DNA of 64,000 nt. It comes from Candidatus Bathyarchaeota archaeon (lineage in GTDB: Archaea > Thermoproteota > Bathyarchaeia > Bathyarchaeales > Bathycorpusculaceae). Shown here piece by piece: positions 1 to 64,000 of the stretch. The DNA lies in the NCBI GenBank assembly GCA_026014665.1, contig JAOZHX010000017.1, positions 248,001-312,000 of the forward strand, written 5' to 3'. The stretch's first letter is position 1; each line of letters begins with the position of its first letter. A program made the translations under genes and the position numbers. Under the pieces are notes generated by a model. The model saw only the letters and a list, made by a program, of their open reading frames with translations, ran no database searches and was not told the origin of the DNA.

Positions 1-2
1 AA

Positions 3-827
3 TACCACATATACATCGAATACGCTGAACCCGACAAAACGGGCTTCCGCTTCAACCTCAGCCGAGCAGAATTAACGGGCGCCTTCCAAGAAGCCTTTAC
101 CAGCGGCGAACCCTTCTGGTTTATTGGACGCCTCCTTAACCCCGCCAAAGTCGTCAAAATCGTGATTTTCTGGTCCCACCAAACAGCCGACCAACTACGC
201 CTACCGAACCAAGAAAGCCTCGTGGTGGCTAAAGACAAAAAAGCCGTCATCGACAGCATCCAGAAAGGCAAAGTCAAAGGCGCCTATGTGTGCACCGAAG
301 AGTTCATCGCCTTAACCCAAACTGTCCCAACTGCCACGCCATCTCCTGCAGCTTCAGTTCCAAGCGGCATGCCCCGCCGAGTAATCGTTGTTGCCGGAGC
401 AGATGAGCAAATTAAGCAAACCATCACGAGCGCGTTAAAAAAACTGGGTCTTGCCGCCGTGGTTATGAGTGAAGAGCCAAGTCAGGGCAAAAAAATCGTC
501 GAGCGCTTTATGGATTACGCTGATGTGGGGTTTGCCGTGGTGCTGCTCTCGCCAGACGTCTACGTTTACCCGAAAGGCGAAGAAGCCACTAAACGCCAAC
601 GTACCCCAAACCAAGACGTCACCCTAATGTTCGGATTCCTTTTGGGCAAACTTGGCAAAGACAGAGTGCTTGCATTCTATCGGGAAAACCCAAACTTTAA
701 GGTTCCAATAGAGTTTGAAGGCGTAAAATTCACAGCGCTTGACGACCGCGACAGTTGGAAACACACGCTAATACGAGAACTCACCAGCAGCGGCTACAGC
801 GTTGACTCGGAAAGACTGCTAAGATAA
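3..827 (+). CDS. TIR-like (CAP12/PF10137-type) nucleotide-binding domain protein, 5' end outside window
   Basis: The frame is open from the first bases of the window, so the true start lies upstream; 274 residues are visible. Residues 1-100 form an N-terminal domain that I only know as a companion of this family. Residues about 125-270 match the TIR-like domain of predicted nucleotide-binding proteins: a VIVVAGADEQIK strand-turn, then YADVGFAVVLLSPD and a GFLLGKLGKDRV segment. In the family the last segment is usually preceded by NVxFELG, whose Glu is thought to be catalytic in NAD-cleaving members; here it reads DVTLMFG, so that Glu is replaced by Met. Family members act as effectors in cyclic-nucleotide defence, but no nucleotidyltransferase is visible beside it. 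Family call fairly sure, enzymatic activity doubtful. Confidence 0.75.
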   Translation, partial: YHIYIEYAEPDKTGFRFNLSRAELTGAFQEAFTSGEPFWFIGRLLNPAKVVKIVIFWSHQTADQLRLPNQESLVVAKDKKAVIDSIQKGKVKGAYVCTEEFIALTQTVPTATPSPAASVPSGMPRRVIVVAGADEQIKQTITSALKKLGLAAVVMSEEPSQGKKIVERFMDYADVGFAVVLLSPDVYVYPKGEEATKRQRTPNQDVTLMFGFLLGKLGKDRVLAFYRENPNFKVPIEFEGVKFTALDDRDSWKHTLIRELTSSGYSVDSERLLR

Positions 828-1010
828 AACCCTTAACACCAAACAGGCGTTTTTGTTTTTTCTAGTTTAAGAAGAAGGCAACAGACTCCCTACTGGTCAT
901 CTTCCTGTGGGCTTTGCGGTTGTCTACTTTTTTTGCTGCGGCGTCTTTAGTGGGTTGCTGGCTGGTTGTAGAGCAAACCTCAAGCAGAATTTCCTGAAGG
1001 TGTACATATT

Positions 1011-1025
1011 ATTTAAGTAGTACTT
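1011..1025 (+). promoter_or_regulatory. TATA-like promoter and palindrome before the first vapBC pair
   Basis: ATTTAAG is a plausible archaeal TATA element about 35-40 bases before the antitoxin start. It overlaps a perfect 11-base palindrome AAGTA-G-TACTT at 1015-1025. AbrB-type antitoxins commonly bind palindromes over their own promoter, so this is a candidate autoregulatory operator. The role is inferred from position only. Confidence 0.4.
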
Positions 1026-1052
1026 GCAAATATGGTATACTTAGGTGGAAGT

Positions 1053-1286
1053 ATGACAACAGAAGAGCTTGTAGTTACAAGAAAAGGGCAAGTAACCATA
1101 CCAGTCAAACTGCGCAGAAAATACGGAATACAAGAAAACACAAAAGTAGAAATCGTCGAGGAAGACGGAAAAATAGTCATTAAAAAACAGCCAAGCATCC
1201 TTGACTTGGCGGGAAGCGGTGTGGGAGAAGCAACCGTTGAGGAAGTAAAGAAAATGCTGGACGAAATGAGGGCGCAAGATGCCTGA
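1053..1286 (+). CDS. vapB: AbrB/MazE-fold antitoxin (VapB-type)
   Basis: A 77-residue protein beginning MTTEELVVTRKGQVTIPVKL, the typical swapped-hairpin AbrB DNA-binding fold (RKGQVTIPxxLRxKYGI, then VEIVEEDGKIVIKK). The C-terminal third is helical and probably binds and neutralises the toxin. The start at 1053 is chosen over an in-frame ATG at 1032 because AGGTGG at 1043-1048 is a well placed ribosome binding site. The stop overlaps the start of the downstream PIN-domain gene by 8 bases, the usual sign of translational coupling in toxin-antitoxin pairs. Confidence 0.85.
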   Translation: MTTEELVVTRKGQVTIPVKLRRKYGIQENTKVEIVEEDGKIVIKKQPSILDLAGSGVGEATVEEVKKMLDEMRAQDA

Positions 1287-1671
1287 AAGTCGCGTATACG
1301 ACACGCGCTTCTTCGTAGAATACTTCTATTCACCTGACAAGGAACTTGTAAGAAGACTAAAAGAGGAAATAAAATCAGTAAACCAAAAAATGGTCTCCTC
1401 CCTAACAATACATGAGTTCCACCGAATAGTCCTAAAAACCAAAGGCAAAGACGTAGCGACACTCAGAAGCAACACAATCCGCAGAGACTTCCACATAATC
1501 GACGTCGACTACTCGATTGCTGTGAAGAGTGCCGAAATAAGAGCCAAGCATCCAATACCCATGGCAGACAGCGTTATTGCCGCAACCGCCCAAATCAAAG
1601 AATGCCCGCTCTTTTCGGATGACGCTCACTTTAAGAAGATTGAAAACCTAAAACTAGTCTGGTGCAAATAG
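1279..1671 (+). CDS. vapC: PIN-domain ribonuclease toxin (VapC)
   Basis: A 130-residue PIN-fold protein. Acidic residues expected to bind metal at the active site are present: D8 (YDTRFFVEYF), E46 (TIHEFHR), D97 (PMADSVIAATA) and D114/D115 (FSDDAHFKKI). VapC proteins are Mg-dependent endoribonucleases, often cutting tRNA or rRNA when the antitoxin is degraded. It overlaps the antitoxin gene at its start, which fixes the two as one operon. The D8 motif is DTRFF rather than the commoner DTNxL, a tolerated change. Target RNA cannot be predicted. Confidence 0.85.
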   Translation: MPESRVYDTRFFVEYFYSPDKELVRRLKEEIKSVNQKMVSSLTIHEFHRIVLKTKGKDVATLRSNTIRRDFHIIDVDYSIAVKSAEIRAKHPIPMADSVIAATAQIKECPLFSDDAHFKKIENLKLVWCK

Positions 1672-1979
1672 GCCGCAACATATATCTCGCACGCATCAAA
1701 AACGCCAACCAACCCCTCAGCCAAACCCTAACCCCTTAAGGCGCTTAATGAATAAACTGCATATACGATAGTTAGAGGTTGTAAAGATTACGTTGCATAA
1801 CCTGTAAAATTGGAACAGGGGAATTTCTTTAAAAAACCTAAACGGCATTGACTAAAATGGCTATTGTATCTGTTGGCGATTTCCATTTCGAAAGGATTTG
1901 GAAAGACCCCCCAGTCCACTTCTATTACTTAAGGAAATTAGTGTCTCAGAAGGTTGTTAACAGGGCAATCGTTCGCTCC
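1672..1979. other. Intergenic stretch with no supported gene
   Basis: About 300 bases between the first VapBC pair and the kinase remnant. Small frames here give low-complexity or shadow peptides without recognisable motifs. I see no tRNA, repeat or convincing promoter. Confidence 0.5.
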
Positions 1980-1982
1980 ACT

Positions 1983-2118
1983 TTACGCTTGGAACTGAAG
2001 ACCCATCTGTATCATGTAGCGGGGAGCTACGAAATTTCCCGGTCGCCCGCATTCAGCAAACGGTTTGTCTTGAAGTATTCCGTACAGGAATCCTGCGTTT
2101 GTACGCATCTCCTGCGCT
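1983..2118 (-). pseudogene. Remnant of the 3' end of a PfkB-family kinase gene
   Basis: Read on the minus strand this stretch encodes NAGFLYGILQDKPFAECG followed by RPGNFVAPRYMIQMGL and a stop. It aligns with the C-terminus of the intact kinase at 2862-3776 ([34 protein letters not shown]). Just before it, in another frame, is SAGDAY, matching the catalytic GAGDAF motif, so one frameshift separates the two pieces. Nothing of the kinase is found upstream of the GAGD motif: the remnant stops where the second VapBC pair begins. It is a diverged, dead copy rather than a recent exact duplicate. Confidence 0.8.
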
Positions 2119-2154
2119 GCGTTGTTTGAATTCTTGCAAAAAAAATGTTTTTTA

Positions 2155-2175
2155 GGCAAAAAATCTATATTTGCC
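2155..2175 (+). promoter_or_regulatory. Inverted repeat before the second vapBC pair
   Basis: GGCAAA, a nine-base AT-rich spacer, then TTTGCC form a perfect 6-base inverted repeat about 28 bases before the likely antitoxin start. It sits in a strongly AT-rich stretch suited to a promoter. Probable operator for the AbrB-type antitoxin, inferred from position and symmetry. Confidence 0.4.
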
Positions 2176-2202
2176 AAAAACGTATTTTCTTTTGGTGATA
2201 AT

Positions 2203-2451
2203 TTGTCTGTAGAGGTAGGCAAGTACGGTCGAATAGTTCTGCCAAAAAAAATACGTAAAAAGTACGGCATTGATGAAGGCTTCCGGTTAATCGTCACCGA
2301 GTATAATGGTCGCATTTGCCTCATACCAGTTAAAAAATACGAGCACCCCACTAAAGCCCTTCATGGTTCAGTAAAAGTTGACAAGCAAATCGACGACCCC
2401 AAGAGTTTGGCTAGAGAGTACATTCGGAAAAGGTTACTTGAGGAAATTTAA
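2203..2451 (+). CDS. vapB: AbrB-type antitoxin (VapB), second pair
   Basis: An AbrB-fold protein: LSVEVGKYGRIVLPKKI, then RKKYGIDEGFRLIVTEYNGRICLIPVKK, with a charged C-terminal tail for toxin binding (REYIRKRLLEEI). The TTG at 2203 is taken as the start because GGTGAT at 2194-2199 precedes it closely and the fold begins there; an in-frame ATG at 2122 would add 27 Lys/Phe-rich residues not typical of the family and would begin at the edge of the kinase remnant. The stop overlaps the toxin start codon by one base. The protein would be 82 residues. Confidence 0.8.
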   Translation: MSVEVGKYGRIVLPKKIRKKYGIDEGFRLIVTEYNGRICLIPVKKYEHPTKALHGSVKVDKQIDDPKSLAREYIRKRLLEEI

Positions 2452-2858
2452 TGGCGATGCGACGCTTCGTAGATACCAATATTTTCATATATTCTATAAT
2501 TGACCATCCGATTTTTGTGACAACAGCGGAAAATATTCTTAGGCGCATCGAAGATGGTGAACAAGCCTTAACATCAACGTTGGTTCAATGCGAGTTGGCT
2601 TGGGTTCTTGAAGCCATGGGCAGACAGGGAGACATTAAGCCTGCGCTTGAAAAAATAATGTCCTATGGCAGCCTAGAAGTGGTAGAGGTTTCCTCTGATG
2701 ATTTATTGGTTGGAGCATTCAACATGGCGGTTGAAAAAGTAGATTTCAACGATGGAGTAAACCTAGCAGTAATGCGACGTTTAGGAATCAACGAAGTCTA
2801 TTCTAATGATCGAAAACACTTGGGAAAAATAGAAGACCTAAAACTCATTTTTCGCTAA
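2451..2858 (+). CDS. vapC: PIN-domain ribonuclease toxin (VapC), second pair
   Basis: A 135-residue PIN-domain protein with the full acidic set: D8 in FVDTNIFIY, E48 in LVQCELAWV, D98/D101 in VDFNDGVNLAVM, and D120 in YSNDRKHL. It is coupled to the antitoxin by a one-base overlap. Its stop lies three bases from the stop of the convergent PfkB kinase gene. With the kinase remnant on the other side of the pair, this suggests that the toxin-antitoxin unit entered a duplicated kinase locus. Expected activity is metal-dependent RNA cleavage. Confidence 0.88.
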   Translation: MAMRRFVDTNIFIYSIIDHPIFVTTAENILRRIEDGEQALTSTLVQCELAWVLEAMGRQGDIKPALEKIMSYGSLEVVEVSSDDLLVGAFNMAVEKVDFNDGVNLAVMRRLGINEVYSNDRKHLGKIEDLKLIFR

Positions 2859-2861
2859 TAC

Positions 2862-3776
2862 CTAACGAAACACGGCCAAATCCTTCTGATAAGGCAAACC
2901 TGCACGGGCACCCATCGCCGCCACACATTTAGAAGCCGTAAAATTCCCCAAGCGACCACACTCCGCCAACGTTTTTCCGAATAGTTGCCCGTAGAGGAAG
3001 CCTGCGTTGAACGCGTCGCCTGCCCCTGTCGTGTCGACTGCTTGGACTTTGTAGGCGGGTATGGTTTGTTTTTCTTGCCCGTTGGTGACGTAGCAGCCTT
3101 TGGCGCCCAGCTTGACGGCGACAATTTTAACGCCCATGTCAATTAGCATTTTGGCGCCTTTGGGAACTTCCGTCTCGCCTGTTATTTGCTCAAGCTCGAT
3201 GGCGTTTGGGAGCATGATGGTGGTGTTCTGGATTATGGGCTCTATGGCGGCAAAGCCCCGCTTGACGTAGAGGGCGCCTGGATCGAAGCTGATTTTTATG
3301 GCGTCTGGAAGGTGGCTGAGGAGTTTTATTTGCGTTCGGAAAGATTTTTCACCCACAAAGCTGGATAGGTGCAGAAACTTGGTTTGAGTGACGTAGGTTG
3401 GGTCTAATTCGCGGAATTCTATTGCATCGTTGACGCCAGAGTTAATGTAGAGCGCCCGTTGCCCTTTCTTGTCCACAAAGCCAAGACATACGCCGCTTTT
3501 GCCCGTCTTAGTATGGATGATGCCGTCCGTGTCCACACCTTCGGCTCTAAAGCAGTCTATTTGCATTTTGCCCTCGCGGTCGTCAGCGACTTTGCCGATA
3601 AAGCCGACCTTGCAGCCGAGCCTTGCCAAGCCGACCATGGTGTTTGCCGCTGAGCCGCCGCATGCCTCCACGACGTCGTGTATGAAGCTTTCTTCTTCTG
3701 GACCTGCTATTTTGTCAACCCTAAGAAGCGTATCAACGTTGAGGGCTCCAAAGCCGATTACGTCAAAGCGTGTCAT
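2862..3776 (-). CDS. PfkB-family carbohydrate/nucleoside kinase
   Basis: A 304-residue ribokinase-fold enzyme. Near the N-terminus is the substrate-side motif [15 protein letters not shown], and near residue 250 the ATP and catalytic motif [13 protein letters not shown], whose Asp is the general base. Archaeal members phosphorylate sugars, adenosine or other nucleosides; the exact substrate cannot be read from sequence. Its start overlaps the stop of ftr by four bases (ATGA), so it is the last gene of the purF-purD-HAD-ftr-pfkB operon. The purine neighbours favour a nucleoside or ribose substrate, which is inference. A decayed copy of its 3' end lies beyond the VapBC pair at 2203-2858. Confidence 0.85.
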
Positions 3777-4681
3777 GGTGCCAGCTCCCGCAGGAAAATC
3801 TTGTAGTCGCCTAGCTTGCCTTCGTAGTTGCCAGCGGAAATCCGCACGACACCTTCAACGTCTAAGACCGCCTCGATGCCTGCTTTGGTGGCTTTTTTAA
3901 TCGCGTCCAAATTGACGCCGTTCAAAACGATTTCGGCGATGTAGCCTACGCCGTCGGGAACTTTGGATTCCTCTCCCAGTCGTGCTTTGAGTGTGGGGCA
4001 GTAGAGGTGGTTTGTGGTTGGTCCAATATGGGGGTAGTGGGTTTGGGGTTTTGAGCCTGCTGAGCACACGTCAAAGGGTGTGACTACCCCAGCGACTTGG
4101 TGGATGGCGTCCAAGGCTTTCTTGCCTGCTTCATGGAGCGCCTGTTTGTTTTGGCACATGACCCAGAAGTTGCCGCCCATCACGCCCCGAGCGTAGCCGA
4201 GGCAGCGTTCGATGACAAAGTCAGGAACCATCAATGGAACAACGATGACTTCCCTGCCATGGCGCTGCTCGACCCATTCATAGCCGTCGCCGCAGTGCCC
4301 CACACGCTCCATCATGTCCAGCTTACCCTCCGCGTCTGGCAGGGCGTCAAAGACGGCGGTGAAGGGTTTGACGAGGATGTCTTGGCGGATGCGGTAGGAG
4401 AGTTCCTTCTCGAATTTGCCGAGGCACTCTTGGAAGGTTTTTTTGGGGTTGATTTCGCCCCAAAACTGCAAGACAGCGCCTACGCGAGCGTCGGGTGTTT
4501 CATTTGGCTGAAGAAATTTTTCGATGCCGCCCTCAGTCCTGCCAATCACAACAGAGGGCGTCGCAGTCGAATCCTCCGCGGCTCTTTTCAGGGTTTCTTG
4601 GTCGTCAGCAGTAACAATCACTCGGCAGTACAGCCCGCTGAACGCTTCAGCATAAGTGTCCTCAACCTGTGCTTTACCCAT
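3773..4681 (-). CDS. ftr: Formylmethanofuran:tetrahydromethanopterin formyltransferase
   Basis: 302 residues, close to the usual 297 of Ftr. Characteristic segments are [19 protein letters not shown] at the N-terminus, [25 protein letters not shown] in the middle, [10 protein letters not shown], and [20 protein letters not shown] at the C-terminus. Ftr moves the formyl group from formylmethanofuran to tetrahydromethanopterin in the methyl branch of the archaeal Wood-Ljungdahl pathway. It lies in a tight operon with a HAD phosphatase upstream (two-base gap) and the PfkB kinase downstream (four-base overlap), not with other C1 genes. Formylmethanofuran dehydrogenase genes are not in this window. 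Confidence 0.93.
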
Positions 4682-4683
4682 TT

Positions 4684-5760
4684 TTACCCGAGCCCTCCGA
4701 TTGCCACTCCACGCACCTTCCGCCTGAACTCACAGCTCTCTTTGGTGAGTGATTCCATATTTTCCGCTGTGACTATTTGAGCTTTAGGCAACCCCTTGCC
4801 TTGGGCTGACAGCTGCTTTAGCAGTGCCGCATCCACTTTGCCTTCCAACGCTTCCAAGCTCCAAGAGGCGAGCATCTCGAGGGTTTGGGTTTTGCCATGC
4901 TTGCAGAACAAATCCGCGATTACTGCCGTTACAAGGTTGCTTTCTGACAGCACCGCTACTTCGGCGTTTTTGACTGCGTAGCCGTTGCCGTTAAAGGACA
5001 CACTCAAGCCCCCGCCGGCATGCACAAGCTTAAAAGCCTCCACGTCAGTGATGCTGTCGCCCACGTACATGACATCAGACAACTCCACGCCCAAACGACC
5101 TGCCACATCGCGGATTGCCAGCGCCTTTTGTTCACCGCCCATCGTAATGACGTCGGTTAAGAATTTGCCTACGAACATTTTTGCGAGTTCACTCCAGAAA
5201 AAATCGTCTAAGCGTTGGATTAGGGCTTGGTCTCTGAGGGAGAAATCCTCGATGTGCCGTGCGGTTGGAGGGATGTCGATTAGGCGCATCTGCGCGATTT
5301 CCTGCGCGATTTCTCTTAGGCGTTCTTTTTCTTTTGGGGTGATGGCGGTTTTGTCTAGGCTGACTTTGGTGCAGTACGTGTTCTTGAATGGGAAGCCAAC
5401 GGCGTTGCAGAGGGCACGTATGTAGTGTTCGTAGCTTGTGCTGACGATGAATGCGTCAGCTACGGCTTGGATGTGGCGGAGTGCGGCTTGGGTGCCTGGG
5501 ATTAGGAGGATGTTTTGGGCTGAGAACTCTTCGATTTGGCGGTCAGTTACGCCGTAGGCTTTGAAGAAGGGCAAAATCAGCCGAAGAGTGCTTCCCGCTG
5601 AATAGCCGGGTTTTCGAAGAACGTCCGCCAGCACGTCGTCGTACTTGCTTATGTTGGCAAAGAGGCAGTCCCCGTTTGGAATAAAGTTTGCCGCTAACTC
5701 GTAGGCGTTATCATTCTTGCTTATGGGTCCTTCGCAGTCGGAGACAAAAACCCGCCTCAA
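4684..5760 (-). CDS. HAD-superfamily phosphatase of the EhaR-like archaeal family
   Basis: 358 residues. The N-terminus [14 protein letters not shown] carries a nucleophile-type D-x-E in the DCEGPI pattern that I associate with the archaeal family annotated as energy-converting hydrogenase A subunit R. A later [10 protein letters not shown] motif supplies the Mg-binding acidic pair, and STSYEHYI fits motif II. The substrate is unknown; despite the family name there is no hydrogenase gene nearby. It overlaps purD by four bases and stops two bases before ftr, so it belongs to the same transcript. A phosphatase step in pterin, purine or coenzyme synthesis is possible but only inferred. Confidence 0.7.
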
Positions 5761-7172
5761 GCCCTACGCCTCAAATGCTCCATGTGACTGATGCTTTTTG
5801 CGATGTGCTCTTTTGAGGCAACGTCGGTTCGGTTCCAGAGCGCTCCGCCCGTGATGGCACTGGCGCCTTCCAAGCTAATTTGCCGTGCCTCCTCGATGCT
5901 GCCGCCGACGCCGAGGATACCGACTGCACGGGATTTAAGGGCGTAGTTTTTGCCGTCGCGGACTTCCATGGAGCCTGGGTAGATGCGGATGTTGTCGCCG
6001 TACTTTTTGGTTAGTTCCTCAGCTTTTGTCAGGTCGACTGGAGTGTTAACTTGCGAAGCGTTAATCCTGTCTGGGAAGGCAGTTTGGTAGCCGCCGTAGT
6101 CAGGCGGAACCTTGTAGGTCAAAACAGTCGCAGCCTTTTCCAGCTCCACACCTGTCAAGTTGCCTTCCACCATCCTGAGGCAGACCTCGACAAAATCATC
6201 CTTGATTATCGGCGTAAGGTTCATGATTTCTGGGTCGCCTGGGCGGCTGTTTATTTCAAGAATCTTTATGCCCTTGCCCGTATGCATGAACGCAAGGTAC
6301 AATGGAACACCTCTTAATGCGGTGTCGTCTGGGATTTTTTTCCGCCAACCATTGAAGATTTTATTTGCTAAAGTGAGTTCTTGCTCCCGATCCGTCTCGG
6401 TTAGAAACGGCAGCCAATCTGCCACGTCCTTGTAGGAGCCCATGCCGCCCGTGTTGGGTCCAGCATCGCCGTCAAAAGCCCGTTTGTAATCGCGGGTGTC
6501 CGGTAGTGGGATGAAGTGTTTGCCGTCGCAAAAGCCCATGCAGCTGGATTCTTCGCCTGGAACTTTTTCTTCGATGATGACTGTGCCGTATTGGAAGTTG
6601 GATAGGAAATGCTCAAAGAGCTGTTCGCGGTTGGTGAAGTGGTCTCCCCAAACGCCCACGCCCTTGCCCAACGCTGGTTTGTCAGGCTTTACAACGGCCT
6701 GGTTATCGAGCTCATCTAGCCATTTATAGACTGCAGCCTTAACGTCTTTGTCCTTGTAGTCGAACGGGTCAAAAACTTTGAAACGTGGGTTAGCTTGGGG
6801 TGCAATTTCTTCAAACAAGATGCGCTGTGCGACTTTGCTTTCTTCAATAGCGTACTCTTTTTTTGGGCAAATAACAGGTAAGCCGACTTTCTGCTCGATT
6901 AAATCTCGGATGCCTTTTATGATGGGGTTTTCAGAACCGACCAATACGAAATCCAACGTTGCCTTGTTGGCTTCTGCGAATTTGGCGATTTCTTGGATGT
7001 CCAAACTTGGAATAACCGCGTGCTTAGTTGCATGTTTTGCGTTGAAAGGGTTTTTCTGCTTATCGGCAACGTAAAGCTCAACTTGGTAGTTATTGCTTCT
7101 TAAAAGCGCGTCTGCCATGGAGACTTCTCTTGCGCCGTAAGAAACCAACAGGACACCTATCTTTTCCATCAA
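5757..7172 (-). CDS. purD: Phosphoribosylamine-glycine ligase (GAR synthetase)
   Basis: 471-residue ATP-grasp enzyme. The N-terminus reads MMEKIGVLLVSYGAREVSMADALLRS, the dinucleotide-like first domain of PurD. The ATP-grasp part shows AVVKPDKPALGKGVGV, IIEEKVPGEESSCMGF, DGDAGPNTGGMGSY and LEINSRPGDPEIMNL, the last carrying metal ligands. It catalyses step two of purine synthesis, joining glycine to phosphoribosylamine, the unstable product of the PurF reaction encoded just upstream. It is longer and more divergent than bacterial PurD. Its stop overlaps the HAD gene start by four bases. Confidence 0.9.
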   Translation of the reverse strand: MMEKIGVLLVSYGAREVSMADALLRSNNYQVELYVADKQKNPFNAKHATKHAVIPSLDIQEIAKFAEANKATLDFVLVGSENPIIKGIRDLIEQKVGLPVICPKKEYAIEESKVAQRILFEEIAPQANPRFKVFDPFDYKDKDVKAAVYKWLDELDNQAVVKPDKPALGKGVGVWGDHFTNREQLFEHFLSNFQYGTVIIEEKVPGEESSCMGFCDGKHFIPLPDTRDYKRAFDGDAGPNTGGMGSYKDVADWLPFLTETDREQELTLANKIFNGWRKKIPDDTALRGVPLYLAFMHTGKGIKILEINSRPGDPEIMNLTPIIKDDFVEVCLRMVEGNLTGVELEKAATVLTYKVPPDYGGYQTAFPDRINASQVNTPVDLTKAEELTKKYGDNIRIYPGSMEVRDGKNYALKSRAVGILGVGGSIEEARQISLEGASAITGGALWNRTDVASKEHIAKSISHMEHLRRRA

Positions 7173-7230
7173 AGATACACCGTTAACTAGCTAAGAGTGG
7201 GGGCAACGCTTAATTTGCTTTTTGTGAGCT

Positions 7231-8712
7231 TTAGAGCTGGGCTTCCTCGGTCTCGTAGATTCTGTTCTTTTCTTCGTAGCCATCGAGGAACCGTTTTTTC
7301 ATGGCGTCAGCCATCTTTTGAGCGCAAGGCGTTGGGTACTTGCCTGTGACGCAGGCTAAACAGAGCGCTTCTTCTTTTTGCCCTGTTGCTCGTATGAGTC
7401 CTTCGAGGGATTGGTAGCAAACGCCGTCTGCGCCAATGATTTTGGCGATTTCTTCAGGATTGTGTTTGGAGCCGACAAGTTGCCCATAAGTTGACATGTC
7501 GATGCCGTAGAAGCATGGTCCGATGATGCGTGGGAAAGTTACGAAGACGTAGACTTTTTTGGCTCCTGCCTTGCGCATTTTTTCTATGATGACTTTGGTT
7601 GTATCTCCTCGGACGATGCTGTCTTCGGTTATTATGACGTTTTTTCCTGCGACTTTTGAGCCTAAAATGTTGATTTTCTTGTCGATGGTGGAGTAGCGTT
7701 CCATGTTCAGCAGGATGAATGCGCGTTCGGTCACGTAGCGGTGTCTTCGTGATGCACGTTCCCACCGTAAGCCTGACTCTTCATGAACCCCCATTGCAGG
7801 GTCATCGCCTGTTTCAGGCACAGAAACGATAACGTCGCATTCTTTGACAATGTCTGGGTTTTCCTTGACAAGGTTTCGTCCGAAATCTTCCCTAATTTCA
7901 TAGACGTACTTGCCGTTGAACCTTGAGTCTGGCCTTGCAAAGTAAGCATATTCAAAAGCGCAGAAAGCTTCACGAGGGTTCTTTATGACTTGTGTGCGTT
8001 TGAAACCGTCCTGTGAAACTGTTACCAACTCGCCTGGTTCAAGTTCAAAGTCTCTTTCAAAACTGTTCATGTCCAAGCTGACGGTTTCCGATGAGAAAGC
8101 GAAGGTTGCACTGTTGGGATCATGCCCAGCGCACAACGGTTTGATTCCATGAGGGTCTTTGAAAGCAAAAAACTCGCCATCGCCTGTTATGCCTGTCACG
8201 GAGAAGGCTCCATCCAAACTTTCCATGACTGTTCGAGCTGCAGAAACTAGGTCTTTGCCCTGCGTCAGTGCTAGGAGCATTTTGTGGCAAACTATGTCTG
8301 AGTCACAGTTGTAATAAAAATCAGAAAAGTTTTCAGTCATTTCTTTTTTTAGTGGCAGGGTGTTGACGATGTTGCCGTTGAAGGAGAGCGCGAGTTTTAC
8401 GCCGTCTTTTTGGGCGGTGACTGGCTGGGTTCCCTGAATTATGGAAGCATCGTCGCATTTGCCCGAGGTGGTATAGCGTACGTTGCCTATGCCGATTGAG
8501 CCGGGCAGGCGCCCGAACCATTCGTGTATGGCGTTGCTTTTTACTTTAGGAACAAGGTCTAGGTTCTTGTAAGTATAGAATTGCTTGTTGTTGTAGGTGA
8601 GGAAGCCGTGGGATTGGTGTCCACGATGGTTTTGGGAGCGGAGTCCCCAATAAACGTACGGGAAGACAGGTTGTTTTTCAAAGTTTATCGCGCCAAATAT
8701 GCCGCAGCCTAT
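7231..8712 (-). CDS. purF: Amidophosphoribosyltransferase, with a non-canonical start codon
   Basis: 493 residues. The N-terminus, read from 8712, is (I/M)GCGIFGAINFEKQP, carrying the nucleophilic Cys of the class II glutamine amidotransferase domain, then LRSQNHRGHQSHGF and IGNVRYTTSGKC. The phosphoribosyltransferase half contains NVIITEDSIVRGDTT, the PRPP-binding loop, and Cys residues near the C-terminus (CLACVTGKYPTPC). The reaction is PRPP plus glutamine to phosphoribosylamine. No ATG, GTG or TTG lies between the in-frame TGA and the catalytic Cys; ATA at 8712-8710 is five bases after AGAAGGGA (8725-8718). The first ATG (8340) would delete the catalytic Cys. First gene of the purF-purD-HAD-ftr-pfkB operon. 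Confidence 0.88.
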   Translation of the reverse strand: MGCGIFGAINFEKQPVFPYVYWGLRSQNHRGHQSHGFLTYNNKQFYTYKNLDLVPKVKSNAIHEWFGRLPGSIGIGNVRYTTSGKCDDASIIQGTQPVTAQKDGVKLALSFNGNIVNTLPLKKEMTENFSDFYYNCDSDIVCHKMLLALTQGKDLVSAARTVMESLDGAFSVTGITGDGEFFAFKDPHGIKPLCAGHDPNSATFAFSSETVSLDMNSFERDFELEPGELVTVSQDGFKRTQVIKNPREAFCAFEYAYFARPDSRFNGKYVYEIREDFGRNLVKENPDIVKECDVIVSVPETGDDPAMGVHEESGLRWERASRRHRYVTERAFILLNMERYSTIDKKINILGSKVAGKNVIITEDSIVRGDTTKVIIEKMRKAGAKKVYVFVTFPRIIGPCFYGIDMSTYGQLVGSKHNPEEIAKIIGADGVCYQSLEGLIRATGQKEEALCLACVTGKYPTPCAQKMADAMKKRFLDGYEEKNRIYETEEAQL

Positions 8713-8870
8713 ATTGGTCCCTTCTCACGTTGAATGGGGATGTAGTGAAAAGACTTGTTTATCAGCTTTTAGTACATATTTAGCTAAAAACCATGGGTTT
8801 TTTGACATAACCATTGTTTGAGGGAACGTTAAGAAGGGGGAGCAGGAACGATGAGAAAATGCATTTGCGA

Positions 8871-9256
8871 CTATGGAGACGTCGGAGTATTCTCGAAGAT
8901 GCCGAATTGTTGCCGTCTGGGTCAAGCGCCAGCGCGAACCAGCCCATGCCTGGAATCTCTGTTTTTGGCATGATGATTTGTCCGCCTAAAGCCGTTATTT
9001 TTTTGCTGTATTCTTCAACAGATTCAACGCCGATGTAGTTGATTGGTTTGTGCTCAGGGTTTTGCTTTTTCATCATGCCACCGTTAACTCCAGGACGCAA
9101 AGGGTTGCCCATCTCATCGACCGGAACTGTAGACACACTGTAGTACTCGTTGAATTGGGTTTTCTCAATTTTCCAGCCGAAAAGGTCAGAGTAGAATTTT
9201 TTTAGTTTCTCAACATCGTTTACTGGAATTTCAAAATGAACAATCGTATGATCCAT
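8871..9256 (-). pseudogene. VOC (glyoxalase/bleomycin-resistance fold) protein with a one-base frameshift
   Basis: Starts MDHTIVHFEIPVNDVEKL and continues FYSDLFGWKIEK and GVNGGMMKKQ, then GWFALALDPDGN: a single-unit vicinal oxygen chelate protein whose HFEIP and late acidic positions usually hold a metal. After DPDGN the frame goes wrong. Shifting by one base gives FGIFENTPTSP and a stop at 8871, exactly the ending such proteins have. One missing T near 8912 explains it. Without correction the frame runs on to 8780 with 50 unrelated residues. Either a recent pseudogene or a sequencing error. Small-molecule function not predictable. Confidence 0.75.
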
Positions 9257-9356
9257 AAAAAATCGCCAAAAACTAGAAAGCAACGCCCGTATAAATCAGT
9301 TGCTTAAACGTTAATTACTAACGTTAAAAATTAAAAAAACAAAAAAAGATGGCGAT

Positions 9357-10781
9357 TTATGGTTGCCATTTCTCTATGAGATATTTGGGTATCTCGCTGC
9401 TGTCTCGTGGTCCAACTTGGACTTTCCAGCCGCTGAGTTCTTCGATTTCGCCGCTGATGCGTGAGGCTTTGCCGGGGATGATGATGTTGCGGTGCTTGAC
9501 TTTGCTTTCGATGCCTGACTGCTTGATTGCTTCTGCAACCTTTTCTGCTGTGAGTTTGCGTCCTGCAACTCCGCTGTCTATGGCTGAACCTTCCGTTTCG
9601 ACCACGATTAGGTAGGCGTTTATCTTGTTGCTTTCGATATCTGAGGCGACGGTGTAGTATGTTAAAGCGAAGTTTGAGGTGAACAGCACAGGTGATTTCT
9701 CGTCAGGGGTACCGAATACTTTCAGGCCCGGTGCGACTGCGACGGGTTTACGCGGGTCAGTGTAGATGTTCTGGCGTAGCACGGTTGTTGGTAGCAGGGA
9801 CCATCCGCTGTCGCTGTGCATGACAATCACGTCTGCGAAGCGTACAACTAGCATTGAAGCGATGTATGCTTCTCGCCACTTGATGAGGTCGTCGGCTGTT
9901 TCGCCCTTGTCTGCCCATGCAACCATCGGGACACCCATGAGTGGGAAACCTGCGAGTTCTTCGCCGCCCTTGGTTGCTGCTCGCCTTAGCATGGTGAAGT
10001 TGTTTATCGTATCTGCGAGTCCTTCGTTGGGGAAGGTTCCAGGGTCTAAGACTATGTCGGTTACGCCGTAAGCCATCAAGGTTTTTACTAGGGAGACAAG
10101 AGTTGTCATGTCGTTTGGTGCGGAAGCGACCAGCGGGCAATTGTACATTAGAGCTAACTCTGCCATGTCTTTCCAGTTGCTTGCGGTTGCTGCGTAGAGG
10201 AGCGGTCGTGCTTTGGGCGCTGCCATTAAGCCTGCTTCAGCAATTGATGGGTTTAAGGTGCACAGAATCATCGGCAGCTTTGTGGTTTCGGAGACTTTCT
10301 TAACGGCTGCCTTGAACTTGTCAGCGTCTTCGGAGGTGCATCGTACGGCTATCATGTCAAGCTTTAGGGTGTTGCCGATGTATTCGAAGCTAAAGTTGTC
10401 TGTGCGTTTCACTCGTGACTCGATTTCTTGAGATGACATGTCGTCTGTTACGTCGATTGCGATGGCTGTCGGGTTGGTGTATGTGAATTCGTGGCGGTAC
10501 ATGACGAGTTTGCCGCCGAGTTTCTTGGCACTGTCGCCGACGCCTACGACGACTTCTTTAACGGCTGGTTTTAAGAGTTCTTTGAGTTTAGCGTACGCTT
10601 TCTCGTTTTCCTTCTTTAGCAGCGGTGGGCACTGGTCAACGGTCATTTCTCGGTTGACAATTTTGGTGGCAAAAGCCATGCAGTTGTCGACGCCGCATTC
10701 TTTACAGTTAATCTTTGGAAGAAGCTTGTAGATGTCTATGGGGCTTAGTTCTTTTAATCCAGCTTTCTTTTTCTCGCTCAT
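9357..10781 (-). CDS. cdhE: CODH/ACS complex gamma subunit (large corrinoid Fe-S protein subunit)
   Basis: 474 residues. The N-terminal Fe-S domain carries C26, C29, C34 and C51 (INCKECGVDNC, then DQC), the [4Fe-4S] ligand set of the corrinoid protein. The middle is a TIM-barrel domain and the C-terminal part (about 330-474) the B12-binding domain, with AGRKLTAEKVAEAI and IIPGKASRISGEIEELSGW. With the delta subunit it accepts the methyl group from methyl-tetrahydropterin on cob(I)amide and passes it to the acetyl-CoA synthase subunit. Last gene of the cdh operon, 13 bases downstream of cdhD. Confidence 0.95.
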   Translation of the reverse strand: MSEKKKAGLKELSPIDIYKLLPKINCKECGVDNCMAFATKIVNREMTVDQCPPLLKKENEKAYAKLKELLKPAVKEVVVGVGDSAKKLGGKLVMYRHEFTYTNPTAIAIDVTDDMSSQEIESRVKRTDNFSFEYIGNTLKLDMIAVRCTSEDADKFKAAVKKVSETTKLPMILCTLNPSIAEAGLMAAPKARPLLYAATASNWKDMAELALMYNCPLVASAPNDMTTLVSLVKTLMAYGVTDIVLDPGTFPNEGLADTINNFTMLRRAATKGGEELAGFPLMGVPMVAWADKGETADDLIKWREAYIASMLVVRFADVIVMHSDSGWSLLPTTVLRQNIYTDPRKPVAVAPGLKVFGTPDEKSPVLFTSNFALTYYTVASDIESNKINAYLIVVETEGSAIDSGVAGRKLTAEKVAEAIKQSGIESKVKHRNIIIPGKASRISGEIEELSGWKVQVGPRDSSEIPKYLIEKWQP

Positions 10782-10794
10782 CCGTCATGTCTCC

Positions 10795-12027
10795 TTAAGC
10801 TTTAACCTTGACCCAGTCAACGTATTTTGCTGGGTCTGCTTTTTTGCCGCTTGTCAGGTAGTTTGTGACGTCTTTTAGGGTTTTTACGGCTGCCGGATGC
10901 ATCATCATGAACAAGTCAACGCCTGCAAGCAACAGTGTTAGCGCGGTTGTTACTTCCCAGAGTGGTCCTCGAAGCTCGCGTGGTTCCCATTCAGCAGACA
11001 TTTTGAGCCATGCTTCACGGGCTGCCCAAGCGTTCGTGGTTCCTGAAGACATTGGGTGTGCAAGTTCAGAGTCGCCCATCAATCCGCCGATTCTTGCGCG
11101 TTCCATGTTAGTGAAGGCGTAGTCTAAGCCGTAGCCGAGTGCTGCCGTAGTCAAGTCCATGACGATGTCTTCTCTTGCAAGGTAATCATATAGGCGCCTG
11201 TTTAGTTCACGTGCCAGGTTTAGATCCATCGGCGTGAAGGATAAGACTGCGTGACCGTTCTTCTTGATGTACTTTGCACAGCGTTCCACGTCCATATCGC
11301 GGGTTACTGAACTGATGAGGAAGCGTTCGTTGGGGAAGGCATTGCAGATTGCCTCGAAAACGTCTGCGTCTTTGACGGGGTCGCCGCATCCGCCGATGAC
11401 GAGTGGAACATCGACGGCTTGAAGGATCTTCTCAACGGTTTTTACTGCGTCTTGGGGCTTGGCGTCTTTTAGCAGGGGGTCGATGCTGATTAAGTGGACT
11501 GTAACCATATCTGCACCGAACTTTTCGACTGCGAGTTTTGCCCATGCTGCGGGGTCGCCGACGACGTCTTTAACATGCATCTTAACCGCCTTTGACAGGG
11601 GAACTTCCATGTCGAAGACATCAAGGGTGACGACGGGCTTATGGGTTAATGGTTTTTCAAAAGTGTAGAAGGCAGGAGAGACTTCTCCGCCGATTGTGAG
11701 TGAGCGTCCGCGTGTTCCGCCTTCGCTTCTTGTTCCGCCCAGTTTGACTTCGGTGATCTTGTTTGGGTAGGTTTCGATGGGTGGCACGAAAGCCGCTTGC
11801 AGCATGTTGACAGGTTTTCCGCCCGGCACTGCGGCTGGAAGCTTTAGTTTGGGCATTACTTGCCCAGCTGCGCCTGCCTCGAAGATGATTTCAAGCTCTT
11901 TAGCGTCAAGTTCGAAGTCTTCCAGCTCGATTTGCTGGAATTTTGCGAGGGCTTCCAGTAGTTCTTCGCTTAGTTTCAGTCCTTCAGCGTTTTTTTTGTC
12001 TGTGTCGTGGTGAGTCAAAAGAGTCAC
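10795..12027 (-). CDS. cdhD: CODH/ACS complex delta subunit (small corrinoid protein subunit)
   Basis: 410-residue TIM-barrel protein with the family segments FYTFEKPLTHKPVVTLDVFD, PLVIGGCGDPVKDADVFEA, and MDLTTAALGYGLDYAFTNME. It pairs with the gamma subunit in the corrinoid Fe-S protein that shuttles methyl groups between tetrahydropterin and acetyl-CoA synthase. The start is a GTG whose last two bases overlap the TGA stop of cdhC in GTGA, so the two are translationally coupled. The first 70 residues are acidic and more variable, usual in archaeal CdhD. Confidence 0.95.
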   Translation of the reverse strand: MTLLTHHDTDKKNAEGLKLSEELLEALAKFQQIELEDFELDAKELEIIFEAGAAGQVMPKLKLPAAVPGGKPVNMLQAAFVPPIETYPNKITEVKLGGTRSEGGTRGRSLTIGGEVSPAFYTFEKPLTHKPVVTLDVFDMEVPLSKAVKMHVKDVVGDPAAWAKLAVEKFGADMVTVHLISIDPLLKDAKPQDAVKTVEKILQAVDVPLVIGGCGDPVKDADVFEAICNAFPNERFLISSVTRDMDVERCAKYIKKNGHAVLSFTPMDLNLARELNRRLYDYLAREDIVMDLTTAALGYGLDYAFTNMERARIGGLMGDSELAHPMSSGTTNAWAAREAWLKMSAEWEPRELRGPLWEVTTALTLLLAGVDLFMMMHPAAVKTLKDVTNYLTSGKKADPAKYVDWVKVKA

Positions 12028-13436
12028 CGTTTGTCTTTGCTGTCTTTGACGGTTGTGATGATGACTTTGTTAGCGTAGATCTTTGCATCTTTGAGTATTA
12101 TCTTGAATCCGCCTGCCATGATTGGGAGCGTGCCTGCGGTTGCAACCGGCATCATGGTGCCTGCTGCTTCCTCGGTGACTTGGAGTGCGGTTGCTTCTGC
12201 TGCTGGTGCTTCTTCAGCTGCCCATCTTGCGACGACTGGGTGATTCTTGGCTTTGAGGAATTCTTTGAGTTCATCGATGTTCTTTGCGTCTTCTTCAGTT
12301 GCGACTTTGTCGACGAGTTCTGCAGGAATGAAGTCTTTGACTTTCTCTTTGACTTCTTTGGGTACCCAAACGATTCGGTTCCATCCGCCGTCTGCTGCAA
12401 AGAACTTCTTGCTTCTCATGTACTCGATGCTCATGCCGTGGAACCCGTCGATTTGTCTTCCGCCTGCCGCTGAGTCTGCGAGAGTGCTGAAGGGTAAGCC
12501 GTTTACTGCTGCGCCCTTGAAGCTTCTTTGAACCACGCCTAAGCCGTCGACTTCTGGGATGTAGAAGGCTACTGCTTCGAAGCATCCACATGAAGTGTGC
12601 GGGTGGTCAAAGGCTGTGTACAACCAGATTTGGTTGACTTCTCCCATGGTGCGTTTCTTCGCCATTTCGTTGACGCCGCTGAATTCGCCTTTTTCTGCGT
12701 TGAGTAATTCTCCACGGTCGATTGCGAAGACTGGCCCTTTGGGGTCGATGCTTGCTGATGCTTTGCCATCAAACCAGCTGATGGCTCCGCAGTTGCTGTA
12801 TCTTTGCGGTGTAATTACGCAGACGTGGCTTGGAGCGAACGATTGGCACAGTGCACAACCGTAGAATTTATCGACTTCTTCGTCTTTTAATCCTCTGGCT
12901 TTTGCGTCGCGAGCTTCGTATTCAGCCAATGCGCCGCTGTACATTTCTCGGATTTTAGCTGGGTCGGTTATGAAGGTGATTTGGACTTTCTCTATGATTG
13001 GCAGTTCGCTCTTGAAGAGGCGGTAGAGTACTTTGCCGATTGGTTCAAAACTGTTTAAGCCTTTCTGGAATGCTTTCTTGCCAAGGCGTATCCAGATGTC
13101 ATAGCGCTGGTTTAGGTGCATGAAGCCTTCGATGTAGTTGAGGTAGCCGTGGATGCGTCGTTCGATGACGCCTTCGAGTCCTTGATCGAGGGTGGCGCCT
13201 GCGGCTTCGACGAGGATGCCGAGGGGGTAGACGCCGCCTTCCTTCATGTCTTTGATGTCTGGACCGATTATGGTGATTTTTCCATCATCGATCTGGTCGA
13301 GGGGTTTTACTTTTGCGAGTTCAAACTTTTCTTTAACTGTGGGTCCGCCGAGTTCAACTTGCATGTCGTTTCTTCGGATACGTTCGCCTTCGTAGATTAC
13401 GCCAACATCTACAGGTATATCTTTAAACATTGACAT
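12024..13436 (-). CDS. cdhC: CODH/ACS complex beta subunit (acetyl-CoA synthase)
   Basis: 470 residues when read from MSMFKDIPVDVG, preceded by AAGGAGG; an in-frame ATG at 13457 inside cdhB is less likely because it would lie upstream of that site. The cluster-A binding cysteines are visible: C194, C197, C206 and C216 (GCALCQSFAPSHVC...SNC) and C283/C285 (HTSCGCFEAV). The protein lacks the N-terminal CODH-binding domain of bacterial AcsB, the archaeal form. It condenses CO, the methyl group and CoA to acetyl-CoA, or the reverse. The C-terminal region has an Ala/Glu-rich linker and a short beta tail. Confidence 0.95.
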   Translation of the reverse strand: MSMFKDIPVDVGVIYEGERIRRNDMQVELGGPTVKEKFELAKVKPLDQIDDGKITIIGPDIKDMKEGGVYPLGILVEAAGATLDQGLEGVIERRIHGYLNYIEGFMHLNQRYDIWIRLGKKAFQKGLNSFEPIGKVLYRLFKSELPIIEKVQITFITDPAKIREMYSGALAEYEARDAKARGLKDEEVDKFYGCALCQSFAPSHVCVITPQRYSNCGAISWFDGKASASIDPKGPVFAIDRGELLNAEKGEFSGVNEMAKKRTMGEVNQIWLYTAFDHPHTSCGCFEAVAFYIPEVDGLGVVQRSFKGAAVNGLPFSTLADSAAGGRQIDGFHGMSIEYMRSKKFFAADGGWNRIVWVPKEVKEKVKDFIPAELVDKVATEEDAKNIDELKEFLKAKNHPVVARWAAEEAPAAEATALQVTEEAAGTMMPVATAGTLPIMAGGFKIILKDAKIYANKVIITTVKDSKDKR

Positions 13437-13440
13437 TTTC

Positions 13441-13986
13441 TTATTGTCCTCCTTCATTAAATTTTGAAGTCATGACTTTGAGATTGTTTGCCCACTCTTC
13501 CAGGGTTGCGTTTGGGAAAGACCAGCTTGCATGTGGGTGATAGAGGTTGTCTAAGGTCATGGTTTTTTGGTCGGGTGCAAAGTGTTTAAGTCCAGAGAGT
13601 ATGAGTGCTTCCATGTAATAGGGTAAGCCCACGAACATTACGAGGTCGGGGTGGCCTTTGCCGTCGATTCCCTGCCATGTTGGGTCTACAACTCTCTGAC
13701 CTATATCCATTGCAGTCATGAAGGCTGCTGGTTGGTATCCGCGTTTTAGGAATTCTCCAACCATGTGGGCTGTTGCCACAACTGGGACTTTGCTTGCGTT
13801 TGCGAAGTCGATGATGTAGTCTATTAGTTGTTTGCCTTCCATCCAGCGTTGAGTTGCGTTGCTCCCCACAATTAGTAGGGGACGGGAGGCTTTTTTGATC
13901 ATTGCTACTGCTATCTCGGGTTTTTGGATTGGGTTTGCTTTTTTAGTGGCAGCTATTTCTGCACATTGCCATGGTTCACACGACAT
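13441..13986 (-). CDS. cdhB: CODH/ACS complex epsilon subunit
   Basis: 181 residues, matching the usual 165-195 of CdhB. It reads MSCEPWQCAEIAATKKANPI, then AMIKKASRPLLIVGSNAT, and FVGLPYYMEALILSGLKHF, the Rossmann-like fold of the epsilon subunit that binds the alpha subunit in the CO dehydrogenase component. It may assist electron transfer to FAD or ferredoxin. It starts six bases after the cdhA stop. Its own stop is at the site where the cdhC ribosome binding sequence lies. Confidence 0.93.
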   Translation of the reverse strand: MSCEPWQCAEIAATKKANPIQKPEIAVAMIKKASRPLLIVGSNATQRWMEGKQLIDYIIDFANASKVPVVATAHMVGEFLKRGYQPAAFMTAMDIGQRVVDPTWQGIDGKGHPDLVMFVGLPYYMEALILSGLKHFAPDQKTMTLDNLYHPHASWSFPNATLEEWANNLKVMTSKFNEGGQ

Positions 13987-13992
13987 ATTTTA

Positions 13993-16341
13993 TCACTCCT
14001 TTTGTTTCCTGATCATTCTAGGAAGCAGTGTTGGATCAGGGATTACGGATTCTTTCCAGTTCTTCTCCTTGAGGATGGGTACGATTTCGTCTTTCATGGT
14101 TATGGGTATGTCAGCTGTTGTTCGCACGAACATGTGTATGTCTGGAGGCATGCATCCGTAGTGGCGTTTGTGCAAGTCGATGTAGTGGCTTAGTTTGCCT
14201 GCGCGACCTTTCCAAGTGTCGTTTGGTCTTATGCATAGTTTCGCAATCTGAACCATTGCTTCCTGAGGTGTTTCAACCGTCTGGAAGAGGTGTTCTGGAG
14301 CAGGACCAGTATTGACTATTTCGCCTGTGCGTGCGTCGTATACTTCCCAGTTTTCAGGTTTGTCGGACCTGCCTAGTAACATTCTGCGGTATTTACTTCC
14401 GTGTGGACCGACGAGTACCGGGACACCTAAACTCCAGAAACCAGCGGCAATTGAGGCGGCTTTCTGTGAGTATGCGCCCCAAGCTAAGCCGACGGCGCCG
14501 AGACGGTTATGAATGTAATCGGCTATTTCCTCATAGTTACCCCTGAGGTTGCGTTTTGCAAAGATGTTTGCTACTTTGATTGCTGCACCTGCAATATGAG
14601 AGTTTGCAACACATGAGCCAACGTTAAGGACTCCTCCAGCTTCAAAGCCGCCTGGGAACTCCTCGTAGAGTGTTTTGCCTTCTTCGTTTCTGTAGCTGCC
14701 TGCGGACATGGCTGAGCATCCTGAGGTTACGACGATGTATCGTCTACTTGCGAATTCTCTACATATATCATAAACATCTTTGCCTCCATGCGGATAGTTT
14801 GCACAACCTACGACTGCGAGGATACCTGGGATTTCACCGAGAACGATTGGTCCACCGACACTTCGTATTTCAACGTCTGAGACTGCGCCTCTGCCTGAGC
14901 GACACAAGTTGTCTTCTGACATCAATTCTTTTTCGCCTGCTTTAACGATGAGGCTGTGAATCATGATTTTCTGTGGGCATGCTTCTTCGCATCTTCCGCA
15001 GCCAATGCATTCTTCATAGAGGGCTGTTAATGGTGCTATGTTTCCTTCTGCTGCAGCTTTTAGTGCAGCTGGGATTTTCAGGTCCTGTGGGCAACTTCTT
15101 TGGCACAAGTTGCAGTGTCTGCAGGTCTTAGCGATTTCTTTAACTTGTTCGAGGCTTGGTAGAACGTTTAATTTTCTGCGGATTGGCGCAATTTTAACAG
15201 CTGTTTTTACTGCAACTTCGCCGACCTTGTCTGGGTCAAGAATAAGCACACCAGGTACTCTGCCACTTACTAGGTCATCGACTATTTGGTCTGCTGGGTC
15301 GTTTGTGCGGTTCTTGAAGCCCATGCAATTCTTTTCTGATGCTGCAATTACTGGTGCTTTGACTTTTTCGGCTTCGTTGAATATGTCGGTGCGAACACAT
15401 TGTTCATCAATTACGACAACATCTGCGAATCCCGCACGGACGAATTTAAGTTGCCAACTGATTGGGCCAACGATTTTTGCGCGGTCATAATAGCGCGTGT
15501 TATCGAATGCAGTACAACATAAGCCTACAACTTCCATTTTATCGTCAAGTCTGCTGTCTTTCATGTAATCGATAATTCCCACTGATGGGACAACGTTGTG
15601 ACCAATGCACATTATAGTGGGTTTAGTTCTATCGACAGATCCAATGCCCATTCTGATGAGTGGGGCTTCTGGATCAGCTTTGGGGAAGTTCAGTGTTGAA
15701 ATCTGAGCAATGTCAGCAACTTCCATACCAACTTGGTCCATTCTTCCAGCGTGGAAGGCTTTTGATTCAAAGTCTAGATTGTTACCTTCTTGACCAGTAT
15801 GCGCTGCTGAAAGACAGTGAGTAATTTGAGCTTCGCAGTAGGTTAAAACTTCATCGAGGTCACCAAGGGTTTCTGGTTTTATTCCAGTGACAAGCCTTGT
15901 AACTGGAGCCTCAACTTTAACGTTTAAACCGCCTACATCAAGGGGGAACCTTCGGCCATATTTTTCAATCAAGTGGTCAACAACATGGCGGGCGTGAGCT
16001 GTGTGGGTTGCAGCGCCAATACTGCAAGCAATCAGTACAATACGTGAAGATTGGGCGCCTATGTCTAATCCGCATGCGCCTCGCTTTCCAGCCGTCAAGT
16101 CACATTTTCCATATGTGCAGAGACAGCAGAGGTCGCAGTCGGGCATGTAGAAGGGTTTGTATTTGTTGAGGAGTTTCATGTCCCAGTCTCGTAGGGTACT
16201 AATATGGGGCATTGGAGTTGGGCCCATCGGTTCAGTCCAGTTATCGCTGATAACTTTGCCAATGGATAATTCCAAATTTTTTATGAGACCAGCATTGGTC
16301 TTCATTTCGTCTATTTTAACATGGACGTTTTTAGTAGTCAA
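13993..16341 (-). CDS. cdhA: CODH/ACS complex alpha subunit (Ni-Fe-S carbon monoxide dehydrogenase)
   Basis: 782 residues, the normal length of archaeal CdhA. The N-terminal region has the B/D-cluster cysteines (CDLCCLCTYGKCDLT, RGACGLDIG), then HTAHARHVVDHL. An inserted ferredoxin-like domain near residues 400-455 carries CRHCNLCQRSCP and CIGCGRCEEACP, a hallmark of the archaeal form. C-cluster ligands lie in later segments such as VVGCANYPHG, VVTSGCSAMSAG and LNVGSCVANSHIAG. It interconverts CO2 and CO for acetyl-CoA synthesis. The start is TTG at 16341, with AGAGGT seven bases upstream. First gene of cdhABCDE. Confidence 0.96.
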   Translation of the reverse strand: MTTKNVHVKIDEMKTNAGLIKNLELSIGKVISDNWTEPMGPTPMPHISTLRDWDMKLLNKYKPFYMPDCDLCCLCTYGKCDLTAGKRGACGLDIGAQSSRIVLIACSIGAATHTAHARHVVDHLIEKYGRRFPLDVGGLNVKVEAPVTRLVTGIKPETLGDLDEVLTYCEAQITHCLSAAHTGQEGNNLDFESKAFHAGRMDQVGMEVADIAQISTLNFPKADPEAPLIRMGIGSVDRTKPTIMCIGHNVVPSVGIIDYMKDSRLDDKMEVVGLCCTAFDNTRYYDRAKIVGPISWQLKFVRAGFADVVVIDEQCVRTDIFNEAEKVKAPVIAASEKNCMGFKNRTNDPADQIVDDLVSGRVPGVLILDPDKVGEVAVKTAVKIAPIRRKLNVLPSLEQVKEIAKTCRHCNLCQRSCPQDLKIPAALKAAAEGNIAPLTALYEECIGCGRCEEACPQKIMIHSLIVKAGEKELMSEDNLCRSGRGAVSDVEIRSVGGPIVLGEIPGILAVVGCANYPHGGKDVYDICREFASRRYIVVTSGCSAMSAGSYRNEEGKTLYEEFPGGFEAGGVLNVGSCVANSHIAGAAIKVANIFAKRNLRGNYEEIADYIHNRLGAVGLAWGAYSQKAASIAAGFWSLGVPVLVGPHGSKYRRMLLGRSDKPENWEVYDARTGEIVNTGPAPEHLFQTVETPQEAMVQIAKLCIRPNDTWKGRAGKLSHYIDLHKRHYGCMPPDIHMFVRTTADIPITMKDEIVPILKEKNWKESVIPDPTLLPRMIRKQKE

Positions 16342-16386
16342 ATCGGAAACCTCTGTAAAGGTTTACCTCTAAGCTACATTACAATC

Positions 16387-16401
16387 TTTTTAAACCTTTC
16401 C
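16387..16401 (-). promoter_or_regulatory. BRE/TATA promoter of the cdh operon
   Basis: On the minus strand GGAAAGG followed by TTTAAAAA forms a strong archaeal BRE-TATA pair. The TATA box lies about 46-53 bases before the cdhA TTG start, which allows a leader of about 20 bases with the AGAGGT ribosome binding site. Confidence 0.6.
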
Positions 16402-16478
16402 AGATTTCTAAGCTAAAAGTCATGGCAGACCCATGAATATGCAAGGATTTCAAGGAGTTATGTAAAAAAGCAATGGGT

Positions 16479-17243
16479 TTACAGATAACCTAAGTTTTGG
16501 AGGATTTTCTGAACAGAAAGATAAGCTGGATTATCTTTGGGCAGGTCTAAGAGCGATTTTCCTGATAGAACATAGTCATCCAACTGCTCATCCTCAGCAA
16601 TTTTACCCAGGTACTTGAATTTCAATTCAGCCTCAGCTACGTTACCCAATTTCTCTGGAAAACGGTAGCCTCCGATTAAGTAAAAGTTTTCAAATTTCAT
16701 GTCAACTTCCTTGGCTATTTTGTAAGCTCTCTTGACATGATCCATTGACTTTTTGGAATGATCGAGTATATCGAATATGTCGTTCACGTGTGATGTTATG
16801 CGCCTGTTGAGGTTTTCAAGTCCAGCAGGAGAGTCTACAAGCACAAACCTGTAGTTTTTAGTCAACGATTCGAGGGCGCCCTTCAACGCTGAGTTAGGCA
16901 TGCAGTAGCAACCTTCAACCCATTTAGTGCCGACGGCAAGAAAGTCAAAGTTTTGGCTTTCATAAAGACCACTCTCCCAGATTCGGCTCTCGATGCGCTG
17001 GGTCGGAGGAACGCCTACTGTTGTGCCCCCTTGTTCAATGAAAGTGCTGACTAAAAGGTCGGCGATGGTGGCTTTGCCTGCTTCTTTGAGGTCTACTCCC
17101 AGCATTTCGGCAAGGTTTTGGTCTGGGTCAGCATCCACCAGCAAAAGCGGCGATTGCCCGGCTTCGATGAAGCATTTTGCCATTAATGCGGTGAAACTAG
17201 ATTTTCCGGTTCCGCCACGACCAATGGTTACGAGAATTTTCAT
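16479..17243 (-). CDS. CooC/AcsF-type nickel-insertion ATPase
   Basis: 254-residue deviant-Walker P-loop ATPase: MKILVTIGRGGTGKSS, with LLVDADPDQNLAEMLGV as the switch region. The C112-x-C114 pair in EGCYCMPN is the metal-binding motif of CooC-like maturation factors, which form a metal-bound dimer and load nickel into CO dehydrogenase or acetyl-CoA synthase. It lies directly upstream of the cdh operon on the same strand, separated by the cdhA promoter, and downstream of a second homologue. Which of the two serves CODH and which ACS cannot be read from sequence. Confidence 0.85.
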   Translation of the reverse strand: MKILVTIGRGGTGKSSFTALMAKCFIEAGQSPLLLVDADPDQNLAEMLGVDLKEAGKATIADLLVSTFIEQGGTTVGVPPTQRIESRIWESGLYESQNFDFLAVGTKWVEGCYCMPNSALKGALESLTKNYRFVLVDSPAGLENLNRRITSHVNDIFDILDHSKKSMDHVKRAYKIAKEVDMKFENFYLIGGYRFPEKLGNVAEAELKFKYLGKIAEDEQLDDYVLSGKSLLDLPKDNPAYLSVQKILQNLGYL

Positions 17244-17258
17244 ATGAACAACCTCGGG

Positions 17259-18038
17259 TTATAGGGGTTTGTTTAGCAAAAGCTCGCATATATTGTCTAT
17301 GGTTCTAACTGCGGGGATTTCCTTGTTCTTGAGCGGTGTTTCACCCAGCATGTCGGCTTCTATAATCTTTGGATCAAAAGGAACAAAAGAAAGCAACGCT
17401 ATGCCGTTTCTGTCAGCAAAACTTTGTATGGCGTCTTTTTGAGCGTCGTTCATGACTCTGTTGCCGACGAGGAAAAGCTGGTTCATGCCTGCAGCAGAAG
17501 CTAAATCATGGATATGCTTGGCTATTTCAAGCGATTTCAAATTTGAATCGGCCACAATCAGCAATGCATCCACCTGCCGTGCAGTGCCTCTACCGATGTG
17601 TTCCACGCCTGCCTCCAAATCCATAACCACCGCCTCATTTTGCTCAACAACCAGATACCGCAACAGAGCTCGTATAACAGCGTTTGGCGCGCACATGCAA
17701 CCTGCCCCCATGGAGTACACGGTTCCCATCACAATGAGGTTTACGCCCAACGGCGTCGGAACAGAATACTGCCTAACTATGTCATCGACCGAGAAGTTGA
17801 GGTTATAGACTCCTGAGTAACCTGTGCTAGTTTTGGATTCAACCAGCTGTTTGTTTTCAGAAATCGGCACAATCTTCCTTGTTTGCTCAGGAGTTAACCC
17901 CAGCGTCAACCCTAAATTGGGCGAGGAATCAGCGTCAATCGCAATCGTTTTTATTCCACGTGTGACAAACCCTCGTGCTAAGCCTCCTGCGATGAGAGTT
18001 TTGCCCACGCCCCCTTTTCCAGAAACGGCAATCTTCAT
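17259..18038 (-). CDS. CooC-type nickel-insertion ATPase, second paralogue
   Basis: 259 residues from MKIAVSGKGGVGKTLIAGGL; an upstream in-frame start at 18074 would add an unlikely MGGNLFLLVCDC leader. The switch is AIDADSSPNLGLTLG, and the metal motif C114-x-C116 lies in GAGCMCAPN. VVMDLEAGVEHIGRGTA is typical of CooC. It begins the minus-strand pair that leads into the cdh operon; 15 bases separate it from the next ATPase. Together they probably insert nickel into the C cluster and A cluster of the complex encoded beside them. Confidence 0.88.
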   Translation of the reverse strand: MKIAVSGKGGVGKTLIAGGLARGFVTRGIKTIAIDADSSPNLGLTLGLTPEQTRKIVPISENKQLVESKTSTGYSGVYNLNFSVDDIVRQYSVPTPLGVNLIVMGTVYSMGAGCMCAPNAVIRALLRYLVVEQNEAVVMDLEAGVEHIGRGTARQVDALLIVADSNLKSLEIAKHIHDLASAAGMNQLFLVGNRVMNDAQKDAIQSFADRNGIALLSFVPFDPKIIEADMLGETPLKNKEIPAVRTIDNICELLLNKPL

Positions 18039-18143
18039 ACAATCACAAACTAACAGGAAAAGATTTCCACCCAAATTTATTTACGTTTCTTCGAAAGAAC
18101 AAAAAACCGCCAGCGACTAAAAGCCGACAAGCCAGTTGCTCGC

Positions 18144-18217
18144 TAAGACCATTACAGGTCTCTTTGACTACGACCATTGGCATGGTCGTGGCGGCTACGA
18201 CCATAGGGATGGTCATG
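18144..18217. repeat. Tandem GACC/GGTC hairpin repeats between divergent C1 genes
   Basis: Two copies of CTACGACCAT-NGGN-ATGGTC start at 18168 and 18195, 27 bases apart. Each is itself a near-palindrome able to form a hairpin (ACGACCAT against ATGGTCGT in the first). A looser third element, AGACC-ATTAC-AGGTCT, lies at 18146-18161. They sit in the 377-base gap between the divergent CooC gene and the MetF-like gene. Possible operator array or RNA hairpins; function unknown. Confidence 0.6.
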
Positions 18218-18415
18218 GCAAACAAGCATAAGAAGTAAACATCATAGTGGAAACTTTTTTTCCAATAAAGAGTCTTAAAGGAGCAAACGTTCGTTAGTGA
18301 GACCTCGTGATTTTGAAGAAACAGCGTGGCAACGCCAGCCTGCCAATACAAAGCTTGCGTATGCAAAAGATTTTTTAACCCTAAAGCCTCACCCATTAAC
18401 CGAGATGAAACCTCC

Positions 18416-19141
18416 ATGAAAATACTAAACGAATTTGTGCCAACACGAAAATTTCTAAAGCTAGCCGAAGAACTCAAAGACCTTGTTGACGGATGGAACG
18501 TTACAGACAGTGCAGCCGGCTTCCCAGCGCCCAGCGGTGTCGTCGTCAGTTGCCTGCTCAAAAGCAAGTATCCAGAAAAATACGTCTGTCCCATATTCAT
18601 ATTGCACTACAAAGGCCCAGTTGAAGTAGGAGGCTTGGCCCTAGCAGCCGACATCGTCGGACTCGACGGCTTAGCCGTCACCATGGGCGACAAACCACGC
18701 TACGGTGAACCCATCAAAATGCTACCTTCATCCGAGGCAGCCCGCGACTTCATACGAAACACGGTGAAAACCAAAAACCTCAAACTCGGCTGCCTCCTGA
18801 CCGCCAGACGCTCCATTGAAGAAACCCTCGCCCGCGTCCGTGAGCCATGGGACTTCGTTTACTTCATGCGCCTTGAAGACTCATCCTTTGAAGCCCTAAA
18901 AGCAGTCTCAGCAGAATGCAAGAAACTCAACAAACCGCTCTTCGCCTACTTCCTCGTCGGTACAGCCAAAAACGTTGAGACCGTCAAGATGATTGGCTGG
19001 CCAACCGCTGCAACCATGGAAACCGTTGAAGAAAAAGCCGCTCAACTGGTTGGACTCGTCGACGGCATCATCGCAACTTGTGCAGGCGATGCCGAAGGCG
19101 ACAAAGAAATGCTTCGAAAACTCCAAAAGTTCAGAAGTTAA
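18416..19141 (+). CDS. Short MetF-like (methylenetetrahydropterin reductase family) protein
   Basis: 241 residues from MKILNEFVPTRKFLK; a further upstream ATG-less extension is not supported. The pattern FILHYKGPVEVGGLALAADIVGLDGLAVTMGD resembles the MTHFR barrel strand that ends in the FAD-contacting L-T-G-D segment. GCLLTARRSIEETLARVREPWDFVYFMRLEDSSFEALK then follows the MTHFR order of an acidic loop and barrel helices. In an organism using tetrahydromethanopterin, such a protein could reduce methylene- to methyl-pterin instead of F420-dependent Mer. Divergent from the CooC/cdh genes and followed by cofE. Family assignment is by pattern, so moderate. Confidence 0.55.
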   Translation: MKILNEFVPTRKFLKLAEELKDLVDGWNVTDSAAGFPAPSGVVVSCLLKSKYPEKYVCPIFILHYKGPVEVGGLALAADIVGLDGLAVTMGDKPRYGEPIKMLPSSEAARDFIRNTVKTKNLKLGCLLTARRSIEETLARVREPWDFVYFMRLEDSSFEALKAVSAECKKLNKPLFAYFLVGTAKNVETVKMIGWPTAATMETVEEKAAQLVGLVDGIIATCAGDAEGDKEMLRKLQKFRS

Positions 19142-19150
19142 ACCAACACT

Positions 19151-19180
19151 GAGACGTCTATTCGTCTCTCTTCTTTTTCA
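19151..19180 (+). terminator. Hairpin plus T-rich terminator after the MetF-like gene
   Basis: GAGACG-TCTATT-CGTCTC is a perfect six-base stem with a six-base loop, followed immediately by TCTTCTTTTTC. It starts ten bases after the MetF-like stop codon and before the cofE promoter region. Confidence 0.55.
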
Positions 19181-19247
19181 ACAAGGAGTTTTTTCCCAGA
19201 TAAACTTTAAGTTAATGAAAGTTTAAGCCATAACCCTGAGGATACGC

Positions 19248-20006
19248 ATGAACAGTGTTTCAGTGATTCCTGTGGAGGGGTTGCCGCTAATCCAGGCTGG
19301 CGACAACGTAGGCAGGCTAATCGTTGAGGCAGCAAAAAAACAGCAGACACCTCTCCAAGAAAAAGATATAATCGTGGTCACACATGTCGTTGTTTCCAAA
19401 GCCGAAGGCAACATCGTAAACCTTGATTCCATCGTTCCTTCTCAACGTGCCAAAGAAATCGCTGCTCAAACCAACAAAGACCCTGCGCTAGTCCAAGTTA
19501 TCCTCGATGAAACCAAAGACATCGTGCGACTAGGACAAAACAGCATAATAACCGAAACCAAAAGCGGCATAGTCTGCGCCAACGCAGGAGTCGACCGCTC
19601 CAACGTTGCCGGCGAACGCAACGTGGTACCTCTGCCGAAAAACCCCAATGCCTCAGCCCAAAATATACGCCAAGAAATAAAGCACTTGGCTGGCGTGGAC
19701 GTCGCAGTTATCGTGTCTGACACTCATGGTCGACCGTTTCGAACGGGAGAAATCAACGTGGCAGTGGGCGTGGCAGGAATTAAGCCCATAAGGGACCGCC
19801 GTGGAGAAAAAGACCTCTTTGGCTACACTCTGCGTATAAAACAAACCGCCATAGCTGATGAACTCGCATCAGCGGCTGAACTTGTCATCGGTCAAGCTGA
19901 CGAGGGCATACCTGCAGCCATCATAAGAGGCTACGCATACCAAACTACAGAAGATTCAGCAGCAACACCCCTCATAAGGCCTAAAGAGATAGACCTTTTT
20001 AGATAA
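19248..20006 (+). CDS. cofE: Coenzyme F420-0:L-glutamate ligase
   Basis: 252 residues, the standard length for CofE. Diagnostic segments are VIPVEGLPLIQAGDNVGRLI at the start, DIIVVTHVVVSKAEGN, GIVCANAGVDRSN, VIVSDTHGRPFRTGEINVAVGVAGI and DRRGEKDLFG. The enzyme uses GTP to add glutamate to F420-0, completing coenzyme F420. Its place beside the MetF-like gene and the CODH/ACS locus suggests that F420 serves C1 reduction here; the link is inferred. A TATA-like stretch lies near 19202-19215. Confidence 0.93.
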   Translation: MNSVSVIPVEGLPLIQAGDNVGRLIVEAAKKQQTPLQEKDIIVVTHVVVSKAEGNIVNLDSIVPSQRAKEIAAQTNKDPALVQVILDETKDIVRLGQNSIITETKSGIVCANAGVDRSNVAGERNVVPLPKNPNASAQNIRQEIKHLAGVDVAVIVSDTHGRPFRTGEINVAVGVAGIKPIRDRRGEKDLFGYTLRIKQTAIADELASAAELVIGQADEGIPAAIIRGYAYQTTEDSAATPLIRPKEIDLFR

Positions 20007-20082
20007 AACCACATGTTCAACATTCCTCAAAAGGTTCAAAAGACTGAACGACGTTTATAGCTGAAAACGCGAGCTGAAAAGC

Positions 20083-20412
20083 ATGGAAAGCAAGACACCC
20101 CGAGAATTCTTCGAGAAAAACCTTCCACTGCAATTTAAGCCAGAAAAAGCAGTCGGTATAGACGTTATAGCGCAAGTCAACATTACGGGTCCAGAAGGCG
20201 GTGAATGGACAGTCACCATAAAAGACCAAAAGCTCGAAGTCAAAGAAGGCAACGACCCCTCCGCGCCGCTAGTGCTTAAAATGAACCAAAAGGACTTCAT
20301 AGACTTAGTTAACGAGAAATTGAGTGCTGAAAAGGCTTTTTTCACGGGTAAAATCCAGTTTAAAGGCAGCATAAGCATGGCACTAAAGCTGAAAGACGCA
20401 GGCTTTCTATAA
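20083..20412 (+). CDS. SCP2 sterol-carrier-fold protein
   Basis: 109 residues matching the SCP2 domain: MESKTPREFFEKNLPLQF at the start, a beta-sheet with GGEWTVTIKDQKLEVKEG and DPSAPLVLKMNQKDFIDLVNEKL, then FFTGKIQFKGSISMALKL at the end, the usual G-x-I-x-x-x-G-D/S turn. The fold makes a hydrophobic tunnel that binds lipids or acyl chains. It is a single-domain cytoplasmic form common in archaea with unknown ligand. It lies alone, 76 bases after cofE. Confidence 0.85.
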   Translation: MESKTPREFFEKNLPLQFKPEKAVGIDVIAQVNITGPEGGEWTVTIKDQKLEVKEGNDPSAPLVLKMNQKDFIDLVNEKLSAEKAFFTGKIQFKGSISMALKLKDAGFL

Positions 20413-20701
20413 TAACAACGCATCCATCTTCCTTCAATACCTCACTGAAAGGTTCGTTTGATTTCTTTGCAGAATACTACAATACTTGAGATGTGAGCAT
20501 AACTAATAGTTAATCTTAAATATAACTGTAGAATAACGGCTCTCAATTACCTTGGTGTCATATGGGTGTTGGTCGTTTCAAAATTCGACCGTGAAAATGA
20601 TTCGCGCATAAGGAAGCCCTTTATTTTAGAGACCTCATTCAAAGAATTTCAATCGCTTAAACCCAGCAATAATTGTATGTTATATTTACGGAAGAAAAAC
20701 T

Positions 20702-21832
20702 ATGGAAGATCCTGAAGAAATCCCGCAAAACAATCCAAACGACGAGGGCCTGAGGAGCCGCAGTCCATTCTCGCTTCTGGATGGAGCAACTGCTCAGGTG
20801 CCTTCGATAAACCCTGAACTCTATTTTGAAAGTAAAATTGCCAGAGACCACAGCAAATCCCTCGAAGAACGGCTAGAATGCTTCGAAATAATCCTCGATT
20901 CCGAGGTGGGTGACACCAGCCTAACTAGAGCAAGGAATATAGAACGAGAAGTCGGACTCCGCCAAATCTATTTAAAATTTGAAGGCGGCAACCCCACTGG
21001 AACGCAAAAAGATCGTATAGCCTTTGCTCAAGCGCTCGATGCCCTTCGGAGGGGATACGACGAAATCACTGTTGCGTCCTGCGGTAATTATGGTGCTGCA
21101 ATCGCTTTGGCTGCTTCTTTAGCTGGATTACGCTGTTTAATCTACATCCCGGAGGATTACCATGCCAATCGCATCAAAGAAATCAAGAGCTTGGGCGCTG
21201 AGATAATTAAGACTCCGGGCGACTACGAGCAATCGGTTATGATTTCTAGGCAAGAAGCAGAAAAGAATGGATACTACGATGCTAACCCTGGAGGAAGCAA
21301 CACAAACATACAACTGAAAGCCTACGGCGAAATTGCCTATGAAATCTATGATGAACTTCGAGACGCTCCAGCGGCTGTTGCGGTTCCTGCCTCAAACGGC
21401 TCCACCATCGCAGGCATTTACAGAGGCTTTCTGAGCCTTTACAACCGGGGAAAGACGTCCCGTATTCCACGCTTCATCGCGGGCTCATCCTACGGTATGA
21501 ACCCAATAATCAACGCGTTTGTCAAGAACATGGCACACTGCTATGACCTTAAACCGGAAAAAATTAGGAACACCCAGATCAACGAGCCCCTGATTAACTG
21601 GCGTTCCATTGACGGCGACTACGCGTTGGCAGCCATCAGGCAAACTCATGGATGGGCAGCGTACGCTACTGACAAGAGCATGATGGATTATGCACGTTTG
21701 ATCAGGGAAAAGGAAGGTCTCAGCGTCTTGCCTGCTTCCACAGCAGGACTGATAGCGCTTCTTGACAGACATAAGAAGGAACCCTATCCTGGCGACCGTT
21801 ACGTTGTAATTCTAACGGGACGCAAAGCGTGA
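20702..21832 (+). CDS. Threonine-synthase-like PLP-dependent (fold II) enzyme
   Basis: 376 residues. After an unusual 85-residue N-terminal region, the fold-type II core begins VGDTSLTRARNIEREVG; FEGGNPTGTQKDR holds the PLP-binding Lys, ASCGNYGAAIALAASLAG binds the phosphate and substrate carboxylate, and VAVPASNGSTIAGIYRGF is the second phosphate loop. Threonine synthase, threonine dehydratase and cysteate or diaminopropionate enzymes share this pattern, so the substrate is open. Its stop overlaps the DUF1611 gene by four bases, tying it to the DUF1611/PP-loop group rather than to threonine biosynthesis. Confidence 0.75.
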   Translation: MEDPEEIPQNNPNDEGLRSRSPFSLLDGATAQVPSINPELYFESKIARDHSKSLEERLECFEIILDSEVGDTSLTRARNIEREVGLRQIYLKFEGGNPTGTQKDRIAFAQALDALRRGYDEITVASCGNYGAAIALAASLAGLRCLIYIPEDYHANRIKEIKSLGAEIIKTPGDYEQSVMISRQEAEKNGYYDANPGGSNTNIQLKAYGEIAYEIYDELRDAPAAVAVPASNGSTIAGIYRGFLSLYNRGKTSRIPRFIAGSSYGMNPIINAFVKNMAHCYDLKPEKIRNTQINEPLINWRSIDGDYALAAIRQTHGWAAYATDKSMMDYARLIREKEGLSVLPASTAGLIALLDRHKKEPYPGDRYVVILTGRKA

Positions 21833-22887
21833 GCATGATGCCTAAGGAAAAAGCGCTAATATACTGTGATAGAGAGTTCCAAAACGCAAACGGCAAAACA
21901 GCCCACGGATTAATTCGTTACACGACACGTTACGATATAGTAGGCGTCGTCGACTCCACTGCACCCATGGGTGATGCAGGAGAAATCTTGGACGGCAAAA
22001 AGAGAAACATTCCCTTATTCCAGAACCTATCAGAAGCCATCCAAAAAAGCCAGCCGCAGACACTAGTCATCGGAGCAGTTTCAGAAGGGGGGATTCTTCC
22101 GAAGGGCTATGACAGAGCAATCATCTATGCTTTGCAACAAAGCCTAAACATCGTCTCAGGGCTTCATCAGTTCATCTCAGACGACCAAACCTTCACCGCC
22201 ATAGCTAACAAGAACGGCTGCAAAATCACCGACGTACGCAAAATCTACAGGGATTACAAGCGCTTCTACACAGGAGAAATCAGCAAAGTCGGCTCAACCA
22301 GAATCGCAACCTTAGGCACCGACTCAGCGATTGGCAAACGCACCACCGCCGTCATGATAGTCAACGAACTGCGAAATCGCAAGCGCACAGCAGACATGAT
22401 TTTCACAGGGCAAACGGGTTGGATGCAAGGCTGGTCACACGGCGCAGTCATAGACGCCATGATAAACGACTTTGTTGCAGGCGGAATCGAAGGCGGCATA
22501 CTCGACGCATGGAACGACGACAAACCAGAGTTCCTAATAATCGAAGGACAGGGCAGCTTGGTGCATCCGTTCTTTCCAGGCGGCTTTGAGATCCTAGCTG
22601 CAGGGCAAATCCACGGCTTCACCCTGCAAGATGCACCTGGACGCCCAAATTTAGATGGCTTTCCAGGGTACTCGATGCCTGATCCCATGCGAGTCGTCAA
22701 GATAGCCAAACTCCTCTGTGAACGTCCCCTCTTAGGCATAAGCATTAATCACGAGCGCCTATCCCCTATGGAAGCTGAAAAAGTAAAAGGAAAATACCGC
22801 CAACGATTCAAGGTGCCGGTTGAAGACCCCATAGTAGACGGGGTAGAGCAGATAGTTGATGCTATAGAAAAGCTTCGGGACGGTTAA
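21829..22887 (+). CDS. DUF1611 P-loop protein (DgcN-like)
   Basis: 352 residues. An N-terminal Rossmann-like domain (ALIYCDREFQNANGKTAHGL, IVGVVDSTAPMGDAGEILDG) is followed by a P-loop at GTDSAIGKRTTA and IEGQGSLVHPFFPGG and INHERLS motifs, all typical of DUF1611. One characterised bacterial group, DgcN, acetylates D-glutamate; bacterial homologues often lie beside dipeptide or N-acyl amino-acid epimerases. Here the neighbours are a PLP enzyme (four-base overlap) and a PP-loop protein resembling a glutamate epimerase. Family is clear, activity inferred by analogy. Confidence 0.8.
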   Translation: MSMMPKEKALIYCDREFQNANGKTAHGLIRYTTRYDIVGVVDSTAPMGDAGEILDGKKRNIPLFQNLSEAIQKSQPQTLVIGAVSEGGILPKGYDRAIIYALQQSLNIVSGLHQFISDDQTFTAIANKNGCKITDVRKIYRDYKRFYTGEISKVGSTRIATLGTDSAIGKRTTAVMIVNELRNRKRTADMIFTGQTGWMQGWSHGAVIDAMINDFVAGGIEGGILDAWNDDKPEFLIIEGQGSLVHPFFPGGFEILAAGQIHGFTLQDAPGRPNLDGFPGYSMPDPMRVVKIAKLLCERPLLGISINHERLSPMEAEKVKGKYRQRFKVPVEDPIVDGVEQIVDAIEKLRDG

Positions 22888-22978
22888 CTCCACGAACCTC
22901 GCATGCCTCAACTTCATAGAAATCAGCGACCCAGAAATCAAAGGAAACGGCGCAAGCACACGAATAATTTGTGAGGAC

Positions 22979-24331
22979 TTGGATGGAGAGCAATCCAGCT
23001 TTAAAATTCTTGCAAGATATGAAGCCCCAATAGCAACAGGACATCAACCGTTTTTACGGCTTGCCTCAGTTATGCCGGTCCTTAACTACGGCTTGTTCAC
23101 CAAGGAAATCCGGCTTAAATACCCAATCAGCCAATCCGACGCGTCATTGCTTCAAGACCTCTTAGACATCTTCAGCAAGGACATTTTCATAAACAAACTA
23201 ATCCGCCGAAAAAACCCCTACATACTGCCCGAGTTCCGCTTAACAGAGCAGGATGCAACACAAGAAAACGCCAAGCCGCTTGCAACGCTCAAACCAACCG
23301 CCATGACAGAGGACAGAGCAATTTGTTCTGAGTTTGAGGAAGGCTCCTGCGGGGTGCTTTCCAGCGGCGGCAAAGAAAGCCTGCTCACATATGCCATGCT
23401 CAAAGAAGCAGGCGCCAAAGTTTATCCGCTATACGTTAACGAAAGCGGAGGACACTGGCGAACAGCACTTCCAGCTTACCGACACCATAAAACTAACGAA
23501 CCGAACACACGCCGCGTCTGGCTTAACGTAGACAGGTTCTACACTTTCATGCTAGACCATCTCCGAATCATCCGCCCCGACCACCGAAAAGTCTGGTTGG
23601 ACACTTACCCCATCCGCTTATGCATCTTCCCTGTCTACGTGTTCTATCTGCTACCGCTGTTTGTCGCCGAAAAAATCGGCAACCTCCTCATCGGAAGTGA
23701 ATTTGACGACCCCCGCCTTTCACCCTACTACAAGGACATAAAACACTATTATGGTGTTTATGACCAAACCCAAGACTTCGACCTGCGAATGGAACAATGG
23801 TACCAAAAACGCATGCCAAACATGCGTCAATGGAGCGCAGTCCGCCCCATCTCTGGCTTAATCGTTGAACGCATCCTAACCAGCCGTTACCCCCAACTCG
23901 CTAAGAACCAGCGTTCCTGCCACAGCTGCCACTTCCAAAACAGCGAAATCATACCATGCGGTTCCTGCAGCAAGTGCTTAGGCATCCAGCTTTTCCTGCG
24001 AGCAAACAACATTGACCCAGCAATGATGGGTTACAGTAAAAGAGACATCAGCCTATTCGCTGAACGGTTCGCTAAGGGGGGTTTGAGGCTGGATGAGGAC
24101 GAGCGGGAGCACGCAGCGTTTTTGGCGGGAAAACTTGACCCATCCGTGCAGGGTATAGAGCATGCTCATGTGGAAACCATTCATCTCCACAAAGGCACGG
24201 GTGACTTGCAGCTTATCCCTAAACGCTACAGAAAAGCCCTGCTCAACATAATCGAGCAGTACACAAAAGGCTTCACAAAATTAGAAAATGATGTTTGGGT
24301 TCCAGCAGCTGAGCCTAACTTAGAGTTTTAA
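22979..24331 (+). CDS. PP-loop ATP-pyrophosphatase-fold protein, MurL-like
   Basis: 450 residues from TTG at 22979 (GTGAGG just before). The same frame stays open back to 22868 with plausible protein sequence but no usual start codon, so the N-terminus may be longer. Around residue 120 is GVLSSGGKESLLTYAMLKEAG, a PP-loop that binds and adenylates. LIGSEFDDP and a cysteine cluster (SCHSCHFQNSEIIPCGSCSKC) follow. The order PP-loop, acidic loop, C-G-x-C-x-K-C resembles MurL, which epimerises L-Glu of UDP-MurNAc-L-Ala-L-Glu through an adenylate. An archaeon without murein would need another substrate. Its end overlaps the convergent GNAT gene by 17 bases. Confidence 0.55.
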   Translation: MDGEQSSFKILARYEAPIATGHQPFLRLASVMPVLNYGLFTKEIRLKYPISQSDASLLQDLLDIFSKDIFINKLIRRKNPYILPEFRLTEQDATQENAKPLATLKPTAMTEDRAICSEFEEGSCGVLSSGGKESLLTYAMLKEAGAKVYPLYVNESGGHWRTALPAYRHHKTNEPNTRRVWLNVDRFYTFMLDHLRIIRPDHRKVWLDTYPIRLCIFPVYVFYLLPLFVAEKIGNLLIGSEFDDPRLSPYYKDIKHYYGVYDQTQDFDLRMEQWYQKRMPNMRQWSAVRPISGLIVERILTSRYPQLAKNQRSCHSCHFQNSEIIPCGSCSKCLGIQLFLRANNIDPAMMGYSKRDISLFAERFAKGGLRLDEDEREHAAFLAGKLDPSVQGIEHAHVETIHLHKGTGDLQLIPKRYRKALLNIIEQYTKGFTKLENDVWVPAAEPNLEF

Positions 24332-24791
24332 CCATGCGTACAGCGTCGCGGGTGCCGCAATGCTCAAACCTGTAGTAGCCGACCAGCCGCTCATTAACCA
24401 TGTAACCTGCTTTCTTGTACAATTCAATCGCTGCCTTATTCCCCTCAGACACTTCTAGCTGCGAAAATTTCATTCCTCGAGTTTTCATGTCCTCTTCAGC
24501 CGCAGCCAGAAGTCTAAGTCCAACGCCTCGACGCTGAAAGGCGGGTGCAACATCGATGGTCTCGATTCCTCCAACGATTGTTCCTTTTCGGTAGAGCACA
24601 ATAATGAATCCTCGTAAAGCCTTAGAGTCAGTTTCAACAAAACAGGCGCTGTTTGCTCTAAGAATCAGGTAGGCAAGTTGAGGTTTAGAGTAAGCAGTAG
24701 GGTCGGGAAAGCATTCTCTCTCAATTTCTGCAATTGCATCTATGTCATCGGCGGTTGCTTTTCGGATGATTGCGCTTACCAAATTGGTCAA
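24315..24791 (-). CDS. GNAT-family N-acetyltransferase (RimI-like)
   Basis: 158 residues. IRKATADDIDAIAEIERECF is the first strand-helix of the GNAT fold. IDVAPAFQRRGVGLRLL holds the Q/R-x-x-G-x-G/A acetyl-CoA pyrophosphate loop, and LEVSEGNKAAIELYKKAGYM is the RimI-type fourth motif, followed by VGYYRF. Archaeal relatives acetylate protein N-termini; a small-molecule substrate cannot be excluded given the amino-acid locus it overlaps at its 3' end. Start TTG at 24791 is the most likely one. Confidence 0.8.
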   Translation of the reverse strand: MTNLVSAIIRKATADDIDAIAEIERECFPDPTAYSKPQLAYLILRANSACFVETDSKALRGFIIVLYRKGTIVGGIETIDVAPAFQRRGVGLRLLAAAEEDMKTRGMKFSQLEVSEGNKAAIELYKKAGYMVNERLVGYYRFEHCGTRDAVRMVKTLS

Positions 24792-24919
24792 CTAAAGTGA
24801 CTATCAAACATTCAAGGAAAAAACGTTTCGTTTACACACCAAGTGGCAGCTTTCAAAATGAAGAACATATTTATTTACGGCTAAACGGTTGGAATAACTG
24901 ATAGCGAAGGCGAAGACGT

Positions 24920-25870
24920 ATGAAAGTACCAGTAAAAGACTACGAGTTCACCGAATCAATGAGCGTAAACGAGCTTGTTGAGCAGATGCAGGCGGCATGG
25001 GGCTTCACCGCGGGCAAGTTGGCGACAGGCGTCAACATTATGGAATCGATGATAAAAACAAAGGGCTGCGTCAAATTCCTCTCGTTCACCGCCGACATAA
25101 TTGCCACAGGCACCCGCGGGGTCATCCGCGAGCTGGTTAAACGCAAACTCGTCGACGTCTTAATCACCACCTGCGGCACTCTCGACCATGATGTTGCCCG
25201 CTGCTGGAAAGACTACTACAAAGGCAGCTTCATCATGAACGACAGCAAACTGCATCAGGAAGGTTTAAACCGATTGGGCAACGTGCTCGTGCCAAACGAA
25301 AGCTACGGCATAATCATAGAGCAAAAAATCATTCCGATGCTCGAAGCCCTCTACCAAGAAGGCAAACGCGAACTCTCCACCACAGAGCTTTGCCGCGAAA
25401 TCGGGTTGCGATGCTGCAACGAATCCTCGATTCTGTATTGGGCAGCCAAAAACAACATCCCCGTCTTCGTTCCCGGCATAACCGATGGCTCCGTGGGGTA
25501 TCAGCTGTGGTTTTTTAGCCAAGACCACAAAGACTTCCGAGTAAACCTGCTCAAAGACGAAGACGACCTGAACAACATCGTGTTTGACGCCAAAAAAAGC
25601 GGCGCTCTCATCGTCGGCGGAGGCATAAGCAAGCACCACACGATTTGGTGGAACCAATTCAAAGACGGCTTAGACTACGTTGTCTACATAACCACGGCAG
25701 ATGAGTGGGATGGAAGCCTCAGCGGAGCACGCCCAAGAGAAGCAGTTAGCTGGGGCAAGATCAACGAGAAAGCAAAGATGATAATGATTGAGGGCGACGC
25801 CACAATGATACTGCCAGTAATGACAAGCGCCCTAATTGATCGCTTAAGCAAAAATAAAACTAAAGCTTAA
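24920..25870 (+). CDS. dys: Deoxyhypusine synthase
   Basis: 316 residues with the family landmarks ANIMESM-like GVNIMESMIK, LSFTADIIATGTRGVIRELV, ITTCGTLDHDVAR, VPGITDGSVGYQLW, LIVGGGISKHHTIW and ITTADEWDGSLSGARPREAVSWGKI. The Lys of SWGKI is the catalytic residue that forms the enzyme-aminobutyl intermediate. It uses spermidine and NAD to modify a lysine of translation factor aIF5A. It stands alone on the plus strand, with a divergently related copy on the opposite strand 660 bases away. Confidence 0.93.
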   Translation: MKVPVKDYEFTESMSVNELVEQMQAAWGFTAGKLATGVNIMESMIKTKGCVKFLSFTADIIATGTRGVIRELVKRKLVDVLITTCGTLDHDVARCWKDYYKGSFIMNDSKLHQEGLNRLGNVLVPNESYGIIIEQKIIPMLEALYQEGKRELSTTELCREIGLRCCNESSILYWAAKNNIPVFVPGITDGSVGYQLWFFSQDHKDFRVNLLKDEDDLNNIVFDAKKSGALIVGGGISKHHTIWWNQFKDGLDYVVYITTADEWDGSLSGARPREAVSWGKINEKAKMIMIEGDATMILPVMTSALIDRLSKNKTKA

Positions 25871-25945
25871 CAGAGTAACTGTCAAGTTTTGTTTGTCGAT
25901 AATGGATTTAAGCGCCAAGACTCCTAATGCAGTCAGGGGTCAAAA

Positions 25946-26509
25946 ATGGCTAAATCAAAAGACGGAATCGAATCTATCATCTTCCAAGCGCTTTCTCATC
26001 CAATGAGGCGCACAATAATCACCCTTCTAGAGGGCAATGGTAAGGGGTTACTATATACCGAGTTAATTACTGAACTAGGTCTGCCAACGGGAAAAATGAA
26101 CTATCACATCGAACAGCTTCAGGGCTTAATTGTGAAGAACGAAGAAAACCGTTATATCTTGACCTCTCTAGGAATGAAAGCGCTAGATCAACTCAAGCAT
26201 CTCAAAGCAGACGTTACCGCGGAGGATCTTAAGCTTCTTAGTTTAGCAGAGCATACGCGCAGGGGCAGTCTTGAACCTACCTTAAAGGCGTTTCTGCAGA
26301 TAGGGGTTGTCGCTTCTTTTGCAGTTATAATAATTATGGCAATTATTGCCTACGTTGCTTATTCACAGGGCACAGCACCACTGTTCCTCTGGGTAATTTT
26401 ACCGCTTCTGTACGCAATCGAGATTGGTGCAACTGTAATTCTAATTCGTGCACTAAGAAACACGCCAGAATGGCTAAGACGCCTAGAAAGGAAATTCTTG
26501 GAACCCTAA
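25946..26509 (+). CDS. Membrane-anchored winged-helix (ArsR-like) regulator
   Basis: 187 residues. The N-terminal 90 form an ArsR-type winged helix: IIFQALSHPMRRTIITLL, then LYTELITELGLPTGKMNYHIEQLQ as the recognition helix, and NRYILTSLGMKAL as the wing. Two hydrophobic segments (about 116-140 and 147-168) follow, ending in a basic tail. This layout is common in archaea, where such one-component regulators sense membrane or lipid signals; the target genes are unknown. It lies between the two deoxyhypusine-synthase-family genes, convergent with the second. Confidence 0.8.
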   Translation: MAKSKDGIESIIFQALSHPMRRTIITLLEGNGKGLLYTELITELGLPTGKMNYHIEQLQGLIVKNEENRYILTSLGMKALDQLKHLKADVTAEDLKLLSLAEHTRRGSLEPTLKAFLQIGVVASFAVIIIMAIIAYVAYSQGTAPLFLWVILPLLYAIEIGATVILIRALRNTPEWLRRLERKFLEP

Positions 26510-26532
26510 TTTAAGAAAAAGAAGAAAAAATA

Positions 26533-27618
26533 TTATGCTTTTGGTATGCCTTTGAAGATCCAGCTCATATCTGGACCTTTCCGTTTCTCTGGAACTCGCT
26601 CGGCGAGCGCGTGGCAAATCAGCGGCAGCGCGATAGTTGCATCGCAGTAGCAGACGGCTCGGGTTCCGGTTTGGCTGTTGATTTTTCCCCAGCTTATCGC
26701 CTCTTCGAGGGTGCATCCGCTGAGCCCACCCCATTGTGGACTGTCAGTGGTGATTTGTATGGCGTATTTGTGAGGGTAGTAGTATTCTTGGAGGCTCTTG
26801 CGTAAGCCGCCTTTTCTGCCTTTAACACCTTTGTCTTCAGTCATGGGTGAAACGCTGATGGCGATGAGTTGCGTTAGGTCTTTGGGGACGCCTCCGCCGA
26901 TGTAGACGACGCCGACGTCTTTGGTTTTTGTGCCGATGCTGACGAATTCCTCAAACTCCCTGACGCTGTCAATGTGGACGTTGTGTCCTTTGTTTTTGGC
27001 TAGCAAGAAGGTTTCGCCATAGGCGCTGTCCACCATAGCTGGGCTGAAGATGGGCACGCCGTTGGCTGCTGCGACAGCGGAGATGGCGGGGATGTTTCGT
27101 TTGCCGAGGAACTTGCCAAGAAGATAGAGGAATTCGGCTGAGGTATAGTGGTAGTCTTCTCTGCAGGTCATCACAAACTCAGTGACCAGTTCTTCCATTT
27201 TGCGGTAGTCGGTTTCTTTGCCGAAGACGTCGTAGTACCTGTTGATGTCTGCTTCTAGGAGCGCTTGGTCGTCGACCATGTGGCTTCCCTGCCAGTACCC
27301 AAGCCCCATGGCATCCACGATGTCTTCGCTGACGTTGGCGCCCGTGGAGACCAAGACATCGATGAAGCGGTTTTCCATAAGCCAGTTGATGATGGTCCAC
27401 TGTCCTGCGGTGCTCATCGAGCCAGCGAAGCCCATGGCTATGACGAGGTCTTTTTCTTTAAGCATGTTTTCCCAAACGTCTACGGCTTCGCCGAGTTTTC
27501 TGCCTTGGTAGGCGGTTCTGCTCATTTCTTTGAGGAGTTGTGAGATTGGTTTTTGCTTTGTGACTTTGATTGGTTCAAGTTTCTTTCGGAAGTATGAATC
27601 GTTACTCATATAGTGCAC
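26533..27618 (-). CDS. Deoxyhypusine-synthase-like protein, second paralogue
   Basis: 361 residues, about 45 longer than the first copy. It keeps VIAMGFAGSMSTAGQW, DVLVSTGANVSEDIVDA, YIGGGVPKDLTQ, ITTDSPQWGGLSGCTLEEAISWGKI and the catalytic-type Lys in SWGKI. The substrate segments differ from the other gene: NWLMENRFIDVL replaces the usual motif, and an insertion GVKGRKGGLRKSLQEYYYP is present. DHS-family proteins of this group in bacteria and archaea work on small polyamines, for example in homospermidine synthesis, instead of aIF5A. That role is a guess here. The start may be ATG 27618 or 27609. Confidence 0.8.
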   Translation of the reverse strand: MHYMSNDSYFRKKLEPIKVTKQKPISQLLKEMSRTAYQGRKLGEAVDVWENMLKEKDLVIAMGFAGSMSTAGQWTIINWLMENRFIDVLVSTGANVSEDIVDAMGLGYWQGSHMVDDQALLEADINRYYDVFGKETDYRKMEELVTEFVMTCREDYHYTSAEFLYLLGKFLGKRNIPAISAVAAANGVPIFSPAMVDSAYGETFLLAKNKGHNVHIDSVREFEEFVSIGTKTKDVGVVYIGGGVPKDLTQLIAISVSPMTEDKGVKGRKGGLRKSLQEYYYPHKYAIQITTDSPQWGGLSGCTLEEAISWGKINSQTGTRAVCYCDATIALPLICHALAERVPEKRKGPDMSWIFKGIPKA

Positions 27619-27755
27619 CTCGTTTTAGATTATTGGGCTTGTATTTGAAATTTGTTATTGCAAAACTACCAGCACTCGATATGCCTTCTTGCAGTCGGTA
27701 TAATTGTAAAACTTTATAACTCTTTCAGTAAGAAGTAAGATAGCGGAGCTTACAA

Positions 27756-28248
27756 CATGCACAGGTTTTATGTGCCTAATGTATTACTGTGTAAATTTAT
27801 AATTTTAAGCCTGATTGCCGCTCCGTTTGTACGTGCGAATGACTCCAGTCAAAACATGGATTTATATGAAGCCTCCAGTTTGGAGGCAGAAAACTCTGAA
27901 GGTTTACCCGCGTGCTTTGGAGTTATACCGTAGTTAACAGCAGTTGGCGCAACCCTGTGGTCGCTGATGGCATGGTATACTTGACTAATAGGAAGACCTA
28001 TACTGTATTATCAATTTCCAGTGACCTCGTCTTCTATAAAACAACCCATACAATCTATGCCCAAAGTATTCCCATAGTTGAGCATCCAACGATAACTCCA
28101 ACGAAGGGTTCCCTCTGAAGGGTCAAATCAAGAACAACAAAATCAAGCAGATCATATGTTAATAATACTAGTAGCCTTTGTTATGGTTGCAGCCTTGTTG
28201 GCAGCAGTTTTAGTAAAACATCGAATGCGGAGGCACAATGTTTGCTAA
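27756..28248 (+). pseudogene. Decayed secreted PQQ-like beta-propeller gene
   Basis: Begins MHRFYVPNVLLCKFIIL, a signal peptide, and runs to a TAG near 27932. In the next frame it reads LWSYTVVNSSWRNPVVADGM, then TIYAQSIPIVEHPT, and after one more shift ends EGSNQEQQNQADHMLIILVAF, a C-terminal membrane anchor with a basic tail. This is the same order as the intact neighbour: signal, propeller blade, HTIYA, Pro/Thr-rich linker, anchor. Most blades are deleted and at least two frameshifts are present. It is a dead tandem paralogue. It overlaps the start of the intact gene. Confidence 0.75.
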
Positions 28249-29702
28249 AAGGAACAATACCGAGCGGTATCTGCGTTATCATTCTGCTAAGCCTGTTGGT
28301 TGCACCTTGTGCTAATGGGCAGTTAACGTTGGAGGATTCTCAAAGCGAAAACAAAACCACTGAACTCTGGAATTTCTCTGCTGCCAACACGACTGCCCAC
28401 ACAGTCAGGATGGATTGGAACGTTCCTATGGTTGAAGCCAGCCCCACTGTAGCTAACAGAATACTCTACGTCGTTAATTCTGAAACTTATCTCATACCAA
28501 ATGAACCTTACCACAACCATTTCGGGTTCGGCCCACCACAACACAGGATAGGAACCCTCTATGCAATAGATGTATATAGAGGCGCCAAACTATGGAATTT
28601 TACAGCCAAAAGCACAATTCGTTCTTTCAAAGTCACTGACAAGGATATTTACATATGTGGAGAAGGCGACCTCTACGTTTTGGACGCCCAAAGCGGTAAT
28701 CAGAAATGGCTCTATCGAAGCGGTGGAGAAATAAAATGGGCTGCGTTTAGTGAAGACAAAGTTTTTGTTGGTGTTCACGGCACAGATTTTAACTGTTACG
28801 TCTACTCCTTAAAGGAAGCCGATGGCAAAGTCCTCTGGGAATTCAGTGCCGGCTGGGGTGCAAGCATCTCGTATCCTGTTATCCGCAATAGCATTCTTTG
28901 TTTTGGCACGTTTAGTTCAACCAACCACTATTTTAGCGTGGATGCCGCCACTGGCGAAAAGCGCTGGACTTATAATGTCTCCGGCAAAGTTGAAGGTTCT
29001 TGCATCATAGAGGGGGTTGTTTATTTTGCCACAAACGACAATATTTATGCACTCGATATCGACAGTGGAGAGAAGGTTTGGGGTTCAAGTGTGGGCTCTT
29101 CAGTTGTTTCAGCTCCAGTTGCAGACAGAAACATTGTTTATGCATTGGGAACAGCGGGCATCTATGCATTTGATGCTAAGAGCGGTAATGAAGTCTGGAA
29201 TTACAGCGCCAAATATCCAACATATTTTAGCGTTGCACAAGGCGTTGTCTACTTTATGTCTAATGGCGTTTTCTATGCACTTAGTGGTTCAACTGGAAAC
29301 CAAATCTCTAGCCTACAGACGAGCGGGCACCCAGTTTTTAGCGATGGCATAGTATATTATGATTTCGACGACACAATCTATGCTTTTAACGCCATGAACG
29401 GCAAAACCCTTTGGAACCTCCCACATAACGACAACCAATCGCTTCTTGCAGTCCTTGAAGATAGAGCCTATTTTTATGGAGACCACACAATCTACGCCTA
29501 CAGCACACCGGCAAACCCCCACTCTACAGACCCAACTACGAATCCCTCCAGAGAAGGACAAAACGACTCATTGGAAACGCAATCGGAACGTCTAACCCAA
29601 TTGCTAACCATAACAGCAGTCACCACCCTAATAGTAATCGCATCTACGGCTCTGGCAGTATGGAAAAACCACAGTAAAAAACGAAAACCGACCAACATCT
29701 AA
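28242..29702 (+). CDS. Secreted, membrane-anchored PQQ-like beta-propeller protein
   Basis: 486 residues. TTG at 28242 is the start, eight bases after GGAGG (28229-28233). Residues 1-26 are a signal peptide (VIILLSLLVAPCANG). Repeated blades follow with the PQQ-type signature G-x-x-x-W-x-Y/F and YALD/YAFD, for example GTLYAIDVYRGAKLWNF, YAFDAKSGNEVWNYSA and YAFNAMNGKTLWNLP. A Thr/Pro/Ser linker leads to a membrane segment near 455-475 and a Lys-rich tail, so the propeller is held outside the cell. PQQ binding is not implied; many such repeats are structural or bind polymers. Confidence 0.85.
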   Translation: MLKGTIPSGICVIILLSLLVAPCANGQLTLEDSQSENKTTELWNFSAANTTAHTVRMDWNVPMVEASPTVANRILYVVNSETYLIPNEPYHNHFGFGPPQHRIGTLYAIDVYRGAKLWNFTAKSTIRSFKVTDKDIYICGEGDLYVLDAQSGNQKWLYRSGGEIKWAAFSEDKVFVGVHGTDFNCYVYSLKEADGKVLWEFSAGWGASISYPVIRNSILCFGTFSSTNHYFSVDAATGEKRWTYNVSGKVEGSCIIEGVVYFATNDNIYALDIDSGEKVWGSSVGSSVVSAPVADRNIVYALGTAGIYAFDAKSGNEVWNYSAKYPTYFSVAQGVVYFMSNGVFYALSGSTGNQISSLQTSGHPVFSDGIVYYDFDDTIYAFNAMNGKTLWNLPHNDNQSLLAVLEDRAYFYGDHTIYAYSTPANPHSTDPTTNPSREGQNDSLETQSERLTQLLTITAVTTLIVIASTALAVWKNHSKKRKPTNI

Positions 29703-29907
29703 ACGCTTAGCCACCTTTAAGAAGGGGGAGGGGAGGTCGCTAAAAGCAAAAAGTGGCTTAGCCCTCAAACAGATGGCTGCAAAGTGACTTCAGGTGTTTA
29801 GCCAAACATGGCAATCTGGTTGCAAGCATCCAAAGCACCAATTTGTTTTTTCAACAAGGGTTAACTTCCGACTGCTCAACCTCTACATCTGCTGAGAGTA
29901 TAAAAAA

Positions 29908-29933
29908 GGGGGCTATAGAAAAAGCCAAGCAAC
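29908..29933. repeat. 26-base repeat, copy A (inverted partner at 33605)
   Basis: Starts GGGGGCTATAG and ends AGCCAAGCAAC; the exact reverse complement occurs at 33605-33630. Both copies have a TATAA-like stretch just before the G-run. It lies in a 277-base gap (29703-29979) that otherwise shows no gene. Confidence 0.75.
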
Positions 29934-29979
29934 AGCACACACGAACTAACCCCACAGCAACAGAAAAGATAGACAAACA

Positions 29980-31941
29980 TTACATTTTTTCGGGAGCAAC
30001 CACACCAATCAAGTTTAACGCATTAGCCATAACAATCTTAATAGCCTCTGTTAGAGCTATTCGTGCATCGCTAAGTTCTTGCGAATCAGCTTTAATCACG
30101 GGCAAAGCATTATAGAACGTGTTGAATTTATCCGCCAACGCATTAGCATAATCCGCAATCATGTTAGGCTTGAGGTATTCCGTAGCTTCAACGAAAGTAT
30201 CAGGAAACCCAGCTAAACTCAACACCAACTCACGCTCCAACTTCTCAGTCAACAACCCAAACCCAGGCGCTTGGGGTTCACGCGCAGCCTTACGCAAAAT
30301 ACTACAAGCCCTAGCATGCGTATACTGCACGTAAGGCGCACTGTTAGTTTCAAAGTTAAGCACACGCTCCCAAGTAAACACCACAGGCTTCCCTGAATCA
30401 ACATCCACCAACGCATACCGAACAGCACCCAACCCAACAAAATCCGCGATCTTACGCTTCTCTTCTTCGCTCAGCATGGGTGAACGCTTCGAAACCTCTT
30501 CGTAAGCCCGAGCAACAGCTTCGTCCAAAACCTGATCGAAAGTGATGTAATGTCCACGTCTGCTGCTCATCTTGTACCCTGGCAAAGTCACCAAATTATA
30601 AGCGAAATGAACCAAGTTGTCTGCCCACTCAGGATAACCCAAAGCATACAGAGAAATTTTTAGCTGCAACTGAGCCAAAGACTGCTCCATACCGATGACA
30701 TTGATAACTTTCTGTGCAAACCGAAACTTCCACAACGTATAAGCAATATCTCTAGTAGTGTACAGCGTTGTGCCATCCGCTCGCACCAAAGTCAACGGTG
30801 GAACCTCGTTATCCTCGCTTAACCCCAACTTACCTTTGAGGCCAAGGAGATTAGCAACCTTTTCCGCATCAAACTCCAAAACACCCTTCTCGCTGAAAAC
30901 AAACGGCGAAGCCTTCAGCCTCGAGAGCACTTCGCTGACTTGTGTGCTCCACACGAAATCGCTTTCCCAATCCCACGAATCATAACTCACGCCAACCCGC
31001 TGCATCGTTTCCCGAAAACCAGCTAAACACAGCTCGCTGACTTCACGAATCAACCCTTTCGCTTCGGGTTCACCATCCTCGTAAGCACGGTTTAAGCGAT
31101 TAATTTCTTCTTCAGGGTTCTCGTCCTCGCTGATTTTTGCCATCAAAGCCTCAAAGAGCACAGGATACTTTTCTTTAAGTTCAGCAGCAATCGACATCCA
31201 CTCGTCAATTTCCTTGTTGGTCTTGACTAAATCATCAGCGGAATTCACGGCAATCGCCAGTTCACGCGCTTTCTTGAGCCTATTAATCTCAACCAAGCAA
31301 CATGTAACCGTGTAAATCTTGCCCACAAACAAATCTGCCTTCTCAGTCGGCTTAGGCTTGCCCAACTTTGCATATCCATAAGCAACAACTGACGACTGCC
31401 TACCAACATCATCAATGTAGTAATGCCGAGAAACCTTATGTCCCCTAGCCTCCAAAATCCGAGCCAACGCATCACCAAGCATGGGATTTCTAGCTTGCCC
31501 AATATGGATGGGATGCAGTGGGTTGACGCTGGTGTGCTCAACGATGATTTTGGTTGGGGTGCTGGTTTTTACAAACCCATAGTTACCCTTTAACTTCCTA
31601 ATCGACTCCAACGTAAGTGCAGAGAACTTGGCGAAGTTAACGTGGAAGTTTATGTATCCAGCTCCAGCCGCAACCACACTTTCAATGAGGTTAAAGTTAG
31701 ATCTATCGATGGCATCGACTAGGTGTTCAGCTAACGTTCTTGGTTTTTGGTTGAGTTTTTTTGCCAATTCAAAGCAAAGCGACGAAGCCAATTGTCCATA
31801 CTCGATGTTTGGCGTCTTGTTGAGTGTTATGGTTGGCTGTTTAATTTCTGGCAGCGTTTTTTTTAGGGCGTTTGATAGTGCAGTTTGGCATTCTTGGCGG
31901 AATTGGTCAAAGGGGTTTTCTGAAACCATGGGTTTGCTCAC
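29980..31941 (-). CDS. argS: Arginyl-tRNA synthetase
   Basis: 653-residue class I synthetase. The N-terminal Add-1 domain (residues 1-115) is followed by the ATP site HTSVNPLHPIHIGQARNP (HIGH variant HIGQ), YYIDDVGRQ, then LVRADGTTLYTTRDIAYTLW, and the KMSKS loop as KMSSRRG. The C-terminal anticodon domain ends with LNLIGVVAPEKM. It charges tRNA-Arg; a tRNA-Arg gene lies at 50170. The start is GTG at 31941 or the ATG four codons on. It is divergent from the histone-deacetylase-fold gene. Confidence 0.96.
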   Translation of the reverse strand: MSKPMVSENPFDQFRQECQTALSNALKKTLPEIKQPTITLNKTPNIEYGQLASSLCFELAKKLNQKPRTLAEHLVDAIDRSNFNLIESVVAAGAGYINFHVNFAKFSALTLESIRKLKGNYGFVKTSTPTKIIVEHTSVNPLHPIHIGQARNPMLGDALARILEARGHKVSRHYYIDDVGRQSSVVAYGYAKLGKPKPTEKADLFVGKIYTVTCCLVEINRLKKARELAIAVNSADDLVKTNKEIDEWMSIAAELKEKYPVLFEALMAKISEDENPEEEINRLNRAYEDGEPEAKGLIREVSELCLAGFRETMQRVGVSYDSWDWESDFVWSTQVSEVLSRLKASPFVFSEKGVLEFDAEKVANLLGLKGKLGLSEDNEVPPLTLVRADGTTLYTTRDIAYTLWKFRFAQKVINVIGMEQSLAQLQLKISLYALGYPEWADNLVHFAYNLVTLPGYKMSSRRGHYITFDQVLDEAVARAYEEVSKRSPMLSEEEKRKIADFVGLGAVRYALVDVDSGKPVVFTWERVLNFETNSAPYVQYTHARACSILRKAAREPQAPGFGLLTEKLERELVLSLAGFPDTFVEATEYLKPNMIADYANALADKFNTFYNALPVIKADSQELSDARIALTEAIKIVMANALNLIGVVAPEKM

Positions 31942-32004
31942 TCGTTTTGGTGAATTTGGTTAGGGTATGTTTTTAATGTTAACCCGTATTTATCTGTGTA
32001 CTGG

Positions 32005-32865
32005 ATGCCTAAGAACATGAAGACGAAAATAGTCTATTCAGTAAAATGTTTAGGGTATGGCACATGGCACATTGAGGGACCACAACGAGTAAAAACAGCC
32101 CAAGAAATCCTCAAAACCAAAGGATACGACTTTTTTGCACCAGAGCCAGCAACCGAAGAAGACCTGCTCACAGTGCATGAAACAGATTACATTTGGAACC
32201 TAAAAAAAGGCATGGTTGAAGACCCAGACACACCAGCATACGACAACATCTACGAATTCGCCAGGCTTTCGGCTGGAGGAGCACTTTTAGCCGCTAAGAT
32301 TGGGGGTTTTTCGCTCATGCGTCCACCTGGACACCATGCTGGCAAGGCTGGTTCAGCGTTGGGTGTCTATTCCCGTGGTTTCTGTTACTTAAACAACATA
32401 GCCATAGCAGTTAAAAGCCTAGGTAAACCAACGTTGATTTTAGACATCGATGGGCACCATGGAAACGGAACGCAGGAGATTTTTCAAGGCGAAGAGAAGG
32501 TGGCTTATGTTTCGCTGCATCAATCGCCCAATTACCCTGGAACAGGTTCATTCACTGAGGGCAACTGCATCAACTTTGCGTTGCCTCGTGACTGCGGTGG
32601 AATACGGTACTTGGAAACGTTGGATAAGGCTTTGAGTATGGTGGATTTGGGCAAATTTGAGGTGGTGGCGGTTTCCGCTGGGTTTGATACGCACCTAGGT
32701 GATTTGGCATCTTTGGGGTTGGTTGAAAGGGACTACTTTGAGATTGGCAAGAAAGTGGCGTTGCTCGGTAAGCCAGCGTTCTTTGTTCTAGAAGGTGGCT
32801 ACGTTGGCGAAAACCTAGGAGTGGACATTGACAGTTTTCTTGGGGGTTATGAGGAAAATAGATAA
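32005..32865 (+). CDS. Histone-deacetylase-fold (arginase/HDAC superfamily) deacetylase
   Basis: About 286 residues. The Zn-dependent deacetylase motifs are all present: LMRPPGHHAG (catalytic His pair), GFCYLNNIAIA, LDIDGHHGNGT (Asp and His metal ligands), VAYVSLHQSPNYPGTG, and VSAGFDTHLGD (second Asp), with VLEGGYVGENL at the end. Prokaryotic relatives act on acetylpolyamines or acetylated proteins; a polyamine role would fit the two DHS-family genes nearby but is inference. ATG at 32005 or 32017 is the likely start. Confidence 0.88.
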   Translation: MPKNMKTKIVYSVKCLGYGTWHIEGPQRVKTAQEILKTKGYDFFAPEPATEEDLLTVHETDYIWNLKKGMVEDPDTPAYDNIYEFARLSAGGALLAAKIGGFSLMRPPGHHAGKAGSALGVYSRGFCYLNNIAIAVKSLGKPTLILDIDGHHGNGTQEIFQGEEKVAYVSLHQSPNYPGTGSFTEGNCINFALPRDCGGIRYLETLDKALSMVDLGKFEVVAVSAGFDTHLGDLASLGLVERDYFEIGKKVALLGKPAFFVLEGGYVGENLGVDIDSFLGGYEENR

Positions 32866-32873
32866 AGGAAATA

Positions 32874-33488
32874 TTAGGCTTTTTGTTTTTTAGCCATAGC
32901 CTTCTTGTTTAGGGCTTCGAGTTTTTCAGTTACTTTTTCTGAGCGTTTTTCTGCGGCTGCAAGGAAAGGCTTCCAATCTTTGTTCTTGACGGTGGTTGTT
33001 AACTGCTCGGTTGCTGCAGGTAGTTTATCAAGAGCATCGCTGAAGCGTTTGTCTGCTTCTTCATCGGAAGTAACTAATTCTAAGGCTTCTTCTGGACAGG
33101 CTTCTTTGCATTTTGGTTCGCCTTGGCACAGGTCGCAAGCGATGGCTTTTCCCGTGTCAGTATGGATTGTTATTCCTCCATGTTCGCATGCTTGGACACA
33201 CCAATCGCAGCCTTTACATTTTTTATCGTCGATGATTAAGAGTCCTGTGCTTTCTGATTGGCTGAGGGCTTTTTCTGGGCAGGCTTTAACGCATTTGGCG
33301 TCTTTGCATGCTCGGCATGTTAGGGCGAAGTTGAAGAGAGGTGTCATGCGGACAACACGGATTCTGGAGCGAATGGGGTTCCAGACGGCTTCGCCTTTTT
33401 CTAGGGTGCATGCATACTCGCAGATTCCGCAGCCAGTGCATTTGCTGGGGTCAACCGAGATGAATTTTCGTTGGGTTTGAGCAGGCAT
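32874..33488 (-). CDS. Polyferredoxin, four [4Fe-4S] type electron carrier
   Basis: 204 residues. The first 140 carry four cysteine groups: CTGCGICEYAC, CRACKDAKCVKACP, CKGCDWCVQAC and CDLCQGEPKCKEACP, the pattern of HycB/CooF/DmsB-like electron-transfer subunits with four clusters. Residues 145-204 form an added Lys/Glu-rich helical tail with no cysteines. Such proteins pair with oxidoreductases or hydrogenases; no catalytic partner is adjacent. It could serve the CODH complex in trans. The gene stands alone, ending nine bases from the HDAC-fold gene. Confidence 0.88.
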   Translation of the reverse strand: MPAQTQRKFISVDPSKCTGCGICEYACTLEKGEAVWNPIRSRIRVVRMTPLFNFALTCRACKDAKCVKACPEKALSQSESTGLLIIDDKKCKGCDWCVQACEHGGITIHTDTGKAIACDLCQGEPKCKEACPEEALELVTSDEEADKRFSDALDKLPAATEQLTTTVKNKDWKPFLAAAEKRSEKVTEKLEALNKKAMAKKQKA

Positions 33489-34196
33489 CTTTGATACCTA
33501 ACCTTTTTGGGTGTTAAAGTATGAGTGTGCATCATTGGCATTTAACCGTTACCCAAGAAAAACACTTTTTTCATGAGAAAAACCTGACCAGAATGCATTG
33601 ATTTGTTGCTTGGCTTTTTCTATAGCCCCCTTATATAAAGCGGTATATTGAAGCGTATGCGTAAACTGTCAGAAAACTGTTGCTCTGCCTATAGACCATT
33701 TCCCTATTTATGCTATGAGCGTTTGCTCGGTTCAAGGGGTTTTTAGCGTTTGCATGGGTGCCTTGTGCTGTTTGATCGCGTGTTAGATATTTGCGTCTTG
33801 TTTTGGCAGCCGTTGGCAAGCTTATTCAGATAGATGGATAGTTATTTTACAGTGAGAAGATAACCCTCTTCGATTGTTTTAAGCTTCAACAACCTGCCTC
33901 TTGTCTCGTGACGTTTATCGATTAGAACCTGATTTAATCCTATCTTTAATTGCTAATCCCATCCTACACCTCAACGTTAACAGTAGTGAAGTTCTTGCGT
34001 CTTATGCCCTGGCAAGTAGCAGTCGCTATAACTCAAAGCAGAGGTTTTTCTATTTCTTACTCGTATGTGTCTAGTATTCTGGTGTTAGCTGGCAGTTTAA
34101 ACGTTCAAGTGAAATCAAAACCTGCACTGGAATTGTAGTCGATTTTCTACGGTTCTCCGTATTGGGTAATTATGGAACTCGAGTTTCGCGTGTGTC
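33489..34196. other. Gene-free stretch of about 700 bases
   Basis: No frame here gives a recognisable protein. It holds the inverted copy of the 26-base repeat at 33605-33630 and several AT-rich patches that could be promoter elements for the polyferredoxin gene. I see no RNA gene. Confidence 0.5.
33605..33630. repeat. 26-base repeat, copy B (inverted partner at 29908)
   Basis: Exact reverse complement of 29908-29933, starting GTTGCTTGGC and ending TATAGCCCCC. TTATATAAAG follows, giving a TATA-like element in the same relative position as at copy A. The two copies are 3.7 kb apart and flank argS, the HDAC-fold gene and the polyferredoxin. Confidence 0.75.
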
Positions 34197-35515
34197 TTAA
34201 AGAGAGGAACGTTGGGTGCCCTCGTTTGGTTTCTTTGCTTGTTTATGGCTCTTATAGTACAACACTTCAATGATTAGTGCAGCTGCAAGTATTAACACGG
34301 CTAGTAGAATAAGAAGGGGGGAGTTGAGCTCGTTTGAAGAACTATTACCTTGGTTTTTGGTGGAGGCGCCTGTTTCGGCAAACCGTTGTTGTAAGGTGGC
34401 GGTGAAGCGGATTGAGGGATGTATCCTACCGTCGTCAAGTAAATGTCCCAGTTGCCATTCCTATTGTCCTGATAAACTATACGTCCATCTGAAACTGCAG
34501 GGTTCTCCTGACTGGCAGTATTATTAGCCACCGTAAAGAGAGCCGGGGTACCGCCTGTACCCGAGTACGCAGTAATGTATAGATAGATATCCCAATTTCC
34601 GTCCCTGTTATCCTGATAAACGATATAGTGGATGTCTGGCTGATTTTCGCAAATAGCTGGGCTTGCTCCTGAAGAACTTAATTGCGTTTTTCCTATGATT
34701 GTAAGGTTCGTCATGTAGACCCCTCTAAGACCTACATAGCTGCGTTGGTAAGCTATGATGTTGCCAGAAATTGCTGGATTGCTATATGCCGTTCCATCAG
34801 CGGGTCCGCCGCCAGGACCAAAGAATACCCAACCATAATATGTATTGACATAACTATACTGCTGAAAGAAACCGCCGAATTGGGTAACGTCAATTGTTTG
34901 CCCGGTTGAGAGGTCAACACAATAGATGTGCGTGGTTGTCGGAACATAATTGGGAGCGTAGAAAAACCTTATCGTCTGTTCATAGACTATGCGGTTGCCA
35001 GAGATCGCTGGATGCTCGCTAGGCGCTGTGGTTAGGCAAGTTTCATTGTGCGTTGATAAATCATACATGTAAATATCCCAGTGTCACTCTCTATTGTCTT
35101 GCCAAACGATGCGGTTGCCGTAAACATCTGGATTTGTTTGATCTGCTGGATTATTGGTGATTTGGGTTTCACTTTGCGCTGTGATATTGTAGAGGTAGAT
35201 GTCCCAGTTCCCGCTTCTATCATCTTGGTAGACTATTGTGTCCCCGTAAATCTTTGGGTTAACTTGGTTAGCTGAATTTGTGGTTATGCGAGTTTCCGGC
35301 GTCCAAGTGCTCTCAAGCGTGTAGAGGTAGATGTCCCAGTTCCCGCTTCTGTTATCCTGATAAACTATGTTATTCCCATAAATGTCAGGATTTTCCTGAG
35401 ATGCACTGTTTGAGGTCATTTGAAACTCAGTGAACTGAACGACAGCGGCGTTAACTCGGTTGGTTGATAAGCCAGCGAACAGAGCTAATATGATAATAGC
35501 TAAAGCCACGACCAA
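34197..35515 (-). pseudogene. Secreted TolB/PD40-like beta-propeller gene with an in-frame stop and a frameshift
   Basis: The protein starts with a signal peptide (VVALAIIILALFAGLST) and repeats of the type N-P-x-I-Y-G-N-x-I-V-Y-Q-D-N-R-S-G-N-W-D-I-Y-L-Y, a surface beta-propeller blade. At 35084-35086 TGA interrupts a repeat: QDNRE, stop, HWDIYMYDL, in one frame on both sides, where Gly is expected. The rest runs to 34301. There a six-C tract shifts the frame: adding one C restores a C-terminal membrane anchor (LLILLAVLILAAALIIEVLYY) and a basic tail ending at 34197. Two lesions suggest decay; both could also be sequence errors. Ligand unknown. Confidence 0.75.
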
Positions 35516-35808
35516 TTTAACGCTTGATAGCTTTTTCTTCAGGGTTTTAGCCTCCTCAGACCATTAAAGAATTCAGGGGTTTCCTTTTTGAGGATAACTT
35601 TCAATAATCCTAGTCGTACAAGCAATGCACTTAATAGGTTTGCGATAATTCAATTCGGAAGAAACCATTTTCAAATGCTTCCTCGTTGTTCCAAGTGTCT
35701 TGTTGGCGCTTGAGAGGGATTTGAACCATACTCGCAATGGCTCGCATCGACCTTGCCGAGACTTTTGGCAATCGTGGAGAATTGAGTTCTTTGTATTAAA
35801 GGGCAAAG

Positions 35809-35893
35809 TGCGGAGGGTGGGATTTGAACCCACGAACCCCTGCGGGATAGGAGCCTCAGTCCTACGCCTTTGGCCATGCTGGGCGACCTCCGC
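35809..35893 (-). tRNA. tRNA-Leu (anticodon GAG)
   Basis: Acceptor stem GCGGAGG pairs with CCTCCGC, discriminator A at 35809. The anticodon arm is TAGGA-CTGAGGC-TCCTA, anticodon GAG reading CUC/CUU. A long variable arm (class II) and the T loop GGTTCAAATCC are present. CCA is not encoded, unlike the other two tRNAs in the window. A TATA-like CCTTTAAATG lies upstream at 35926-35935. Confidence 0.93.
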
Positions 35894-36050
35894 GTTGCGT
35901 GTGCGGAAATATAGGATGCAGGGCACATTTAAAGGCTTTACTTTACGCTGGACATTATTGTTTTAGGCTTGGTTGATGTGTTTTTGTTTGTTGTGGGAAG
36001 GTTTAAATCAAGCTTTTCTATAACAGTGTTATATCCCACAGGCGATAAAA

Positions 36051-37001
36051 ATGAAGGTTTATCATAACGTTTTAGAAACAATCGGCAAGACACCTCTGGT
36101 AAAACTCAACAGGTTAACTGAGGGCATAGACGCCACCGTGATCGGTAAATTGGAAGCAAGAAATCCCGGCGGCAGCGTCAAAGACCGCATATGCCAAAGC
36201 ATGATTGTTAAAGCTGAAAAGCAAGGCATCCTAAAACCCGGCGCAACACTCATCGAGCCCACCAGCGGCAACACAGGCATCGGACTCGCCATGGTTGCAG
36301 CAGTCAAAGGCTACAAACTGATTTTAACCATGCCCGAAACCATGAGCATTGAACGCCGTAACCTGCTTAAAGCCTATGGAGCCCAGCTTGTCCTCACCCC
36401 TGGATCAGAAGGCATGAGCGGCGCCATCAAAAAAGCCGAAGAACTCCTCGCAAACACACCTGACAGCTTTATGCCCCAGCAATTCAAGAATCCCGCTAAC
36501 CCCATGGTTCACCGTGAAACTACAGGTCCTGAAATCTGGGAAGACACAGACGGTCAAGTCGACATTCTCGTTTCTGGTGTGGGCACGGGCGGAACCATAA
36601 CAGGTATAGCCCAATACATTAAACCCCTCAAACCCCAATTCAGGGCTATAGCCGTGGAACCCACCGCCTCACCAGTCTTAAGCGGTGGACAGAAGGGACC
36701 CCACAAGATCCAGGGCATCGGCGCAGGCTTCAAACCCGACGTGTTGGATATGAAGTTGGTGGATGAAATCTTTAAAGTGACCGACGAGCAGGCGTTGCAG
36801 ACTGCGCGGTTGTTGGCTCAAAAAGAAGGGTTGTTAGTGGGCATTTCTTCCGGCGCAGCTACGTATGCGGCATTGGAGGTTGCAAAACGAGCGGAGAATA
36901 AGGGTAAATTGATTGTGGCGATCTTGCCTGATACTGGGGAACGTTATTTGAGCACGGCGCTCTTTCAAGAACCAGCATCGACTCAACCGCCCACCATTTA
37001 A
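36051..37001 (+). CDS. cysK: Cysteine synthase (O-acetylserine sulfhydrylase)
   Basis: 316-residue PLP fold-type II enzyme. [11 protein letters not shown] holds the PLP Lys, [20 protein letters not shown] the substrate loop, and [15 protein letters not shown] the phosphate loop; [18 protein letters not shown] completes the CysK pattern. It makes cysteine from O-acetylserine and sulfide. The serine acetyltransferase gene follows after 66 bases, giving the complete two-step bacterial-type pathway. Such pairs in archaea are usually of bacterial origin. Confidence 0.94.
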
Positions 37002-37067
37002 TTTTTTTCTTAAAAGACGCTTCTCTTATATTCACCCTCCTAACAATATGAAGACAAGGGATTAGAA

Positions 37068-38117
37068 ATGAGTGCGAAGGCAAACCAGCCTCGACCCAAA
37101 GACTGCATCGAATGCAGAGAAAAAAAACTGGACGCGGACTGCTGGAATCCAGACCGCATGCTAGACACCTTGCTGCGCAATCATGACCAAGTTGAGCAGG
37201 ATTGGGTGGAGAAAGGCTTACCCCAACTCGTAGATGACATCATGTTAAGCTACCAAAGGTTCGGCGGCATGGATCACCTCGAAGGGCGCGATTTGCCCTC
37301 AAAGAAAGTGGTCATCGAAGTGTTACAGGACATATTCACCATTCTCTTTCCCGGCTACTTGGGCGATTCAGAAATCACCAAAGCCAACATCAAATACCAC
37401 CTAGGCAAGACACTTACATCCGTCTACACGCGACTTACCAGTGAGGTTGAGAAAAGCCTCAAGTACATCTGCAGGAAAATCAGCGAGTGCCCACAAGACA
37501 TCTGCCAGAAAAGGGCTCATGTCGTCGTCAAGGAACTGCTTGAAAAACTCCCTGAAATCCGCTCTATGCTTAGCGGTGATGTCCAAGCAGCTTATAGCGG
37601 CGACCCTGCAGCGGTAAGCACCGAAGAAGTCATATTAAGCTACCCATGTGTGCTGGCGATAACCACCTACAGAGTGGCGCATGAACTCTATTTGCAGGGT
37701 ATTCCACTTATTCCAAGGATCATGAGTGAATACATGCATTCTCAGACTGGCATAGACATCCATCCTGGCGCCAAAATCGGCAAGAACTTCTTCATCGACC
37801 ATGGCACAGGCGTCGTCATAGGCGAAACCGCAGAAATCGGGGACAACGTCAAACTGTATCAGGGCGTCACGTTGGGTGCGCTAAGTTTCCCAAAGGACGA
37901 GAAAGGCAACATCATCAAAGGCAGAAAACGCCACCCCACCGTGGGCAACAACGTCGTCATCTACTCGGGCGCAACGCTGTTGGGTGCAGAAACAGTCATC
38001 GGCGACAACGTAGTCATCGGGGGAAACGTATGGCTGACTGGACCCGTCGCCTCGGGAACAAAAATCACCATAGCAGCACCTGAACAGAAGTACAAAAAAG
38101 AAAACCATACCTCTTAA
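37068..38117 (+). CDS. cysE: Serine O-acetyltransferase
   Basis: 349 residues, the long form. An N-terminal segment with CIECREKKLDADCWNPDR precedes a helical domain (about 30-220). The left-handed beta-helix then reads QTGIDIHPGAKIGKNFFIDH, GTGVVIGETAEIGDNVKLYQ, and GVTLGALS, with the catalytic His in IDHGTG and HPTVGNNVVIYSGATLLG after it. It acetylates serine for the cysteine synthase encoded upstream. The C-terminus is short and ends KKENHTS rather than in Ile, so the usual CysE tail that docks into CysK is not evident. Confidence 0.9.
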   Translation: MSAKANQPRPKDCIECREKKLDADCWNPDRMLDTLLRNHDQVEQDWVEKGLPQLVDDIMLSYQRFGGMDHLEGRDLPSKKVVIEVLQDIFTILFPGYLGDSEITKANIKYHLGKTLTSVYTRLTSEVEKSLKYICRKISECPQDICQKRAHVVVKELLEKLPEIRSMLSGDVQAAYSGDPAAVSTEEVILSYPCVLAITTYRVAHELYLQGIPLIPRIMSEYMHSQTGIDIHPGAKIGKNFFIDHGTGVVIGETAEIGDNVKLYQGVTLGALSFPKDEKGNIIKGRKRHPTVGNNVVIYSGATLLGAETVIGDNVVIGGNVWLTGPVASGTKITIAAPEQKYKKENHTS

Positions 38118-38347
38118 AAAATGCCTCACCTGCTAACTTTGCCTGTGTGCCTACTGTACTCATGTTGGGAAGCGTATGCGCCTACCTAAGCGGAAGCTCC
38201 ATTTTGACTAAAAAACTTCGAACTTCAAAGAAACCGCCCTTCCCGCATTTGAACGCGGATTTCAACAGAGCATTAGCAATAACGTCTACCTACTCTTTAG
38301 AGGAAAAAAGCAATCGGAGCTGGACATTTTAGTTTTGTACCTGCCGA

Positions 38348-38626
38348 TTAATCTTTTATGGCTTCTATGAAGCTCATGACGTTCCAAAGCTTGACCCGTG
38401 TGTAGGGCGGCATGTTGGGGTCTTGCAGAATCTCGTCAAGGAGCGCAACTGCGTTTGAAGCTCTTACTGCCGGGGTGTATTCGGGGCTTTGTAGGGCGTT
38501 CATGGCGTCTTTTGCAGACCGCCTGATGTTTCGTGGTGTTGTGCTGTCTTCGGAAACTTCACTTAACACTACTAAGGCTTGCTTGATTTTAGCTTCGTAT
38601 TCTTCGGTTTTCTTTTTGCGCACCAT
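38348..38626 (-). CDS. UPF0147 family protein
   Basis: 92 residues, all helical, with the archaeal UPF0147 signature: LSEVSEDSTTPRNIRRSAKDA, then VRASNAVALLDEILQDPNMP and a closing TRVKLWNVMSFIE. The family is widespread in archaea and its function is not known to me. It is divergent from the zinc-ribbon gene at 38704, with which it shares an AT-rich promoter region (38650-38690). Confidence 0.88.
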   Translation of the reverse strand: MVRKKKTEEYEAKIKQALVVLSEVSEDSTTPRNIRRSAKDAMNALQSPEYTPAVRASNAVALLDEILQDPNMPPYTRVKLWNVMSFIEAIKD

Positions 38627-38663
38627 AAATACTCCCCTTTACTGCATGTTGGCAGTAATCAAG

Positions 38664-38680
38664 TTATATATGTATTTATA
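38664..38680 (+). promoter_or_regulatory. AT-rich core promoter between divergent genes
   Basis: TTATATATGTATTTATA gives overlapping TATA-box matches readable on either strand. It lies about 30 bases before the plus-strand zinc-ribbon gene and about 40 bases before UPF0147 on the minus strand. Confidence 0.45.
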
Positions 38681-38703
38681 CGTATTTACTTTTGGGGTTC
38701 TAT

Positions 38704-39078
38704 TTGCAACAGAAAACCGAGGATACACCAATCAAGCGAATGGCAGAATTGCTGCGGCAAGGCGCCACCTTAACAGACTTATCATGCCCTGCTTGTTCTT
38801 CACCGCTGTTTCGGCTTGGGGATGGCACCCTATGGTGTGCCAAAGACGAGAAGAAAGTCATAGTCGTGAGGGAGGGTGAAGAAGCGCCTAAGCAGTCTGC
38901 TGCACCGAGCGTAGCCAGTTCTGCATTCGATAAACTCGAAGCAACGCTTTTGGCGAAAGTTGCCGATATTCAAGACAGAATTGAGAAAACGCAAGACGTA
39001 GATGAGCTTCAAAAGCTCACGCTTGCCCTAAGCGAGCTATTAAATAGCCTAGATAAAGTCAAGAAGATGAAGGCTTGA
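38704..39078 (+). CDS. SSSCA1/autoantigen p27-type zinc-ribbon protein
   Basis: About 124 residues. MAELLRQGATLTDLSCPACSSPLFRLGDGTLWC contains the C-x-x-C zinc knuckle and the LWC that recur in the Sjogren-syndrome autoantigen family (Auto_anti-p27), known in archaea as a small zinc ribbon. The second half is a charged coiled coil (about 75-120: LLAKVADIQDRIEKTQ). Molecular role unknown. The start is probably TTG at 38704; TTG at 38692 is also in frame. Confidence 0.75.
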   Translation: MQQKTEDTPIKRMAELLRQGATLTDLSCPACSSPLFRLGDGTLWCAKDEKKVIVVREGEEAPKQSAAPSVASSAFDKLEATLLAKVADIQDRIEKTQDVDELQKLTLALSELLNSLDKVKKMKA

Positions 39079-39088
39079 TTTAGGGAAC

Positions 39089-39601
39089 TTGAAGCTTGGT
39101 TTTTTTGAGAATTTTCCTGCAAGCGTTCACTATGCCGAGAGTTTTAACTCCACTTTATCCAGCAGGAGTCTGCAGCAGAGGCTAATCCAAGCCTTATATG
39201 ACGTGAACAGGCAGGAGTTTAGTTTTGAACAAATCGCTATCCCGACTGTTCCTGAGGGCAGAGTAATCTTTGAATTTGGCTTAGCGGAATCAGAGAACTT
39301 TAACTTCATTGATAAGGGAGAACTGAAAAAAGCACTCGATTTTTTGGCTCAAGAACGAGTGAATTCTTTGGATTTATTCTGTGCCGTACGGTACTATCGA
39401 GGCAACGGCCAAAAAAAGACGCCTTTGAAGTTCGATTACTTTATTTTGCGCACCGTTTTTAGCAAGGACTTGTTTGAGATTCAGGTTTTTCATGAGCGAG
39501 GTCCCCGTTACCTTTCGCCCGAGGACGTGGTGGCGTTTATTTTTTTGCGATTAAACTGTACATCAAATCGTGGAGTTCTCAGAAGACTCGGCCAGGGCTG
39601 A
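39089..39601 (+). CDS. Uncharacterised protein
   Basis: 170 residues starting at TTG, 11 bases after the zinc-ribbon gene, so probably cotranscribed. It mixes alpha and beta segments without cysteines, signal peptide or membrane spans: PTVPEGRVIFEFGLAE and LDLFCAVRYYRGNGQKK, then PLKFDYFILRTVF. I do not recognise a family. Its codon use and compact spacing support a real gene. Confidence 0.6.
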   Translation: MKLGFFENFPASVHYAESFNSTLSSRSLQQRLIQALYDVNRQEFSFEQIAIPTVPEGRVIFEFGLAESENFNFIDKGELKKALDFLAQERVNSLDLFCAVRYYRGNGQKKTPLKFDYFILRTVFSKDLFEIQVFHERGPRYLSPEDVVAFIFLRLNCTSNRGVLRRLGQG

Positions 39602-39691
39602 TTTGTTAGAAAAATTATTCAGGGGCAGCCGAAAGTTATATTTTTCACTTGTCCTCAAATAGGGCAAAGGCACGGGATAGGTGCAAGACAT

Positions 39692-40660
39692 ATGCTCCCG
39701 ATCGAGGTTGTATCACTTAAAAAATGCTATGGAGACATAAGAGCCGTTGACGATATCTCCTTCACGGTTAAGCAGGGTGAAGTCTTCGGTCTTTTAGGTC
39801 CCAACGGTGCAGGTAAAACCACGACCATCGAAATTCTAGAAGGGTTGCGGGCGAAAGATGAGGGACAGGTAAAGGTTTTAGGCTTAGACCCTTGGAAGGA
39901 CGGTTATGAACTTCACAAAAAAATCGGGGTCATTCCGCAGGAGTTTACTTTCTTTGAAAAAATAACTCCTAAAGAAGCGATACAATACTATGCTGACCTT
40001 TTTAAGGTAAAAGTTGACCCTGACGCAATCCTAAAGGAAGTTCTGCTTGAGGACTCCGCAAAAGTTTACTTTGACAGCCTTTCGGGAGGGCAGAAACAAA
40101 AAACAGGGCTTGCGCTCTCATTGGTGAATTCGCCTGAGCTGCTCTTCCTTGATGAACCCACCACAGGGTTAGATCCGAACGCGAGGCGAGCCATCTGGGA
40201 AGTCATTCGTGGACTCAAAGCTAAGGGTAAAACAATCATTCTAACCACACATTATCTGGATGAGGCTCAGCAGCTTTCTGATAGGGTAGCCATAATGAAC
40301 CATGGAAAAATAGTGGCTATGGGAACCTCGGAGGAAATCATCAAACAGCACGGTTCAGGAGAGAGGCTTGAAATCCACGGAACCGAAAAGCTCGCCAACT
40401 ACATAAAAGAGAACACTGAGCTGCAAGTTGATTATAATAGGTCAAGAGGAGAAATCGTCATACCCTTAAAACAAAAAATTGATGCCCTTGCAGCGTTGGC
40501 GGCAGCTGAGCAGTCAGGAATGGACTGGGGAGAAATCCAAACCCGCCAAGACAGCTTAGACGACGTGTTCGTCAAGCTTGTAAGCTATGGAGTCAATGAG
40601 CAAGGGGAAATAATCGGCGATAACGAAGTTAAACCTGCGGTTAGTAAGCGGAGGCGGTAA
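39692..40660 (+). CDS. ABC-2 type exporter, ATP-binding subunit
   Basis: 322 residues. Walker A is GPNGAGKTT, the signature is LSGGQKQK, Walker B is LLFLDEPTTGLDP and the H-loop is TTHYLDEA. The C-terminal 90 residues are the DrrA-type regulatory tail. It drives the permease that starts three bases downstream. Family members export drugs, lipids or glycans; the cargo is not indicated by neighbours. Confidence 0.92.
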   Translation: MLPIEVVSLKKCYGDIRAVDDISFTVKQGEVFGLLGPNGAGKTTTIEILEGLRAKDEGQVKVLGLDPWKDGYELHKKIGVIPQEFTFFEKITPKEAIQYYADLFKVKVDPDAILKEVLLEDSAKVYFDSLSGGQKQKTGLALSLVNSPELLFLDEPTTGLDPNARRAIWEVIRGLKAKGKTIILTTHYLDEAQQLSDRVAIMNHGKIVAMGTSEEIIKQHGSGERLEIHGTEKLANYIKENTELQVDYNRSRGEIVIPLKQKIDALAALAAAEQSGMDWGEIQTRQDSLDDVFVKLVSYGVNEQGEIIGDNEVKPAVSKRRR

Positions 40661-40663
40661 AGA

Positions 40664-41770
40664 ATGGTAAGCGGAAAAAGAATCTTTTCGGATTTCAAAG
40701 TTTTCAGTCGTGGATACCTAAGGAACAAATTCGGACTTTTCTTCGGTTTGATTTTTCCAGTGATCTTAATCTTGATTTTCGGAGCCATATTCTCGGGAAA
40801 CAACACTGGAACAATCGATGTTTATGCGCAGAATCAAGATACTGGGGCATTCGGGCAGAACCTGGGAGATAGGTTCCTCTCAGCGCTAAACGAATCTACG
40901 ACTCTTAGAGTTATCACGGTAAATGCATCAGAAAACTTCCCTGATTACCTTGCTGCGCATTCAGCGTCTGATGGAATTTTGATTCCTCAAAACTTTTCTG
41001 CTAACTATATTTTAGGGCAACCAGTAAACTTAACTGTTTATGGTAATCCTACATCGAGCACTAGCGGCATCGTAAGTGGAACCGTGAATGGGTATGCAAA
41101 CTACTTTAACTTGCAGCGCTTCAACGGAACAATGATAATTGGCTTAACTTCAGCAACCGTCAACACCCAACAAACGAAGTATATTGATTTCCTGATTCCG
41201 GGCTTGATTGGATTTTCAATTCTTACCAGCCCGATGTTCTCGCTGGTAAATATTTCTTCAGAATACAAAAAGACAAAGCTCTTCAAGCAACTGTCGCTGA
41301 CCCCGCTTACAAAAATGGAGTGGCTCACTTCAAAGGTTCTCTGGTACATCGTCTTGACAATCGCGGGATTCCTGCTTATGGTTGGAGTTGGAATCTTCGC
41401 TTTTGGCGCGCATGTGACGCTGACTCCTTGGCTGATACCCTTCCTTGTCTTAGGTCCCATGCTGTTTGCAGCGCTTGGCATGCTCGTTGGAACAGTGACG
41501 AAGAACCCCGAAACAGCCGGTGTCATAGGCAACATTGTGACTTTCCCTATGATGTTCCTTGCAGGCACCTTCTTCCCCATCAGCATCATGCCCACCTACC
41601 TGCAAACGGTCGCACATGGTCTACCCCTATTCTACATCATCGAGGGCTTGAACAACGTGATGGTTTACAACAACATAACGGGTGCAATCATTGATTTGGT
41701 AGTCGTCGCAGTAATTACGGTAGTCATCTTTGCGTTAGCTGTGAAACTGTTTAAGTGGAGAGAAGACTAA
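40664..41770 (+). CDS. ABC-2 type exporter, membrane subunit
   Basis: 368 residues. One membrane span near residues 23-45 is followed by an external domain (45-170), then five spans in the C-terminal half with the ABC-2 signature around SILTSPMFSLVNISSEYKKT and MMFLAGTFFPISIMPTYLQ. It pairs with the upstream ATPase; GGAGGCGG precedes its ATG. The substrate is unknown. Confidence 0.9.
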   Translation: MVSGKRIFSDFKVFSRGYLRNKFGLFFGLIFPVILILIFGAIFSGNNTGTIDVYAQNQDTGAFGQNLGDRFLSALNESTTLRVITVNASENFPDYLAAHSASDGILIPQNFSANYILGQPVNLTVYGNPTSSTSGIVSGTVNGYANYFNLQRFNGTMIIGLTSATVNTQQTKYIDFLIPGLIGFSILTSPMFSLVNISSEYKKTKLFKQLSLTPLTKMEWLTSKVLWYIVLTIAGFLLMVGVGIFAFGAHVTLTPWLIPFLVLGPMLFAALGMLVGTVTKNPETAGVIGNIVTFPMMFLAGTFFPISIMPTYLQTVAHGLPLFYIIEGLNNVMVYNNITGAIIDLVVVAVITVVIFALAVKLFKWRED

Positions 41771-41888
41771 ACCCACCCACAACCCCCCTCTACTTTCATC
41801 TATTAAACGTTCAACAACCCATAATGGGTAGGCGCTACTCCCTTTTTTTAGCAGCCAACAAGACGCTGAAAAGCCGAGGAAACGACAA

Positions 41889-42533
41889 TCAAGAAACAGA
41901 GCCTGGGATAGTTTTAAGCAATTCCAAAACCTTAGCATACAACTCATCAGCAACGCGTTCCTTAGGATTATTCCCATTAACTCTGAGTAGTTCCCCATTC
42001 TCGACGAACCGAAGGTAAATCTCCCTGACCTTTCTTTGGGTTTCAAGCGTTTCCATGACCGATTTCTTGCGTTGCAAACGCTCAAGCACTTGCTCAGGTG
42101 CAACATCGATAAACAGGGCAAAATCCGGTTGCAGGGCACGGGAGTTGATGACTTTTATCCAATCCAAGCTTAAGCCTGCACTACCCTGATAAGCTAAAGA
42201 CGAGTAGAGGTATCGGTCACAAATAACTAATCTACCAGCTTCGAGCGCAGGTTTTATTTCTTTTTGCAGGTGTTCAATGCGGTCGGCGGCGAATAGGAGC
42301 GCTTCGGCTTCCGTTGGGAGACGTTTGTCCTCATAGAGACAGCATTCACGTATGAAGGTGCCGATTTTGCCGCGGCTAGGTTCTGCTGTAAGCAGGGGAT
42401 TGTAAGTTTTGAAGAGGCGTTTTGCAAGAATCGCGGCTTGAGTTGTTTTTCCGCTGCCGTCTAAGCCCTCGATTACTATGAAGATGCCTTTTCTACGCAT
42501 ATTCGCCATCTCTGTCTGGTTAGCGTTACACAT
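41889..42533 (-). CDS. tmk: Thymidylate kinase
   Basis: 214 residues. FIVIEGLDGSGKTTQAAILA is the P-loop; AEPSRGKIG follows the TMP-binding pattern, VICDRYLYSSLAYQGSAGL is the DR[YHF] motif that contacts substrate, and LFIDVAPEQVLERL comes before the lid. It phosphorylates dTMP to dTDP. ATG at 42533 or an internal ATG at 42506 (MRRKGIFIVIEG) may be used. It is divergent from the HD phosphohydrolase, also a likely nucleotide enzyme. Confidence 0.9.
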   Translation of the reverse strand: MCNANQTEMANMRRKGIFIVIEGLDGSGKTTQAAILAKRLFKTYNPLLTAEPSRGKIGTFIRECCLYEDKRLPTEAEALLFAADRIEHLQKEIKPALEAGRLVICDRYLYSSLAYQGSAGLSLDWIKVINSRALQPDFALFIDVAPEQVLERLQRKKSVMETLETQRKVREIYLRFVENGELLRVNGNNPKERVADELYAKVLELLKTIPGSVS

Positions 42534-42578
42534 TATAGGGAGATGCCTAAATATAGCTTATAACGTGAGGCTTCGCTA

Positions 42579-43859
42579 TTGCCCAAAGCTTACTGGGGAG
42601 AAATCAAAGATCCTGTACACGGCTATGTCTACATTACGGAGCAAGAAAAAAACATAATCGACTCCTACCCAATGCAGAGGCTTAGACGACTGCGCCAGCT
42701 TGCAGGTTCAGAATACGTCTATCCAGGCGCCAATCACACCCGCTTCGAGCATTGCCTGGGCGTTATGTATCTTGCTGGCCAAGTTCTTGTGAACCCCAAC
42801 ATTTCACGCGTGGTAAGCGATGAAGAAGTGGATGTCTGCAGAATTTCTGCTTTGCTTCATGACGTGGGGCACGGGCCGTTCTCGCATGTCTTTGAGCACT
42901 TGCTAATCTCAGAGCTAGAAAAAACCCATGAAGACATCACGTCCTGGATAATTGAAAAGAGCGAACTCGGCGATAACCTCTCCAAGATGGGCTTTGATGC
43001 CAAAGAAGTCGCGGGATTGGCAGTGGGCAAACTGCACCAAAAGGGCAGGGCTTTTTTGGATCAGATTATCAGTAGCGCGGTGGATGTTGATAAACAAGAT
43101 TTCATTGTACGTGATACCTACCACACGGGTGCAGAGTATGGATTCATAGACGTCTACCGCCTAATCCACGCATTGGATGTGTTAGGCGAAAACTTGGCAG
43201 TGGAACTTGGCGCCCTCTCCGCGCTAGAAGCGTTTATGATTGCTCGAATTGAATCGTTTAAGAGCATCTATTTCCACCGCGTTGGACGGGCAGCGCAAAT
43301 CATGTTGGCGACTGCCATGGAGAAAGCCAACGACGAATTAGGCTTAACTGCGTTCAAGTCGCCAGAAGAATATTTAGCACTAGATGACTACACCGTTTGG
43401 TCATCGCTCAAGAAATGCAAAGGTTCCAAAGGAATCATCGACGACCTCGAGCACCGCAGAATGCTCAAATGCGCCTATGAAAGGACATTCTATGAAAAAG
43501 ACACGATGATCTCTAACCTTTTTGGGCGGGAATCGTATCGGCACCAAATCCAGAGTGAAATTGCCAAGGAAGCACACGTTAACGTAGATGCTGTCATAAT
43601 CGACGTGCCCACGGTGCCCTCTGTACCATATCACCATGCGGTGCTCATGGAATCTATGGAAATCCCAGTTTTCACCAAGAGCCAAGCGGGTGAGAAGATG
43701 CTCCAACGCCTAAGCGAAAGCTCCAAGATTTTTGAAACCCTCAAAGGCTTCATGAACATACTGCGGGTTTATACTGATGGGGCTAACCGTGCGCAGGTAG
43801 AGAAAGCGACGGCTAAAATTTTGGGCAAGATTCCGTCGGCGGCAAAAATTTCTTTTTAG
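42579..43859 (+). CDS. HD-domain phosphohydrolase (dNTPase/SAMHD1-like)
   Basis: 426 residues from TTG at 42579. GEIKDPVHGYVYITEQE is the usual opening, RLRRLRQLAGSEYVYPGANHTRFEHCLGVMYLA gives the first His, and ISALLHDVGHGPFSHVFEH is the HD pair; a later Asp in VDVDKQDFIVRD completes the metal site. The family hydrolyses dNTPs to nucleosides and triphosphate in characterised members. It sits divergent to tmk with 45 bases between. Confidence 0.88.
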   Translation: MPKAYWGEIKDPVHGYVYITEQEKNIIDSYPMQRLRRLRQLAGSEYVYPGANHTRFEHCLGVMYLAGQVLVNPNISRVVSDEEVDVCRISALLHDVGHGPFSHVFEHLLISELEKTHEDITSWIIEKSELGDNLSKMGFDAKEVAGLAVGKLHQKGRAFLDQIISSAVDVDKQDFIVRDTYHTGAEYGFIDVYRLIHALDVLGENLAVELGALSALEAFMIARIESFKSIYFHRVGRAAQIMLATAMEKANDELGLTAFKSPEEYLALDDYTVWSSLKKCKGSKGIIDDLEHRRMLKCAYERTFYEKDTMISNLFGRESYRHQIQSEIAKEAHVNVDAVIIDVPTVPSVPYHHAVLMESMEIPVFTKSQAGEKMLQRLSESSKIFETLKGFMNILRVYTDGANRAQVEKATAKILGKIPSAAKISF

Positions 43860-43935
43860 CCTGTTTATGCTGTTTCTTAAATACTAGTGCTTGCTTTAAG
43901 GGAATATTAGTGAGTTTAGGCTGGAAGGGAGTAGT

Positions 43936-44457
43936 GTGTCCAAGGAAGCCAATAACATTAAGGATGATAAGAAGGTAATTAGCGTTAGGATTAAACGAGG
44001 TAAGCCTCAACCGAAAGCTGAACCGCCTGTGCTCTTCTCGCAAAAGGATGTGCGTCGTTTCGTCACTGAGTTTGTTGCTTCATGGATTAGAGGCGACATC
44101 ATCATCCGGTTTCCCACAGCCGCTGAATTAGCAAAAAAGACCCCTCTTAGCATCGCCTTTCCAACTGACCCTTCGGTTAGCGCCGAGTTAAAAATCAAAG
44201 AACACTACGTTGATTTACTCTCAATTATTGCAGGCATTAAACCTGCCTCCATTCAAGAGCAGGAACAGGCTATTTCTGAGGTTTTTAAGATGCTGCTTAT
44301 GTTTCGCTCTGCCAACCGCATCGAAGGCAAAATAATCTCAAACGACCTTGAAAAACGAGTTCAGCAACTGGAGAAAACATCCGAATCGACTGGGAAGCTG
44401 GTTGAGCAGATAACCGAGTTCCTCTTTACTAAAAAAGAGCCCAAACCACCGAGCTAA
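43936..44457 (+). CDS. Uncharacterised charged protein
   Basis: 173 residues from a GTG start. A basic N-terminus (RIKRGKPQPKAEPP) leads to a helical domain (RRFVTEFVASWIRGDIIIRF) and a coiled coil at about 135-165 (LEKRVQQLEKTSESTGKLVEQI). No cysteines or membrane spans. I do not recognise a family. It lies between the HD gene and the NapH-like gene in the same direction. Confidence 0.55.
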   Translation: MSKEANNIKDDKKVISVRIKRGKPQPKAEPPVLFSQKDVRRFVTEFVASWIRGDIIIRFPTAAELAKKTPLSIAFPTDPSVSAELKIKEHYVDLLSIIAGIKPASIQEQEQAISEVFKMLLMFRSANRIEGKIISNDLEKRVQQLEKTSESTGKLVEQITEFLFTKKEPKPPS

Positions 44458-44504
44458 AACAGCTTTTAATGAAGAAATACACTTAAACCGCCTCTTTCTT
44501 TCAA

Positions 44505-45512
44505 TTGATAAGTACACCTCACAGTTTATTCCTTGTGTTAACGGTTGCACGTATTAACAGCTTAGAGGGGAAAAAGAAAAGAGTGCCGCATGCATTGGCT
44601 TGGGCAAGCGATAGAACTAAACGAGTGAGCCGTCTGCGTTTTATCTCTCAACTGCTGTTTTTGTTCGTGATGTATTATGTTTCTATAGTTGCTGTTTGGA
44701 AAGGCTTGCTTTTGGCGCTAATAATCGGCGTCACAGCTGTGGCAGGCAGGTTTTTTTGCGGTTGGATTTGCCCGTTTGGCTTCTACATGGATATAACCAC
44801 TTCCATTCGGAAACTACTCAAGCTACCCCATTATGCCCTGCCAGTGAAACTGAACTCAGCTTTGCATAAACTCCGCTATGTAATTCTACTAGTTGTTTTG
44901 CTGCTCGCGGTGCCGCCGTTTCTTTTGGGAACTGCGTCGCTTGAGAGCCTATATCGGCTGGTTTTTCTTCGTTCGCCGTTCAACCCCTACACGATTTTAA
45001 TTGAGCCTCTCCAAACTCCTCTGACGCCTTGGGTGCCGCCTTTTGGTGCCCTCTTCGCTTTTGATGGACAAAGCATAAGTTATCCCTATGCAGGAGAATT
45101 CTTAGCTTACATAACCTCGAAAGATGTAGCGTGGGTTTTAGCGTTTTCTTTTGTCGTGTTGACGTTAGCTGCCTCGTTTGCAGTACGGAGGGTTTGGTGC
45201 CGTTTCTGCCCAACAGGAGTCTCCATCGCCGCACTCAACCGATTCAAACACCTCCAAACTTTACCGCCTCTTCACATCGACAAGGAAGAAGAGAAATGCA
45301 CCAAATGCGGGATTTGCAAGCGGGTCTGCCCCGTAGAAGTCACCGAAGTCTACGAGCAAAACGGCGGAAAAATTAAAACATCCATGTGCACGCTTTGTTT
45401 GCGTTGCATTGAGATGTGCCCCTACAAAGGTTGCCTAAAACTAAAAATGGGAAAAACCACAATTATGCAATCGCGGAACTGGCTGGAAACCCAAACCCGT
45501 TCCGGCACCTAA
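44505..45512 (+). CDS. NapH/MauN-type membrane ferredoxin
   Basis: 335 residues with five membrane spans (about 45-80, 120-143, 205-228 among them). Two C-P motifs typical of the NapH family are present: RFFCGWICPFGFYMD and RRVWCRFCPTGVS. Near the C-terminus are two [4Fe-4S] sets, CTKCGICKRVCPVEVTEV and CTLCLRCIEMCPYKGC. It would move electrons between the membrane pool and a soluble partner; no reductase partner lies beside it. The start at 44505 is uncertain. Confidence 0.85.
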   Translation: MISTPHSLFLVLTVARINSLEGKKKRVPHALAWASDRTKRVSRLRFISQLLFLFVMYYVSIVAVWKGLLLALIIGVTAVAGRFFCGWICPFGFYMDITTSIRKLLKLPHYALPVKLNSALHKLRYVILLVVLLLAVPPFLLGTASLESLYRLVFLRSPFNPYTILIEPLQTPLTPWVPPFGALFAFDGQSISYPYAGEFLAYITSKDVAWVLAFSFVVLTLAASFAVRRVWCRFCPTGVSIAALNRFKHLQTLPPLHIDKEEEKCTKCGICKRVCPVEVTEVYEQNGGKIKTSMCTLCLRCIEMCPYKGCLKLKMGKTTIMQSRNWLETQTRSGT

Positions 45513-45571
45513 AAGAAAGCGAAAAGATGCATTGACAAGCCACGCTAGAGGGGGAAGGTTTATTCGAGACA

Positions 45572-45580
45572 ATTTATATT
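45572..45580 (+). promoter_or_regulatory. TATA box of the tRNA-Glu gene
   Basis: ATTTATATT lies 24-32 bases before the first base of the tRNA, the correct spacing for an archaeal core promoter. Confidence 0.55.
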
Positions 45581-45603
45581 CTGCTTGTGCTTTTAGCAGC
45601 AGC

Positions 45604-45681
45604 GCTCCGGTAGTATAGTCCGGCCAAGTATACCGGCCTTTCGAGTCGGTGACCCGGGTCCAAATCCCGGCCGGAGCACCA
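45604..45681 (+). tRNA. tRNA-Glu (anticodon TTC), CCA encoded
   Basis: Acceptor GCTCCGG pairs with CCGGAGC; discriminator A is followed by CCA in the DNA. The anticodon arm CCGGC-CTTTCGA-GTCGG gives TTC, reading GAA/GAG. The T arm is CCGGG-TCCAAAT-CCCGG. Confidence 0.94.
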
Positions 45682-45759
45682 AAAACTAAGCTATTCTGTG
45701 TTTGGCTCTAAACATTTTTCTACACCCTTGCATAGAACATTTGGCAGAAGGCAAAAGCA

Positions 45760-47370
45760 ATGTCAGAGGAAATTATCGGTCACGGCACTTGGTACGATAT
45801 GATGGCTAAAAAAGTCATCGAGCGGGAACAAACCCTAAAACGAGACATAAGCAGGGTTCGCACGGAGATGGGGCTTGGAGCCTCTGGGTTCCCCCACATA
45901 GGCAGCCTAGGCGACGCTGCACGCTCTTACGCTGTGACTCTTGCCCTCAAAGCGCAAGGCATCAACTCTGAATTGATTGCTTACTGCGACGACAAAGACG
46001 GATTACGCAAAGTTCCCGCAGGACTCACAAACGAAGGCCTAGAAAAATATCTCGGCTACCCTGTCTCAAGCATACCGGACCCGTTTGGCTGCCATGAAAG
46101 CTACGGCAAACACATGAGCAGCCTGCTGCTTGAAGCCCTCGACAAATGCGGCATACAATACAGCTATTACTCAGCAAAAGAAGTCTACGAAAAAGGCATA
46201 ATCCTAAACGAAACCCGAACCATCCTCACCCACGCCAAACAAGTCGGCGAAATCGTCAAGCAAGAAGTGGGGCAAGAAACCTACACCGAAGTTTTACCTT
46301 ATTTTGCAGTTTGCGCGAAATGCGGGCGTATCTATACCACTCGCGCCTACAGTTTCGACCCTAAAACCGACAAAGTCCACTACAAATGCGAAGGCCTAGA
46401 AATTCGCGGAAAGCTAATCGAAGGCTGCGGCTACGAAGGCGAAGCGGACATAGCTAAAGGCGAAGGAAAACTCACCTGGAAAGGCGAATTCGCCGCCCGT
46501 TGGAAAGCTCTTGACATCCGATTTGAAGCTTATGGCAAAGACATCGCTGACTCCGTGAAGATCAACGACCGAATATGTCGAGAAGTGCTCTGTTTCGAAC
46601 CGCCCTCTCATGCAAAATACGAGATGTTTCTTGACAAGGGTGGAAAAAAAATTAGTAAATCCGCTGGAAACGTTTTCACGCCTCAGGTGTGGTTCCGTTA
46701 TGGTTCGCCACAGTCGCTTCTGCTGCTGATGCTTAAGCGGTTCGTGGGCACCCGCACCTTGGATGTTTCTGATATTCCCGCTTACATGAATGAACTTGAC
46801 CAGCTTGAAGACGTTTACTTTGATAAGAAACAGGCAGGGGAAAAGGAAGCCATCCGCCTCAAAGGGCTCTTTCAATACTGTTATGTTATGAAGCCGCCTG
46901 CTAAACCCAGCATCCACGTGCCCTACAACCTTATGGCGTTTCTAGTCAAGATGGCGCCTAAAGAATGCCTCAACGCCTACGTTACGGAGAAACTGCAAAG
47001 TTACGGTTACCTACAGAAAAACCAAGCCTTAGACAAAAACCTGATGCAACGGATACAATTCGCACTAAACTGGATACGTGACTTTGAGGAAATCAAAGAA
47101 ACCGAAGTACAACTCACAACTGAAGAAAAAAAGGCCCTCACAGAACTTGTATCAAAACTGCAGACCGAAGATGATGCTGACAAAATTCAAAACGCCATCT
47201 TCAACGCAGCCAAAGACAACGGCATCAAACCAGCTGCCTTATTCAAAGTGCTCTACCAAATTCTGCTGGGGGCAACGCAGGGTCCACGTTTAGGACCCTA
47301 TGTGTTGGCGATGGGCAAGCAAAACGTCATTGCAGCTTTACAGAGAGCACTAAATAAAGAGCACCTTTAA
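45760..47370 (+). CDS. lysS: Class I lysyl-tRNA synthetase
   Basis: 536 residues of the archaeal class I type, unrelated to bacterial class II LysRS. GLGASGFPHIGSLGDAARSY carries the HIGH motif, CDDKDGLRKVP the substrate pocket, CAKCGRIYTT with a later CGYEG a zinc site, and GGKKISKSAGN the KMSKS loop. The C-terminal helical domain recognises the anticodon. It follows the tRNA-Glu gene by 79 bases. Confidence 0.95.
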   Translation: MSEEIIGHGTWYDMMAKKVIEREQTLKRDISRVRTEMGLGASGFPHIGSLGDAARSYAVTLALKAQGINSELIAYCDDKDGLRKVPAGLTNEGLEKYLGYPVSSIPDPFGCHESYGKHMSSLLLEALDKCGIQYSYYSAKEVYEKGIILNETRTILTHAKQVGEIVKQEVGQETYTEVLPYFAVCAKCGRIYTTRAYSFDPKTDKVHYKCEGLEIRGKLIEGCGYEGEADIAKGEGKLTWKGEFAARWKALDIRFEAYGKDIADSVKINDRICREVLCFEPPSHAKYEMFLDKGGKKISKSAGNVFTPQVWFRYGSPQSLLLLMLKRFVGTRTLDVSDIPAYMNELDQLEDVYFDKKQAGEKEAIRLKGLFQYCYVMKPPAKPSIHVPYNLMAFLVKMAPKECLNAYVTEKLQSYGYLQKNQALDKNLMQRIQFALNWIRDFEEIKETEVQLTTEEKKALTELVSKLQTEDDADKIQNAIFNAAKDNGIKPAALFKVLYQILLGATQGPRLGPYVLAMGKQNVIAALQRALNKEHL

Positions 47371-47497
47371 AAGAGCTTTGAAACGAGAACAACATTTAGA
47401 TAAACTTAAGAAAGAGGACAAAAGATTTGCCTTGTTAAGAGCTAACAGGACATAAGCCGGAGAAAAAATAAAAAATTGGTTTTGATTGATCGATTGT

Positions 47498-47752
47498 TTA
47501 ATTAAGTTGTTTACCGCAGTTTGGACAGAATCTTGTGCCCTCAGGAACTGGGCGACCGCAATTCATGCATATTCTGGTGTTTGGCGGTGGATATTGTTGT
47601 TGTGGCGGTGGATAATAGGGTTGAGGTCCATATGCATAGTTGTTTTGACGAATAACTTTAGGTCGGGTAAAGTAGTATATCAGCGCCGCTGGCCAGCAAA
47701 GGATCAACAGTATAATCAAAATTGCTAGGCTGTACTGTCTCTCTTCAACTTG
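47498..47752 (-). CDS. Small membrane protein with C-terminal zinc ribbon; start codon unclear
   Basis: The reliable part reads LIILLILCWPAALIYYF (one membrane span), a Tyr/Pro/Gln-rich linker (PYYPPPQQQYPPP) and a zinc ribbon CMNCGRPVPEGTRFCPNCGKQLN. The first TTG in frame (47719) cuts the span short. The frame stays open upstream, and ATA at 47752 follows AAGGGGG by seven bases, giving MGQVEERQYSLA before a full 21-residue span. I give the longer version; the shorter one is 47498-47719. Function unknown; such zinc-ribbon anchors are common in archaea. Confidence 0.6.
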   Translation of the reverse strand, partial: QVEERQYSLAILIILLILCWPAALIYYFTRPKVIRQNNYAYGPQPYYPPPQQQYPPPNTRICMNCGRPVPEGTRFCPNCGKQLN

Positions 47753-47859
47753 TCCTATATCATTTCCCCCTTGCAGGTATAGTGAGCGCTAACTGCATTT
47801 AAGCTTTTAGATGTGGCAAACTCGCAGCTATGTGGCATATCACATGATGTTTTGGTTGC

Positions 47860-48342
47860 TTACTTGAAACTGTTCCATTCATCTACGTAGGCATCTAAAC
47901 ATTTTGTTTTGTAGGCAATAAGATAAACGGACAACGCATAGATGCCTGCGAAGGCAAAAGCAACCAGAAACTCGAAATACAACCCCATCAAGAGCAACTG
48001 GATGCTTAACGCTTCCGCAATGCCCAACAATAGTCCTGTTGTAACACGTATGGTTGTGTTACTTTTCCTCAACTTAGCACTTTGAGTAAACCAATCTGAA
48101 ACAGCAAACAAGGGCAAAAACGCGATAAGCGGCAGATAAAAAGCATTGGGAACTTGCAATCCAAAAGCACTGCTCACAAAAACTATCAGCATCGCTAGCA
48201 TTATTCCTGTGCATCTTGAACAAAGATAGATGTATCTGCCTCCAAAACCCACACGTATTGTGTGGTCTAACTTTTCATTAGGGTGATGAGCAGTAAGCAG
48301 GAACAGGAGATAGCGCCAATTTTGCTTAGCCATTCTTCTCAC
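47860..48342 (-). CDS. DUF2085-type membrane protein
   Basis: 160 residues with four membrane spans. The N-terminal part has TAHHPNEKL and YIYLCSRCTGIMLAMLIV, the H-x(n)-C-x-R-C-T-G pattern of DUF2085, suggestive of a metal site at the membrane face. Function is not known. It lies before the minus-strand ABC-2 pair but is separated by 57 bases, and may be cotranscribed with it. Start GTG 48342 or ATG 48333. Confidence 0.78.
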   Translation of the reverse strand: MRRMAKQNWRYLLFLLTAHHPNEKLDHTIRVGFGGRYIYLCSRCTGIMLAMLIVFVSSAFGLQVPNAFYLPLIAFLPLFAVSDWFTQSAKLRKSNTTIRVTTGLLLGIAEALSIQLLLMGLYFEFLVAFAFAGIYALSVYLIAYKTKCLDAYVDEWNSFK

Positions 48343-48399
48343 ATTTCGCAGGCTCTAATACACTTGAAATAGCCATATTAGACTTTGCATAACATAACA

Positions 48400-49065
48400 T
48401 CAGAACTGCTTTCTATCAAAAAGCACCAACGCCACCGCAAGCAACGCACCTGCCAGAGCAACGGCAACGGCTAACGTGAAATAAACTGCGCCTTCAATAT
48501 ATAGTAGAGTGGGCAAAAGCGGAATTACAGAAATCTGGTTTCCTCCGTAGATAACCAAAATAGCCCCCACCATAACTGAAGGAGCTGCAGTACCGATTAA
48601 CACGCCTGCAGCGCATGAAACCGCTACCATGGAGAGACTTAAAGATAGTGATTGCCAAACCTCATCGAAAACTATTGTTGACAGAGTGCCGGTCGTTACG
48701 AAATCCATTGCGGTACCTGCGATTACAGATATAAAGCTTGCTACGGCTATGCAGGTATAGACCGAAAAAAACTTTGCCAATAAGAGGTCACGGCGTTTTA
48801 AGGGTCGTATTAGGAACAGATCGTACACATGCCTGTTTTTCTCATTGATAATGGAGACTGCAAGCATAACCGACGCCAGCGTCCCTGCTAAACTTGAGAC
48901 CACTAGAGCAGAAATAACAGTGAATGGTATGGCTTCTCCTGCGGTGCTGGATTGTACAAACCGAAAGAGAATGGCGATAACTGGCAAGCCGACCCATAAG
49001 AAAAGCATGACTTTAGACTTGTAAAAACCCCTCAACTCATCAATAAACAACAATGATGCTTTCAT
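48400..49065 (-). CDS. ABC-2 type exporter, membrane subunit (second system)
   Basis: 221 residues with six hydrophobic spans. NEKNRHVYDLFLIRPLKRRDLLLAKF is the conserved cytoplasmic loop of ABC-2 permeases of the NatB/YhaP kind. Its start overlaps the end of the ATPase gene by four bases. No Na-export or antibiotic link is evident from neighbours. Confidence 0.85.
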   Translation of the reverse strand: MKASLLFIDELRGFYKSKVMLFLWVGLPVIAILFRFVQSSTAGEAIPFTVISALVVSSLAGTLASVMLAVSIINEKNRHVYDLFLIRPLKRRDLLLAKFFSVYTCIAVASFISVIAGTAMDFVTTGTLSTIVFDEVWQSLSLSLSMVAVSCAAGVLIGTAAPSVMVGAILVIYGGNQISVIPLLPTLLYIEGAVYFTLAVAVALAGALLAVALVLFDRKQF

Positions 49066-50039
49066 GGTTGTTCCTCCTGTACATAATTAAGGTAAATTTG
49101 ATCAAGCGACGGCGACAAAAGCTGTATGCCATGGACTCGAATTTTCAACTTCGCAATCAATTGTATAAGTTCATCGAAAACCTCGTTTTCGTCAGCATCA
49201 GATTCCAAATGAACCAAGAGGCTGCCCGGCGAAGGCTCAGTGACACCCTTAATGTTATGGATTGATCCTATTTCATTCCACTTATCGGAGCCACCAGATA
49301 ATAAAACCTCAATCGTTTTCTCAGCTTGCAAGCGAGCTTTCAATTCCTTCAAAGTGCCAATCTGCTTAATACGCCCATGGCTAATTATACCGATTCTATC
49401 CGCAACGTCTTGCACGTCACTAAGGATATGCGAAGAAAACAAAATTGTAGTCCCTTGGTTTTTGAGTTTCAAGACAATTTCTTTAAATTGGTAACGGCTC
49501 AAGGGATCCAAGCCACCAAGCGGCTCATCAAGCACCAGAAATTTTGGTTCATGCAAAAGTGCTTGAGCCAAACCAACCTTCTGAATCATTCCCCCAGACA
49601 ACTGAGAAATCTTTTTTTGCCTCAATTCAGCAAGACCAAGCAAATTCAGGATCTTTGGAATCCTATCTTCTACTTCTTGTTCGTTTAATCCCGAAAGTTT
49701 TCCAAACGTGATTAAAGCATGATTTATGGTACGCCATTCTTGGAAAGCTACATTTTGAGGAAGATAACCCAGCAACCTATGAATCGCAGTTTTCTCTCTT
49801 CCAACCTGATAACCCCCTATGAAGGCTTCTCCCTCAAAATCACCGATCAAATCCACAAGAATTTTCATAGTTGTTGTTTTTCCAGCGCCGTTTGGACCGA
49901 TGTAACCGAAAATTTCGCCTTGTTTTATGGTAAAAGAAATATTGTCGAGGGCGCGAAATCTTCCGTAGTTTTTTGAGAGGTTCTTTACAACAACGAAATC
50001 AGCGCCTTTAGCACTTTGTATCATGCCCTTGCTTGCCAC
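49062..50039 (-). CDS. ABC-2 type exporter, ATP-binding subunit (second system)
   Basis: 325 residues. Walker A GPNGAGKTTTMKIL, signature LSGGMIQKVGLAQ, Walker B FLVLDEPLGGLDP and H-loop SSHILSD are intact. Residues 235-325 form the C-terminal extension. It is the first gene of a two-gene exporter on the minus strand. GTG at 50039 and ATG at 50024 are both possible starts. Confidence 0.92.
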   Translation of the reverse strand: MASKGMIQSAKGADFVVVKNLSKNYGRFRALDNISFTIKQGEIFGYIGPNGAGKTTTMKILVDLIGDFEGEAFIGGYQVGREKTAIHRLLGYLPQNVAFQEWRTINHALITFGKLSGLNEQEVEDRIPKILNLLGLAELRQKKISQLSGGMIQKVGLAQALLHEPKFLVLDEPLGGLDPLSRYQFKEIVLKLKNQGTTILFSSHILSDVQDVADRIGIISHGRIKQIGTLKELKARLQAEKTIEVLLSGGSDKWNEIGSIHNIKGVTEPSPGSLLVHLESDADENEVFDELIQLIAKLKIRVHGIQLLSPSLDQIYLNYVQEEQP

Positions 50040-50169
50040 CTACAATCCATTTAGCCACACGCCTGCCATTTATTTGCTTCTATGCAGGTTAGATGACTTT
50101 TGACCACTATTCTTAAGTTTAGGCAAAGTATTTACTTTCTCTGCCCTCACTTTTTCGAGGGATACTGAA

Positions 50170-50248
50170 GGGCCTGTCGTCTAGTACGGATTATGACACC
50201 GGCCTGCGGAGCCGGAGGTCCTGGGTTCAAATCCCAGCGGGCCCGCCA
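50170..50248 (+). tRNA. tRNA-Arg (anticodon GCG), CCA encoded
   Basis: Acceptor GGGCCTG pairs with CGGGCCC with one T-G pair; discriminator G is followed by CCA. The anticodon arm CCGGC-CTGCGGA-GCCGG gives GCG, reading CGC/CGU. The T arm is CTGGG-TTCAAAT-CCCAG. Confidence 0.93.
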
Positions 50249-50492
50249 ACATTATTAAGCGAATCCCCTTAAAATGACTCGTTTTGCTTACTTTAACTTA
50301 TGGTAATGCTTGTTTTGTAAGCATGATTAGTGGTTAATGGCGAGAATAGCCCAAAAACAGCAAGCAATCATAGCGATTGATGGTACTGGCATCGTTTCGT
50401 CTTGCTCTCTCATTTGTTGGTTACATGTTGAGACAACAAGGATTCATATATTATCGAGTCGAAGTACCAGCAAACTCTTGCATGTGTGCTAT

Positions 50493-50618
50493 ATGGTTCG
50501 CTGCCCTAACTGTGGAAGAAGCCTAAGTCGACCGACTAAAAGAATATCCAACGCCCTCTTTACTATAGAGGTCTATGTATGTGAGGGGTGTGGCACCAAG
50601 TTTAACGTGACTTATTGA
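50493..50618 (+). CDS. 41-residue zinc-ribbon protein
   Basis: MVRCPNCGRSLSRPTKRISN leads to VYVCEGCGTKFNVTY: two C-x-x-C knuckles 28 residues apart, enough for one zinc site. The frame extends upstream to 50337 but those residues have no conserved look. A TATA-like CATATATTA lies near 50434. Small single-zinc proteins of this kind often bind nucleic acid; role unknown. Confidence 0.65.
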   Translation: MVRCPNCGRSLSRPTKRISNALFTIEVYVCEGCGTKFNVTY

Positions 50619-50899
50619 TAAGATGCATTTTTGGGTTGATAGATGACTATTTTTCCCTGCTCCTCTTTCAAAGCTAAACTATGTTTTGAAGCGATTTTCT
50701 CAACCTGACGCTTTGTCTCGCTGTCCAGTATCGTTTTGATATGCACTTGATAACCCTTCGAGAGATCGTCTGGTTTTGAACCGACCAAGGCAACAGCATC
50801 GGCTAATAGGTCCCTGCAGGTGTCTTTAATTTCTTTTAAACAAGTGATTGCTTCATCTCGTCTCATTCTGCAAATCACCAAAAAAGGTTTATCTTCCAT
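50612..50899 (-). CDS. Uncharacterised small protein
   Basis: 95 residues: LVICRMRRDEAITCLKEIKD, then helical and strand segments ending KEEQGKIVIYQPKN. It has no membrane spans or clear metal motif. Its end overlaps the small zinc-ribbon gene by seven bases. I do not recognise it; length and composition fit a real alpha/beta protein. Confidence 0.55.
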   Translation of the reverse strand: MEDKPFLVICRMRRDEAITCLKEIKDTCRDLLADAVALVGSKPDDLSKGYQVHIKTILDSETKRQVEKIASKHSLALKEEQGKIVIYQPKNASYQ

Positions 50900-50957
50900 G
50901 TCAATATAAGCTATGGCTTGCGTGTACTGCTGACGTCTTACAGATTGGCATTTCCAA

Positions 50958-52436
50958 CTATCTAAGGAGGCTCTTTAGGTACTTCATTATGAGTTGCGGT
51001 TGGTCGATTGCCGTTTTGAGCGCCTTTCTTGGATGTTTGATGTGTCCAATGAGCGATAGCTTCTTGTATTCAGCTAAGGCTTTGGCGGCGATTTCCTTGA
51101 CTTCGGCTGGTGTAAACTCGTTGGTGGTTATAAGCGGCATGCCTTTGGCTTGTCTTGCCTGAGCGAAACTGTTCCAGGTGAGGTCTGCTGGTAAGTATCC
51201 CTTGGTTTTGCATTCTTCATAGAGGCGTGTGCCATAGGATGGTGTGGCAGCAAACAGGTGCATACCCACATCATACTTACGCTTTAATTCAAGCGCGAAA
51301 TCCACGGTGTGCTGCATGTTCTCTTTGGTTTCCCCTGGAAAACCGATGATGTAGAAGGCGCCAGTTTTCAACCCGATTTCTTTGGCGTTCTTGGCAAATT
51401 CAACCACGCGGTTGAGGTCAAGGCTTTTGCATATGACGTTATCGAGGATTTGCTGGTCGCCTGATTCAACTCCTACAAAAACGCTCTTGCAACCAGATCG
51501 TTGCATTTTCTTTAGCAAGTCAAGGTTTAGGCAGTCTGCTCTCACTCCGTTTGGTGTTTCCCAACCTATCTTTATTTTGCGTTGGATTATCCCGTCACAA
51601 ATCGCTTCGAACCTTGGAATATCCAGCGTTAGGTTATCATCCTCAAAGAAGATGTTTTTTACGTTGTATTTTTTGACGACGTATTCTATGTGTTTTATTA
51701 CGTAGCTAGCTGAATGTGCCCGGAAACGCTTGCCCATATGCAGATGAACTGCACAGAAGCAACAGTTGAAGGGGCAGCCTCGGCTAGTAATCATGGAGAT
51801 GGCTCTGTCTCGGAAGCTACGGTAACCTATCTTAGGATGAAGGTATTGGTTCATGTCTACAAGGTCGTAAGCTGGGTAAGGAAGCTCGTCTAAATCTTCA
51901 ATAAAGGGTCTAGTTGCGTTAACTATTATTTTTTTGCTGTCCCTGTATGCTATGCCTTCTATGTCATGTAGCTGTTTTTTGCCTTCAAAGGCTTGGGCTA
52001 CATCCCGCATGGTGTATTCGCCTTCGCCGCATACCACGATGTCGACGTTTTGCGCTTCTTCTAAGAACTCCTTTGGCACCAAGGAGACATGTGGTCCGCC
52101 GACAACTGTTAAGATTTTGCTATCGACTTGCTTGGTTAAGTTGCTGACTTTTAACGTGTTTTCTATTTGACAAGTGAATGGTCCTGCTATACCAACAATG
52201 TCGGGTTTGCGAGATCTTATTTCTTGCTTTATTCGATCAGGAGGCATTCCGACGGTGATGATTTCCCCGTCCTTTTTGTACGTGGAATTGGTCATGAAGG
52301 CGTCCAGTATTTCCGTTTGGTAGCCTGAGTGTTGAAGGACTGCTGCTATGTACATTAAGCCTATGGGCAGGTTTCCTGCGGGCGGTTCAGAACCGGGGTA
52401 GAATGTTTGCGGCGGGTTGATAAGCAGGACTTTCAT
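50958..52436 (-). CDS. B12-binding radical SAM enzyme
   Basis: 492 residues. The N-terminal cobalamin-binding domain starts VLLINPPQTFYPGSEPPAGNLPIGLMYIAAVL and contains VVGGPHVSLVPKEFLE. The radical SAM core has ITSRGCPFNCCFCAVH (C-x3-C-x2-C), then FFEDDNLTLD and GFPGETKENMQHT. The class includes methylases and cyclases of lipids, hopanoids and cofactors (P-methylase, BchE-like). No neighbour points to the substrate. A second member of the class opens at 63140. Confidence 0.88.
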   Translation of the reverse strand: MKVLLINPPQTFYPGSEPPAGNLPIGLMYIAAVLQHSGYQTEILDAFMTNSTYKKDGEIITVGMPPDRIKQEIRSRKPDIVGIAGPFTCQIENTLKVSNLTKQVDSKILTVVGGPHVSLVPKEFLEEAQNVDIVVCGEGEYTMRDVAQAFEGKKQLHDIEGIAYRDSKKIIVNATRPFIEDLDELPYPAYDLVDMNQYLHPKIGYRSFRDRAISMITSRGCPFNCCFCAVHLHMGKRFRAHSASYVIKHIEYVVKKYNVKNIFFEDDNLTLDIPRFEAICDGIIQRKIKIGWETPNGVRADCLNLDLLKKMQRSGCKSVFVGVESGDQQILDNVICKSLDLNRVVEFAKNAKEIGLKTGAFYIIGFPGETKENMQHTVDFALELKRKYDVGMHLFAATPSYGTRLYEECKTKGYLPADLTWNSFAQARQAKGMPLITTNEFTPAEVKEIAAKALAEYKKLSLIGHIKHPRKALKTAIDQPQLIMKYLKSLLR

Positions 52437-52669
52437 TCAACATTCCAGTGACTATTTAGGTGGCAGGTCAGAGATATTTAATTTACCTCATAATTCAGAT
52501 TACCGTCATCATCACGGCGTAAGCTGTTTTGTGTAAGTATTCATCAGTTTAATATTCTTTTGTGGCTTAGTTAGCATGTTACTGCTATAATACAACAACA
52601 TAGGTTTATGAGCGGTTATTCGGCTCTATTATTGTTAACTTTTCCATAGTTTAGTAGGAGGTGAATTTT

Positions 52670-52990
52670 TTGAGTACACGCACTGAAGAAACAAGAAAGG
52701 GTAAGATGACCGTTGCCGAGGCAGGAAGGAAAGGCGGACAAAAAACCGCTGCAACACACGGACGGGAGTTTTATGAAGAAATTGGACGCAAAGGCGGCGA
52801 GAAAGTCTCCTCTGAACGAGGCCCAGAGTTTTACAGTGAAATAGGAAGCAAAGGCGGTTCGGAACGGGCTAAGCAGCATGAAGGAAGTGCTGAGGCTGCG
52901 GGTAAGACAAGCCTTGAGGAAGCAGGTCACCGTGGAGGACAAAGAGTACGAAAGCTAATTCAAGCAGGAAAAGAACACGAAATAGAATGA
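52670..52990 (+). CDS. KGG-repeat stress protein 1
   Basis: 106 residues from TTG, five bases after GGAGGTGA. The family unit KMTVAEAGRKGGQKTAATHG is followed by REFYEEIGRKGGEK and PEFYSEIGSKGGSERAKQHEG, then GHRGGQRVRKLIQAGKEHE. KGG proteins (bacterial GsiB/YciG and fungal con-10) are small, hydrophilic and probably disordered, and accumulate under drought, starvation or oxidative stress. First of six in an array with shared ribosome-binding context. An 80-base piece (52865-52944) is almost identical in copy 3. Confidence 0.9.
   Translation: MSTRTEETRKGKMTVAEAGRKGGQKTAATHGREFYEEIGRKGGEKVSSERGPEFYSEIGSKGGSERAKQHEGSAEAAGKTSLEEAGHRGGQRVRKLIQAGKEHEIE
52865..52944 (+). repeat. 80-base near-identical segment, copy in KGG gene 1
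   Basis: Matches 53570-53649 with a single difference (GAA versus GAG) that is silent. This is far above the similarity of the rest of the two genes, so recent duplication or gene conversion is likely. Confidence 0.8.
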
Positions 52991-53070
52991 CACTTCTAAT
53001 TGAATTTGTATTTTTTTGTTTTTTTAATTCTTCATATTCTCCTAGAACTTTAATTAACGGAGGTGATTTT

Positions 53071-53265
53071 TTGGAAAGAGAAGAAAAGAAAGGCAAGATG
53101 ACTGTTGAGGAAGCGGGACGAAGGGGCGGCCTGAGGACATCTGAAACGCACGGTGAAGAATTTTATAGTGAGATAGGCCGCAAGGGCGGAAGAATAGGCG
53201 GACCTAAGGGTGGGCAGAGAGTCCGCAAATTAATCCAGGAAGGAAAGGAACATGAGGAAGAGTAG
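53071..53265 (+). CDS. KGG-repeat stress protein 2
   Basis: 64 residues from TTG after GGAGGTGA. It opens with EREEKKGKMTVEEAGRRGGL, carries one EFYSEIGRKGGR unit and closes GGPKGGQRVRKLIQEGKEHE. This is the short form with one complete repeat, lacking the KQHEG segment of copies 1 and 3. It is separated from copy 1 by 80 bases of AT-rich sequence that could hold its own promoter. Confidence 0.88.
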   Translation: MEREEKKGKMTVEEAGRRGGLRTSETHGEEFYSEIGRKGGRIGGPKGGQRVRKLIQEGKEHEEE

Positions 53266-53443
53266 CCTCTTTTCCTTTAATAACGCTCATTTTTTAATCC
53301 TTTTTTTGTTTCATAGACTTTTTTCTTCAAGTTGATTTCTTGATGTTGCTGTGCTCAGCCAGCCACATATGTTTAAGAAGTTTGTTTTAAGCTAGGAGAT
53401 TGAATAAAAAGCTACCGTTTAACTTTTTTTGGAGGTGAAATGT

Positions 53444-53695
53444 TTGGGCGAAGAAAAAAAGAAAGGTAAGATGACCGTTGAAGAAGCAGGGCGTATGGGC
53501 GGAGAGAAAACATCAGAAACACATGGTCCAGAGTTTTACAGTGAAATAGGAAGCAAAGGTGGCACAACGCGGGCTAAGCAGCATGAGGGAAGTGCTGAGG
53601 CTGCGGGTAAGACAAGCCTTGAGGAAGCAGGTCACCGTGGAGGACAAAGGGTAAGGAAACTTATCGAAGAAGGCAAAGAGCACGAAGAGGAATAA
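53444..53695 (+). CDS. KGG-repeat stress protein 3
   Basis: 83 residues from TTG after GGAGGTGA. GKMTVEEAGRMGGEKTSETHG, then PEFYSEIGSKGGTTRAKQHEG, SAEAAGKTSLEEAGHRGGQ and a KLIEEGKEHEEE tail. It lies 178 bases after copy 2, with a TTTAAGAAG-type AT stretch upstream. It shares an 80-base, almost exact, segment with copy 1. Confidence 0.88.
   Translation: MGEEKKKGKMTVEEAGRMGGEKTSETHGPEFYSEIGSKGGTTRAKQHEGSAEAAGKTSLEEAGHRGGQRVRKLIEEGKEHEEE
53570..53649 (+). repeat. 80-base near-identical segment, copy in KGG gene 3
   Basis: Partner of 52865-52944, one silent difference. It spans the KQHEG to GHRGGQ part of the protein. Confidence 0.8.
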
Positions 53696-53759
53696 GAAAA
53701 CTATCAGGATTCAAACTCCCATCTTTAGAGAACTTCGTTTATGATAGGAGGTGAATTAT

Positions 53760-53942
53760 TTGTCTGACGAAAGAAAAAAAGGGCAAATGAGTGTTGAAGA
53801 AGCAGGACGTATGGGCGGCCAAAAAGGTGGGCGCAGAACCGCTGAGACGCATGGTAGAGAATTTTACGAGGAGATCGGACATAAAGGTGGGCAAAAAGTC
53901 CGCAAACTTATCGAAGAAGGAAAACAACACGAAGAGGAATGA
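53760..53942 (+). CDS. KGG-repeat stress protein 4
   Basis: 60 residues from TTG after GGAGGTGA at 53748-53755. It reads GQMSVEEAGRMGGQKGGRRT, REFYEEIGHKGGQKVRKLIE and ends KQHEEE. It is a minimal one-repeat form. The following gene starts 46 bases later, so these two could share a transcript. Confidence 0.87.
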   Translation: MSDERKKGQMSVEEAGRMGGQKGGRRTAETHGREFYEEIGHKGGQKVRKLIEEGKQHEEE

Positions 53943-53988
53943 ATGAGGTTCTATATTGAGAAGGCAGGTATTTTTGGGAGGTGATTTG

Positions 53989-54156
53989 ATGACAGAAAAA
54001 AAGAAAGGTAAGATGACCGTTGAAGAAGCAGGACGTATGGGCGGAGAAAAAACGTCGGAAACTCATGGCGAGGAATTCTACAGTGAAATAGGGCGTAAGG
54101 GAGGACAAAAAGTTAAGAAGCTCATTGAAGAAGGAAAAGAGCACGAAACTGAGTAA
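53989..54156 (+). CDS. KGG-repeat stress protein 5
   Basis: 55 residues, the shortest of the set and the only one starting with ATG; GGAGGTGA precedes it at 53977-53984. It has one unit: GKMTVEEAGRMGGEKTSETHG, EFYSEIGRKGGQKVKKLIEE. Like its neighbours it lacks Cys and Trp and is rich in Lys, Glu and Gly, as expected for a disordered hydrophilin. Confidence 0.87.
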   Translation: MTEKKKGKMTVEEAGRMGGEKTSETHGEEFYSEIGRKGGQKVKKLIEEGKEHETE

Positions 54157-54228
54157 CCAACATTCATATCCTATCGTTGAAGCTTCTTAGTTTTTTATTT
54201 TTATCTGTGAGTTGGAGGTGAATAGACA

Positions 54229-54513
54229 ACGAGTAAACAAGAAGTAGCGCCCACTAGGCGAAGGGGAATCGGTCAAGGTCGAGGAACCAGAAGACAGTAT
54301 ACTGATAAGAGTGGACGGTTAGGACGGGTTAGCCCAGCGATTGTAGAAAAATACCTCAAAGGAGTGCATTACCCCGCGGACAAAAGAAACCTTGTTACCA
54401 ACGCAGAAGGCAAAGCTGCGCCAGACGATGTCATGAATCTAATTAACAAACTTCCAGAGAAAACATACAATTCGCCCATTGATATAACAAAAGAAATAGG
54501 TAAGATAGAATAA
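54229..54513 (+). CDS. DUF2795 protein, no canonical start codon
   Basis: The frame encodes about 94 residues: a Gly/Arg-rich lead (RRRGIGQGRGTRRQYTD) and a DUF2795 domain, VEKYLKGVHYPADKRNLV followed by NLINKLPEKTYNSPIDITKE. DUF2795 proteins are small and unassigned, and in bacteria often occur with stress genes. A GGAGGTGA at 54214-54221 is like those of the KGG genes, but the frame has a TAG at 54223 and then no ATG, GTG or TTG before the domain; ACG at 54229 is seven bases from the site and gives (M)SKQEVAP. It sits inside the KGG array, between copies 5 and 6. Confidence 0.7.
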   Translation, partial: TSKQEVAPTRRRGIGQGRGTRRQYTDKSGRLGRVSPAIVEKYLKGVHYPADKRNLVTNAEGKAAPDDVMNLINKLPEKTYNSPIDITKEIGKIE

Positions 54514-54641
54514 CATAATACCAACCCTTCGCTATCCCCATAAGTTTATTTTCTATGTTTAAAATCCTCAAGACTTGATGCTTGGCTAAACCGTTAGGTC
54601 GCTTTTTGCACGGATGCTTTTTAGTTTTGGAGGTGAACATT

Positions 54642-54890
54642 TTGGCTATTGAAAGTGAAGAAAGGAAGATGACTAGGCAAGAAGCAGGAAGAAAAGGGGG
54701 CGAAAAGGTTGCTAGAGAAAGAGGCCCCGAATTCTACAGGCAAATAGGTAAGAAAGGCGGCGAAAAGGTAGCTAAACAGCGTGGCTCAAAATTCTACAGG
54801 GAGATCGGTCGAAAAGGTGGCGAGAGTAGAGGGAATCGATTAAGTAGAATGCGCGGCGTCGCTAGAAGACAGAATAAGTCTACGGAATGA
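54642..54890 (+). CDS. KGG-repeat stress protein 6
   Basis: 82 residues from TTG after GGAGGTGA. It has three repeats: RKMTRQEAGRKGGEKVARERG, PEFYRQIGKKGGEKVAKQRG and SKFYREIGRKGGESRGNRLS, then a basic tail RMRGVARRQNK. It is more basic than the other five, which are acidic at the C-terminus, so it may bind nucleic acid; that is speculation. It closes the array, 128 bases after the DUF2795 gene. Confidence 0.87.
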   Translation: MAIESEERKMTRQEAGRKGGEKVARERGPEFYRQIGKKGGEKVAKQRGSKFYREIGRKGGESRGNRLSRMRGVARRQNKSTE

Positions 54891-54990
54891 CGCAGCGAAA
54901 AGGCGTAAGCGTATAGATTTTTCTTGCTAAGGATTATCGCTCGGTAAGGTAATATTCAAATAACTTAGCAGTTATAATATTTCGGTTTTC

Positions 54991-55434
54991 ATGAAGAAGC
55001 TCTTAATTTTATATTATAGTCGCAGCGGGAATACTGAGCGGATGGCTCAAGCCATAGCTGCAGGCGTCCAAAGCTACCCTGAGGTTGAAGTGGATCTTAA
55101 CTACCATATAGATGCCTCAGAGTTGAAAAATTATGATGCTATTTTGATCGGTGCACCTACATATCACCACGACATACCCTTGGATTTCAAGGTGCTCTTT
55201 GAAGAAGCCGCTTCTTTGAGGATCAATTTGAAGGGTAAAATTGGCTCAGCATTCGGTTCCTTTGGATGGAGCGGTGAAGCGCCAAAGCTTATCTTGGAAA
55301 TAATGAAGAATAAGTTTGAAATGGAGGTTCCAGAAGCGCCCCTGCTTGCAAAATATACGCCTGACCAAAACGTGCTCAATAGCTGTAAAGAATTCGGCAA
55401 GAGAATTTCCGAAAACTTGAAGAATCAGGGTTAA
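54991..55434 (+). CDS. Flavodoxin-like FMN protein
   Basis: 147 residues. ILYYSRSGNTERMAQAIAAG is the FMN phosphate loop, ILIGAPTYHHDIPLDF the first aromatic loop around the isoalloxazine, and GSAFGSFGWSGEAP the second. It resembles the flavodoxin domain of flavodiiron proteins, which reduce O2 or NO, but here it is a separate protein. It follows the stress array and precedes a ferritin-like gene, fitting oxygen or redox defence. Confidence 0.88.
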   Translation: MKKLLILYYSRSGNTERMAQAIAAGVQSYPEVEVDLNYHIDASELKNYDAILIGAPTYHHDIPLDFKVLFEEAASLRINLKGKIGSAFGSFGWSGEAPKLILEIMKNKFEMEVPEAPLLAKYTPDQNVLNSCKEFGKRISENLKNQG

Positions 55435-55458
55435 CATAAGCCACGAGGAGAAAGCTAA

Positions 55459-55944
55459 ATGGAGAAGAATAAAGAACGACTTCTTGATTTTCTAAAAAAT
55501 CAAGTGGTTGTTGAACAAGAAATCGTCAATTCGCTGGAAAAAGCGCTTGTTGACATGAAGAATCCTGCTGTTAAAGGTGTCTTGAAAGGTGTTTCGCTAG
55601 ACTCTGTGAAACATGCCGAATTATACACATCCGCCATCACGCTTCTAACCAACCCTTCAGTGGCACTGTCACAACAAAACCTCGATGAACAGAGGGCTCT
55701 GGTGGAGAAACACATAGCCATTGAAGCAGAACTAATAAAGAAACTGCAAGACATGATGCCACAAATTGAAAACAAAAAAGTCGAGTTTCTCCTAAAATCC
55801 ATTCTACAAGACGAATGCAGGCATCATGCCATGCTAAAGATGGTTCTAGACATAATCGTCCATGGAGAAACAATAACGGAAGAAGACTGGTGGAAAATGC
55901 TCTGGGAAGGTGCGCCGTTCCACGGAACACCTGGCGGCGGATAA
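55459..55944 (+). CDS. Ferritin-like (rubrerythrin-type four-helix) protein
   Basis: 161 residues in four helices. Candidate diiron ligands occur in order: EQEIVNSLEKA, SVKHAELYTSA, AIEAELIKKLQ and LQDECRHHAMLK, the E...ExxH arrangement written twice. It has no rubredoxin domain. The C-terminus ends Gly-rich. It starts 24 bases after the flavodoxin stop, so the two are probably one operon; a peroxide-reducing or iron-handling role is likely. Confidence 0.78.
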   Translation: MEKNKERLLDFLKNQVVVEQEIVNSLEKALVDMKNPAVKGVLKGVSLDSVKHAELYTSAITLLTNPSVALSQQNLDEQRALVEKHIAIEAELIKKLQDMMPQIENKKVEFLLKSILQDECRHHAMLKMVLDIIVHGETITEEDWWKMLWEGAPFHGTPGGG

Positions 55945-55959
55945 AAAAAGAGACAGAAA

Positions 55960-56907
55960 CTAAGCTATGTCGCTGCCGCTGAAAACCTGCTTGGAAGAAC
56001 TCCATGTATCTTCGATTATTTCATGTAATCCTTCCAACACGGAGGCTAACATTTCGCCTTTACACGTTAAACCGTAAGCCTTAGGCGTTCTTCTCACAAA
56101 CACTAGTTTCTTGCCCTTCAAGCCTCGAAGGTACTTGTAGGTTCTTCGCAAGGAAAGCCCTGCTTCTTTCGCCAACTTACCTGCCGAGATGCCTTCAAGT
56201 GGGATGGAATAGTATATTTTACGCTCGGTCTCAGTGAAAGTTTCTTTGTTTGGATCACGTTTCGATTTAAAGAAGAATATGTAGTCTCGCTCTTCAGGAG
56301 TTTCTATTAGGCCAGCGCTTCGCAGCCGCTTTAGGATGCGTGATGCAATTTTGGAGGAAACTAAAATTTCTATTTCTTCAAATGTTTTTGGGCCGGCTAA
56401 CAACGCGCGCAAAACCGTTTCTTCATAGCATTCCGAATGCGCTGGTAACATCTCGGCAAATTCAGGAAAATACTCGAGAACTTCAGTTAGGCGTCCGCCA
56501 AAGGTTGTTGCGTAGTATTTGTCTAGCGATTCATTTGCTAATCCAACCGCCATCAGGGGGCGCAGGTATTTTTCGCTGATTGTGTCTTGACTGTGAAAGC
56601 GTCCGTTTCTTTTTAGTTCTTGCTGGAGCTGGCTTACTGAGTACTTGCCGTTTACGATGGCTTTTAGGATGTGGAGACGCGTTTCATTCTTTAGTACGTT
56701 GAACAGTTCTTTTATGTAGTTGGGGTTGTCCATGGCTTCGCGTAGACTTCGCAATTCGTTCTTTAATTTGTATACTTGGCAACGACTGATGCATTGTAGA
56801 GGCGAACTCGGTGCGCAGTTTCTGCATTCTGAGTCAAGGGATTTCAGCATTGAGGATAGGTCACGCTTGTTCTCACCGTTCTTGGTGGGGGTTAGTACGT
56901 TGCCCAT
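55960..56907 (-). CDS. Two-winged-helix transcriptional regulator with N-terminal Cys motif
   Basis: 315 residues from ATG 56907, which follows GGGAG; a GTG at 57000 would place the operators inside the gene. Residues near 25-45 hold C-R-N-C and C-I-S-R-C, a possible metal or redox switch. Then a first winged helix (ELFNVLKNETRLHILKAIVN, YSVSQLQQEL), a middle domain, and a second HTH at the C-terminus (GISAGKLAKEAGLSLRRTYKYLRGLKGK). It is convergent with the ferritin-like gene and divergent from an XRE-type regulator, with twin palindromes between them. Probably a redox or metal-responsive repressor of the adjacent genes; inferred. Confidence 0.72.
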   Translation of the reverse strand: MGNVLTPTKNGENKRDLSSMLKSLDSECRNCAPSSPLQCISRCQVYKLKNELRSLREAMDNPNYIKELFNVLKNETRLHILKAIVNGKYSVSQLQQELKRNGRFHSQDTISEKYLRPLMAVGLANESLDKYYATTFGGRLTEVLEYFPEFAEMLPAHSECYEETVLRALLAGPKTFEEIEILVSSKIASRILKRLRSAGLIETPEERDYIFFFKSKRDPNKETFTETERKIYYSIPLEGISAGKLAKEAGLSLRRTYKYLRGLKGKKLVFVRRTPKAYGLTCKGEMLASVLEGLHEIIEDTWSSSKQVFSGSDIA

Positions 56908-56994
56908 GTTTTTTCTCCCTACTGCGTGTGTCAGGACGGGGAAGGAGTGAGAGATTGGGTGTAAAACTGCTTTGTTGCGATTGGTAGCCCGTCT

Positions 56995-57025
56995 TGACAC
57001 GCGTCATAAAATATGACAAGCGTCA
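56995..57025. promoter_or_regulatory. Twin operator TGACAMGCGTCA in a divergent promoter
   Basis: TGACACGCGTCA (56995-57006) and TGACAAGCGTCA (57014-57025) differ at one base. Each is an inverted repeat of TGAC/GTCA, and the starts are 19 bases apart, about two helical turns. The second overlaps ATATTTAAATA (57026-57035), a TATA box usable on either strand. Candidate binding sites for one of the two regulators encoded on each side. Confidence 0.65.
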
Positions 57026-57071
57026 TATTTAAATACATTTTCCCCAAAAATACCCTTATTTGGTGTAAAAC

Positions 57072-57446
57072 TTGATATTGCCGTGCGAAGTAGGAGTGAA
57101 GACCGTCTTGCCAGCTGTAAAAGCCCTCATGGCAAGAGCCTTGGTTCAAAAGCATGAACTCAACGAAAAACAAACAGCCACCCTCTTAGGATTATCGCAG
57201 TCAGCAGTCAGCCGTTACATCGGGCGCGAACGAGGCAACCTCTTGGAAATCGAGGGAACAAGCGAAGTCAAAACTCTCATAGATGAAATGGTTGTTTCCC
57301 TCCTAAACGAACCTCAAAACAAAGATCGGATTCTCGAACTCTTCTGCAAAACCTGCACAACTATCCGCGAAAAAGGCTTAATGTGCCCAAAATGCCTAGA
57401 GCAAATGAACGCTGAATGGGCAGAGAAATGCTTTTTCTGCCGCTAA
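57072..57446 (+). CDS. Archaeal HTH regulator with C-terminal zinc ribbon (COG2522-type)
   Basis: 124 residues from TTG 57072. LPCEVGVKTVLPAVKALMA is the signature start of the family, and LNEKQTATLLGLSQSAVSRYIGRERGN is an XRE-like helix-turn-helix. The C-terminal half has CKTCTTIREKGLMCPKCLEQ and CFFC, a zinc ribbon. It is divergent from the two-winged-helix regulator across the twin operators. Target genes not known. Confidence 0.82.
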   Translation: MILPCEVGVKTVLPAVKALMARALVQKHELNEKQTATLLGLSQSAVSRYIGRERGNLLEIEGTSEVKTLIDEMVVSLLNEPQNKDRILELFCKTCTTIREKGLMCPKCLEQMNAEWAEKCFFCR

Positions 57447-57970
57447 GTCAGAGGCACGTTAAAATACGGAAACTTGCGTTATTGCGCTCCGAAAATATAG
57501 CTGATAACATTTCATTATCGTCGGGTTGCTTTGTTACTTGTTAGGCACCCAAGCGTTGACCTTTCAGCAAATATTGAATTAGTGGATGCTTACCAGCTTT
57601 ACATTGCCCTTTGCTGCTCCACGGGTTCTGTGGAAAGAACACAAAAATCACATGCTTCCACATCCACACCCTGCCCCCTCCAACATAGAACCATGCACCG
57701 TGTGTGGAGAAAAACGCCTATCCGACACAGAAACAGGCGCAGAAGAATGTTGCAAAGCCAAAACAAAACCGCACTCACAAACAATCTTGTGGCACCCTAA
57801 AAACCACCATACCCACATAATGAAACGCAAACTTCATGGAAAAATTTCTGATTTCTCCGATATGGAAAAGCAAGCTATCAATTGAAGGGATCGCCATTAG
57901 CGTTTGCAGCTAAGAGCAGCAATTAAGATTTATTAAAACCGTTTTTTTACCTATTTTTGAGGAATTACCT
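57447..57970 (+). other. Gap of about 520 bases with a doubtful small Cys-rich frame
   Basis: A frame at 57586-57885 encodes EPCTVCGEKRLSDTETG, ECCKAKTK and a His-rich middle. It has no good ribosome binding site and no family I know, so I do not call it a gene. A TTATTAAAACC stretch just before 57971 may be promoter for the HtrA gene. No other content seen. Confidence 0.4.
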
Positions 57971-58903
57971 TTGTCATACGATGAGAAAGCTATCTTGGAC
58001 ATAATAGAGAAGGTGAGCAAGAGCGTAGTCAACATAAGCACCATCAAGTTGGTCCACAACATATTCTACCAAGCTGTCCCCGTTGGCGGCATGGGTTCCG
58101 GTACAATCATTGACGGTGCAGGTTTAATCCTGACAAACAACCATGTTGTTGGTGGAGCAGAAAGAATCAATGTAACGCTCTGGAATAATCAGGTTTTAGA
58201 AGGAACAATCGAAGGAGCATGCGCCATCCATGACATCGCCGTTGTAAGAGTCAAGGGCAAGAACCTGCAGGCAGCGGAGCTTGGTGATTCAGATAAGCTG
58301 AGAATGGGGCAAAGAGTTTTTGCAATCGGTAATCCTTTCGGTTTGGCAGGTGGGCCAAGCGTTACTTCAGGGGTAATCAGCGCAATAAACCGAACGATCG
58401 AATCTGAGCGGGGTTTAATTGAAAACCTCGTTCAGACCGATGCTTCCATTAACCCTGGCAACAGCGGCGGACCACTCGTTGATTTAACTGGGAAGGTTAT
58501 CGCCATAAACACTGCCATCATACCTTACGCCCAAGGCATAGGGTTTGCCATACCAATTAACTCCGCTAAAACCTGCACTAACGGCATAGTAAATGAAGGT
58601 ATAGCGGCAAGACCATGGCTTGGCATTGTAGGCTTGAGCATCACCGAGGAAATCGCACGTTACTATGGATTACCAGTGGACCGCGGCGTTTTGGTGAGTA
58701 AAGTGGCTGAAGATAGCCCTGCAGAAGCCGCTGGCATGGAAGAAGCAGACATAATCCTTCAAATCGACGATGTCGAGACGCTCAGGATCGAAGATTTAGT
58801 CCGTGAGATCCACAGGCATAAAATCGGTGAGTCGGTTCGCGTTTTTGCGTTGCGTGATGGAAGGGAGCACTTTTTCGAGTTAAAACTTAGCCGAGCTCCC
58901 TAA
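57971..58903 (+). CDS. HtrA/DegP-type serine protease with one PDZ domain, cytoplasmic
   Basis: 310 residues from TTG. The trypsin-like domain has H58 (LTNNHVVGG), D88 (AIHDIAVVRV) and S165 (NPGNSGGPL), the full triad, with FAIGNPFGLAGGPSVTSG as the LD/L1 loops. A PDZ domain follows at about 215-305 (GVLVSKVAEDSPAEAAGMEE, ADIILQIDDVE). No signal peptide or membrane span is visible, so it acts in the cytoplasm, unlike bacterial DegP. Such proteases remove damaged proteins, consistent with nearby stress genes. Confidence 0.9.
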   Translation: MSYDEKAILDIIEKVSKSVVNISTIKLVHNIFYQAVPVGGMGSGTIIDGAGLILTNNHVVGGAERINVTLWNNQVLEGTIEGACAIHDIAVVRVKGKNLQAAELGDSDKLRMGQRVFAIGNPFGLAGGPSVTSGVISAINRTIESERGLIENLVQTDASINPGNSGGPLVDLTGKVIAINTAIIPYAQGIGFAIPINSAKTCTNGIVNEGIAARPWLGIVGLSITEEIARYYGLPVDRGVLVSKVAEDSPAEAAGMEEADIILQIDDVETLRIEDLVREIHRHKIGESVRVFALRDGREHFFELKLSRAP

Positions 58904-58937
58904 ATTCATTATCTAGATAATATGGAAGCGCCTGGTT

Positions 58938-59375
58938 TTGAGTGCAACCCAAATTAAACAAATCTTAAGTTCATACAAGACAATCGCGATTGTTGGTTTA
59001 TCTAAAGACCCACAGAAAGACAGCTACCGTGTCGGCGCTTACCTCCAAAACCATGGCTACCGTATCATCCCAGTTAACCCCACTGCAGACGAGGTTTTAG
59101 GTGAGAAATCCTACAAGAGCCTTCTTGAGATGCCAGCGGAAATCCAAAAAACCATAGACATAGTGGATATTTTCCGCAAATCTTCAGATGTTTTGCCGAT
59201 TGTACAGCAAGCTATCGAGTTGAAGGCTAGGTTTGGGCGTCCCTTCGTTGTTTGGATGCAGTTGGGCATCGTTAACGAGAAAGCAGCAGAGGCTGCGCTG
59301 AAAGCTGGGCTGGTGGTTATCATGGATAAGTGTTTGATGGTTGAGCATGGCAGCTTATGCGGCGCCCAGAAGTAG
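58938..59375 (+). CDS. CoA-binding Rossmann-fold protein (YccU-like)
   Basis: 145 residues. IAIVGLSKDPQKDSYRVGAYLQNHGYRIIPVNPT is the nucleotide loop of the CoA-binding domain seen in succinyl-CoA synthetase alpha and the YccU family; VWMQLGIVNEKAAEAALKAGL and DKCLMVEHG complete it. Free-standing members bind CoA but have no assigned reaction. The start is taken at TTG 58938. Its end overlaps the convergent VIT-fusion gene by 21 bases. Confidence 0.88.
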   Translation: MSATQIKQILSSYKTIAIVGLSKDPQKDSYRVGAYLQNHGYRIIPVNPTADEVLGEKSYKSLLEMPAEIQKTIDIVDIFRKSSDVLPIVQQAIELKARFGRPFVVWMQLGIVNEKAAEAALKAGLVVIMDKCLMVEHGSLCGAQK

Positions 59376-60218
59376 CGAAGCTATTGTTGCGATTACAACT
59401 ATAGCTAAGGTTTCAAAGAGGGTGACTTTCCAATTTACGCGGGTTTTCTTTGAGCGGTATCGAACCAAGAAGATGCCTACTATGGCGCTGACCAACAATA
59501 GGGAAACGATGATGTTATAGTACGGTGGAAGCAGGATGTAGGCGGCTATGGGAACAATGCCTGCAAGAAAAGTGGTTGTTCCACAGATTATGGCGGCATA
59601 GAGGTTGGAGCGATGGATTTGTTTACTCAGCACCGTAAAGAGTTTTCGGACCAAAAGGAGAGATTTGTCCCTTTCTTTTTTGTCAGGTATATCACTTAGA
59701 CTGTAGTTCATCAAATTCTGTAGCGTCATGATGTCTGCCAAATCTTCGGTAATTCCACCCAGGAGAAAGCTCGAGAAATTTGTGATGGCGACTGCGCTTA
59801 GGGTTAGAAACGCAGCGAATATAACTGCACTTTGGGTTCCAAGAAAGGTTGGGGCTGAAGTCAACGTTGCTATGAATGCTGATAGGGTAACTACTAGACT
59901 AGTTACTGAGCCATCTACTAGTCCAGCTACAACTTCCATTATCGGCTCTTTTTTTAGCAGGAGACTTTCCCATTCTCTGCCTAGCCTTTGTCCTTGCGGT
60001 GTAAGCAGGAGATATTCACCTTTCTCTTGTATGAGTCCTTCAGCCATCATTTCTTTGAGTGATTTATCAAGCTCGCTCATCTCGATGCAAGCATAGCTGA
60101 CACAGACTCGGTCGATGCGATTTTTAAGGGTTGATTTTTTTAGTTTGGTGCCTTTGGTAAGGTTTAGGAGTACGATGACTCGGATAACATCGGGTAACTC
60201 TTGGATTTCAAAGGCCAC
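59355..60218 (-). CDS. Winged-helix domain fused to a VIT1/CCC1-type membrane transporter domain
   Basis: 287 residues from GTG. Residues 1-88 resemble a DNA-binding winged helix (VIRVIVLLNLTKGTKLKKST, then GLIQEKGEYLLLTPQGQRL). Residues 95-287 match the VIT family: GLVDGSVTSLVVTLSAFIATL, the G-L-x-D-G-x-x-T start, AITNFSSFLLGGITEDLAD, and two later spans. VIT proteins carry Fe2+ or Mn2+ across membranes. The joined HTH is not usual for the family and suggests a metal-sensing regulator-transporter, or simply a helical lead. ORF is continuous. Confidence 0.75.
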   Translation of the reverse strand: MAFEIQELPDVIRVIVLLNLTKGTKLKKSTLKNRIDRVCVSYACIEMSELDKSLKEMMAEGLIQEKGEYLLLTPQGQRLGREWESLLLKKEPIMEVVAGLVDGSVTSLVVTLSAFIATLTSAPTFLGTQSAVIFAAFLTLSAVAITNFSSFLLGGITEDLADIMTLQNLMNYSLSDIPDKKERDKSLLLVRKLFTVLSKQIHRSNLYAAIICGTTTFLAGIVPIAAYILLPPYYNIIVSLLLVSAIVGIFLVRYRSKKTRVNWKVTLFETLAIVVIATIASLLLGAA

Positions 60219-60374
60219 TCAAATAGTCACCATTTGATAATACCACTCAACTATCTTTGGAGAGAAACTAATAACTTTTTGTGCTACAGAAAAGTAGCGG
60301 CTATAAGTCAACCAAGCATCTTTGGTCCAAGATAAGTTATATGTTCGCTTGATTTAAATTTAAACGAGCTTTTT

Positions 60375-60969
60375 ATGTCTAATTACCGCCAATGGGACGA
60401 ATACTATCGTGAATACCCGCTTGAAGACTTAGGCTGGGAACTTGGCAAGCCTCGTCCCATACTGGTTGAATACGTCGAGAAAGGGCTCATCCCCAAGGGC
60501 AAAGCCCTAGACATCTGCTGTGGCGCAGGAACAAATACTGTTTACCTTGCAAAAAACGGCTTTGAAGTGACAGGTATCGACATCTCCAGAACCGCCGTAG
60601 AAATCGCTAAACAAAAAGCTCGGCAAGCCAACGTTAGTGTCAACTTTTTAGTAGAAAGCTTCATCAATCTCTCCTTTAGCAGCGAGCAATTTGTTTTCAT
60701 TTTTTGACATGGGTTGCTTTCACCATGTCGAGATAAGCGAGCGCATGAAGTTTATAGTGGGCATTCATAACGTGTTAAGAGATGAGGGGGTTTACATGCT
60801 TACTTGTTTTAGCGATAGTAACGGACCTGGGTGGAATCATTTCACAAAACAGCAGATTAGCGATTACTTTGGCGGTCATTTTACTTTGGGGGAGATGTTG
60901 AATTATCCTTCTTTAGAAGGTGATGGCGTCGTACGTTTCTTCTACACTGTTCTAATGCAGAAGCGTTAA
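60375..60969 (+). pseudogene. SAM-dependent methyltransferase split by one extra T
   Basis: The first frame reads MSNYRQWDEYYREYPLEDLG and ALDICCGAGTNTVYLAKNGF (motif I), then GIDISRTAVEIAKQKA and SEQFVFIF before a TGA at 60706. Skipping one T of the run near 60700 gives FDMGCFHHVEISERMKF, the normal motif IV of class I methyltransferases, and the frame continues to 60969 (GDGVVRFFYTVLMQKR). Total after correction about 197 residues. A homopolymer error or a recent mutation is equally possible. Substrate unknown. Confidence 0.78.
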
Positions 60970-60970
60970 G

Positions 60971-61450
60971 CTACTTGATTTGTTCTAAGGCTCTTTCCAC
61001 TTCATCGTATTTTGGCTCAACCGTTGGATCATCAGAAACCCAAACATACCTAACAACGCCGTCTTTGTCAAGGATAAAGATTGACCGTTTAGCCACAGTG
61101 TAACCCTTCAACCCAGCGAAATCATGGAATAGCAAGCCATATTCTTTGATGACTTCACGGGTGTAATCGCTCAAAATGGGGTAGGGCAGCCTATTTTTTT
61201 CTGCAAAGCCTCTGTTTGAAAAGGGATCGTTCACGCTAATGCCGATAACTTGCGCCTTCAAATTTGTTAACCTTGCCATAGAATCTCGAAATTCACACAT
61301 TTCTTTAGTGCAAGTTGATGTGAAGGCTCCGACGAAAAAAGCTAAAACAACTTTTTTTCCCCTAAACTCGCTTAGACTTCGAGGTTTCAGGTCTACATCA
61401 GGCAAAGTAAAGTCCGGTGCTTGATCTCCAACTTTGATTTCTTCAACCAT
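60971..61450 (-). CDS. Peroxiredoxin (AhpC/Bcp-like)
   Basis: 159 residues of thioredoxin fold. [19 protein letters not shown], then [24 protein letters not shown] with peroxidatic C47 and a possible resolving C52; the Thr and later Arg of the active site are present. [18 protein letters not shown] follows. It reduces peroxides using thioredoxin-like donors. The usual PxxxTxxC is here GAFTSTC, with Gly for the first Pro. It ends two bases from the methyltransferase stop. Confidence 0.9.
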
Positions 61451-61499
61451 AAACAGTCCCAGATAAGAAAAGAAAACTTCATTATATAAAGGCGTATTT

Positions 61500-62198
61500 C
61501 TAGTTGAAGGTGAAAGCAGAGGGGCAAATCTTGTTGAGAACGCATATCTCGCATTTTGGTTTCTTCGCTATGCATATCTGTCTCCCATGAAAAATCAACA
61601 AATCGGTTAGCCGCATCCACTTCTCCTTAGGAGTGATACGCATGAGGTCCCTTTCGATTCTGTCTTGGTCTTTCTCCTGTGTTAGCCCTAACCGCTGTGC
61701 GAGTCTCATAACATGGGTGTCCACAGCGATGCCGGCGGTTATGCCATAGGCGTTGTAGAGCACAATGTTAGCGGTTTTCCGGGCGACGCCGGGCAATTCT
61801 AGCAGTTCCTCCATGGTTTGAGGAACCTTCGATTGGAACTTCTCGACTAACATTTGGCAACATTCTTTGAGGTTTTTGGCTTTGTTATGGTAGAAACCCG
61901 TGGAGTGGATGTCTTGTTCGAGTTCTTTTAACTCTGCCTTGGCATAATCTTGGGCTGTGCGGTATTTCTTGAAGAGCGATTGTGTAACTATGTTTACACG
62001 TACATCGGTAGTTTGGGCTGAGAGCATGGTGGCAACGAGCAGTTCCAATGGATTAGTATAGTTTAGAGCGGTTTTTGCATCTGGATACTGCTGTTCTAAA
62101 AGTGCGATAATTTTTAGCGTTCTTTCTTTAGGCTCCAAATAAATTTGGGGTTCTTTCAACAGGATTCTTCCTAAAGGGTATGACTGATGAAGTGTCAA
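61500..62198 (-). CDS. nth: Endonuclease III DNA glycosylase/AP lyase
   Basis: About 232 residues. The helix-hairpin-helix is [17 protein letters not shown] with catalytic K141, followed by D160 in [15 protein letters not shown]209, C216, C219 and C225 (C-x6-C-x2-C-x5-C) bind the [4Fe-4S] cluster. It removes oxidised pyrimidines. TTG codons at 62198 and 62159 are both possible starts; the conserved fold begins near residue 22. It lies upstream of the peroxiredoxin gene on the same strand, a sensible oxidative-damage pair. Confidence 0.92.
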
Positions 62199-62293
62199 AT
62201 AACTAAGTACATTCTAATAAACGGTTTTCCTGTACATGACACAAAACTTTATAGCCCATCTCTGAGCCTTTTGCATAAGGAAGAGAAACGCAA

Positions 62294-63013
62294 ATGAAAG
62301 TGGTTGTCCACTGGAGCGGGGGCAAAGAATGCTGCCTAGCATACCACAAAGTCATCAAACAAGGCCACCAAGTCGCCTATTTGCTGAGTTTTGAATACAT
62401 GCGACCCTACGTTTTCCACAGTTTCCCCCTCATGGAGCTTCAATCAAAAACTTTAGGCGTTCCGCTTAAAGTGGTCAGAGTGAAAAAACCATACGAAGAC
62501 ATCTTAGGTGCCCTTACCAAGCTTAAAGCTGAAGTAGGCATAGAAGGCATCGTCACTGGAGATATAGCTGGAGCCGGCTGCGCGGTTATTCACTCAAGCT
62601 ACTATGAAAGCATGGCTAAACAATTAGGATTAGCCTTCATTATGCCAAACGAAGGTGACACCTACGAAATCCTAAAACAAGTGGTGGAAACAGGTTTGAG
62701 GCCCATGCTCAACTGTATAAACACCGACTTCATCGGTGAAGAATGGTTGGGACGGAAACTCGACCCCAAATCCATCATCGAACTAAAAGCCCTCGCGGAC
62801 GAAAAAGGCATAGACGTTGCCAGCGAGGATGGGCAAGGCTACCATACCACCGTGCTTGAGGCACCTCTTTTCAAAGAAAACATCGTCGTCAACAAATTCA
62901 AAATCAAGAAGAAGAAGGAGAAGTCTAAGAACTGGAAACGAAACTGGCTCTACATGGATATCAAAGAATGCTCGCTTGTTCCAAAAACAAGAACTCAAAT
63001 AGAAACAACATAA
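62294..63013 (+). CDS. Diphthine-ammonia ligase family (Dph6-like) PP-loop protein
   Basis: 239 residues. VVVHWSGGKECCLAYHKVIKQGH is the PP-loop; EGIVTGDIAGAGCAVIHSSYYESMAKQLGL and CINTDFIGEEWLGRKLD are the family's EGD-like and substrate segments (usually GEGGEYET; here SEDGQGYHTTVLEAPLF). The family makes the last step of diphthamide on aEF2. Basic KKKKEKSKNWKRN near the end is a variable loop. It probably belongs to Dph6 or a close archaeal relative. Confidence 0.8.
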   Translation: MKVVVHWSGGKECCLAYHKVIKQGHQVAYLLSFEYMRPYVFHSFPLMELQSKTLGVPLKVVRVKKPYEDILGALTKLKAEVGIEGIVTGDIAGAGCAVIHSSYYESMAKQLGLAFIMPNEGDTYEILKQVVETGLRPMLNCINTDFIGEEWLGRKLDPKSIIELKALADEKGIDVASEDGQGYHTTVLEAPLFKENIVVNKFKIKKKKEKSKNWKRNWLYMDIKECSLVPKTRTQIETT

Positions 63014-63139
63014 TTTCATTCGTTTTTCTCAGCAATATGGCAATATTCCTGATAAGTGGTCTTACTTTAAAAAATCGAGTTTTTTTGAGTAAACTAAATA
63101 ATCCCCAAAGCATAGTCTCTACATGTTTCAGGGAAGAAC

Positions 63140-64000
63140 ATGAAAACTCGCATAACTCTTGTAAACCCACCTTACCCCATCGGCTCTCATCAGCATCCGC
63201 CTTTTATGCCGCTGGGACTCGGATACTTAGGTGCGGTCCTGTACAAGAATCACTTTGAAGTCAACGTTATTGACTGTCAAGCTCAAAGAATCAGTCACCA
63301 ACAATTCAAAGAAGAAATCGCCAAGTTCAAACCCGATATAGTCGGCGTAACCTCAACCACCTTAACGTACAAATCTGCCCTCCAAATTATAAAAACCGTA
63401 AAAGAAATCCATCCCAACGCCATAACAGCCATTGGAGGATCTCACGTTACCTTCTGGGACGATAAGGCTCTCCAAGAATCACCAGGCCTCGACATCGTTG
63501 TAAGAGGCGAAGGCGAAGCTACCATGCTGGAGCTCGCCCAACGGGTCGAAAATCACCAGCCCTTCACTGATCTCGCGGGAACGACCTGCAGAAAAGGCAA
63601 TGAAATCGTAAAAAACGCCGACCGCCCCTTCCTCGAAGACCTCGATAGCTTGCCGTTTCCTGCCCTGCACCTCTGGCAAAAGGTAGGCGACCTGCGAAAA
63701 TACGGAACAATCCCCTACCCCGTCATGACCAGCCGCGGCTGCGTGTACTGGTGCAATTTCTGCACTGCTGTCCGCATGTTCGGCAGAAGATATCGCATGC
63801 GTACCCCAAAGAACGTTGTGGACGAACTAGAGTTTCTGCACAAGAATTACCATGCTACACAATTCACATTCTACGATGACGCATTCACTGTTGACCAATC
63901 CCGCACAGCCGAAATCTGCGACGAAATACAACGTCGAGGACTCAAAATTAAATGGGACTGCGAAACCCGCGTGGACATGGTCAGCAAAGAACTCCTCGTC
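63140..64000 (+). CDS. B12-binding radical SAM enzyme, 3' end outside window
   Basis: 287 residues visible; the frame is open at the window edge. The B12-binding domain starts RITLVNPPYPIGSHQHPPFMPLGLGYLGAVL; TAIGGSHVTFWDDKAL follows. The radical SAM motif is VMTSRGCVYWCNFCTAV (C-x3-C-x2-C), then FTFYDDAFTVDQSR. The class attaches methyl groups or rearranges lipids and cofactors. ATG at 63140 follows AGGGAAG. Related in layout to the gene at 50958, but not a close copy. Confidence 0.87.
   Translation, partial: MKTRITLVNPPYPIGSHQHPPFMPLGLGYLGAVLYKNHFEVNVIDCQAQRISHQQFKEEIAKFKPDIVGVTSTTLTYKSALQIIKTVKEIHPNAITAIGGSHVTFWDDKALQESPGLDIVVRGEGEATMLELAQRVENHQPFTDLAGTTCRKGNEIVKNADRPFLEDLDSLPFPALHLWQKVGDLRKYGTIPYPVMTSRGCVYWCNFCTAVRMFGRRYRMRTPKNVVDELEFLHKNYHATQFTFYDDAFTVDQSRTAEICDEIQRRGLKIKWDCETRVDMVSKELLV

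Follow-up and report, generated by a model that had tools for sequence, protein, structure and literature searches.

The 64,000-nucleotide stretch of bathyarchaeal DNA analysed here (the window) carries a conserved operon of three genes, which encode, in order, a threonine synthase-like (TS-like) PLP enzyme, a DUF1611 protein and a PP-loop enzyme related by its sequence profiles to the epimerase MurL (Table 1). By analogy with known systems, we tentatively propose, at somewhat short of an even chance, that the trio forms a small pathway in which a short peptide or amino acid is N-acylated and its carboxyl end is then activated with ATP and perhaps inverted.

Table 1 Features of the trio locus, in window positions
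Feature	Position	Strand	Details
TS-like gene, PRK06381-subfamily fold-type II PLP enzyme	20702..21832	+	376 aa; ~65-aa N-terminal extension
Presumed PLP-binding lysine K103 in PTGTQKDR	21008..21010	+	Invariant in 82/82 sequences of the family alignment; aligns with ThrC K108
DUF1611 gene, DUF1611_N (Rossmann-like) and DUF1611_C (P-loop)	21829..22887	+	352 aa; GTG start
Walker-A-like loop GTDSAIGKRTT of DUF1611	22315..22347	+	T164, D165, G169 and K170 invariant (15 homologues)
MurL/QueC-type PP-loop enzyme gene	22979..24331	+	450 aa; TTG start
PP-loop SGGKES, residues 129-134	23363..23380	+	From family alignments and motif scan
WSAVRPISGL motif, residues 285-294	23831..23860	+	Aligns with YSLLRPLSEL of the annotated X. 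sacchari MurL
C-x12-C-x2-C-x2-C (C314, C327, C330, C333), presumed zinc site	23918..23977	+	Cys invariant in 34/34 trio, f27 and MurL sequences
RimI-like GNAT acetyltransferase gene	24315..24791	-	Pfam and NCBIfam matches; convergent

An ORF check of the window recovered all four reading frames where the preliminary description had placed them. The first two genes overlap, as it had said, by 4 nt; the third, which it had following at once, begins after a gap of 91 nt. The GNAT gene, which it had grouped with the locus, lies outside the operon: it is convergent with the PP-loop gene, overlapping it by 17 nt, and being on the minus strand it is unable to share the trio transcript in this genome. 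It was therefore rejected as an operon member here and is an accessory at most. The observation that no murein genes were in view holds across the whole 94%-complete genome for the two families tested, the Mur ligase domain (Mur_ligase_M) and Asp/Glu racemase, both of which are absent. Elsewhere in the window there are two nearby deoxyhypusine-synthase-family genes (24920-25870, plus strand; 26533-27618, minus strand), one scoring above the PRK01221 cut-off and the other matching PRK00805 just below cut-off; the latter may be a paralogue with a different function. Two adjoining genes for ParA/MinD/CooC-like ATPases (16479-17243 and 17259-18074, minus strand; the Pfam scan covered the first) lie beside a gene at 18326-19141 that appears by eye to be methylenetetrahydrofolate-reductase-like and has no NCBIfam match.

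The linkage of the three genes is strongly conserved, the opposite of what the preliminary description had named as refuting its idea. When one genome per species was scanned, for 84,980 species in all, relatives of the PP-loop protein were encoded at 178 sites, in taxa including Bathyarchaeia, Thermoplasmatota, Thermococcus, Thermofilum, Tiamatella, Methanodesulfokora, Nitrososphaerales-like MAGs, NC10 bacteria, Caldisericota and a proteobacterial MAG. Among the best 80 of these 178, mostly on MAG contigs, 78 loci have a scored PP-loop ORF, and 66 of these have DUF1611 immediately upstream on the same strand; by tblastn the trio is also complete in L155, L189 and L214, where ORF picking had missed one gene. 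The full order (TS-like, DUF1611, PP-loop) recurs in Thermoplasmatota, Thermococcus, Thermofilum, Methanodesulfokora and NC10 bacteria, and an order shared between phyla makes chance an insufficient explanation, bearing out the earlier suggestion of a multi-gene locus. In one locus (L184), DUF1611 and the PP-loop protein share a single reading frame with no stop, which may reflect either a gene fusion or faulty assembly. Several genomes keep the PP-loop gene with the TS-like gene missing or elsewhere, and in Caldisericota the TS-like gene is not present nearby. All six bathyarchaeal loci of the species-wide scan have an adjacent GNAT gene, and in Thermococcus, Tiamatella and others such a gene lies directly 3′ of the PP-loop gene on the same strand.

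Within the class, we surveyed 257 genomes. The window-type PP-loop gene is present in 9, and DUF1611 in all 9 and one other; presence is patchy inside the genus. The TS-like gene is found in 25 genomes and the wider PP-loop family likewise in 25, with 24 of them common to both (Fisher p about 1e-31, a value that overstates independence since the genomes are related). No publication describing the operon was found in a literature search that left most subscription journals outside, so that within the literature searched the locus is indeed undescribed; the same search found no paper joining MurL with archaea, an epimerase and Ddl, and the two papers in it that mention DUF1611 apparently deal with other subjects.

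By hmmscan, the PP-loop protein matches no Pfam or NCBIfam family, PF06508 included. The NCBIfam MurL model (cut-off 700 bits) gives no match for it, several orthologues likewise fall short of that model singly, and its relatives score 10.6-33.4 bits. Profile-profile comparison links the trio proteins to a sister archaeal clade (f27) at 99.6-99.9%, f27 to MurL at 98%, and the trio directly to MurL at 91% over 189 columns; the trio also reaches QueC at 82%, but over merely the 39 columns of the PP-loop. HMM searches point in the same direction, to MurL over QueC. By sequence, the PP-loop protein is thus related to MurL, mainly through the f27 clade, and the MurL likeness first noted from motif order extends to the family, although the window protein alone misses the MurL model. 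A motif scan found the canonical QueC motifs (Y-x-Q-x-H-x-x-E, VPxRN and YPDC) missing from the protein, and its alignment contains many trio-specific invariant residues.

A tree of 81 PP-loop proteins, built by a quick method and containing long branches, divides into a trio group and an f27 group, the outgroup being four bacterial MurL-related rows (the bacterial MurL sequences were taken from plasmid records). One outgroup row is the annotated murL of Xanthomonas sacchari; the Pseudonocardia rows are annotated 'hypothetical proteins', and the one scanned matches NF041275 at 3e-89. L144, from a Myxococcales MAG contig, nests with Bathyarchaeia and was set aside as a bacterial case, as the contig may be mis-binned. 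The 'hypothetical' MurL-like proteins of two Pseudonocardia plasmids (L112 and L113) are each encoded by a gene overlapping a convergent WD40-repeat gene, with a third in L104. Of the archaeal proteins scanned, the one matching MurL best (1.8e-8) is encoded in L087, where its MurL-related PP-loop gene adjoins genes for an ABC-2 transporter pair and for a radical-SAM/DUF1848-like protein; the whole stretch (9444-13693) looks like a natural-product type locus.

The AlphaFold model of the window PP-loop protein is confident (mean pLDDT 94.4). Its best Foldseek matches are QatC and Cap9 (E about 3e-4), followed by QueC (E about 5e-3 to 1e-2), with TMt values of 0.67 for Cap9 and 0.63-0.67 for QueC, indicating that the predicted protein has a QueC-type core. 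The preliminary description had taken a structure match to a QueC-type enzyme as speaking against the MurL idea; such a match was found, but it does not discriminate. No sequence relative of MurL was found in the PDB copy searched, so that the fold cannot here tell MurL from QueC, and MurL also carries the four-cysteine motif, which in QueC, as C(x)8CxxCxxC, binds zinc (PMC13329287).

Most loci of the f27 clade place the PP-loop gene with a TS-like gene, a D-Ala-D-Ala-ligase-like ATP-grasp gene and a GNAT gene, without DUF1611; ATP-grasp and GNAT are sometimes one ORF. The same partners occur in Nitrosomonas (L216), where a trio-group PP-loop gene is followed by D-Ala-D-Ala-ligase-like ATP-grasp and GNAT genes and then by a DapF-like gene, which may be housekeeping. 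We infer that DUF1611 and the ATP-grasp/GNAT pair do comparable jobs. With ATP-grasp and GNAT replacing DUF1611, the PP-loop enzyme of either system would act on an amino acid or peptide that is N-acylated. In one f27 genome (L035), two PP-loop paralogues (8844-10286 and 11289-12647) lie on either side of one TS-like gene.

The DUF1611 protein belongs to its superfamily by both Pfam domains, PF07755 and PF17396, which score above gathering (N domain, 2e-21; C domain, 9e-53), and has solved relatives (7xrj, 2g0t and 2obn). DgcN, a D-glutamate N-acetyltransferase, puts an acyl group on D-glutamate (the roles of DgcN and DgcA are taken in part from their NCBIfam names). The parallel that had been drawn with this enzyme does not amount to equivalence: the window protein scores 171 bits against the NCBIfam DgcN equivalog, far below the cut-off of 480. 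Its P-loop is as fitting for a ligase as for an acyltransferase, a point against the proposed acylation.

Neighbouring genes in other lineages, dipeptide/N-acyl-amino-acid epimerases among them, fit the D- or acyl-amino-acid chemistry that had been suggested. In three NC10 genomes the trio is directly followed by a gene for an epimerase-type enolase (L-Ala-D/L-Glu-epimerase/DgcA-like), and in five archaeal loci, four from Thermoplasmatota and one bathyarchaeal, such an enolase and an M14 peptidase-like gene lie near it. PP-loop genes of Thermofilaceae have Asparaginase_2 next to them, and one further Thermoproteota genome carries it close to the trio; MFS transporters, whose best matches are mostly efflux-type families, are found nearby in Thermococcales, NC10 and Thermofilaceae. 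A D-aminoacyl-tRNA deacylase gene lies directly upstream of the trio, ahead of the TS-like gene, in Thermoplasmatales-type genomes (L203, L205, L208-L210 and L218), which may be synteny only; Tsr3, which adjoins the trio in Thermoplasmatales, was discounted as housekeeping synteny. None of these recurrent neighbours is constant and none stands beside the trio in the window, and a homology search of the window's own genome found no close homologue of the enolase-type epimerase of L145.

In the proposed pathway, the TS-like PLP enzyme would make or break a particular amino acid, and DUF1611 would acylate its amino nitrogen, as DgcN does with D-glutamate. The PP-loop enzyme would then adenylate the free α-carboxylate with ATP, acidifying the α-hydrogen, invert the centre and release the acid, as proposed for MurL. 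We infer each of these catalytic steps, together with substrate, direction and stereochemistry. Acylation, then ATP-driven activation with probable inversion, is favoured because of the described MurL reaction (PMC5808125, PMC8788868) and the conversion of D-Glu to L-Glu by DgcN-DgcA (PMC10845958). The trio order, the co-occurrence, the single frame of L184, the profile links, the shared motifs, the partner swap and the enolase neighbours all argue for the pathway; the missed MurL model, the best folds (QatC, Cap9 and QueC), the distance of DUF1611 from the DgcN cut-off, the lack of an L145-enolase homologue in the genome and the genomes with the TS-like gene missing or elsewhere weaken it. 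Glutamate as the substrate, and a solute, cap or surface peptide as the product, are among the earlier points that found no support. A fuller version is somewhat less likely: that a MurL-type epimerase works outside cell-wall synthesis, in murein-free archaea and across several archaeal and bacterial phyla, together with DUF1611 (or a Ddl-like ligase and GNAT) in the ATP-driven inversion of an N-acylated amino acid or peptide that a dedicated PLP enzyme provides.

The TS-like enzyme matches Pfam PALP (7e-59) and scores 436 bits against the NCBIfam model PRK06381 (cut-off 266) and 98 bits against the thrC equivalog TIGR00260 (cut-off 167). PRK06381 bears the name 'threonine synthase' in NCBIfam, and the gene could be merely a second threonine synthase, with DUF1611 and the PP-loop gene co-transcribed for unrelated reasons. 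This is highly improbable given the strong co-occurrence of TS-like and PP-loop genes and the presence of a separate 416-aa ThrC-like gene, one of six PALP genes in the genome, which directly adjoins a homoserine dehydrogenase gene and is likely the genome's ThrC. The remaining paralogues resemble a dehydratase, CysK (its gene adjoining a CysE-like one) and, in two cases, TrpB (identities set by sequence and context, without a library scan). Family-specific invariant residues argue the same way: SCGN, with C127, is present in 82/82 aligned members of both trio and f27 type, whereas the genome's ThrC-like protein has STGN. The window enzyme is thus probably not the genome's threonine synthase. 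Viral contigs searched with it gave no match.

A serious rival concerns the last step. QueC and Cap9 form amide-type bonds, and the PP-loop enzyme might be a ligase of this style that couples the adenylated carboxylate with ammonia or an amine and does not epimerise, so that the operon product would be an amidated or conjugated amino acid. QatC, Cap9 and QueC are the best solved-structure matches, the four-cysteine motif is of the same type and repurposing of QueC-family proteins is known (PMC13329287, PMC13279940); the absence of the canonical QueC motifs and of a PF06508 match, together with the preference of the sequence profiles for MurL, makes amide formation on balance unlikely. Less probable again is salvage, in which damaged proteins or scavenged murein peptides would supply D- or isoaspartyl/isoglutamyl amino acids and peptides. 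The route would run from import and trimming through acylation and ATP-driven inversion to the L form, ending in degradation by the PLP lyase, and would make sense of the transporters, M14 peptidase, Asparaginase_2, dipeptide epimerase and D-aminoacyl-tRNA deacylase found nearby in some lineages. These neighbours are, however, inconstant and missing beside the window trio, the transporters resemble mostly efflux types, and the MurL reaction (PMC8788868) goes from L to D, opposite to the direction that salvage would need.

Should acylation followed by inversion prove true, murein-free archaea would perform an ATP-driven stereo-inversion otherwise known from one bacterial cell-wall step, a conserved operon of unknown function, notably its DUF1611 branch, would gain a role, and Bathyarchaeia, Thermoplasmatota and hyperthermophiles would contain an unrecognised metabolite. 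The genes are few, linked and found in thermophiles, making direct enzymology feasible.

Among known systems, NAGGN-type synthesis (TIGR03103) likewise pairs ATP-grasp with GNAT, as the f27 operon does, but the ATP-grasp part of the fused f27 protein scanned is Ddl-like, and TIGR03103, considered for this pair, was rejected, not being among the best 25 NCBIfam matches of that one protein. The DgcN-DgcA pathway resembles the trio in that the window DUF1611 protein is homologous to DgcN and that NC10 trio loci add a DgcA-like enolase, whereas no such enolase stands beside the window trio. With QueC, Cap9 and QatC (PF06508), the window PP-loop protein shares the core fold and the zinc-type cysteine motif but neither the canonical QueC motifs nor the Pfam match. 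Finally, although its partners differ from those of MurL, with no adjacent MurD2, its host genome lacks the Mur ligase domain and it has invariant residues specific to the trio, it shares with MurL the PP-loop and four-cysteine core, the S-x-x-R-P-[IL]-S motif and a similar length.
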